Source: Rhodospirillales bacterium
GTDB taxonomy: Bacteria; Pseudomonadota; Alphaproteobacteria; ATCC43930; CGMCC-115725
Direction of reading: 5' to 3'
Length of the DNA: 38,816 nucleotides
Assembly: GCA_028291405.1 (NCBI GenBank)
Contig: JAQGID010000243.1
Span: 1 to 38,816 of the forward strand
The first letter of the stretch is position 1, and each line of letters begins with the position of its first letter. Below the pieces are notes generated by a model. It worked only from the letters and a program-made list of their open reading frames with translations. It made no database searches and was not told the origin of the DNA. Below are positions 1-38,816 of the stretch, in pieces. The position numbers and the translations under genes were made by a program.

Positions 1-437
1 TTGGCGAGCGGCGCCACCATCCCGCCGAGCTTGCCGTTGCGGTCGGTCTTGACGAGCTCGCCGGCGAGCTTGGGCGCCTTGCCGGCCGCCAGCTCGGCGG
101 CGCGGTAGCGCAGCATGAGATGCGGGACGTCGAGGTTGAACTCGTGCGGCGGGACATAGGGGCACTTCGTCATGAAGCACATGTCGCAGAGCGTGCAGGC
201 GTCGACGACTGTCTTGTAGTCGGCCGGCGCCACCGCATCCAATTCGCCGGTCGCCGAGTTGTCGATGAGGTCGAAGAGCCGCGGGAAGGAATCGCAGAGA
301 TTGAAGCAGCGGCGACAGGTATGGCAGATGTCGAAGACGCGATGCATCTCCGCCTCGATCTTCGCCATATCCGTGAAATCGGGGTCCTGCCACGCGATCG
401 CATGGCGCGTCGGGGCTTCGAGACTGCCCTCTGTCAT
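1..437 (-). CDS. (Fe-S)-binding protein of GlpC/HdrD type, N-terminal part
   Basis: Only the first 145 or so residues are in the window; the gene runs off the left edge. The protein starts [16 protein letters not shown] and carries two cysteine groups, [11 protein letters not shown] near residue 40 and [14 protein letters not shown] near residue 80. This is the paired [4Fe-4S] ferredoxin module found at the start of GlpC and heterodisulfide-reductase-like iron-sulfur subunits. Such proteins pass electrons to partner flavo- or haem proteins at the membrane. The ATG at 437 follows an AGG-containing weak ribosome site. It lies downstream of the rubrerythrin gene on the same strand, separated by a hairpin, which suggests a peroxide or redox role, but this is inference. 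The true electron partner is outside the window. No stop occurs in frame up to base 1. Confidence 0.8.
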
Positions 438-501
438 GATCCTACCTGCCGGAAAGAGGATTGGGCATCACCGGAAGCCCCAACCCAGGCTCCAACGAAA
501 C

Positions 502-525
502 GGGGGCGCCGCATGCGACGCCCCC
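502..525 (-). terminator. Hairpin after rubrerythrin gene
   Basis: A 7-bp GC stem (502-508 pairing with 519-525, loop of 10) lies 20 bases past the rubrerythrin stop on the minus strand. It is followed by GTTTCGTTGG, which is only moderately T-rich. It may end or attenuate transcription before the Fe-S gene. Confidence 0.45.
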
Positions 526-544
526 GCCGCGATTCCGAAGCGCC

Positions 545-964
545 TCAGACGAGCGCGTCGAGCGCCTTCTGGAAGCGACCGGCATGCGACTTCTCGGCCT
601 TCGCGAGAGTCTCGAACCAGTCGGCGATCTCATCGAAGCCTTCCTGGCGAGCCGTGCGGGCCATGCCGGGATACATGTCGGTGTACTCATGGGTCTCGCC
701 GGCGACGGCGGCCTTGAGGTTGTTCGACGTGCTGCCGATCGGCAGGCCCGTCGCCGGATCGCCGGTCTCCTCGAGGAACTCGAGATGGCCGTGCGCATGG
801 CCGGTCTCGCCTTCCGCCGTCGAGCGGAATACCGCCGAGACGTCGTTGAAGCCTTCGACGTCGGCCTTCTGGGCGAAATAGAGGTAGCGCCGGTTGGCCT
901 GGCTCTCGCCGGCAAAGGCGTCCTTGAGATTCTGCTCGGTCTTTGAACTCTTCAATGCTGCCAT
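545..964 (-). CDS. Rubrerythrin (di-iron domain only)
   Basis: A 139-residue ferritin-like four-helix protein that binds a di-iron centre and reduces hydrogen peroxide in the cytoplasm. The ligand pattern is visible: E20 in [12 protein letters not shown]53 and H56 in GETGHAH, E90/E93 in GETHEY, and E124 with H127 in AEKSHAGRF. The C-terminal rubredoxin CxxC domain of classical rubrerythrin is absent, so electrons must come from another protein, perhaps the Fe-S protein encoded just downstream. The ATG at 964 has a strong GGAGGAG ribosome site 6 bases upstream. The gene has its own promoter (1042-1070) with an Irr-box-like palindrome next to the -35, so control by iron or haem status through the neighbouring irr gene is likely. 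Confidence 0.92.
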
Positions 965-1041
965 GGCTTTCTCCTCCGATGGTCCGTGAGATTGAACTCT
1001 AGGGCGGCGCAGCCGCGGCCGTCACCTGAAACTGTCGATCC

Positions 1042-1070
1042 ATAAGAGCGCGTAGCCGTGGCGCTGTCAA
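1042..1070 (-). promoter_or_regulatory. Sigma-70 promoter of the rubrerythrin gene
   Basis: Read on the minus strand, TTGACA (1070-1065) is followed after exactly 17 bases by TCTTAT (1047-1042). The -35 is a perfect consensus match and the -10 matches 4 of 6. Transcription would start near 1035, about 70 bases before the rubrerythrin ATG. Confidence 0.65.
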
Positions 1071-1073
1071 CAG

Positions 1074-1090
1074 TTTAGAACTATTCAAAA
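1074..1090 (-). promoter_or_regulatory. Irr box (ICE)-like palindrome
   Basis: The plus-strand sequence TTTAGAA-CTA-TTCAAAA is a 7-3-7 inverted repeat with one mismatch. Flanking G and C at 1073 and 1091 also pair. It resembles the iron control element bound by Irr in alphaproteobacteria, TTTAGAA-N3-TTCTAAA as I recall it. It lies 3 bases upstream of the rubrerythrin -35, and the irr gene ends 29 bases to its right. Confidence 0.55.
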
Positions 1091-1119
1091 CGATGTAGTT
1101 GCCGGAACGCCGACGCGCG

Positions 1120-1539
1120 CTACTTCTCGCCGCACAGCCGAATGATGACATCGACGCGGCGAATTGCGGTCCCGTCAGGCGGCGCCGGCAGATCGCCCAC
1201 CGCGACGCTGCTGCCGTCGATGTCGAGAAGCCGCCCGGTATCCTCGAAGAAGAAATGATGGTGGTCGTCGACGTTGGTGTCGAAATACGACCGCCCCGGC
1301 TCGACAACGACCTCGTTGAGGAGTCCCGCTGTCGTGAACTGATGCAGGCAATTGTAGACCGTCGCCAGCGAAACCGCGACCTCGGCCGAGATGGCCTCGC
1401 TGTGCAGCTGCTCCGCCGTCACGTGCCGATTGCCCTTGTCGAACAGCAACCGGGCCAGCGCCAGGCGCTGGCGAGTCGGCCGCAATCCGACCCGCCGCAG
1501 CTGCTCGAGGGCGTTACGGTATGGACGCTCCACCTTCAT
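1120..1539 (-). CDS. irr: Iron response regulator Irr, Fur family
   Basis: A 139-residue Fur-family DNA-binding protein. The winged helix occupies about residues 5-75 (LRPTRQRLALARLL, then SLATVYNCLHQF as recognition helix). It is followed by a dimerisation domain with the Irr-typical triple histidine DDHHHFFFEDTG (H93-H95), the site linked to haem-dependent turnover or release. The N-terminal GCPWHD haem motif of Bradyrhizobium Irr is absent. Irr represses or activates iron and haem genes when haem is low. I place the start at the ATG at 1539 (MKVERPYRNALEQL), because an in-frame start further up at 1581 would precede the probable -10 box. The gene lies between the nitronate-monooxygenase-like gene and rubrerythrin, which carries an Irr-box-like site. 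Confidence 0.88.
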   Translation of the reverse strand: MKVERPYRNALEQLRRVGLRPTRQRLALARLLFDKGNRHVTAEQLHSEAISAEVAVSLATVYNCLHQFTTAGLLNEVVVEPGRSYFDTNVDDHHHFFFEDTGRLLDIDGSSVAVGDLPAPPDGTAIRRVDVIIRLCGEK

Positions 1540-1546
1540 GCACTCG

Positions 1547-1552
1547 CATATA
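1547..1552 (-). promoter_or_regulatory. Probable -10 box of irr
   Basis: TATATG on the minus strand ends 7 bases before the irr ATG at 1539, so the mRNA would begin almost at the start codon. The -35 is poor (TTTATT at 17-base spacing). No Shine-Dalgarno sequence precedes the ATG, which fits a leaderless message. Confidence 0.35.
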
Positions 1553-1565
1553 GGGTAGCTGGCGG

Positions 1566-1600
1566 CAAAAATAAAGGCCAAACGCGCAGCGGCGCTGCGC
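1566..1600 (-). terminator. Intrinsic terminator after nitronate-monooxygenase-like gene
   Basis: A perfect 7-bp stem GCGCAGC/GCTGCGC (1584-1590 with 1594-1600, 3-base loop) is followed on the minus strand by GTTTGGCCTTTATTTTT. It sits about 50 bases past the stop at 1652 and just before the irr promoter, so irr is probably transcribed on its own. Confidence 0.6.
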
Positions 1601-1651
1601 TACCGCTCGCAGCAAGCGCCGGCGACCTCGCATATTGCGCCGAAAAACCGC

Positions 1652-3049
1652 TCAATCGCCGGTGACGAGGCGGCCGACGAGCTCCTTGACGGAGGGCACG
1701 TAGCCGTTGGCGTAGAACGGATCCGTCGCGAAGCGATAGGCGTTGTGGCCGGCGAACATGAGCTGGAAGTCGACGTCGTCGGAGTGGCTGATCGTCTGCA
1801 GCGTCTTCTGGATACAGAAGCTGCGCGGATCGGCCTTCTTGCCCGTCGTCCCGCTCTCGTTCTCCGCCCAGTTCGAGAACTGGCAGGTGCTGAGGCAACC
1901 CATGCAGTTGATCTGGTCGGCGCGGATCTCCTGCGCGCTGTCGGAGGTGACGAAGACGAGCGTCGAGTCCGGCGTGCGAAGCGCCTCGGTATAGCCTTGT
2001 GCGACCCAGCCTTCGGCCCGCTCGCGGTCGTGCGGCGTCAGATAGACGAGGCGGCCGCGGGCGCCAACGCGAAACGCCGCCGCATGGTCGCCGACCGGCT
2101 CGACCGTGAAGGCGACCTGACGCTCCGAGCGCTGCTGCAGATCCCGGAGAAAGGGATTGCGCACGGCCGAGGAGTAGAAGCCGGTCGGGCTGAAGCGGTT
2201 GAGATAGACGTCGCCTTCCTTGAGGCGCAGCAGGCGGCGTTTCCACGCCTCGGAGATTGGGCTTTCCTTGGTCAGCAGCGGCCGCGTGCCGAACTGGAAG
2301 GCGACCGGCCCCAGCTCGGGATTGTCGAGCCATTCCTCCCACTCGCGCAGGTTCCAGACGCCGCCCGCCATGAAGATCGGCGTCTCGTCCAGGCCGAACC
2401 CGCGCATCAGATTGCGCAGCTCGCGGACGCGCGGCAGCGGCGGCTCGGGATGCTCGGGGTCCTCGACGTTCGAGAGACCGTTATGCCCGCCGGCGAGCCA
2501 CGGGTCCTCGTAGACGACGCCGCCGAGCCACTCGCCGAATTTGTGATAGGCGCGCTTCCACAGGGCGCGGAAGGCGCGCGCCGAAGAGACGATCGGGTAG
2601 TAATGCACCCCGTAATGGGCCGCGATCTCCGCGATGCGGTAGGGCATTCCGGCACCGCAGGTGACGCCATGGATCAGGCCCTTGGCGCCCTCGAGGACGC
2701 CGTTGAGGACGCGCTCGGCACCGCCCATCTCCCACAGCACGTTCATGTGGATGCGGCCCTGGCCGTTCGAGCTTTCATAGGCCACGCGGGCCTGGTGAAT
2801 GCCGCCGGCGATGCCGTAGGCGACGAGCTCCTCGTGGCGTTCGCTGCGGGTCTTGCCGTGATAGATCTGCGGGATGTTCTCGCCGGATTGGTCGAAACTG
2901 TCGGCGTTGACGCCGGAGAACGTGCCGACCCCGCCAGCAGCCGCCCAGGCTCCCGAGCTCTCGCCGTTCGATACCGAGATTCCCTTGCCGCCCTCGACGA
3001 GCGGCAGGACCTCGCGTCCCGAGATGATGAGTGGCTTCAGTGCGATCAC
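1652..3049 (-). CDS. Nitronate monooxygenase-like FMN protein with C-terminal Cys cluster
   Basis: A 465-residue TIM-barrel flavoprotein of the nitronate monooxygenase/2-nitropropane dioxygenase family. Evidence is the early GISVSNGESSGAWAAAGGVGT segment, HGVTCGAGMP near residue 130, and the FMN-phosphate region PIFMAGGVWN (225-233) followed by FQFGTRPLLTKES. Family members oxidise nitronates or act as NAD(P)H-linked enoyl reductases; the substrate here is not known. Residues 270-465 form an unusual extension with C382-x2-C385-x3-C389 and a further C412, which could hold an Fe-S cluster. The start is GTG at 3049 with an excellent AGGAGG ribosome site 8 bases upstream. It is flanked by irr and the glycerophosphodiesterase gene. 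Confidence 0.8.
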   Translation of the reverse strand: MIALKPLIISGREVLPLVEGGKGISVSNGESSGAWAAAGGVGTFSGVNADSFDQSGENIPQIYHGKTRSERHEELVAYGIAGGIHQARVAYESSNGQGRIHMNVLWEMGGAERVLNGVLEGAKGLIHGVTCGAGMPYRIAEIAAHYGVHYYPIVSSARAFRALWKRAYHKFGEWLGGVVYEDPWLAGGHNGLSNVEDPEHPEPPLPRVRELRNLMRGFGLDETPIFMAGGVWNLREWEEWLDNPELGPVAFQFGTRPLLTKESPISEAWKRRLLRLKEGDVYLNRFSPTGFYSSAVRNPFLRDLQQRSERQVAFTVEPVGDHAAAFRVGARGRLVYLTPHDRERAEGWVAQGYTEALRTPDSTLVFVTSDSAQEIRADQINCMGCLSTCQFSNWAENESGTTGKKADPRSFCIQKTLQTISHSDDVDFQLMFAGHNAYRFATDPFYANGYVPSVKELVGRLVTGD

Positions 3050-3099
3050 GTGCTACTCCTCCTGCGGTCGGCGGACGGCTTCATCGGCAGCCCACCGTT

Positions 3100-3900
3100 T
3101 TAACCGATGTTATCTGTGGTCGCATCCGCCGTTTGACGAGACCCGCCGTCCGCCAAGCCCTGCAGGATGGCGTCGGGCCGGTCGGTGAAGACGCCGCTCA
3201 CCCCCCAGGCGAGAAGCTCGCGTGCCCGTTCCGGCTGATTGACGGTATAGGCGAGGAGCGGATAGCCGGCATCGATCACCCGGCGCGCCCGCGCATGGTC
3301 GAGGCGGCGCTGATCGCAATTGACGGTGGCCGCGCCGATCGATTCCGCCTGCGCCTGCCAATCGGCCGGCAAGTCGCCGACGAGCAGGCCGCGGGGAAGA
3401 TCTGGCGCGGCGGCCCGGGCCGCCGCGAGCGCCTCGCGCTCGAAGCTAGAGAGGAGGGGCGGCGGCAGCCTTGCCGGCCACTCGCGCCGCACGACCTCGA
3501 CCGCGGCGCGCGCCGTCGCCGCCGCGGCACCCGGCGCAGGCTTGATCTCGATATTGGCGCCGAGTCCCAGCATGGCGAGCAGCGCGATGGCCTCGGACAG
3601 GGAGGGAATGCGCTCGCCGGCGAACGCGGCGCCGAACCAGGCACCGGCGTCGAGCCGGCGCAACGCGGCGAAGGTCAGTTGCGCCGCCTCGCCCGTCCCA
3701 TCGGTCGTCCGGTCGACCCGATCGTCGTGCAGCAGGATGCAGGTCCCATCGGCCGCGAGGCGGACGTCGAACTCGACCCAGGCGACGCCGAGCCCGCCCG
3801 CCGCGCGGAACCCGGCCAGCGTGTTCTCCGGCGCCGCCGCGGCAGCGCCGCGGTGGCCGATGACCGGCGGCAGCGCAAGCGAAAGCGAGCCGCCGGTCAC
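3100..3900 (-). CDS. ugpQ: Glycerophosphodiester phosphodiesterase
   Basis: A 266-residue GDPD-family TIM-barrel enzyme that cleaves glycerophosphodiesters to glycerol-3-phosphate and an alcohol. Metal-binding and catalytic signatures are in place: GHRGAA (H16, R17), PENT, EFDVR (E43, D45) and LLHDD (H58), then NIEIKP in the middle and YTVN and GVFTDRPD near the end. No signal peptide is visible, so it is probably cytoplasmic like UgpQ. The GTG start at 3900 has GAGG 5 bases upstream. It follows pnp by 30 bases and may be the last gene of that transcript. Confidence 0.9.
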   Translation of the reverse strand: MTGGSLSLALPPVIGHRGAAAAAPENTLAGFRAAGGLGVAWVEFDVRLAADGTCILLHDDRVDRTTDGTGEAAQLTFAALRRLDAGAWFGAAFAGERIPSLSEAIALLAMLGLGANIEIKPAPGAAAATARAAVEVVRREWPARLPPPLLSSFEREALAAARAAAPDLPRGLLVGDLPADWQAQAESIGAATVNCDQRRLDHARARRVIDAGYPLLAYTVNQPERARELLAWGVSGVFTDRPDAILQGLADGGSRQTADATTDNIG

Positions 3901-3930
3901 ACTGACCTCAAGCCCGGCGCGAGCCGAGGC

Positions 3931-6063
<2,133 letters not shown>

Positions 6064-6171
6064 TTTCTTTCCTTCCATCAGACACTCGCTTGGACGGCGC
6101 GCCGTGATGGCACGACGACGTCCGGCCCGGACGGCCGCACATCGCGGCAGCACCGGGCTGAATTCACAGTT

Positions 6172-6211
6172 AAAAATGCAGTTGGGCGCACCGGTTCCCC
6201 GGGGCGCCCAA
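6172..6211 (-). terminator. Second rpsO-pnp intergenic hairpin
   Basis: An 8-bp stem TTGGGCGC/GCGCCCAA (6182-6189 with 6204-6211) is followed by CTGCATTTTTA on the minus strand. It lies about 110 bases before the pnp start. It may be a terminator or the structured pnp leader element that RNase III cuts in other bacteria. Confidence 0.5.
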
Positions 6212-6233
6212 GCAACGACGATGTCACCCTAGT

Positions 6234-6270
6234 AAAACCATCGGGCGCGGCATGAATCGCCCGGCGATGG
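6234..6270 (-). terminator. rpsO terminator
   Basis: A hairpin of CCATC and GGGCG paired with CGCCC and GATGG (6238-6270, with a 3-base bulge) starts 10 bases past the rpsO stop. It is followed at once by TTTTA (6237-6233). It is a good intrinsic terminator or attenuator between rpsO and pnp. Confidence 0.6.
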
Positions 6271-6280
6271 TGTGGCGATT

Positions 6281-6550
6281 TCAGCGGCGCAGTCCCAGTC
6301 GTCCGATCAGCGCTTCGTACCGGGCGACGTTCTTGCGCTTGAGATAATCGAGCAAGCTGCGGCGATGGCCGACCATGACGAGCAGGCCGCGCCGCGAATG
6401 AAAATCCTTCTTATGCGTACCGAGATGGTCGGTCAGGTTGCGGATCCGCTCGCTCAAGATTGCGATCTGGACTTCGGCTGAGCCAGTATCGCCGTCCTTG
6501 GCCGCGTAATCGCGAATGACCTCCTGCTTCCGCACGGGGGTAATCGACAT
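6281..6550 (-). CDS. rpsO: 30S ribosomal protein S15
   Basis: An 89-residue S15, the usual length. It binds 16S rRNA at the three-way junction of helices 20-22 early in 30S assembly. Signature segments include [34 protein letters not shown] and [12 protein letters not shown]. It lies 15 bases after truB and ahead of pnp, the usual truB-rpsO-pnp order. Confidence 0.98.
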
Positions 6551-6565
6551 CGGGTCTCTCCAATT

Positions 6566-7492
6566 TTAAAGGTTCAGGACACGCACCGGTCGCAACCCAC
6601 CTGCCGAAATCTCGGTCAGAGCCACCAGCGTCTCGCCGGTGGTGGCGCGAACGACAGCGCCATTTCCGAGTTCGTCTAGCCGCGCCTGATCGACCGCAAG
6701 GAGCGGAACGACCGTTTGACCATGGCGCAAGCGGTGAGCTTCGGCTTCCGTCAGGGCCATCGCCGGGATGTCGTCCAGCGCGGTCTCGATCGGCAGCAGG
6801 TGCTCGAAAACGGCGGCACTATGCCGCAGAGCTTCCAGTTTATCTAGAGAAATCGCGCGCTCCAGCGTGAAGCTGCCCACCGCGAGGCGGCGCAGGGCGG
6901 CGATATGGGCGACCGTCCCAAGAGCCCGGGCGATGTCGCGGCCGAGCGACCGCACATAGACGCCTTTGCCGGTCTCGACCTCGAGCTCGGCATGGTCCGC
7001 GTCGATTACCCTCAGCAGCCGCAGGGCGAAGATCTCGGCGTCACGGGCGGCCAGCTCGACGGTCTCGCCGCGCCGCGCCAGATCATACGCGCGCTCGCCG
7101 GCGAGCTTGAGTGCCGAATAGGCCGGCGGCACCTGCAGGATGCTGCCGGTGAAGCGCGGCAGGATCGCGGCGACCGCCGCCGCGTCGGGCCGCATGTCGC
7201 TGGTCGCGGTGACCTCGCCCTCGGCATCGTCGGTGGCGCGCGCCTCGCCCCAGCGCAGGGTGAAGCGGTAGGTCTTGCGGCCGGCCATCGCCCAGGCGAC
7301 GGTCTTGGTCGCCTCGCCGAGCGCGATCGGCAGGATGCCGGTCGCCAACGGGTCGAGCGTCCCGCCGTGCCCCGCCTTGGCCGCACCGAGCAGATTGCGC
7401 ACGGCGCCGACGGCGCGGCTGGAGCTCATTCCGAAGGGCTTGTCGAGGACCAGCCAGCCGTGGACCGGCGAGCCGCCCTTTCTACGCCCCAT
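6566..7492 (-). CDS. truB: tRNA pseudouridine-55 synthase
   Basis: TruB converts U55 of the tRNA T-loop to pseudouridine. The 308-residue protein starts MGRRKGGSPVHGWLVLDKP, with the catalytic aspartate D47 in GHGGTLDPLATG, the KTYRF strand, and VPPAYSALKLAGERAYDLAR. A C-terminal PUA-like region follows. The start overlaps the end of rbfA by 11 bases, so translation is probably coupled. Confidence 0.97.
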   Translation of the reverse strand: MGRRKGGSPVHGWLVLDKPFGMSSSRAVGAVRNLLGAAKAGHGGTLDPLATGILPIALGEATKTVAWAMAGRKTYRFTLRWGEARATDDAEGEVTATSDMRPDAAAVAAILPRFTGSILQVPPAYSALKLAGERAYDLARRGETVELAARDAEIFALRLLRVIDADHAELEVETGKGVYVRSLGRDIARALGTVAHIAALRRLAVGSFTLERAISLDKLEALRHSAAVFEHLLPIETALDDIPAMALTEAEAHRLRHGQTVVPLLAVDQARLDELGNGAVVRATTGETLVALTEISAGGLRPVRVLNL

Positions 7493-7925
7493 CGTCCTCG
7501 CCGCCGGCCGGCGGCCCCTCGGCCCGTGCGCTTAGAATGTCGCGCTCGACCTCGGGGCGGTGAAGCAATTCCTCGATATGGCTGGCGTGGTCGAAGGAGG
7601 TGTCGAGCGCGAAGCGCAGGCTCGGCACCGAGCGCAGCGTCACCTCGCGGGCGATCAGGCTGCGCAGGAAGCCGGCGGCCCGCTGCAGCGCGGCGATGCG
7701 ATCGGGGGCGTCCTTGCCGCCGAGCGGCATCACGAAAACGGTGGCGCTCTTGAGATCCGGGCTGATGCGAACCTCGGTGACGGTGATCGTCGTGCCTTGC
7801 AGCGCCGGGTCGCGCAGCTCGTCGCGGCCGAGGATCTCGGCCAGCAGGTGGCGCAGCTCCTCGCCGACGCGCAGCTGCCGCTGGCTCGCCGCACGTCCGT
7901 CGCGGCTCTTTTCGGTTTTCTTCAT
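7482..7925 (-). CDS. rbfA: 30S ribosome-binding factor A
   Basis: A 147-residue KH-type cold-shock factor that acts in 16S rRNA 5'-end maturation. Family segments are QRQLRVGEELRHLLAEIL, ITVTEVRISPDLKSATVFV, and the late LRFALDTSFDHASHIEELL. The last 20 or so residues are an acidic, low-complexity tail. It sits 52 bases after infB and overlaps truB. Confidence 0.95.
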   Translation of the reverse strand: MKKTEKSRDGRAASQRQLRVGEELRHLLAEILGRDELRDPALQGTTITVTEVRISPDLKSATVFVMPLGGKDAPDRIAALQRAAGFLRSLIAREVTLRSVPSLRFALDTSFDHASHIEELLHRPEVERDILSARAEGPPAGGEDDGA

Positions 7926-7977
7926 GTCGTCCCCTCGCGCCGCAGCGGCACGAGGAATGCCGGCGGCTGGCGGCGCG

Positions 7978-10575
7978 CTAGAGCACGCGCGCCACCTCCT
8001 CCATCTCGAAGCACTCGATCACGTCGCCGACCTGGACGTCGTGATAGTTCTCGAAGGCCATGCCGCATTCGAAGCCTTCGCGAACCTCGCGGACCTCGTC
8101 CTTGAAGCGCTTCAGCGTCTTGAGGCTGCCCTCGTGGATGACGACGTTGTCGCGCAGCAGCCGGACCTTGGCGCCGCGCTTGACGGTGCCCTCGGTCACC
8201 ATGCAGCCGGCGACCTTGCCGACCTTGGTGATGTTGAAGACCTCGCGGATCGTCGCGTTGCCGAGGAAGCGCTCGCGCTGGATCGGCGTCAGCATGCCGG
8301 TGAGCGCGGCGCGCATGTCGTCGATCACGTCGTAGATGATCGAGTAATAGCGGATCTCGACGCCATCGCGCCGCGCCAGGTCGCGCGCCTGGGGGTTGGC
8401 ACGGACGTTGAAGCCGATGACGACGGCGTTCGACGCCTTGGCGAGGATGATGTCGCTCTCGTTGATGCCGCCGACCGCGGAATGCAGGACGCGGACCGCG
8501 ACCTCCGAGGTCGACAGCTTGGCCATCGAGCCGACGATCGCCTCGAGCGAGCCCTGGACGTCGGATTTGACGAGGACCGGCAGCTCCTTGGTGACCCCCG
8601 CCGCGATCTGCGTGAACATCTGCTCGAGCGTGCCGCGGGCGCCCGCGACATGCGATTCGTCACGGCGGCGGCGCTCGCGGAACTCGGTGACGTCGCGGGC
8701 GCGGCTCTCGCTGTCGACGACCGAGAAATCATCGCCGGCGAGCGGCGCGCCGTTGAGGCCGAGGACCTCGACCGGCAGCGACGGACCGGCCTGCTTGATG
8801 TTGCCGCCCTTGTCGTCGACCAGGGCGCGGACGCGGCCGAACTCCTTGCCGCTGACGAAGATGTCGCCGACCTTCAGCGTGCCGCGCTGGATCAGCACGG
8901 TCGCGACGGCGCCGCGGCCGCGCTCCAGCTTGGCCTCGATGACGGTGCCTTCGGCGGGGCGGTTCGGATTGGCCTTGAGATCGAGCAGCTCGGCCTGCAG
9001 CAGGATCGCTTCCTCGAGCTTGTCGAGGCCGGTCTTCTGGAGGGCCGAGACCTCGACGTCGAGGATCTCGCCGCCCAGCTTCTCGACGACGAGTTCGTGC
9101 TGCAGCAGCTCCTGGCGGACGCGGTCCGGGTTGGCGCCCGGCTTGTCGATCTTGTTGATGGCGACGATGATCGGCACCTGCGCCGCCTTTGCATGGCGGA
9201 TCGCCTCGATCGTCTGCTCCTTGATGCCGTCGTCGGCAGCGACGACCAGGACGACGATGTCGGTGACGTTGGCGCCGCGCGCCCGCATCGCGGTGAAGGC
9301 CTGATGGCCCGGCGTGTCGATGAAGGTGATGCGCGCGCCGCTGTCGAGCTCGACCTGGTAGGCGCCGATATGTTGGGTGATGCCGCCGGCCTCGCCGCTG
9401 ACGACATTGGTGTGGCGCAGCGCATCGAGCAGCGACGTCTTGCCGTGATCGACGTGGCCCATGATAGTGACGACCGGCGGCCGCGATTCCAGCTCGGTGT
9501 CCTCGTCGACCTCGCCGCGCAAGCCGATCTCGACGTCGGCTTCCGCGACGCGCTTCAGCTTGTGGCCGAACTCGGCGACCAGCAGCTCCGCCGTGTCCGC
9601 GTCGAGCACGTGGTTCATCGTCGCCATGACGTCCATGCGCATCAGCGCCTTGATGACGTCGGCGCCGCGCTCGGCCATGCGATTGGCGAGTTCCTGGACG
9701 GTGATGCTCTCGGGGACGACGACCTCGCGGACGATCTTCGTCTGCTCGACGAGATGATGCTGGGCGCGCTGCTTTTCTCGGGCGCGGCGCACCGAGGCGA
9801 GGCTGCGCATCCGCTCGTCGGCGTCGCTGTCGAGAGCCTTGGTGACGGTCAGCTTGCCGCGGCGTCGCGGCTCCTCGCGACGGACCGGGACCGCGACCTT
9901 CTTGACCTCGGGACGCAGACCCGGCCGCTTGGCGGCGGCTTCGTCGTCGACCTCTTCCTCGGCTGCCGGCTTGACCTTGCCGGCGGCGGTCAGCGCCGCG
10001 ACCTTGGCGGCGGCGGCCTTGCCGGCACGCTCGGCCATCTCGCGGCGTGATTCTTCCTCGGTCTTGCGCTTGCTCTCTTCCTCGGACCGGCGCTTGACCT
10101 CCTCGTCGGATTTCGCGCGCAGCTCCTCCTCGGCGCGGCGCTGCTTCTCCTCGGCGGCGCGACGCTCCTCCTCGGCGGCGCGGCGCGCCTCGTCCTCGCG
10201 CTGAGCGTCGACGTCGACGACCGCCTGCTTGCGCGCCTCGGTGTCGGCCTTGATGGCACCTTGCAGCGCGCGAACGCGCCCGGCGCGTTCCTCGGCCGTG
10301 AGCGTCCGCGGCATGATCACCGGACGGCGGATACCCGCCGCCGGCGTCGCCGCGACAGCCGGCCCCGCTTCCTTGGCGACCGGCGCCGTCTCGACCTCGG
10401 CGCCGGGGGCGACGCTGCGCTTTTTGCGCACCTCGACGGTGACGGTCTTCGAGCGCCCATGCGGGAAGCTCTGCCGGACCTGGCCCGTCTCCACCGGCTT
10501 GCGCAATTCGAGCCGCCCGCCTGGACGCGTCAGGCTGAGTGGGCGCTTCTGTTCCTGTTCGTTGCTATCCGTCAT
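7978..10575 (-). CDS. infB: Translation initiation factor IF-2
   Basis: IF-2 is the GTPase that brings initiator tRNA to the 30S subunit and promotes subunit joining. The product is 865 residues. It has a basic/acidic N-terminal extension with a long charged helix rich in EER and RRAEE (about 125-190), an IF2 N-terminal core around VQELANRM (293-300), then the G domain: G1 GHVDHGKT (373-380), DTPGHQAF (420-427) and NKID (474-477). C-terminal IF2 domains follow. The ATG at 10575 overlaps the ylxR stop in ATGA. Confidence 0.98.
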
Positions 10576-11297
10576 ATCGTTCCGGTACCATCATTCGCGT
10601 TCCGGCGACGACGCTCGCGCGGCCCCCGCCCTGTCTCTGTTTCCGTCGGCTCCCGAAACCCGGAAAGCCGCGCCGCTTCGCCCATCAGGGCGCGGCCGAT
10701 GCGGCCACGACCGATCACGGCGTGCACGACATGCTCGCGCCCGAAGGCGGCAGCCAACTCGGCTGCGGTCAGCAGATCGACCAGCGGTAGGTCGGGGGCG
10801 CAGGCGCGGATCTTTTCCCGCCCGTCCTCGCCGCCGTCCGACGCCGCCAGCAACACCGCCGCCTCGCCTTCGCGCAATGCCTTGCGCACCTTCTCGAAGC
10901 CGGCGACTGCCAACCCGCTCCGCCGCGCGAAGCCGATCAGGTCGCAACAGCGTTCCCGGAGGAGGCGCTCCACCCGTTCCGCGAGGTCGCTCGGCACCGT
11001 CACCGATGCCCGCGCCGCCCGCCCGAACAGCCGCTTCGCGACCGCCAGCTCTATTATATCCCGCCGCGCCGTCAACCACAAACCCCGACCCGGCAACCGC
11101 ACCGCAACATCGGGGACGATCGTGCCGTCCGGCCCGACGACGAACCGCAGCAACTCGGTCTTCGGCCGCACCGCGCCGGTCGCGAAGCAGCGCCGCAACG
11201 GCTCGGCGAGGGCCTCGTCTTCCGGCACCTCCAGCGACGCGGCCGACGCCAGATCGAGCGGCTCGTCCGGGATGCCCGCGGTCGCGGTCTCCGACGT
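10572..11297 (-). CDS. ylxR: YlxR (DUF448) RNA-binding protein fused to an L7Ae-like domain
   Basis: The first half is a YlxR domain, [19 protein letters not shown] followed by [14 protein letters not shown]. The second half looks like an L7Ae-type fold ([21 protein letters not shown] and later [16 protein letters not shown]). The place between nusA and infB is the standard one. YlxR proteins bind RNA or modulate RNase P in some bacteria; the role here is inferred. The start is uncertain because no ATG, and no well-placed GTG or TTG, exists. The frame opens after the nusA stop with ACG at 11297 (reading [13 protein letters not shown]), 8 bases after GGGGAG. A GTG at 11228 is the other option, but GGAG touches it directly. 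The stop overlaps the infB ATG. Confidence 0.85.
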
Positions 11298-11302
11298 GGC
11301 TC

Positions 11303-12847
<1,545 letters not shown>

Positions 12848-12904
12848 GGTCGGTTTTCTCGTAAGCGTTGCAAGGCGGCCCGCAGGCGCGCCGGGAAAGT
12901 TTCG

Positions 12905-13438
12905 TCAGTTCGGTTGCTGCATCTTAGCCGCCGCCGCGAGCAGCTCGTCGGTCAGCAGCAGCTTCGCCGCGACGATGTCCACGAAGGGCAGCGTCACCTC
13001 GGCATCGGGCAGGGCGAGGCGGACGTCGTCGCCGCTCAGCCCCAGCACGCGGCCGCGAAAGCGCTTGCGGCCGTCGATCATCCGGCCGACCTCGATCTTC
13101 GCCTCGTAGCCGGCAAAGCGGACGAAATCCTCGCGGCTGATGAGCGGCCGGTCGATCCCCGGCGAGCTGACCTCGAGCTGGTATTCCGTCGGGATCGGAT
13201 CGGCGACGTCGAGCAGGGCCGAGATCGAGTGGCTGATCTCGGCGCAATCGTCGACGGTCATCGGCGCGTCGTCGCGGCGCTCGGCCATGACCTGCAGGGT
13301 CGGGCGGCGGCCGCCGGTGAAGGCGACGCGCACGAGGCGGTAGCCCATCGCGTCGAGCGACGGCGATATCATCGTCGTGATCTCATTCGTATCGAGCAAA
13401 GGTACCTTCCGCGATTCACCGACGACGGCATCGGCCAT
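12905..13438 (-). CDS. rimP: Ribosome maturation factor RimP
   Basis: RimP is needed for 30S assembly. The product has the two-domain RimP pattern: MISPSLDAMGYRLVRVAF, VDDCAEISHSISALLDV, YQLEVSSPGIDRPL (the family hallmark), then a C-terminal SH3-like part RGRVLGLSGDDVRLAL. Taken from ATG 13438 it has 177 residues, but that ATG has no ribosome site. A TTG at 13399 has GGAAGG 5 bases upstream and would fit the family start equally well. It is the first gene of the operon and has a structured leader (13439-13560). Confidence 0.95.
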   Translation of the reverse strand: MADAVVGESRKVPLLDTNEITTMISPSLDAMGYRLVRVAFTGGRRPTLQVMAERRDDAPMTVDDCAEISHSISALLDVADPIPTEYQLEVSSPGIDRPLISREDFVRFAGYEAKIEVGRMIDGRKRFRGRVLGLSGDDVRLALPDAEVTLPFVDIVAAKLLLTDELLAAAAKMQQPN

Positions 13439-13462
13439 GAAACTAAAGAGCAGGATTTGCCC

Positions 13463-13491
13463 TCGGGCCTAAAAATGATCGGGCCTAAAAA
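13463..13491 (-). repeat. 13-bp direct repeat in the rimP leader
   Basis: TCGGGCCTAAAAA occurs at 13463-13475 and again at 13479-13491, separated by TGA. On the transcript strand each copy reads TTTTTAGGCCCGA. The first transcribed copy forms the U-tract of the hairpin at 13496-13515. Confidence 0.8.
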
Positions 13492-13515
13492 CAAACGGTG
13501 GGCTCTCGCCCACCG
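13485..13515 (-). terminator. Intrinsic terminator/attenuator in the rimP leader
   Basis: A perfect 8-bp stem CGGTGGGC/GCCCACCG (13496-13503 with 13508-13515, 4-base loop GAGA on the RNA) is followed by TTTGTTTTTAGG on the minus strand. It can end metK-trmB transcripts. Because it also lies downstream of the likely rimP promoter, it can attenuate the rimP-nusA-infB operon. Confidence 0.75.
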
Positions 13516-13564
13516 GTGTACTTTCGCCGGACCGTAACGACGATCCGTATGGGACTTTCGCGGC

Positions 13565-13592
13565 AATATAGTCAAATCCGCCGACGCTGCAA
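13565..13592 (-). promoter_or_regulatory. Likely promoter of the rimP-nusA-infB operon
   Basis: On the minus strand TTGCAG (13592-13587) is followed after 16 bases by TATATT (13570-13565). Transcription would begin near 13558, giving a leader of about 120 bases that contains the hairpin and the 13-bp direct repeat. Confidence 0.5.
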
Positions 13593-13597
13593 GCAGA

Positions 13598-14323
13598 TCA
13601 ACTCCGAAAGACGCGCGGACGGCGGGAAAGGCGCAGGAAATAAGGCCGGCGTCCGGCAGCGATCGCCTTGGCCTCGTAGCGGGTCGGCGGCCAATCCGGC
13701 GGTCTTTCACGCCAGTCGGCTGGACCTTCGGCGAGCCAGGCGAAGTCGGAATGCACCGTCACCACGGCGAGCATCCACTCGAGATAGGAGAGATCGTCGG
13801 TCCCGATACGCAGCTCGGCGCCGTCCTTCATGAGGCGGGCGAGCGTATCGAGCGTCTCGGTCGAGACGATGCGCCGCTTATGATGGCGCATCTTCGGCCA
13901 GGGATCGGGAAACAGGATGAAGGCGCGGCCGACGCTCGCCGCCGGCAGGGCGGCGAGCAGGAGGCGGGCGTCGTCCGACAGGATCCGGATGTTGGTCAGC
14001 GCGAGGCGCTGCATCTCGGTCAGAAGCTTGACGATGCCGTTCTCGAAGACCTCGCAGCCGAGCATCCCGATGTCGCGATGCGCCGCCGCCTGGGCCGCGA
14101 GATGCTCGCCGCCGCCGAAGCCGATCTCGACCCAGATGTCAGTAACCGGCTTGTCGAAAATCGCTGCGGGATCGAGCATCCCGCTCTCCGGCAGCGCCAG
14201 CGAGACGCGCGGCAGTAAATCGTCGACCAGGCCGCGTTGCCCGGTGCGCAACGGCCGCCCGCGCCGGCGGCCGTACAGCAACCGCTTGCGCTCGGGCGGC
14301 GCAACCGGCTGCTGCGTCGCCAT
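13598..14323 (-). CDS. trmB: tRNA (guanine-46-N7)-methyltransferase
   Basis: TrmB methylates G46 in the tRNA variable loop using S-adenosylmethionine. The 241-residue product has the SAM-binding WVEIGFGGGEHL, the family motif FPDPWPKMRHHKRRIV, and a C-terminal GTDDLSYLEWML. The ATG at 14323 lies 5 bases after the metK stop, so the enzyme making SAM and a SAM user share an operon. The frame stays open upstream inside metK, but those codons are not TrmB. Confidence 0.96.
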   Translation of the reverse strand: MATQQPVAPPERKRLLYGRRRGRPLRTGQRGLVDDLLPRVSLALPESGMLDPAAIFDKPVTDIWVEIGFGGGEHLAAQAAAHRDIGMLGCEVFENGIVKLLTEMQRLALTNIRILSDDARLLLAALPAASVGRAFILFPDPWPKMRHHKRRIVSTETLDTLARLMKDGAELRIGTDDLSYLEWMLAVVTVHSDFAWLAEGPADWRERPPDWPPTRYEAKAIAAGRRPYFLRLSRRPRVFRS

Positions 14324-14328
14324 CTGGA

Positions 14329-15495
14329 TCAGAAAGCGCTTTTCAGCTTGTCGACGAGGTCGAGACGCTCCCACGAGAAGCCGCCGTCGGCCTCGGGCTC
14401 GCGCCCGAAATGGCCGTAGGACGAGGTCCGCTCGTAGATCGGCTTGTTGAGGCCGAGATGCGTGCGGATGCCGCGCGGCGAGAGGTCCATCAGCTGCTGC
14501 AGCACGTCCGTCAGCTTGTCCTCGTCGACGTGGCCGGTGCCGGCCGTGTCGATATAGACCGACAGCGGCCGCGCGACGCCGATCGCGTAGGAGAGCTGCA
14601 ACGTGCAGCGCTCGGCGAGGCCGGCGCCGACGACGTTCTTGGCGAGGTAGCGCGCCGCATAGGCCGCCGAGCGGTCGACCTTCGTCGGGTCCTTGCCCGA
14701 GAACGCGCCGCCGCCGTGCGGCGCCGCGCCGCCGTAAGTGTCGACGATGATCTTGCGGCCCGTCAGCCCGCTGTCGCCGTCCGGACCGCCGACCACGAAA
14801 CGCCCCGTCGGGTTGACGTAGAAATGCGCCTCGTCGCACATCCAGCCCGCCGGCAGGATCTTCATGACATGCGGCCGGACGATCTCGCGGACCTCCTCCT
14901 GGTCGATCGAGCCGTCATGCTGCGTCGAGACGACGACCGAGGTCGCCCGCACCGGCTTGCCGTTCTCGTACTGCAGGCTGATCTGGCTCTTGGCGTCGGG
15001 GCCAAGCAGCGGCGCCGCGCCGGAGTGGCGGGCATCGGCCATCGCCTTCAGGATGGCGTGCGAATAATGGATCGGCGCCGGCATCAGCACCGCGGTCTCG
15101 GTGCAGGCATAGCCGAACATGATGCCCTGGTCGCCGGCGCCCTCGTCCTTGTTGCCGCTGGCATCGACGCCCTGCGCGATGTCCGCCGACTGCGAGTGGA
15201 TCAGGCACTCGACCTGCGCGGTCTTCCAGTGGAAGCCGTCCTGCTCGTAGCCGATCGCCTTGATCGCCTGGCGCGCCTTCTCGATCAGCATGTCGTTGGT
15301 CACCGACTTCGGACCGCGGACCTCGCCCGCCAGCACCACCCGGTTCGTCGTGCACAGCGTCTCGCAGGCGACGCGCGCCTGCGGCTCCGCCGCCAGAAAC
15401 GTATCGACCACAGCATCCGAAATGCGGTCGCAAACCTTGTCCGGATGACCCTCGCTGACAGACTCGCTGGCGAATATGTAGTTGCGCTTGGACAC
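14329..15495 (-). CDS. metK: S-adenosylmethionine synthetase
   Basis: MetK makes SAM from methionine and ATP. The 388-residue product shows [11 protein letters not shown] (GHPDK 16-20), the [12 protein letters not shown] nucleotide loop, and [23 protein letters not shown] use the GTG at 15495 ([11 protein letters not shown]): it matches the family start and has AAAGGA 6 bases upstream. The in-frame ATG at 15510 and the earlier one at 15552 lack ribosome sites. It is co-transcribed with trmB and preceded by the praR-like gene. I did not recognise a SAM riboswitch in the leader. Confidence 0.97.
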
Positions 15496-15621
15496 TGTCG
15501 ATCCTTTCATGCCGGGCGGGAACAAGGCACGCCGCACCCGCACAAGCGGCACCGGCGCAAAGCATCTCGGAAGATGCCGCGACTTGTTGCAATCTTGAGT
15601 TAGGGCGTCAAGCGTTTTCCT

Positions 15622-15638
15622 GCCGCCGTTGCGGCGGC
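15622..15638. other. GC hairpin between praR-like gene and metK
   Basis: GCCGCCG/CGGCGGC arms with a 3-base loop lie 26 bases past the praR-like stop. There is no T-run on either side, so it could be a Rho-type or structural element; a function is not clear. The rest of the 168-base gap (15496-15663) shows no gene. Confidence 0.4.
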
Positions 15639-15663
15639 GAGGGCGCCGCAGGCCGTGCTGAAA

Positions 15664-16110
15664 TCAGCTCGGCTCGTTCGATTTGCCGAGCGCCTTGGCG
15701 AGCTCGAACAGACGCCGGCGGATCTGCGGGTCGGCAATCTTGTAGTAGGCGCGGACCAGCTCGAGCGTCTCGCGCTTCAACATCGGATCGCTCTCGTAGG
15801 ACGCCTCGGGCTCCGCGAGTCCCTGGCCCCGGTCGGCCGACGGCGCCGGCATGTCGTCGAAAAAAAAGGCGATCGGCACCTCGAGGACGCGGCTCAGATC
15901 ATACAACCGCGAGGCGCCGACCCGATTCGCGCCGCGCTCGTATTTCTGGACTTGCTGGAAGGTGAGACCGATCGCTTCCCCGAGCTTTTCCTGGCTCATG
16001 CCGAGCAACGTCCGACGCAGCCTGACGCGCCCACCGACATAGATATCCGTTGGATTGGGTCCGTCGGTCTTCTGGCGGCGTCGCCGCAGGCGCGGGGGGA
16101 TTTCAACCAT
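15664..16110 (-). CDS. XRE-family regulator, PraR/PhrR-like
   Basis: A 148-residue DNA-binding protein with a single helix-turn-helix (about 26-80): VGGRVRLRRTLLGMSQEKLG, TFQQVQKYERG and NRVGASRLYDLSRVLEVP. This near-invariant block is typical of the alphaproteobacterial PraR/PhrR group, regulators of quorum sensing, surface attachment and storage metabolism in rhizobia. The C-terminal third (90-148) is acidic and then helical. It sits between lnt and metK, a place I recall as common for this family. A perfect 7-bp inverted repeat directly upstream of the ATG suggests autoregulation. The regulon cannot be told from this window. Confidence 0.88.
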   Translation of the reverse strand: MVEIPPRLRRRRQKTDGPNPTDIYVGGRVRLRRTLLGMSQEKLGEAIGLTFQQVQKYERGANRVGASRLYDLSRVLEVPIAFFFDDMPAPSADRGQGLAEPEASYESDPMLKRETLELVRAYYKIADPQIRRRLFELAKALGKSNEPS

Positions 16111-16125
16111 TAGAAATTGACCTCG

Positions 16126-16170
16126 ATTAAAGACAAGTTCCCTTTAATAGTAGAGATATCGTTCGGTCAA
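16126..16170 (-). promoter_or_regulatory. Promoter and candidate operator of the praR-like gene
   Basis: A perfect inverted repeat ATTAAAG-N9-CTTTAAT (16126-16132 and 16142-16148) lies 16 bases upstream of the start codon. On the minus strand TTGACC (16170-16165) and TATTAA (16149-16144) form a possible promoter, though the 15-base spacing is short. The repeat overlaps the -10 and start site, a position suited to repression. Confidence 0.45.
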
Positions 16171-16197
16171 CCGCCATTGGCGCCAACCCCTTGGATA

Positions 16198-16221
16198 TTT
16201 AAAAAACAAATGATATTATCA
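16198..16221 (-). terminator. Weak AT-rich terminator after lnt
   Basis: TGATA-A-TATCA overlaps the lnt stop and is followed on the minus strand by TTTGTTTTTTAAA. The stem is short (5 bp) and AT-rich, but the T-run is good. Confidence 0.35.
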
Positions 16222-17836
16222 ATTGTCGCGCCGCAACCAACTGTATCGGAGGAGCGGCACGCCGCAGGCGACAAGCATAAGCAGTAGAATCCAGTCCCCG
16301 ATACTACCGTACACTGTACTATGCGGCAACGACGCGGGCAATTCCGCGTCGAGCACGCCGATGTCGTCGAGCGCCAGCCGCTTCACCACCCGGCCGTAAG
16401 GGTCGACGACCCCGGAGATTCCATTATTCGCCGAGCGGACCATCGACATCCCCTGCTCGACGGCGCGCACCCGCGCCATCGCGAAATGCTGGAAAGGCCC
16501 GGAGCTGAAGCCGAACCACGCATCGTTCGTGACGTTGAGCAGCCAGGCGGGCCGATGCGCCGTGTCCAGCGTCCCTTCGGGGAAGATATCCTCGTAGCAG
16601 ATCGACGGGCCGACCGGCGGCAGGCCGGGCAGGTCGAGCGTCCGCGGCCCCGGACCCGAGCTGAGGTCGATGCTGCCCGCGGTGATCTTGGGCAGCGGCA
16701 GGATCGATCGCAGCGGCACGTATTCGCCGAAGGGCACGAGGTGAACCTTGTCATAGGCGCCGACGATCGCGCCGCCGCGGTCGACCGCGACGAGGCTGTT
16801 CCAGATATGGACCGGCTGCTCGGGCAGCGGCTCGGTGCGCAGCGTGCCGGTCAGGACGAGGCCGCCGCGCGGCGCGATGGCGGCGATCGCCGCAAGATGC
16901 GTCGGATCGCGGTTCAGGAAGTAGGTGGCGGCCGCTTCCGGCCAGATGATCGTCGTGATCGCCTCGGCTCCCGGCGAGGTCGAGAGCGCCAGGAGACGTT
17001 GGAAATTGCCTTCGCGCGCCGCCGGATCCCATTTCAGGCTTTGGACGATCGACGGCTGGACGAGCCGGAGATGGATGTTCGGGACGACGGCGCCGTTATC
17101 GCCCCGGAGGTGCGCTGCCCCGGCGACGGCCAGCAGCACGACGAGCCCCAGCGCCGCGCCGGCCGGCGCAAGGCGCCGCCAAGGGCGCGCCGCGCCGAGC
17201 ACGATCTCGCCGAGGCTCGACGGCAGCGCAGCGATGAGAACGGTCAGAAGGCTCAGGCCGTAGATGCCGGTGACGGAGGCGGTTTGCAGCACCGTCCCGG
17301 CGCCGGGAAAGCCGCCGGACCAGGCGTAGCCGACGAGGTTCCACGGAAAGCCGGTGAGGATATGGCCGCGCACCCATTCCGCGACGGTCCAGACGAGCGC
17401 CAGGGCGAAGGCGCGGCCGACTCCTTTCGCGCCGATCCAGTGGTAGGCGAGAAGCGCCAGACCGCCGAGGATCGCGAGCGCGGCCGGCAGCGCCAGCACC
17501 GCGAAGGGCAGCAGCCACCAGAAGGAGGCGATGTCGGTGAAGAGCGAGATCGCGATCCAGTAGAGGCCGGCGAGGAAGAAGCCGAATGCGAAGCTCCAGC
17601 CGAGGGCGAAGAACTCGCGCGGCCGGTGACACCCGTCGGCAAGCCAGATCAGGCCGCTGAACGAGACGATTAGCGTCGGCACGATATCGACGGGCGGCAA
17701 GGCGGCGGCGGCAAGCACGCCGAGGAAAAATCCGATCCCGTAGCGGCGCCAGCCGGTCAGATCGCCGCTCCAGCCGGCGAGGCGCTGCATCCAGTCGAGG
17801 CCGAAGGCGGCGTGGAAACGCAAGGCGATCCGCGAT

Positions 17837-17844
<8 letters not shown>
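16219..17844 (-). CDS. lnt: Apolipoprotein N-acyltransferase
   Basis: Lnt adds the third acyl chain to lipoproteins in the inner membrane. The first 230 or so residues form several hydrophobic membrane spans (GIGFFLGVLAAAALPP, FALGWSFAFGFFLAGLYW and others). Then comes a nitrilase-type domain with the catalytic triad: Glu in IIWPEAA, Lys in YDKVHLVPFGEYVP, and Cys in GPSICYEDIFPEG. A final span lies near the C-terminus. Length is 541 residues from ATG 17844; a GTG at 17853 is an alternative. The start overlaps the end of ybeX by 8 bases, the same neighbour as in E. coli. Confidence 0.96.
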
Positions 17845-18743
<899 letters not shown>

Positions 18744-18751
<8 letters not shown>

Positions 18752-19310
18752 GGATCGTCTCCGCGGCGGCATCGCTCTGGCCGTCCAGCTCGCGATAGGG
18801 ATCGGCGATGCCGATCCCGGCAAGCACGTCGCGTTCCAGCCTCTCCATCCGCTCGGCCGCTTCCGGGGCCTCGTGATCGAAGCCGACGAGGTGCAGCACC
18901 CCGTGCACGACGAGATGCGCGAGATGGTCGCCGATCTGCTTTCTCTGCTCGGCCGCCTCACGGGCGATCGTCTCATAGGCGAGGATGACGTCGCCGAGCG
19001 GCAGCGCCGCGCCGGCGGGCGGCGCGGGCACGACGGCGGCGAAATCCTGCGCCGGGAACGACAGGACGTTGGTGGGAGAATCCTTGTCCCGCCAGTGATG
19101 ATTGAGCTGGCGCAGCAGCACGTCGTCGCCGAGCACGATGCTGATCTCGCTATCGCCGAGCGTCGCGGCCGCCGCGTCGAGCGCCGCCAGCGCCGCGCCG
19201 TGGCAGATCGCCGGCGCGTCGCCGAGCGCTTGCCACGCCTCGCTTGGCTCGGCGACGTCGATCGTCACCGTGCGTTGCCGCGAGGGGCGGCGGGTCGCTG
19301 GCGCGGTCAC
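18744..19310 (-). CDS. ybeY: Endoribonuclease YbeY
   Basis: YbeY is a zinc-dependent RNase for 16S rRNA 3'-end maturation and ribosome quality control. The metal motif H-x3-H-x5-H is present as H136, H140 and H146 (HGVLHLVGFDH). Upstream are NHHWRDKDSPTNVLSFP and LGDVILAYETI. The length of 188 residues includes an N-terminal extension and a 30-residue tail compared with E. coli. The GTG start at 19310 overlaps the ybeZ stop in GTGA. Confidence 0.96.
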
Positions 19311-20326
19311 GAGTGATCCCCCGCGGATCCGTCGCCGCGCCGGCTGCGGTCGCGCCGCTCGTAGGCCTGGACGATGCGGGCGACGAGCGGGTGGCGCACG
19401 ACGTCGCCCTCGCCGAACTCGACGATCCCGATCTCGGGAACGTCGCGCAGCGTATCGAGCGCGTCCTGCAGCCCGGAGCGCGTGCCGCGCGGCAGATCGA
19501 TTTGCGAGAGGTCGCCGGTCACCACCATCCTGGCGTTCTCGCCAAGCCGCGTCAGGAACATCTTCATCTGGACCGGTGTCGTATTCTGCGCCTCATCGAG
19601 GATGACATGGGCATTCGCGAGCGTCCTGCCACGCATAAAAGCCAGCGGCGCGACCTCGATCTCGCCGCCGGCCAGCCGCTTCTCGATCTGCTCGGCCGGG
19701 AGCATGTCGTAAAGCGCATCATAGAGCGGACGCAGGTAAGGGTCGACCTTCTCGCGCAGATCGCCGGGCAGGAAGCCGAGCCGCTCCCCCGCCTCGACGG
19801 CAGGACGCGACAGGATGATGCGCTCGACCGCGCCGCTCATCAGATTGTCGACCGCCGCCGCGACCGCGAGATAGGTCTTGCCGGTGCCCGCCGGTCCCAG
19901 GCCGAAGACCAGCTCGCGCTCGCGCAATGCACGGATATAGGCGGCCTGCGCCGCCGAGCGCGCCGTGATGCGCCGCTTGCGCGTCTGAATCGCGGCGCCC
20001 TCGTTCCACACCGGCTCGGCGGCGTCGCCGGCGTTCTCGGTCGCGAGCCGCAGCGCGGCGTCGACCGCCGGCGGGTCGACCTCCAGCCCCTGGTCGAGCC
20101 GATCGTACAGCGAGGTCAGCGCGGAGCAGGCAACCTCGGCGGCGGCCGCCGGGCCCGAGATCGCCAGCCGGTTGCCGCGCGACACCACCGAAACGCCGAG
20201 CTGGCGCTCGATCTGACCGAGGTGCTGATCGCGGTCGCCGTAGAGCAGCGGCAGCAGGCGATTCTCCTTGAAATGCATTTGCACCCGGCCCTGTCCCGCC
20301 GGCGCGCGGTCGCGTGACGTCGTCAC
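19307..20326 (-). CDS. ybeZ: PhoH-family ATPase (YbeZ)
   Basis: A PhoH-like P-loop NTPase linked to RNA metabolism with YbeY. Walker A is GPAGTGKT (144-151), Walker B is HVILDEAQNTTP, and an N-terminal KH-like segment covers about 20-60 (LGVSVVSRGNRLAISGP). I start at GTG 20326, 5 bases after the miaB stop (339 residues). ATG 20278 (MHFKENRLLP) is possible but would cut close to the conserved region. The order miaB-ybeZ-ybeY-ybeX-lnt is kept as in E. coli. Confidence 0.94.
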   Translation of the reverse strand: MTTSRDRAPAGQGRVQMHFKENRLLPLLYGDRDQHLGQIERQLGVSVVSRGNRLAISGPAAAAEVACSALTSLYDRLDQGLEVDPPAVDAALRLATENAGDAAEPVWNEGAAIQTRKRRITARSAAQAAYIRALRERELVFGLGPAGTGKTYLAVAAAVDNLMSGAVERIILSRPAVEAGERLGFLPGDLREKVDPYLRPLYDALYDMLPAEQIEKRLAGGEIEVAPLAFMRGRTLANAHVILDEAQNTTPVQMKMFLTRLGENARMVVTGDLSQIDLPRGTRSGLQDALDTLRDVPEIGIVEFGEGDVVRHPLVARIVQAYERRDRSRRGDGSAGDHS

Positions 20327-20331
20327 CGGGC

Positions 20332-21759
20332 TCAAGCGACGACCGCCGCGGCGAGCGCCTCGCCGAGGCCGTCGAGCGAGCCGGTCAGGCTGTTGCCGCG
20401 CAGGCCGACGAGGCGCACCGGCTGAAGCGAGCCGATCAGCCGATCCGGCGCATCGACATGCACTGGCTGGAGGTAGGGCGTGCGGCCGACGAGCTGACCG
20501 GGATGACGTCCGGCACGCTCGAGCAGCACCGGCAGGGTTCGCCCGACGCTCGCCAGGTTGAACGCGTTCTGCCGCTGCAGCAAGAGATCCTGCAGTATTG
20601 CGAGACGCGACGACTTGACGTCCTCCGGCACCTGCGTTGTCAGCGCAGCGGCCGGCGTTCCCGGACGCGGGCTGTACTTGAACGAGAAGGCCTGCGAGAA
20701 GCCGATCTCGCGGACCAGCTCCAGCGTCGCGGCGAAATCCTCGTCGCTTTCGCCGGGAAATCCGACGATGAAATCCGACGAGAACATCATATCGGGACGC
20801 GCATTGCGCAGGCGGTCGATCAGCCGGCGATACGATGCGGCGGTATGCTTGCGGTTCATCGCCGCCAGCATGCGATCCGAGCCGGATTGCACGGGGAGAT
20901 GCAGGAACGGCATCAGCGCCGGGACGTCGCGATGCGCCGCGATCAGCGCGTCGTCGACGTCGCCCGGATGCGACGTCGTATAGCGCAGCCGCGCCACGCC
21001 GGGAATTTCGGCGAGGGCGCGGATCAGCCGGCCGAGGCCCCATTCGCCGCCCGCCCGCTCAGCGGCCGGCGCCGCGCCGTGATAGGCGTTGACGTTCTGC
21101 CCGAGCAGGGTGATCTCGCGCGTGCCGGCCCTGGCGAGACCGCGCGCCTCGTCGATCACGTCCTGCACCGAGCGGGAGTATTCGGCGCCTCGCGTATAGG
21201 GCACGACGCAGAAGGTGCAGAACTTGTCGCAACCCTCCTGCACCGAGAGGAACGCCGAGACGCCAGCGGCCGCGACCGCCGGCAGGTGATCGAATTTCGG
21301 CTCGGCTGGAAAATCGGTGTCGAGCACGCCGCCCGTCGCGCCGGCGGCATGCTGCCGCGTCGCGAGGGCGATCATCTCGGGCAGGCGATGATAGCTCTGC
21401 GGGCCGAAGACGATGTCGACATAGGGCGCGCGGCGGATGATCTCGCTGCCCTCGGCCTGACCGACGCAGCCGCCGACCGCCAGCATCATCGCGCCGCCAT
21501 CCGCCTCGCGCTCGTCTTTCAGGGCGCGCAGCCGGCCGAGCTCGGAATAGATCTTCTCGGCCGCCTTCTCGCGGATATGGCAGGTGTTGAGGATCACCAT
21601 GTCGGCGCCCTCGGGTCGATCGGCGAGCGCGTAGCCGAGTGGCGCCAGGAGGTCGGCCATCCGTCCGGAGTCGTAGACGTTCATCTGGCAGCCGTAAGTC
21701 TTGATGAAGAGCCGCTTCGTCACGCCTTGATCCCGCTCGTTGCCGTCCTGCCAGCTCAT
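20332..21759 (-). CDS. miaB: tRNA-2-methylthio-N6-dimethylallyladenosine synthase
   Basis: MiaB is a radical-SAM methylthiotransferase acting on i6A37 of tRNA. The 475-residue product has the N-terminal UPF0004 domain with cluster cysteines C24 (YGCQMN), C60 (NTCHIRE) and C98 (GGCVGQ). The radical-SAM motif C177-x3-C181-x2-C184 (CDKFCTFC) follows, with a C-terminal TRAM domain (about 405-460). The ATG at 21759 has GAGG 5 bases upstream; GTG 21723 would lose only the first 12 residues. It starts 7 bases after plsC. Confidence 0.96.
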
Positions 21760-21766
21760 CTCCGCC

Positions 21767-22642
21767 TCATGCCTCCGCCGAAGCGACCGGCAAATCCGCC
21801 GCTGCGCCCAGCGCCGGCCGCGTCTCCGTCGCCGCCGCTGCGGACAGCGGCAACTCGGGCATGGGCTCGCGTCCCGACAATGCCGATGCGACGCCGCGCG
21901 AGACGATGCGGTGGCAGGCCTCGCACAGCGCCTTGCGCGACGGATAGGCGCCGGCAGCAATCGGCGGGTGGAACTCGACGCTGACCGTGATCGTGCCGAG
22001 GCCGAGCAGGGCCCAGAGGTGAGACGCCATCTCCATGTCGCCGTACCAGGCGATCCACGGGCGGTAGAAGCGTCCCATCGGCAAGCCGTTCAGCTTCGTA
22101 TAGGCGATCGACACGGGCTGCAGCACGATCGGGCGATCGCCCGAATTCATCTCGGCGACGCCGAAGAGCGCGCTCTTGAACGGCAGGACCCGCATGCCGT
22201 CGCTGCTCGTGCCCTCGGGAAACAGCACGAGATCGTCGCCGGCGGCGAGCCGGCGCGCGATCTGCGAGCCCTGGACCTTCGCCTTCGGCGCGCGACGGTC
22301 GACGAAGACGGTGCGCTGCAGTCGGGCGAGCGTGCCGAACAGCGGCCATCGCGCGACCTCCGCCTTGGCGATGAACGAGGTCTTGAGCAGCCCGCCGAGG
22401 ATCGTGATGTCGAGGTAGGAGGTGTGGTTGACGACGAAGAGCGCGGGATGGCGGTCGCTGACTGCGCCCTTGACCTCGACGCGGAAGCCGAGAATCCGCC
22501 AGCACATCCGATGATAGGCGCGCGGCAGCGACGCAGCGAGCGGCGAGCCGATCGCCACGAGCAGCGCCTGCACCGGCATGAGCGACAGGGTGAGGCTCAG
22601 GTAGAGAAGGATGCGGAAAAGCCGCAACAGCGAGGCGGCCAT
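21767..22642 (-). CDS. plsC: 1-acyl-sn-glycerol-3-phosphate acyltransferase
   Basis: PlsC makes phosphatidic acid at the inner membrane. The 291-residue product has a hydrophobic N-terminal anchor ([20 protein letters not shown]), the NH-x4-D motif NHTSYLD (H73, D78) and the FPEGTSSDG motif (141-149). The C-terminal 40 residues are Ala-rich and variable. It lies between fur and miaB. The 71-base gap to fur is filled by a 17-bp tandem repeat. Confidence 0.93.
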
Positions 22643-22660
22643 CGCGGCTCAGCCCAATCT

Positions 22661-22711
22661 CTTCATGAGATCGGGCTCTTCATGAGGTCGGGCTCTTCAT
22701 GCATTCCGGCT
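22661..22711 (-). repeat. Three tandem 17-bp repeats between fur and plsC
   Basis: Units at 22661-22677, 22678-22694 and 22695-22711. On the plus strand they read CTTCATGAGATCGGGCT, CTTCATGAGGTCGGGCT and CTTCATGCATTCCGGCT. The first two differ at one base and the third is more diverged. The array begins 2 bases past the fur stop and ends 18 bases before the plsC start. On the transcript each unit carries ATGAAG, making a series of very short overlapping reading frames. Confidence 0.85.
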
Positions 22712-22713
22712 CG

Positions 22714-23154
22714 TCACGAGTTCCGCCGCTCGCTCTGGTCGATCGGCACGGCGAACAGCTCGAGACGGTGGCCGACCAGCTTGTAGCCGAGCTCGGTCGC
22801 GACGAAGCGCTGCAGCTTCTCGATGTCTTCGTTGCGGAACTCGATGACGCGGCCGCTCTGGATGTCGATCAGATGATCGTGATGATCGGTCGGCATCTCT
22901 TCATAGCGGGCACGGCCGTCGCCGAAATCGTGCCGCGCCAGGATGTTCGCCTCCTCGAAGAGGCGAACCGTGCGATAGACCGTCGCGATGCTGATATGCG
23001 GGTCGATCTCGATCGAGCGGCGATAGACCTGCTCGACATCGGGGTGGTCGGCCGCGTCGGACAGCACGCGCGCGATGACGCGGCGCTGCTCCGTCATCTT
23101 CAGTCCCTTGTCGATGCAAAGCTGCTCGAGGCGCGAGATCATGCCGGAGCCCAT
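22714..23154 (-). CDS. fur: Ferric uptake regulator family protein (Fur/Mur)
   Basis: A metal-responsive repressor. The winged helix is GLKMTEQRRVIARVLSDA followed by SIATVYRTVRLFEEANI. The metal-binding stretch is RYEEMPTDHHDHLIDIQSG and the dimer domain follows. C-terminal CxxC zinc motifs are absent, as in many alphaproteobacterial Fur/Mur proteins, some of which answer to manganese. The start is uncertain: a GTG at 23181 is in frame, but a TATAGT -10-like box overlaps it (23185-23180), so ATG 23154 or ATG 23142 (MISRLEQLC) is more likely. It is a second Fur-family gene besides irr. Confidence 0.93.
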   Translation of the reverse strand: MGSGMISRLEQLCIDKGLKMTEQRRVIARVLSDAADHPDVEQVYRRSIEIDPHISIATVYRTVRLFEEANILARHDFGDGRARYEEMPTDHHDHLIDIQSGRVIEFRNEDIEKLQRFVATELGYKLVGHRLELFAVPIDQSERRNS

Positions 23155-23262
23155 GTCGCTGAGGCGGTCAGATGCCGGCACTATATCCGAAAGTACCGAA
23201 GGAGCCTACTCCATTGCCCAAAGCAGCCCCCCGACGCGGGACGGCGGCTTCGGCGCGCGGCT

Positions 23263-23682
23263 TCAGGCTGCGCCGGGCCGGCGGGCACGCGTGCCGAGCC
23301 CGATTTCCTTGGCCAGTTTGCTACGCTGCTTGGCATAGTTCGGCGCGACCATCGGGTAATCGGCGGGCAGGCCCCAGCGCTCGCGATACTCGTCCGGCGT
23401 CAGATTGTACGCCGTCTTGAGGTGTCGCTTCAGCATCTTGAGCTTCTTGCCGTCCTCGAGGCAAACGATGTAGTCGGGAAACACCGATTTCTTGACGTTG
23501 ACGGCAGGTTGCAGCCGCTCGGCAGCGGGCGCCGGGCCGGAGCCGATCGTAGAGAGCGACTGATAGACTTGATTTATCAGCTGCGGCAGGTCTGCCACCA
23601 TGACGGTGTTGTTCGAAACGTGCGCCGCGACGATTTCGGTCGTCAAAGCCAATAAATCGCCGGCATTCGCATTTTCAGTCAT
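23263..23682 (-). CDS. mucR: MucR/Ros-family transcriptional regulator, degenerate zinc finger
   Basis: A 139-residue regulator of the Ros/MucR group, global repressors of surface polysaccharide, motility and virulence genes. The N-terminal oligomerisation region (1-45, [18 protein letters not shown]) and the C-terminal DNA-binding region with [17 protein letters not shown] are typical. In Ros the zinc ligands are C-x2-C-x9-H-x3-H. Here the positions read C74, D77, H87, then A91/Y92, so at least one ligand is missing. Some rhizobial homologues fold without zinc. The ATG at 23682 has GAGGAAG 8 bases upstream and lies 27 bases after the predicted transcription start, which excludes the upstream in-frame start at 23745. 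Confidence 0.93.
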
Positions 23683-23716
23683 CGACTTATCTTCCTCTAA
23701 TCGAGCCTTGTCGACG

Positions 23717-23745
23717 GATATAAGTATGTTTTCCTGGTAAAGCAA
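23717..23745 (-). promoter_or_regulatory. Promoter of mucR
   Basis: On the minus strand TTGCTT (23745-23740) is followed after 17 bases by TATATC (23722-23717), placing transcription start near 23709. The surrounding 23683-23845 is AT-rich compared with the genes. It also holds a small palindrome GGGTGC/GCACCC (23767-23780). Confidence 0.5.
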
Positions 23746-23845
23746 CGCATTTGATTAGGCTAGATGGGGTGCAAGCACCCTAAATGATCAGGCAAGCTTC
23801 TTCTTGCTAAGGCTCGCCGGCAATCCCGCCTTTTTTGCATAGCGG

Positions 23846-24307
23846 CTACGCTTCCGCGCAATCCAGACGAAGCTGAAGCGCCGCCACACGGCTGCCGTCG
23901 CCGCGGCGGTAGTAGCCCGGCCGGCGGCCGACGATCGCGAGTCCGGCCGCGGCGTAAAGCGCCCGCGCCGCGGGATTGTCCTCGGCGACCTCGAGAAAGA
24001 CGGTGTGTCGTCCCGCCGCCGCGATGGCGAGCACCCGGTTCAGGAGCATGCGGCCGAGGCCGCGGCGCCGCGCGGTTTCGCGGACCCCTAGGCCTAGGAT
24101 CTCGCAATGTCCCGGCGCCGACTGGGCGAGGAGAAAACCGCGCGGCTCGGCGCAGGCCACATCGAGGGCGATGATGCCGAAGGTGCCCGGCATCGCCAGG
24201 ACCTCACGCATCGCCTCGCTGTTCCACGGGTCGTCCGGGAAGCATTCGGCATGTAACGCAGCGAGCACGTCGCAGTCTGCGTCGCCGACGCGGCGCAACG
24301 CGATCAC
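23846..24307 (-). CDS. rimI: Ribosomal protein S18 alanine N-acetyltransferase
   Basis: A 153-residue GNAT acetyltransferase. The acetyl-CoA loop is RETARRRGLGRMLL, the substrate-side block is EVAEDNPAARALYAAAGL, and GRRPGYYRR matches RimI. The enzyme acetylates the N-terminus of ribosomal protein S18. The GTG start at 24307 overlaps the tsaB stop in GTGA; the tsaB-rimI pair is a usual arrangement and suggests coupled translation. The frame is open upstream, but those codons belong to tsaB in another frame. Confidence 0.92.
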   Translation of the reverse strand: MIALRRVGDADCDVLAALHAECFPDDPWNSEAMREVLAMPGTFGIIALDVACAEPRGFLLAQSAPGHCEILGLGVRETARRRGLGRMLLNRVLAIAAAGRHTVFLEVAEDNPAARALYAAAGLAIVGRRPGYYRRGDGSRVAALQLRLDCAEA

Positions 24308-24984
24308 GGCGACACACCACCCGGCGCCGGCGGCAGCGTCACGTCGGGCGCCCGCAGGTATAAGGGCCGCAGCGGCGACAGGGCGCCACCGCCGATCCGC
24401 TGCCTGAGGGCGACGCGGGCGACGTCGCGCGCGTCGGGCGACGCGATGCCGGAGAGACGCACGGCACGCCCTGCCGTCGTCAGCGCCGCCGCGGCGCGGC
24501 CGGCGCCGTCGCCGGCGAGAACCAGCTCGCCGCTTGGCACGCTGGCGGCGAGATCGGCCGGCGCGACCGCGATCGGCGGGCCCGCCGCGCTTCCGCCGGC
24601 GGCGAAGACTTGGACGAAGAGCTCGGAGCGCCGGCTGTCGATCGCGACGACGATCGCTTGGCCCGCGGGCTCGACGGCCGCCGCGACGGCCTCGAAGGCG
24701 GTGATCCCGACCGCCGGCAGGCCGGTCGCAAGCGCGAGACCGCGCGCCGCCGACAAACCGACGCGGATGCCGGTGAAGCTGCCAGGACCGACAGTGACCG
24801 CGATCAGGCCGAGGGAATCGAAGCCGACCTCCGCCTCCGCCATCGCGTCGCGCAGCATCGGCAACAGCAGCTCCGCATGGCCGCGCGCCATCGCCCGGAA
24901 ACGATGCGCCAACACCGTGCCGCCGCCCTCGACAAGCGCGACGGAGCAGGCCGAGCCCGAGCTGTCGAGCGCCAGCGCGATCAT
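24304..24984 (-). CDS. tsaB: tRNA threonylcarbamoyladenosine biosynthesis protein TsaB
   Basis: TsaB is an inactive ASKHA-fold paralogue of TsaD and its partner in making t6A37 in tRNA. The 226-residue product starts MIALALDSSGSACSVAL. It carries GHAELLLPMLRDAM, the TsaB hallmark VTVGPGSFTGIRVGLSAARGL, and VVAIDSRRSELFVQVF. It is the first gene of a pair with rimI and is divergent from the VanX-like gene (59 bases apart). Confidence 0.95.
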   Translation of the reverse strand: MIALALDSSGSACSVALVEGGGTVLAHRFRAMARGHAELLLPMLRDAMAEAEVGFDSLGLIAVTVGPGSFTGIRVGLSAARGLALATGLPAVGITAFEAVAAAVEPAGQAIVVAIDSRRSELFVQVFAAGGSAAGPPIAVAPADLAASVPSGELVLAGDGAGRAAAALTTAGRAVRLSGIASPDARDVARVALRQRIGGGALSPLRPLYLRAPDVTLPPAPGGVSP

Positions 24985-25043
24985 CGCCGCCTCGCTCCGC
25001 CGCGGCGGGCTTCGCGGCGCGGCGGCCGCGTGATAAGCAGGCG

Positions 25044-25628
25044 ATGCGCAACTTTTCGGGAGGCAGCAGCCCCGCCATGCTCGTCGAGATCACGCCGGCA
25101 GACCACGACATCGACCTCGACATCGCCTATGCGACGGAGCGGAATTTCACGGGAAAGCCGGTCTACGCCCGCGCCGCCTGCTACCTGCATCGCGACGCCG
25201 AGGAACGCTTGTGGCGCGCCGTCGAACTCGCCCGCCCGCTCGGCCTGCGGCTGCGGATCTTCGATGCATTCCGGCCGGCCGAGGCGCAATGGCGCCTGTG
25301 GGAAGCGCGGCCCGATCCCGACTTCCTGGCCGACCCGCGCCGCGGCTCGCCGCATTCGCGCGGCGCCGCGATCGATCTCACCCTGGTCGACGGCGACGGC
25401 GTCGCGCTGCCGATGGGCACCGAGTTCGACGCCTTCACGCCGCTGTCCCACCATGCCAATCGCGAGATCCCTGTCGCCGCCCAGGCGAACCGCCTGACGC
25501 TGCTCGGCATCATGAGCGCCGCCGGTTGGGATTTCTACGGCCGGGAATGGTGGCACTATCAATTATTCGACGCCCGCAGCCGCTATCCGCTGCTCAGCGA
25601 TAGCGTGCTGCCGGCTCCGATGCTGTGA
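25044..25628 (+). CDS. D-alanyl-D-alanine dipeptidase (VanX/DdpX family)
   Basis: A zinc M15D peptidase that hydrolyses D-Ala-D-Ala. Active-site residues are visible: R77 in DAFRP, the zinc ligands H104 and D111 in SPHSRGAAID, the base E168 and third ligand H171 in EWWH, and GTEFDAF. Length is 194 residues from ATG 25044; ATG 25077 (MLVEITPADHDIDLD) is the usual family start and follows GGGAGG at a longish 13 bases. No signal peptide is evident. There are no van resistance partners nearby, so wall turnover or dipeptide use is more likely than resistance. Confidence 0.9.
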   Translation: MRNFSGGSSPAMLVEITPADHDIDLDIAYATERNFTGKPVYARAACYLHRDAEERLWRAVELARPLGLRLRIFDAFRPAEAQWRLWEARPDPDFLADPRRGSPHSRGAAIDLTLVDGDGVALPMGTEFDAFTPLSHHANREIPVAAQANRLTLLGIMSAAGWDFYGREWWHYQLFDARSRYPLLSDSVLPAPML

Positions 25629-25643
25629 GAGACCCTCGCGAAT

Positions 25644-26189
25644 CTAGACCGCGCGGACTTCCTGCACCTCGGGAATGTAGTGCTTCAGCATGTTCTCGAT
25701 GCCCGCCTTGAGCGTCGCCGTCGAACTCGGGCAGCCCGAGCACGAGCCCTGCATGTGGAGGTAGACGACGCCGTCCTCGAAATCCTGGAAGATGATGTCG
25801 CCGCCGTCCTGCGCCACCGCCGGCCGCACCCGCGTCTCGAGCAGCTCCTTGATCTGGGTGACGATGTCGCTGTCGCCCTCGCTGCTCGCGGCCTCGGGCG
25901 CGGCCTCAAGCACGACCGGCCGACCGGCCGTGAAATGCTCCATGATCGCGCCCAGGATCGCCGGCTTGAGCTGATACCAGTCGCTCGCCTCGTCCTTCGA
26001 GACGGTGACGAAATCGCCGCCGAGGAAGACGCCGACCACGCCCGGCGTCTCGAAGAGCCGCTCGGCGAGGGGCGAGCGCGACGCGTCAGCCGCGGCGGTG
26101 AAATTCGCCGTCCCGGTTCCCATCACGGAGCGGCCGGGCAGGAACTTGAGAGTCGCGGGATTGGGGGTCAGCTCGGTCTCGATGAACAT
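25644..26189 (-). CDS. nfuA: NfuA-type Fe-S cluster carrier
   Basis: A 181-residue Fe-S scaffold/carrier. The N-terminal Nfu domain (MFIETELTPNPATLKFLPGR through VTVSKDEASDWYQLKPAI) is followed by a NifU C-terminal domain (VRPAVAQDGGDIIF and the cluster cysteines C150 and C153 in GSCSGCPSS). This is the mitochondrial/alphaproteobacterial Nfu layout, not the A-type plus Nfu layout of E. coli NfuA. The ATG at 26189 has GGAGA upstream. It converges with the VanX-like gene, 15 bases apart. Confidence 0.93.
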   Translation of the reverse strand: MFIETELTPNPATLKFLPGRSVMGTGTANFTAAADASRSPLAERLFETPGVVGVFLGGDFVTVSKDEASDWYQLKPAILGAIMEHFTAGRPVVLEAAPEAASSEGDSDIVTQIKELLETRVRPAVAQDGGDIIFQDFEDGVVYLHMQGSCSGCPSSTATLKAGIENMLKHYIPEVQEVRAV

Positions 26190-26267
26190 GGGAATCTCCG
26201 GATTTCTCTGGCCAGCGTATTTCGGCGGCGCGCAACGTGTAGCTTGGGCGAAAAGCCGGCGAATTCA

Positions 26268-26287
26268 ACCCTTTTACGAATAAGGGT
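26268..26287 (-). other. Small hairpin between stress-protein gene and nfuA
   Basis: ACCCTT/AAGGGT arms with an 8-base loop lie 23 bases past the universal stress protein stop. On the minus strand TGAATTC follows. It may be a weak terminator; the T-run is poor. Confidence 0.3.
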
Positions 26288-26310
26288 ATCGGCAAGCCGG
26301 TCCCGCCGCC

Positions 26311-26820
26311 TTAGGTCAACGCGTCGAGCTGCTCTTCGGTCAGCGAGCCGGGGACGATGGTGATCGGGACACGCAGCCGCGACAGCGCCTTGCCGGTGAG
26401 CGCCGTGACCAGCGGTCCCGGCCCGTCCGCCGCGGCGCTCGCCGCCAGTACCAGGATCGAGATGCCCGGTTCCTCTTCGATGAGGCTGAACAGCTCGTCG
26501 CGCCGGCGGCCTTCGCGGATATAGATGATCGGCAGCGCGCCGGCGACCTCGGCGACCTCGGCGGAGAGCTTCTGCAGCAGCCCTTCGGCCTCCTCGCGCT
26601 GCTCCTCGCGCATCAGGCTCTCGACCGCCATCCACTGCTGCAGGTCGCTGGGCTCGATGACATAGAGCAGCGCAACGCGCCCGCCGGTGTGCTGCGCCCG
26701 CCGCGCCGCATAGCGCAGCGCAACCTTGAGCTCGTCGCTGTCGTCGACGACGACGAGGAAGACCCGGGCCTGCTGGCCTGGTTCGGCGGGGAGGATCCCG
26801 GTCTCGGTCGGCGCAGTCAT
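26311..26820 (-). CDS. Universal stress protein (UspA) family
   Basis: A 169-residue single Usp domain. VFLVVVDDSDELKVALRYAARRA is the first strand and helix, RVALLYVIEPSDLQQWM follows, then ISILVLAASA and a C-terminal GKALSRLRVPITIVPGS. The G-x2-G-x9-G(S/T) ATP loop of ATP-binding Usps is not clear, so it may be of the non-nucleotide type. It sits 31 bases after the TIGR02186-type gene and upstream of nfuA. Its role is not known beyond family membership. Confidence 0.85.
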   Translation of the reverse strand: MTAPTETGILPAEPGQQARVFLVVVDDSDELKVALRYAARRAQHTGGRVALLYVIEPSDLQQWMAVESLMREEQREEAEGLLQKLSAEVAEVAGALPIIYIREGRRRDELFSLIEEEPGISILVLAASAAADGPGPLVTALTGKALSRLRVPITIVPGSLTEEQLDALT

Positions 26821-26851
26821 GGTAACCTCACCCGGCTCGCGTGCGATCGAA

Positions 26852-27595
26852 TCATGCGTTGCGGAACGGGAGGCTGGCGAGCCATCCTGCCATCATCGCC
26901 GCGGCGACCGCAACGATCCCGTAGAGCGGCCCGCGCCGGTCGGCGAATTCGTAGATCTCGGCATCCATCCCGACCTTCGAGATGATCAGGGGGGTCGTCT
27001 GGGCGCTGACGACCGTCTTGTTGCGGATCAGGAACACCTCGACGAGATATTGCCCGGTCGGGACGTTCGACGGGAAGTCCAGCGTCGTGCGGAACAGCCG
27101 TTCGCCGAGAAAATCGACCTTGCCGGGCGCCGCCCCGAAGAGCCCCTCGTCCTGCTGTGTCTCGATCAAGGCGTCGCGAAACTCGATATCCTCGCCCCGC
27201 AGCGGACCGCGCCGCAGCTGCAGGCGGAGATTCTCTACGCCCATTTGTTGAAACGCCAGGACGGCCGGCGATGCGATTTGATCGAGCGGCCGGCTGCTGG
27301 CGATGCCGTAGAAGCTCGGCACGCCGACGAATACTTCCTCCTTGGCGTTGACCCAGATGCCGGCGACCCGCCGCTTGCGCCGCACCGCGATGTCGCGATC
27401 GGGCCCGCGCACCACGACGACGATATCGCCGGGCCCGTCAGTGGCGCCGAAGAGCACGACACTCGTGCCGGTGAAGCCGCTGGTGATGCCGATGAGGTGG
27501 CTGGTCAGATCGGCGGCCAGCGGCTCGCCGCGCGCCGCGCCGCAGGCGAGCCAGCCGGCGAGCACGATGGCGATCAGCGCAACGCCAGCCCTCAC
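26852..27595 (-). CDS. TIGR02186-type membrane-anchored protein
   Basis: A 247-residue protein with an N-terminal hydrophobic segment (VALIAIVLAGWLACGAA) that looks like a signal peptide or anchor, a beta-rich periplasmic middle (LIGITSGFTGTSVVLFG, DIVVVVRGPDRDIAVRRK, TGQYLVEVFLIRN), and one C-terminal span (YGIVAVAAAMMAGWLASLPF). It matches what I recall of the uncharacterised alphaproteobacterial family TIGR02186, which lies next to TauE/SafE exporters. The GTG start at 27595 overlaps the exporter stop in GTGA. A role as a partner of the exporter is inferred from this; biochemical function is unknown. Confidence 0.8.
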   Translation of the reverse strand: MRAGVALIAIVLAGWLACGAARGEPLAADLTSHLIGITSGFTGTSVVLFGATDGPGDIVVVVRGPDRDIAVRRKRRVAGIWVNAKEEVFVGVPSFYGIASSRPLDQIASPAVLAFQQMGVENLRLQLRRGPLRGEDIEFRDALIETQQDEGLFGAAPGKVDFLGERLFRTTLDFPSNVPTGQYLVEVFLIRNKTVVSAQTTPLIISKVGMDAEIYEFADRRGPLYGIVAVAAAMMAGWLASLPFRNA

Positions 27596-28506
27596 AATAC
27601 GACCGCCGTCGAGAACAGCCGATCGGGCGTCGCCGTCATGTCGATCGCGAGCTTGCCCGCCATGGCAATGACGAGCACCGCGAGCAGGATGCGAAGATAC
27701 TCGCCGCGCATCCGCGAGCCTACCCGCGAGCCGATCTGGGCGCCGATGACGCCGCCGAGCAGCAGGACCAGCGCCAGCACGAGATCCACCGTCCGGTTGT
27801 TGATCGCCTGGAGAATTGTGACCGACGCCGCGACGAAGATGATTTGAAAGAGCGACGTCCCCGGCACCACCGAGGTCGGCATGCCGAGCATGTAGATCAT
27901 CGCCGGGATCATCACGAAGCCGCCGCCGACGCCCATGATCGCCGACAGGATGCCGATGAAGAAGCCGAGGCCGAGCGGCAGCAGGGCGCTGATGTAAAGC
28001 TTGGAGCGGCGAAACCGCATCTTCAGCGGCAGCCCGTGCACCCAGATATGCTGATGCAGCTTTCGTCGACTGGCGCCCGGACGGCGCCGGCGCAGGGCGG
28101 CGCGCGTCCCTTCGATCAGCATCAGGCCGCCCAGCGTCCCGAGCAGCACCACGTAGCTGAGAGCGATGACGAGCTCGATCTGTCCGATGCGGCGCAACAG
28201 GCCGAACAGCCAGACGCCCAGTATCGAGCCGAGGATGCCGCCGACGAGCAGGACGAGACCCATCTTCAGATCGACGTTGCCGCGCCGCCAATGCGCCAGC
28301 GCCCCCGATACCGAGGCGCCGACCAGCTGGTTGGCCGAGGAGGCGACGGCGACGGTCGGCGGCACGCCGATGAAGATCAGCAGCGGCGTCAGGAGAAAGC
28401 CGCCGCCGACTCCGAAGACCCCCGAGAGGAACCCGACCGCGGCGCCGAGAATCAACAGGACGGTGACGTCCAGCGAGATCTCGGCGATCGGCAGATAGAT
28501 ATCCAT
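27592..28506 (-). CDS. TauE/SafE-family anion (sulfite/organosulfonate) exporter
   Basis: A 304-residue membrane protein with two related halves, each with the glycine-rich repeat typical of the family: LSGVFGVGGGFLLTPLLI near residue 30 and LSAIMGVGGGFVMIPAM near residue 190. About eight hydrophobic spans are visible. A basic loop (about 137-170, ALRRRRPGASRRK) separates the halves and should face the cytoplasm. Members move sulfite, sulfoacetate or related anions; the substrate here is not known. It is translationally coupled to the TIGR02186-type gene. The 171-base gap to trpS on the other side shows no gene. Confidence 0.88.
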   Translation of the reverse strand: MDIYLPIAEISLDVTVLLILGAAVGFLSGVFGVGGGFLLTPLLIFIGVPPTVAVASSANQLVGASVSGALAHWRRGNVDLKMGLVLLVGGILGSILGVWLFGLLRRIGQIELVIALSYVVLLGTLGGLMLIEGTRAALRRRRPGASRRKLHQHIWVHGLPLKMRFRRSKLYISALLPLGLGFFIGILSAIMGVGGGFVMIPAMIYMLGMPTSVVPGTSLFQIIFVAASVTILQAINNRTVDLVLALVLLLGGVIGAQIGSRVGSRMRGEYLRILLAVLVIAMAGKLAIDMTATPDRLFSTAVVL

Positions 28507-28677
28507 CAGACTCGGGGGTTAGAACTCGTGTCCTGGCGCAGGCAGCGCTGACCGGTCGATGGCTGAGGGGGCGACACCGCGGCCCGGCAGCCGCGCCACG
28601 AGCTTAGCGCCCCGATTCCCGCCGGCAAAGGCAATTCCCCACGGAAATCGCAGGAATACGCCCCGGCACGGCGGTGC

Positions 28678-29676
28678 TCACGGCCGCAGCAAGCCGATGA
28701 TGTCCTGGACCTCGCGAAGATGCGGTTCGGCGATCGCCCGCGCCCGCTCCGCGCCGCCGCGCAGGACGCGGTCGATATAGCCGGGATCGGCGACGAGGCG
28801 GCGCATCTCGCCGCCGATCTTGCCGAGCACGGCGACCGAGACCTCGGCGAGCTCCTCCTTGAAGCTGGAGAAGTTCTGGCCGGCGAAGCGCGCCCGCGCC
28901 GCGTCGACCGTGACGTCGGTCAGCGCCGCGTAGATGCCGAGCAGATTGGCGGCCTCGGGACGCGTCTCGAGCTCCTCCGGCGTTTCCGGCATCGGCAGCG
29001 GATCGGTGCGCGCCTTGCGGATCTTGAGCGCGACGGTATCGGCGTCGTCGGTCATGTTGATGCGCGAGTAGTCCGAAGTATCCGACTTCGACATCTTCTT
29101 GCTGCCGTCACGCAGGCTCATGACGCGCGTCGCGGCTCCGAAGATCTGCGGCTCGGGCAGCGGAAAGAACTCGACCCCATAGCGCCGGTTGAAGGCGCCG
29201 GCGATGTCGCGCGCCAGCTCGAGATGCTGCTTCTGATCCTCGCCGACCGGCACGTGCGTCGCCTTGTAGGCCAGGATGTCGGCGGCCATCAGCACGGGAT
29301 AGGCGTAGAGGCCGAGCCCGGCGTTGTCGCGCTGCTTGCCCGCCTTCTCCTTGAACTGCGTCATGCGGTTGAGCCAGCCGAGCGGCGTCAGGCAGGACAG
29401 CAGCCAGCTCAGCTCGGAATGCGCCGAGACCATGCTCTGGTTGAAGATGATGCAGCGCTCGGGGTCGATGCCGGCGGCGATATAGGCGGCCGTCACCTCG
29501 CGGGTCTGCAGCCGCAGCTGCGCCGGGTCCTGCGGCACGGTGATCGCATGCAGGTCGACGATGCAGAAGATGCAATCGAACGAGCTCTGCAGCGCGACCC
29601 AATTGCGGATCGCGCCGAGGTAATTGCCGAGATGCAGATTGCCGGTGGGCTGCACGCCCGAGAAGATGCGGTTCAT
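28678..29676 (-). CDS. trpS: Tryptophanyl-tRNA synthetase
   Basis: A class I aminoacyl-tRNA synthetase charging tRNA-Trp. The HIGH-type motif is TGNLHLGN (11-18) and the KMSKS motif is at 194-198. The start [12 protein letters not shown] is typical and the length of 332 matches the bacterial family. It is downstream of murJ with a 60-base gap, so the two may be co-transcribed. Confidence 0.97.
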
Positions 29677-29736
29677 GAGCGGGGGATCGCTGAAGTGAGG
29701 TGAGCGCGGAGTTATCGCCGCTCGCGGCGCCCGGGG

Positions 29737-31284
29737 TCAAGCCGCCTGGCGGCGGAGGCGGCGGCGGATGTCCTGCCATTCGGCGGCGCCGAGCAGCAGC
29801 GCGAAGCCGCCATAGGAGGCGAGACCGGCGAGGATGATCGCTACCAGCGCGGCGAGGCGGACGATCTGCGTCCCCGCCAGCGCGCCGGCGAGCGAAGCCT
29901 CGGCGATGAGCAGCACCGCCCCCATGCCGACGGCCGCGAGGCAGATGCGTGGCAAGTTGCGCCGCGAGCGCGCGTCGAAGCTGAAATGGCCGCGCCGATG
30001 CAGCAGGAAGCCGACCGCCAGAGCGTTGAACCAGCCGGCGATGCCGGTCGCCAGCGCGATGCCGACATGCGCCAGCGGACCCATCAGCGCGAGGGTCAGC
30101 GCGAGGTTCACGACCATCGTCGCGACCGCAATCTTGACCGGGGTCGCCGTGTCGTGGCGCGCGAAGAAGCCGGGGACTAGGACCTTGACGAGGACGAAGG
30201 CGGGCAGACCGACGGCATAGGCGGCGAGGGCCGGCGCCGTCGCCAGCACCTCCGCCGCGCCGAAATGGCCGCGCTCGAAAATCGCCAGGATCGGCCGCGC
30301 GGCGACGCCGAGCGCCACCGCCGCCGGCAAGGTCAGCAGCACGGCGAGCTCGATTCCGCGGTTCTGGGTCGACGCCGCGCCGGCGGCATCTTCGGTGCGG
30401 ATCTGGCGTGACAGCGACGGCAGGATCGCCGTCCCGACCGCGATGCCGACGACGCCGAGCGGCAGCTGATTCAGCCGGTCGGCATAATAGAGGTAGGAGA
30501 CGGCGCCGGTCGGCAGCAGCGAGGCGATAGCGGTCGAGACGAGCAGGTTGATCTGCGTCACCCCGGCGCCGAAGACGCCCGGCACCATCACGCGCAGCAG
30601 GCGCCGCACCTGCGGCGTCAGGCGCGGCAGCGGCAGCGACAGCGCCATGCCGGCGCGGGCGCAGGAGAAGACGAGCCAGAGGAATTGCGCGAAGCCGGCG
30701 AGGACGATCGCCCAGGCCTGGCCCGCCGCCGTCCGGTCCGGCCAGAGTCCCGAGAGGGCGAAGGCGCCGATCAGGAAGAGGTTGAGGAGGATCGGCGTCG
30801 CCGCCGGCGCGGCGAAGCGGTCGATCGAATTGAGGATGCCGCCCTGCAGCGAGACCAGCGAGATGAAGAGCAGATAGGGAAAGGTGATCCGTGTCAGCGC
30901 GACGGTCAGCGCGTATTTCTCGGGCTCGGCCGTGAAGCCCGGCGCGATCAGCTGGAGAAACCACGGCATCGTCGCTTCGCCGAGCAGCACGAAGAGCAGC
31001 AGCGCGGCGAGCAGCACGGCGAGCGCATCCTCGGCGAAGGATTTCGCGGCGGCGCGGCCCTCGGCGGCGATCATGCCGGCGAACAGCGGGACGAAGGCAG
31101 CGCTGAACGCGCCCTCGGCGAAGAGCGAGCGGAACATGTTCGGCAGACGTTGGGCGATGACGAAGGCGTCGGCTGCCGGACCGGCGCCGAGAAAAGCAGC
31201 GAACATGACGTCGCGAATGAAGCCGAGGACGCGGCTGGCGAGGGTGAAGCCGCCGACCGTCGCAACGGAGCGCAGGAGAGCCAT
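29737..31284 (-). CDS. murJ: Lipid II flippase MurJ
   Basis: MurJ flips the peptidoglycan precursor lipid II across the inner membrane. The 515-residue protein is hydrophobic throughout (about 14 spans). Family motifs are VGGFTLASRVLGFIRDVMFA at the start, FRSLFAEGAFSAAFVPLF near residue 50, and YYADRLNQLPLGVVGIAVGTAILP in the middle. I start at ATG 31284; open codons further upstream run into an intergenic repeat. It is followed by trpS and divergent from dapB. Confidence 0.96.
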   Translation of the reverse strand: MALLRSVATVGGFTLASRVLGFIRDVMFAAFLGAGPAADAFVIAQRLPNMFRSLFAEGAFSAAFVPLFAGMIAAEGRAAAKSFAEDALAVLLAALLLFVLLGEATMPWFLQLIAPGFTAEPEKYALTVALTRITFPYLLFISLVSLQGGILNSIDRFAAPAATPILLNLFLIGAFALSGLWPDRTAAGQAWAIVLAGFAQFLWLVFSCARAGMALSLPLPRLTPQVRRLLRVMVPGVFGAGVTQINLLVSTAIASLLPTGAVSYLYYADRLNQLPLGVVGIAVGTAILPSLSRQIRTEDAAGAASTQNRGIELAVLLTLPAAVALGVAARPILAIFERGHFGAAEVLATAPALAAYAVGLPAFVLVKVLVPGFFARHDTATPVKIAVATMVVNLALTLALMGPLAHVGIALATGIAGWFNALAVGFLLHRRGHFSFDARSRRNLPRICLAAVGMGAVLLIAEASLAGALAGTQIVRLAALVAIILAGLASYGGFALLLGAAEWQDIRRRLRRQAA

Positions 31285-31617
31285 TGCGGCGTGTGTAGAG
31301 TAATTCGCTCGGGCGGAAAAGGGCCGGGACGCGATCTCACAGGGTGATGGCTCAAAGCACGAGCGAGGCCGAAAATCTCCCTTGGCTCCGTCATTGCGAG
31401 CGAAGCGAAGCAATTCAGAGCCGCCGCACTAGCGTGGATTGCTTCGTCGCTCCGCTTCTCGCAATGACGGCGACTAGGATTTTCGAAGGACGTCAATGAG
31501 ATACGGTTGAGGCAATGACCCCACACGCCGAAGCCGCGATTCATCGCAATTGCCGCCGCAATGACTTGTCAGCGGGTCGCCTGCCGCTTACCGTCGCGGC
31601 CATTCAAGGAGGCGATG
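31285..31617. other. Divergent murJ/dapB intergenic region
   Basis: There is no gene in these 333 bases. They hold an 83-bp inverted repeat element (31388-31470). Near the dapB end, TTGTCA (31566-31571) with TACCGT 17 bases later is a weak promoter candidate for dapB. I saw no clear murJ promoter. Confidence 0.6.
31388..31470. repeat. REP-like imperfect inverted repeat
   Basis: The left arm (31388-31418) starts CCGTCATTGCGAGCGAAGCG. The right arm (31435-31470), reverse-complemented, starts CCGTCATTGCGAGAAGCGGA. Both end in the GAAGCAAT(C/T)CA type, with 16 bases between. I recall this CATTGCGAG...GAAGCAAT family as a frequent intergenic repeat in Bradyrhizobium-type and other alphaproteobacterial genomes. 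Its transcript would fold into one long stem-loop. Confidence 0.8.
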
Positions 31618-32427
31618 ATGAGCAAGACGCGGATCGGGGTCGTCGGCTGTGCCGGGCGCATGGGCCGCATGCTGATCGCCGAGATTGCCGGCAGCGGCGA
31701 TTGCATCGTCGCCGGCGGCGTCGAGGCGCCGTCGAGCCCGAACATCGGGCGCGACCTCGGCGAGCTGGCCGGCATCGAGCCGCTCGGTCTCGCAGTCGGC
31801 GGTGATCGCGCCGCGCTGTTCGCGGCGAGCGACGTGGTGATCGATTTCACCGTGCCGGCCGCCAGCGTCGCGCATGCCTCGCTCGCCGCCGAGCGGGGCT
31901 GCGCGCTGGTCATCGGCACGACCGGGCTCGACACCGCGCAGGCCGCCGCCCTGCAGGCCGCCGCAAAGCGCACGCCGATCGTCTGGGCGCCGAACATGAG
32001 CCTCGGCGTCACGCTGATGACGGATCTCGTCGAGCATCTCGCGCGTCGGCTCGATGCGGAATTCGATATCGAGATCCTCGAGATGCACCACCGCCACAAG
32101 ATCGACGCGCCGTCTGGCACCGCACTCGCCCTCGGCCAGGCAGCGGCGGCCGGGCGCGGCATCGCGCTCGACGGCGTCGCGCAACGCACCCGCGACGGCC
32201 AGACCGGGCCGCGACGCAGCGGCGACATCGGCTTTGCGACGCTGCGCGGCGGCGACGTCGTCGGCGAGCACACCGTCATCTTCGCCGCCGAAGGCGAGCG
32301 CGTCGAGATCAGCCACCGCGCCACCAGCCGCCGCGTCTTCGCCCGCGGCGCCCTGCGCGCCGCCCGCTGGGTCGTCGGCAAGCCGCCGGCGCTCTACGAC
32401 ATGAAGGACGTGCTCGCCCTGCGGTGA
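31618..32427 (+). CDS. dapB: 4-hydroxy-tetrahydrodipicolinate reductase
   Basis: DapB catalyses the NAD(P)H step of lysine/meso-diaminopimelate synthesis. The 269-residue product has the Rossmann motif GVVGCAGRMGR (G10, G13, G16), the VIGTTGLD block, and the active-site segment EILEMHHRHKIDAPSGTAL (155-170, catalytic His and Lys). The start is ATG 31618, 5 bases after AAGGAGG; ATG 31615 is only 2 bases from it. It supplies diaminopimelate for the same wall pathway as the divergent murJ. Confidence 0.97.
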   Translation: MSKTRIGVVGCAGRMGRMLIAEIAGSGDCIVAGGVEAPSSPNIGRDLGELAGIEPLGLAVGGDRAALFAASDVVIDFTVPAASVAHASLAAERGCALVIGTTGLDTAQAAALQAAAKRTPIVWAPNMSLGVTLMTDLVEHLARRLDAEFDIEILEMHHRHKIDAPSGTALALGQAAAAGRGIALDGVAQRTRDGQTGPRRSGDIGFATLRGGDVVGEHTVIFAAEGERVEISHRATSRRVFARGALRAARWVVGKPPALYDMKDVLALR

Positions 32428-32470
32428 TCAGACCGGAAGGCATGCTCCACGCGCCGGCTCAACGGTAAGT

Positions 32471-32490
32471 CGTCATGCCCGGGCTTGACG
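32471..32490. repeat. 20-bp near-perfect palindrome after dapB
   Basis: CGTCATGCCCGGGCTTGACG is palindromic except for one T/T pair. It lies between the convergent dapB and DUF2244 genes, 44 bases past the dapB stop. It resembles one half of the CGTCATGCCCGGGCTTG-type intergenic repeats I recall from alphaproteobacteria and may also act as a terminator. Confidence 0.5.
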
Positions 32491-32524
32491 AAATGAGCGG
32501 GGACGCGTTTTCGCCGGCGAATCC

Positions 32525-33040
32525 TTACGGACCCAGCCGCGCCCGCCAGCGCGCCATCGCATCCTTCAGCACCGTCGCGAACTCGCGGCGCTCGCCGGCG
32601 CCGAGGAACGTCGCGAGGGCGAGGTGGCGGCCGTGCGAGCTGATGACGAGGCGGTTCGTGTCCTCGTCCTTCTCCTCGAGCGTCACCCGCAGCCAATAGG
32701 GCTGGAAGCTCCACTTGCGGCGGTCGCCGCGGACGCCGATGCGCTCGACGGTCAGCGAGTCCTCGACGAGACGCACCCGCTCGCGCCGCCGCCCGCTGCG
32801 ATAGTTGAGGCGGAAAGCGAGATAGACGAGACCGACCTCGAGACCGAAAAACCCGGTGACCGGCCAGGCGCCGTGCCACACGAAGACGACGCCGGCGATG
32901 AAGCTCAAGCCCCCGAGAATGGCCATGAGCACGACGAAGCCGGATGGCGGCAGGCTGCGATGCGGTGCCAGCTCGGCATCGAGAAAGACGGCGTCGTGCT
33001 CCGGCTGCGTCGGCGCCGGGCTTTGATCGGCCTCGGTCAT
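32525..33040 (-). CDS. DUF2244 membrane protein
   Basis: A 171-residue protein of the DUF2244 integral-membrane type. An N-terminal segment FLDAELAPHRSLPPSGFVVLM leads into two adjacent spans (about 40-85, ILGGLSFIAGVVFVW and GLEVGLVYLAFRLNY). A soluble C-terminal domain follows, with RLVEDSLTVERI, WSFQPYWLRVTL and LVISSHGRHLALATFL. The function is unknown. It is divergent from nth (100 bases apart), a neighbourhood I recall in alphaproteobacteria. I start at ATG 33040 rather than 33109, because MTEADQSPAP gives the usual short N-terminus. Confidence 0.82.
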   Translation of the reverse strand: MTEADQSPAPTQPEHDAVFLDAELAPHRSLPPSGFVVLMAILGGLSFIAGVVFVWHGAWPVTGFFGLEVGLVYLAFRLNYRSGRRRERVRLVEDSLTVERIGVRGDRRKWSFQPYWLRVTLEEKDEDTNRLVISSHGRHLALATFLGAGERREFATVLKDAMARWRARLGP

Positions 33041-33140
33041 GGTCGAAAGGATAAAGGCTGCGAAGCCGCTCTGTAAAGCAGCCGCCCCCGCCATCATCGC
33101 CCCCTTCACAGTGGCCTGCGAGCACCGTAAACCTAGCGGG

Positions 33141-33824
33141 ATGACGAAGAAGGATATCGCCGAGCTCTTCCGACGCCTCGCCGCCGCCTGCCCGGAGCCG
33201 GAAACCGAGCTGCGCTACGCCAACCCGTTCACCCTGCTCGTCGCCGTCGTGCTCTCGGCGCAGGCGACCGACATCGGCGTCAACAAGGCGACCGCGGCGC
33301 TGTTTCCGATCACCGACACGCCGCAGAAGATGCTGGCGCTGGGCGAGGACCGGCTGCGCGAGGCGATCAAGACGATCGGCCTCTACCGCACCAAGGCGCG
33401 TAACGTCATCAAGCTCTGCACCATCCTGGTCGAGCAATACGGCGGCGAGGTGCCGCGCGACCGCGAGGCGCTCGAATCGCTGCCCGGCGTCGGCCGCAAG
33501 ACCGCCAACGTCGTCCTCAACGTCGCCTTCGGCGAGCCGACCATCGCGGTCGACACGCATATCTTCCGCGTCGGCAATCGCACCGGGCTCACGCCCGGCA
33601 AGACGCCGCTCGAGGTCGAGCGCAAGCTCGAGAAACGTGTGCCGGCCGAGTACAAGCAGCACGCGCATCACTGGCTGATCCTGCACGGCCGCTATGTCTG
33701 CAAGGCGCGCAAGCCGGAGTGCCCGACCTGTCCGATCGTCGATCTCTGCGGCTATCGCGCCAAGACGACGGTGACCGAGTTGGTCGCGGAACGGGCGAGC
33801 GCCGCCGTACCCCCGACGGATTGA
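33141..33824 (+). CDS. nth: Endonuclease III
   Basis: A DNA glycosylase/AP lyase for oxidised pyrimidines. The 227-residue protein has the helix-hairpin-helix LPGVGRKTA with catalytic K120, the second catalytic residue D138 in VDTHIFRV, and the [4Fe-4S] motif C187-x6-C194-x2-C197-x5-C203. These numbers are those of E. coli Nth. ATG 33141 (MTKKDIAELF) is preferred over an open frame that begins at 33039. Confidence 0.97.
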   Translation: MTKKDIAELFRRLAAACPEPETELRYANPFTLLVAVVLSAQATDIGVNKATAALFPITDTPQKMLALGEDRLREAIKTIGLYRTKARNVIKLCTILVEQYGGEVPRDREALESLPGVGRKTANVVLNVAFGEPTIAVDTHIFRVGNRTGLTPGKTPLEVERKLEKRVPAEYKQHAHHWLILHGRYVCKARKPECPTCPIVDLCGYRAKTTVTELVAERASAAVPPTD

Positions 33825-33851
33825 TTGCCGACCCGGCCGTCTTAGCGGCCG

Positions 33852-33884
33852 CAGCGGACCGCGCCACGGTGGCGCGGTCCGCTG
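33852..33884. terminator. Perfect 16-bp-arm hairpin between nth and bactofilin gene
   Basis: CAGCGGACCGCGCCAC (33852-33867) and its exact complement (33869-33884) flank a single G. It fills half of the 69-base gap between two convergent genes, so a two-way terminator is likely, although no T-run follows on either strand. Confidence 0.6.
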
Positions 33885-33893
33885 TGACGAAGC

Positions 33894-34526
33894 CTAGGCA
33901 ACCTGCGAATCGAGGTTCTTCAGCGGCGCGACGGCGGCGGCTGCCGGCTTCTCCGGCCCCATCTGAACGTCGCCGGAGATCCGTCCGCCGCACTCGATCT
34001 CGAGCTGGCCATAGCGCACGGTACCGACGACTTGACCGGTCGCGCGGATAAACAGGCGGTTGCGGACCGTCAGCTCGCCCTCGAAACGGCCGCGGATCTC
34101 GGCCTCGTCGATCGCCGCCGAGCCTTTGAAAAGGCCGCTCTCGGCGATGTCGATGTCGTGGCAATTCGCGAGATTTGCCTGGACGCTGCCCTCGACGACC
34201 AGACGGTCGCACGAGGAGATCTCGCCGGAGAGGGCGATCTCGCGCCCGACGGTCAGCTTGCGATGCTCGCTGTTTTCGCGGCGGGCCACCGGCGGCGTGA
34301 CGCCCGGCGTCGGAGCGGCTCCGTCGGTGCGCCGCGGCATCTCGATGCCCGGCCGGTTCGTCTCGGTGCGCGGCGCCTCGGTGGGCCGCGGCGGCATGAC
34401 CGGAATCTTCGGCGAGTTAAGGCCGAGACCGGGCCGTGCTACAGGCTTGCCGGGGATTCCCAGATCGTCGTTGTTTTCCACCATTGGCTTATCTTCCTCT
34501 GTTTCGCTCTTCTTGCGGCCGAACAT
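33894..34526 (-). CDS. Bactofilin
   Basis: A polymer-forming cytoskeletal protein. A flexible, proline-rich N-terminus (about 1-80) is followed by the bactofilin beta-helix (about 85-185) with repeats such as LSGEISSCDRLVVEGSVQANL, LFKGSAAIDEAEIRGRFEGEL and GTVRYGQLEIECGGRISGDV. In other alphaproteobacteria bactofilins set stalk shape and cell morphology, partly by recruiting wall enzymes. I use ATG 34526 (MFGRKKSETEED), 5 bases after GAGGG. An internal ATG at 34484 has a strong AGAGGA site 10 bases upstream and could start a shorter form. It follows the EI24-type gene by 21 bases. Confidence 0.88.
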   Translation of the reverse strand: MFGRKKSETEEDKPMVENNDDLGIPGKPVARPGLGLNSPKIPVMPPRPTEAPRTETNRPGIEMPRRTDGAAPTPGVTPPVARRENSEHRKLTVGREIALSGEISSCDRLVVEGSVQANLANCHDIDIAESGLFKGSAAIDEAEIRGRFEGELTVRNRLFIRATGQVVGTVRYGQLEIECGGRISGDVQMGPEKPAAAAVAPLKNLDSQVA

Positions 34527-34547
34527 ACGCGCCCTCACTGGTTCGGG

Positions 34548-35234
34548 TTAGACTGTAATTGGCGTGCCCCGGTACCGCTCCCGGAGGCCTTCGAACAAAT
34601 GCAGCATGAAGAGTGCTGCGATCAGCGGCGCCGCGAGATTGAGCAGGGGCACCGTCAGCAGGAACGCGATCACCATCCCGCCGAGAACGAGGCGCAGCCA
34701 TTCGGCGCGCCACAGATTGCGGCGTTGCCGCTGATCGAGCCGGCGCAGCGCGACCAACTCGAAATACTCGCGGCCCAGCAGCCAGCCGTTGATCGCGTAG
34801 AACAACACGAGGTTGAGCCCCGGGACAAGCAAGTAAAGCGGCAGCGCCACGAGGTTCAGGACGATCGCCAGCCCCGCCAGCCGCAGCCCGCCGCCGACGA
34901 TCTCGGCAATCGACTGGCGGCGCGCCGGCGGCAGGCCGGGATGACGCCGCGCCTCGCTCGCCGAGATGACCCCGTCCAGGAAGAAGCCGAGCACGAAGGT
35001 CGCGACGGCGGGAAAGAGCAGCCAGGTCAGCCCGAGGATCGCGATGCCGCCGAGCAGCTCGATGGCACGGTTGAAGAACCAGCCCGCGAAGAACTGCGTG
35101 TGATCGAGGATCAGCATCATCGCCGAGCCGAGAGCAACGAAGACGATCGCCGTCAAAAGCAGGCTCACGGCCAAGGTGCGCCGGAACCGCGGATCGAAGG
35201 TCTCGGAAAGCGCGAGCAGAAAGGCTGAAACCAT
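34548..35234 (-). CDS. CysZ/EI24-domain membrane protein
   Basis: A 228-residue polytopic membrane protein of the EI24/CysZ type. Hydrophobic segments lie at about 20-45, 60-90, 115-145 and 185-212. A conserved-looking core is NLVALPLYLLVPGLNLVLFYAINGWLLGREYFE, split by the second-last span. Relatives include the sulfate permease CysZ, but many members have no known substrate and no cys gene is adjacent here. It probably forms an operon with the bactofilin gene. Confidence 0.82.
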   Translation of the reverse strand: MVSAFLLALSETFDPRFRRTLAVSLLLTAIVFVALGSAMMLILDHTQFFAGWFFNRAIELLGGIAILGLTWLLFPAVATFVLGFFLDGVISASEARRHPGLPPARRQSIAEIVGGGLRLAGLAIVLNLVALPLYLLVPGLNLVLFYAINGWLLGREYFELVALRRLDQRQRRNLWRAEWLRLVLGGMVIAFLLTVPLLNLAAPLIAALFMLHLFEGLRERYRGTPITV

Positions 35235-35500
35235 CGCGTCTGCCGAATACGCTGCGGAAGATTACCGTTGCAACACGTAACGCAGTCGTCACGAGGCGGC
35301 CAGCGAATTCGTGCCGGCCGCGAGAGTCAAAAAAGGGGTGCACAGCGACATCTGACCCGATCGGGTGAGGCGATCGTTGCGGGCGCGATACGGCCGACGG
35401 TCAGGACCTGGGGGCTGCAGCGGCGGCCTGCACTCCGTGAGCGTCGGCAGCGAACATTTTCAATTCGGAACTTTTCGACGCCGATCGAGCGCGATTTTGC

Positions 35501-35530
35501 TTGCATTTAGGTCCAATCAGGACCTACTAT
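35501..35530 (+). promoter_or_regulatory. Orphan promoter with operator between -35 and -10
   Basis: TTGCAT (35501-35506) and TACTAT (35525-35530) are 18 bases apart. The spacer holds the perfect inverted repeat TAGGTCC-AATCA-GGACCTA (35508-35526), a classic place for a repressor or MerR-like site. No recognised gene follows within 400 bases in this direction. Confidence 0.5.
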
Positions 35531-35589
35531 GTCCATTTTACGCTAGTGAGAACGACAAATGGATGGTTTGATAAAGGCGACGCGCAGGG

Positions 35590-35624
35590 GCAGTACGGAT
35601 CGGGCCGGGCCCGATCCGTACTGC
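35590..35624 (+). repeat. Perfect 35-bp palindrome (17-bp arms, 1-base centre)
   Basis: GCAGTACGGATCGGGCC (35590-35606) and its exact complement (35608-35624) flank a single G. It lies about 55 bases after the start site predicted from the promoter at 35501 and is followed by ATTTGG. It may end a short RNA, although the T-run is weak. Confidence 0.7.
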
Positions 35625-35628
35625 ATTT

Positions 35629-35646
35629 GGCCTGCAAATTCAGGCC
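35629..35646. other. Small hairpin after the long palindrome
   Basis: GGCCTG and CAGGCC arms surround a 6-base loop CAAATT, 4 bases past the 35-bp palindrome. Confidence 0.4.
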
Positions 35647-35714
35647 GGGCGAGCGGTCGGCGGAAGCCGTCGGGCGCCGGAGGAACCGCCGCGGCCAACC
35701 GCGGCGTTGCCTGC

Positions 35715-35740
35715 ATCCGGCCTGTAATTACAGGACGGAT
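35715..35740. other. 26-bp palindrome
   Basis: A perfect 14-bp core CCTGTAATTACAGG (35721-35734) is extended by ATCCG and CGGAT after a single G/A mismatch. It could be a dimeric regulator site. It lies about 150 bases upstream of the promoter of the kinase gene. Confidence 0.55.
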
Positions 35741-35886
35741 TTCGCGATTCGCGGCACCGAGTCGGAGCGGCGCGGCCGTCCCGGAGGGCTTTCCGCTCGC
35801 GCCGGGGCGAGGCCTCGCCGAGGGCGTGAAAAGGCGTCCAGCCCTGTTGCCTCCGAGCGCTTCCCGTCCCGGATTCGCCGGCGCCC

Positions 35887-35914
35887 TTGCCCTCGGCGGA
35901 AAGCTTTCTATACT
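35887..35914 (+). promoter_or_regulatory. Promoter of the adenosine-kinase-like gene
   Basis: TTGCCC (35887-35892) and TATACT (35909-35914) with 16-base spacing place transcription start near 35921, about 32 bases before the ATG at 35953. Confidence 0.55.
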
Positions 35915-35952
35915 CCGCGCCGATTTTCGCCCCCAGCAAACCAGGATGTACA

Positions 35953-36945
35953 ATGACGGCAGCCACCATTGACGTCGTCGGCATCGGCAATGCGATCGTC
36001 GACGTGATCGCGCATTCCGATGATGCGTTTCTCGCGCAGCAGGGCCTCAACAAGGGCGGGATGGCGCTGGTCGACACCGCACGCGCCGAGGCGCTCTACG
36101 CCGTGATGGGACCGGGGATCGAGGCTTCGGGCGGCTCGGCCGGCAACACGATGGCGGGAATCGCCTCGCTCGGCGGCACCGGCGCCTATATCGGCAAGGT
36201 CCGCAACGACGAGCTCGGCGACGTCTTCCGCCACGACATGACGGCGATCGGTGTTCGCTTCACGACGGCGCCCGCGATGAGCGGCCCGCCGACGGCGCGC
36301 TGCCTCATCCTGGTGACGCCGGACGCGCAGCGCACCATGAACACCTTCCTCGGCGCCTGCGTCGATCTCGGGCCCGAGGACGTCGATGCCGAGCTGATCG
36401 CCGCGGCGCAGGTGACCTATCTCGAAGGCTATCTCTTCGATCCGCCGCGCGCCAAGGAGGCCTTCCGCAAGGCCGCGAAACTCGCCCACGACGCCGGGCG
36501 CCGCGTCTCGCTCAGCCTCTCCGACCCGTTCTGCGTCGGCCGCTATCGCGCCGAGTTCCGCGATCTCGTCGCCAACCACGTCGACGTGCTGTTCGCGAAC
36601 GAATCCGAGATCTGCTCGCTCTACGAGACCGATTTCGACGCCGCGCTGGCGCAGGTCCGCGGCCATTGCGACATCGCCGCGCTGACGCGCAGCGAGAAGG
36701 GCTCGGTTGTCGTGACGCGCGATCATACCCATGTTATCGATGCGGCGCGGGTCGACAAGGTCGTCGACACCACCGGCGCGGGCGATCTCTACGCGAGCGG
36801 CTTTCTCTTCGGACTTACCCACGGTCACGATCTTCCGACCTGCGGCAAGCTCGGCAGCCTCTGCGCCGCGGAAGCGATCAACCATTTTGGTGCGCGGCCG
36901 GAAACGCCGCTCAAGACTCTCGCTGCCAAAGCCGGCCTCCTCTGA
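35953..36945 (+). CDS. PfkB-family carbohydrate kinase, adenosine kinase-like
   Basis: A 330-residue ribokinase-fold enzyme. The first PfkB signature is SGGSAGNTMAGIASLGG (near 58-74) and the second is DTTGAGDLYASGFLFG, with the catalytic Asp in GAGD. The start DVVGIGNAIVDVI and the middle TFLGAC...EGYLFD resemble the alphaproteobacterial adenosine kinase group, but the substrate (adenosine or a sugar) cannot be fixed from sequence alone. The ATG at 35953 follows AGGA at 6 to 8 bases and matches the promoter at 35887-35914. A terminator overlaps its last codons. Confidence 0.88.
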   Translation: MTAATIDVVGIGNAIVDVIAHSDDAFLAQQGLNKGGMALVDTARAEALYAVMGPGIEASGGSAGNTMAGIASLGGTGAYIGKVRNDELGDVFRHDMTAIGVRFTTAPAMSGPPTARCLILVTPDAQRTMNTFLGACVDLGPEDVDAELIAAAQVTYLEGYLFDPPRAKEAFRKAAKLAHDAGRRVSLSLSDPFCVGRYRAEFRDLVANHVDVLFANESEICSLYETDFDAALAQVRGHCDIAALTRSEKGSVVVTRDHTHVIDAARVDKVVDTTGAGDLYASGFLFGLTHGHDLPTCGKLGSLCAAEAINHFGARPETPLKTLAAKAGLL

Positions 36946-36963
36946 GGCCGGCGGTGGTTTTTC
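36931..36963 (+). terminator. Terminator overlapping the end of the kinase gene
   Basis: A perfect 9-bp stem GCCGGCCTC/GAGGCCGGC (36931-36939 with 36944-36952, loop CTCT) includes the last codons and stop. GGTGGTTTTTC follows. It is a strong intrinsic terminator that separates the kinase gene from typA. Confidence 0.75.
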
Positions 36964-36992
36964 TGTAATCTTTTCGCGGTAAGCCCAGGTCC

Positions 36993-38816
36993 ATGGATAT
37001 TCGCAACATCGCCATCATCGCGCACGTCGATCATGGCAAGACGACCCTCGTCGACCAATTGCTGCGGCAGGCGGGCGCCTTCCGTGCCAACCAGCAGGTC
37101 GCCGAGCGCGCCATGGATTCGAACGACCTCGAGCGCGAGCGCGGCATCACGATCCTCGCGAAATGCACGTCGGTCACCTGGAACGACGTGCGCGTCAACA
37201 TCGTCGACACCCCCGGCCACGCCGATTTCGGCGGTGAGGTCGAGCGGATCCTCTCGATGGTCGACGGCGTCGTCGTGCTGGTCGACGCCGCTGAGGGGCC
37301 GATGCCGCAGACGAAATTCGTCGTCGGCAAGGCGCTCAAGCAGGGCCTCCGCCCGATCGTCGTCATCAACAAGGCGGATCGCCCCGACGCGCGGATCGGC
37401 GCGGTCCACAACGAGATTTTCGACCTTTTCGCCGCGCTCGACGCGACCGACGAGCAGCTCGACTTCCCAACGCTCTACGCCTCGGGCCGCGACGGCTGGG
37501 CGGTCGCCGATCTCGACCATCCGCACGAGAACCTCGTCGCGCTCTTCGACCTGATCCTGGCGCATGTTCCGGCGCCGCGCTCGAACCCCGACGCGCCCTT
37601 CACGATGCTGGCGACGACGCTCGAGGCCGATCCCTATCTCGGCCGCATCCTGACCGGCCGGATCTACAGCGGCACGGCGCGGCTCAACATGCCGGTCAAG
37701 TCGATCGGCCACGACGGGCGGCTGATCGAGACCTCCCGGCTGACGAAGCTGCTCGCCTTCCGCGGCCTCGACCGCCGCCCGATCGAAGAGGCGATGGCGG
37801 GCGACATCATCGCCATCGCCGGGCTTGCCGAGACGACGGTCGCCGATACGATCTGCTCGCCCGAGGTCACGACCCCGATCCACGCCGACCCGATCGATCC
37901 GCCGACGCTGGCGATGACCTTCTCGGTCAACGACAGCCCGCTCGCCGGGCGCGAGGGTACCAAAGTTACCTCGCGGATGATCGCCGAGCGGCTGATGCGC
38001 GAGGCCGAGGGCAACGTCGCCTTCAAGATCCGCGAAAGCGACGACAAGGACAGTCTCGAGGTCGCCGGCCGTGGCGAGCTGCAATTGGGCGTGCTGATCG
38101 AGCAGATGCGCCGCGAGGGCTACGAGTTGGCGATCTCACGCCCGCGCGTCCTCTACAAGACCGACAGCGGCAGCGGCCAGCGGCTGGAGCCGATCGAGGA
38201 GATCCAGATCGACGTCGACGAGGAATATTCCGGCGTCGTCGTCGACAAGATGAGCCGGCGCAAGGGTGAGCTGCAGGACATGCGCCCGTCGGGCGGCGGC
38301 AAGCAGCGCCTGACCTTCTACGCGCCCACCCGGGGCCTCATCGGCTACCAGGGCGAGTTCCTCAACGACACCCGCGGCACCGGCATCATGAGCCGGCTGT
38401 TCCACGGCTATGCGCCCTACAAGGGCCCGGTCGAGGGCCGCCGCACCGGCGTCTTGATCTCGAACAGCGACGGCGCCGCGGTCGCCTATGCGCTGTGGAA
38501 CCTTGAGGATCGCGGCCCGATGTTCGTGACGCCCGGGACGCAGGTCTACCAGGGCATGGTGATCGGCCAGCACACTCGCGACAACGATCTCGAGGTCAAT
38601 CCGATCAAGGGCAAGCAGCTCACCAATATCCGCACGACCTCGAAAGACGAGGCGGTGCGCCTGACGCCGCCGATCCTGATGACGCTGGAGCAGGCGATCG
38701 CCTATATCGAGGACGACGAGCTGGTCGAGGTGACGCCGAAGTCGATCCGCCTGCGCAAGCGGCTGCTCGACCCGAACGCGCGCAAGCGCTTCAGCCGCTC
38801 CGCCGAGGCCGGCTGA
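36993..38816 (+). CDS. typA: Ribosome-associated GTPase TypA/BipA
   Basis: A 607-residue translational GTPase that binds 70S ribosomes and aids 50S assembly and stress adaptation. G1 is AHVDHGKT (10-17), switch II is DTPGHADF, and G4 is NKADRPDA. An EF-G-like domain V follows, as does the TypA-specific C-terminal part ([19 protein letters not shown] and later [16 protein letters not shown]). The stop is the final codon of the window. Because a terminator lies just upstream, it probably has its own promoter; TGTAAT at 36964-36969 is a possible -10, but no good -35 goes with it. Confidence 0.98.

Follow-up and report, generated by a model that had tools for sequence, protein, structure and literature searches.

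A promoter that runs into a perfect hairpin in a Rhodospirillales genome is very probably the remnant of a multi-copy DUF5681 gene

An intergenic promoter that leads into a perfect hairpin, with no gene in between, raises the question of whether it serves a small RNA or is left over from something else. Such a stretch occurs in the window, by which is meant the whole 38,816 nucleotides of DNA analysed, on one contig (C286) of a 6.48-Mb draft Rhodospirillales genome in 461 contigs. The plasmids that the window matches best are alphaproteobacterial. The first-pass annotation had offered both answers, a small RNA with its own regulator or control DNA left behind by a lost gene. The second is the one supported, and the lost gene can be named as one encoding DUF5681 (PF18932) from its promoter/start profile, its tail repeats, and their order and spacing. 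Positions 35501-35734 are very probably the remnant of a multi-copy DUF5681 gene with the core deleted, the hairpin at the junction having perhaps arisen by a fold-back during copying. The features of the locus and its neighbours are as follows.

34548-35234, minus strand: EI24/CysZ-family gene, the divergent neighbour (Pfam PF07264, E = 1.2e-24)
35501-35506, plus strand: -35 element TTGCAT of the predicted surviving DUF5681-gene promoter
35508-35526, plus strand: 7-5-7 palindrome TAGGTCC-AATCA-GGACCTA, complete only in the window copy
35521-35533, plus strand: dyad over the -10 box, GACCTA-C-TATGTC, 5 of 6 pairs (sister-promoter form GACATA-N-TATGTC)
35525-35530, plus strand: -10 element TACTAT
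35559-35610, plus strand: predicted start codon with about 17 codons that remain of a DUF5681 gene (MDGLIKATRRGSTDRAG), from profile matches and identity to the C78 N-terminus
35590-35624, no strand assigned: perfect 17-1-17 hairpin at the predicted deletion junction, the left arm being surviving codons and the right arm an inverted copy
35620-35644, plus strand: first tail repeat (CCTGYA...CCTG......CAGG), with A as its first base
35710-35734, plus strand: second tail repeat, from a leave-out profile
35887-35914, plus strand: pfkB-family gene promoter TTGCCC-16-TATACT, independent of the remnant
35953-36945, plus strand: PfkB-family kinase gene, the other neighbour (Pfam PF00294, E = 7.3e-45)

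The elements first described are all present in the DNA. The two promoter boxes can be read directly with an 18-nt spacer between them, the 7-5-7 repeat is perfect and has its last two bases inside the -10 box, the hairpin has 17-bp arms at 35590-35606 and 35608-35624 around a 1-nt loop, and the AT-richness claimed for the promoter region is evident from the G+C content, which is 0.68 over the whole window, 0.42 in 35500-35549 and 0.36 in 35525-35574. These elements lie in a 718-bp gap between the EI24/CysZ-family gene and the pfkB-family gene. The protein encoded by the latter was found in 36 of 41 genomes, from which 30 loci were taken; ten of these besides the window's have an EI24 match, and in the nine for which the gap was compared, as measured from the match ends, it is 71-253 bp long and, inspected by eye, contains no promoter-hairpin stretch. 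The gap in the window is a local expansion. When 61 genomes were searched with the DNA of the whole gap, the matches were the gap itself, the hairpin on the opposite strand and, in four other genomes, five segments 25-51 bases long that cover neither the promoter nor the hairpin. Conservation of the two elements in relatives, which had been proposed as a check, is thus absent from the gaps of nine relatives and, at the level of DNA similarity, from 60 other genomes.

The identity of the lost gene emerges from a 25-bp repeat that overlaps the hairpin by five bases and has a second copy beginning 90 bp on. A tight pattern for this repeat has 53 matches in the genome against none for the reversed control, and both copies in the window are recognised by a profile of 54 others (E = 1.1e-6 for the first and 9.5e-8 for the second). 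The inner palindrome of the repeat is also enriched (72 matches against 22 for the control); a loose form of the pattern allowing three mismatches is not (338 against 340). Across 41 genomes, the tight pattern has 14 matches in G003, four in G022, one in G017 and none in the other 37, which include a member of the same genus (G001). The repeat, CCTGYA-NNNCG-CCTGY-NNNN-CAGG, forms arrays of two or three copies in the tails and remnants of DUF5681 genes and is also found singly at other places (for example, L175 1002-1178, L177 897-1143, L154 1501, and L162 1501 on the reverse strand). The motif GCCTAAA, which occurs six times in total on both strands of 439 kb of the genome, follows 10 of 58 repeat copies at no more than 120 nt, one occurrence being common to two copies (for example, L167 1550 and, on the reverse strand, L129 1530), and is possibly the end of a longer unit. 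As the one candidate for a mobile-element end that was looked for at both ends of units, it was found downstream of three of 12 units other than the window's and upstream of none, and this reading was rejected.

When the DNA preceding 12 repeat loci was compared, three of them (C321, C143, C56) proved to carry a promoter that aligns with that of the window, and a promoter pattern drawn by eye from these three and the window itself has nine matches in the genome, the window included, versus none for the reversed control. Eight of the nine are followed on the same strand by the 25-bp repeat (in a degenerate form at C356), and the ninth, C78, lies at the head of an open DUF5681 frame that starts MDGSVWVEGRAGRDRGGRFVAGVSGNPAGKRKG and runs off its contig. 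The genome has 11 matches to PF18932, of which ten, C78 among them, exceed the cut-off; any match to this family was found in 15 of 41 genomes. The repeats, and not the promoter pattern, led to long frames at C393, C296 and C5, whose 5' regions were anchored by eye; these frames contain PF18932, and the 25-bp repeats lie within them as C-terminal tails. At the C5 locus (L182, around 360-470), the domain is read in a different frame from the usual MDG start; the copy may therefore be damaged and was taken for DNA comparison only. As to the family itself, the only PHROGs match of the DUF5681 gene is phrog_4114, a family of unknown function; the accessible parts of the literature mention DUF5681 by name for one protein of a Salmonella phage; and a pattern for named relatives of the gene fitted 54 stretches, of which tblastn confirmed none.

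The window shares with the open DUF5681 genes (C78, C393, C296, C5) a related promoter block, a leader with a start of the ATGGA(C/T)GG type, and N-terminal codons, and with C393, C296 and C5 also the tail repeats in the same orientation; it differs from them in having lost the domain-coding core and in having a perfect hairpin at the junction. The distance from the promoter to the first repeat is 522, 611 and 668 nt in the C393, C296 and C5 genes, compared to 109 nt in the window and 74-315 nt in eight sister remnants (C143, C321, C56, C76, C204, C356, C406, C149), which like the window have a promoter before a tail repeat and no DUF5681 match, and which differ from it in the length and sequence of the junction. 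No match to PF18932 was found at the nine remnant sites, that of the window included, and two open reading frames tested in the window had no Pfam match.

Homology of the 5' end was assessed with profiles. A profile of the 5' regions of C393, C296 and C5, comprising promoter, leader, start and first codons, aligns with 35498-35610 of the window at E = 9.8e-5 in 439 kb of the genome, ranking it fourth after C5 itself, the newly found unit C149 and C321, with the next match at E = 2. Addition of C78 to the profile improved the match to E = 2e-5, and with addition of the divergent G001 sequence the window was not among the eight matches listed. A leave-one-out profile of 12 copies, which includes copies found by the pattern partly built from the window, gave the window E = 1.6e-7 and the next match 0.052. 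The promoter alone is less informative: with a 40-nt promoter-only profile from which the window was left out, the window scored E = 0.47, level with noise, and on 30 DUF5681 loci (84 kb, four of them from this genome) the promoter-only profile had one match (E = 0.0014), in G001, located just before its DUF5681 gene. The start ATG that would survive in the window is at 35559, and the 17-residue peptide that follows from it has seven of 17 residues identical to the C78 N-terminus without gaps, a score reached in 33 of 5000 shuffles; its resemblance to three other N-termini is not significant (1993, 1208 and 490 of 5000 shuffles). The reading as a remnant is supported by homology, order, orientation and spacing together. 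According to this reading, a DUF5681 gene that had inserted or arisen ahead of pfkB would later have been stripped of its core. Its 5' end would remain as the promoter, the leader, the start codon and some 17 codons, and its 3' end as two repeats of the C-terminal tail; with no intact copy known at this site, the order of events is a reconstruction.

The hairpin would then be a product of the deletion. Alignments with the 5'-region profiles cover the window from the promoter to the left arm and end at 35610-35613, three to six bases into the right arm, so that, in the simplest view, the left arm belongs to the old gene and the right arm does not. The last bases of the right arm are ACTGC. Of the 31 tail repeats of the CCTGC class, 30 open with CCTGC and only that of the window departs from this; the odd leading A of the window's first repeat is the base of the hairpin arm, as backward copying of the left arm would supply. 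A copying strand may have folded back on the last surviving codons of the DUF5681 copy, copied 17 bases in reverse to form the right arm, and resumed at the CTGC that opens the tail repeat and is shared with the right arm. Formation of the hairpin by such a fold-back template switch is deduced from one junction. Template-switch hairpins described in the literature (PMC8794818, in the accessible part of its text) likewise have a perfect stem made by one copying event, and they concern RNA sequences, whereas the event in the window is reconstructed from a single DNA junction.

Other origins of the hairpin are conceivable, because a sample of 439 kb of the genome, consisting of the window and 20 chosen rather than random 20-kb stretches of large contigs, contains three other perfect hairpins with arms of at least 15 bases and loops of 0-2 nt (four with the junction hairpin); their arms are 15, 16 and 17 bases long, and the hairpin need not stem from the deletion. 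At four in 439 kb, hairpins of this kind are rare. One of the three is in the window itself (33852-33884, 16-1-16), between convergent endonuclease III-like and bactofilin genes, with no T-run. The arm of the junction hairpin is not enriched elsewhere in the genome (33 matches with up to three mismatches versus 62 for the reversed pattern). In the corresponding stretch of the eight sister remnants, no hairpin has an arm longer than 12: from promoter to first repeat, six have no perfect hairpin of at least six pairs, C204 has one of eight pairs and C149 one of 12 pairs. The C149 remnant (L232, reverse strand, approximately 19690-19780) and the C204 remnant (L278) contain another kind of hairpin element, whose arms lie around CCCGG...CCGGG.

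The inverted repeat in the promoter had been likened to a repressor site. As a sequence it is present, but it is complete in the window copy only: the other 12 of 13 aligned promoters (the window, 11 others from this genome and one from G001) pair at two to five of the seven positions. At this spacing, a perfect 7-5-7 repeat occurs at approximately 0.04% of positions in the window, so the palindrome by itself is not rare, and a search of the genome for the palindrome with up to three mismatches found no enrichment (28 matches versus 83 for the reversed pattern). Seven of the 12 other promoters pair at four or five of seven positions, above a background of 12% of window positions with at least four, so a partial form, as a weak trace, may be older. 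The spacing between the boxes is 18 in the window versus 17 in nine of the 12 others; according to the alignment, one additional base between the -35 box and the aligned core makes the spacer 18 nt long and contributes to completing the palindrome. The boxes themselves are shared, with TTG within one base of the window's -35 position in 12 of 13 promoters and TANNAT at the -10 position in 11 of 13. The -35 element of the window agrees with TTGACA at only three of six bases, and a scan for the sigma-70 consensus lists the pfkB promoter and not this one. The 6-1-6 dyad over the -10 box pairs at five or six of six positions in eight of 13 promoters, the window included, compared to 1.2% of window positions. 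The copies being related, sharing of either symmetry is no proof of selection. The -10 dyad appears to be a better operator candidate than the 7-5-7 repeat, and suggests that the DUF5681 family may have been, or may still be, under the control of a repressor.

Wider searches for the palindrome gave candidates that were set aside. Together with its -10 context, allowing two mismatches, it has ten matches in seven of 385 genomes of the class versus 11 for the reversed control, and was rejected as a conserved operator; an exact search of genome contigs with the same context found no match. The bare palindrome matches exactly at least 80 stretches in viral contigs, most of which share one recurrent phage flank unlike that of the window, and these were treated as unrelated. 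Many phage contigs (most of L036-L115) contain the form TAGGTCC-ACSGT-GGACCTA between flanks that hardly vary. Separately, palindromes close to TAGGTCC-N5-GGACCTA precede genes in three different families (L246, L249, L250, each near 1501), where they are possibly a conserved operator; the genes that follow are presumably glutamate synthase small subunit genes.

A small RNA gene, in which a regulated promoter would make a structured RNA of about 90 nt, or about 200 nt with the repeats, could draw on the survival of promoter-like elements, on the promoter and repeats common to nine loci of the genome including the window, and on a 224-nt stretch that folds far better than shuffled sequences (z = -5.3, 0 of 200 shuffles). 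The largest stem of that predicted fold, however, is the hairpin, which is seen nowhere else, with no similar one in the eight sister remnants, and the sequences between promoter and repeat differ among loci. The hairpin is not followed by the T-run of an intrinsic terminator, having ATTTGGCC instead, and the terminator scan does not list one. At gathering score, no Rfam family has a match in the window; the stretch is missing from the gaps of nine relatives and from 60 other genomes searched by DNA similarity; and its parts are accounted for by the two ends of a protein-coding gene. The small RNA with its own regulator that was initially proposed has little in its favour and is judged improbable. 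The chances are somewhat greater, yet still low, that the core-less copies have become short, jointly regulated RNAs (or protein-free miniature elements) derived from DUF5681 genes, as the promoter and tail hairpins kept at nine loci could indicate; the keeping of both ends may only reflect which remnants a search based on ends can find.

Two further explanations are less likely again. Transcripts from 35537 could extend 416 nt into pfkB as a long regulated leader attenuated by the hairpin, which would fit the shared strand and the position of other repeat arrays before co-directional genes (TPP enzyme, threonine synthase, glycyl-tRNA synthetase alpha, class II tRNA synthetase, amidohydrolase). 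Yet the repeat array of C5 faces a convergent gene, and pfkB has its own promoter, of which nine relatives lacking the whole stretch retain a like -10 box (TATACT in eight, AATACT in one). The least likely is that a short palindromic mobile element of REP/BIME or MITE type lies beside an unrelated promoter. The 25-bp repeat is dispersed, in numbers far above its control, and resembles REP elements and their associated tyrosine transposases in being a short dispersed palindrome, as far as the accessible parts of the sources go (PMC2817692, PMC3116915); against this, promoter and repeat recur jointly in one order, the repeats also lie inside DUF5681 reading frames, and a Y1 transposase (PF01797) was found in none of six genomes by a search that was positive in five of 14 control genomes. 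The assemblies are drafts, so this absence is not absolute; it was nonetheless taken to rule against a REP/RAYT origin of the repeat.

The remnant of a DUF5681 gene thus remains the preferred reading, and the locus is probably genetic debris without a small-RNA gene; its promoter may still fire, and the product would probably be without function. What appeared to be a regulated small-RNA locus becomes an explained gene remnant. Deletion junctions could give rise to perfect hairpins beside real promoters, and these would be a trap for small-RNA prediction. The analysis also brings to light a multi-copy DUF5681 family in this genome, with a common promoter and many truncated copies.
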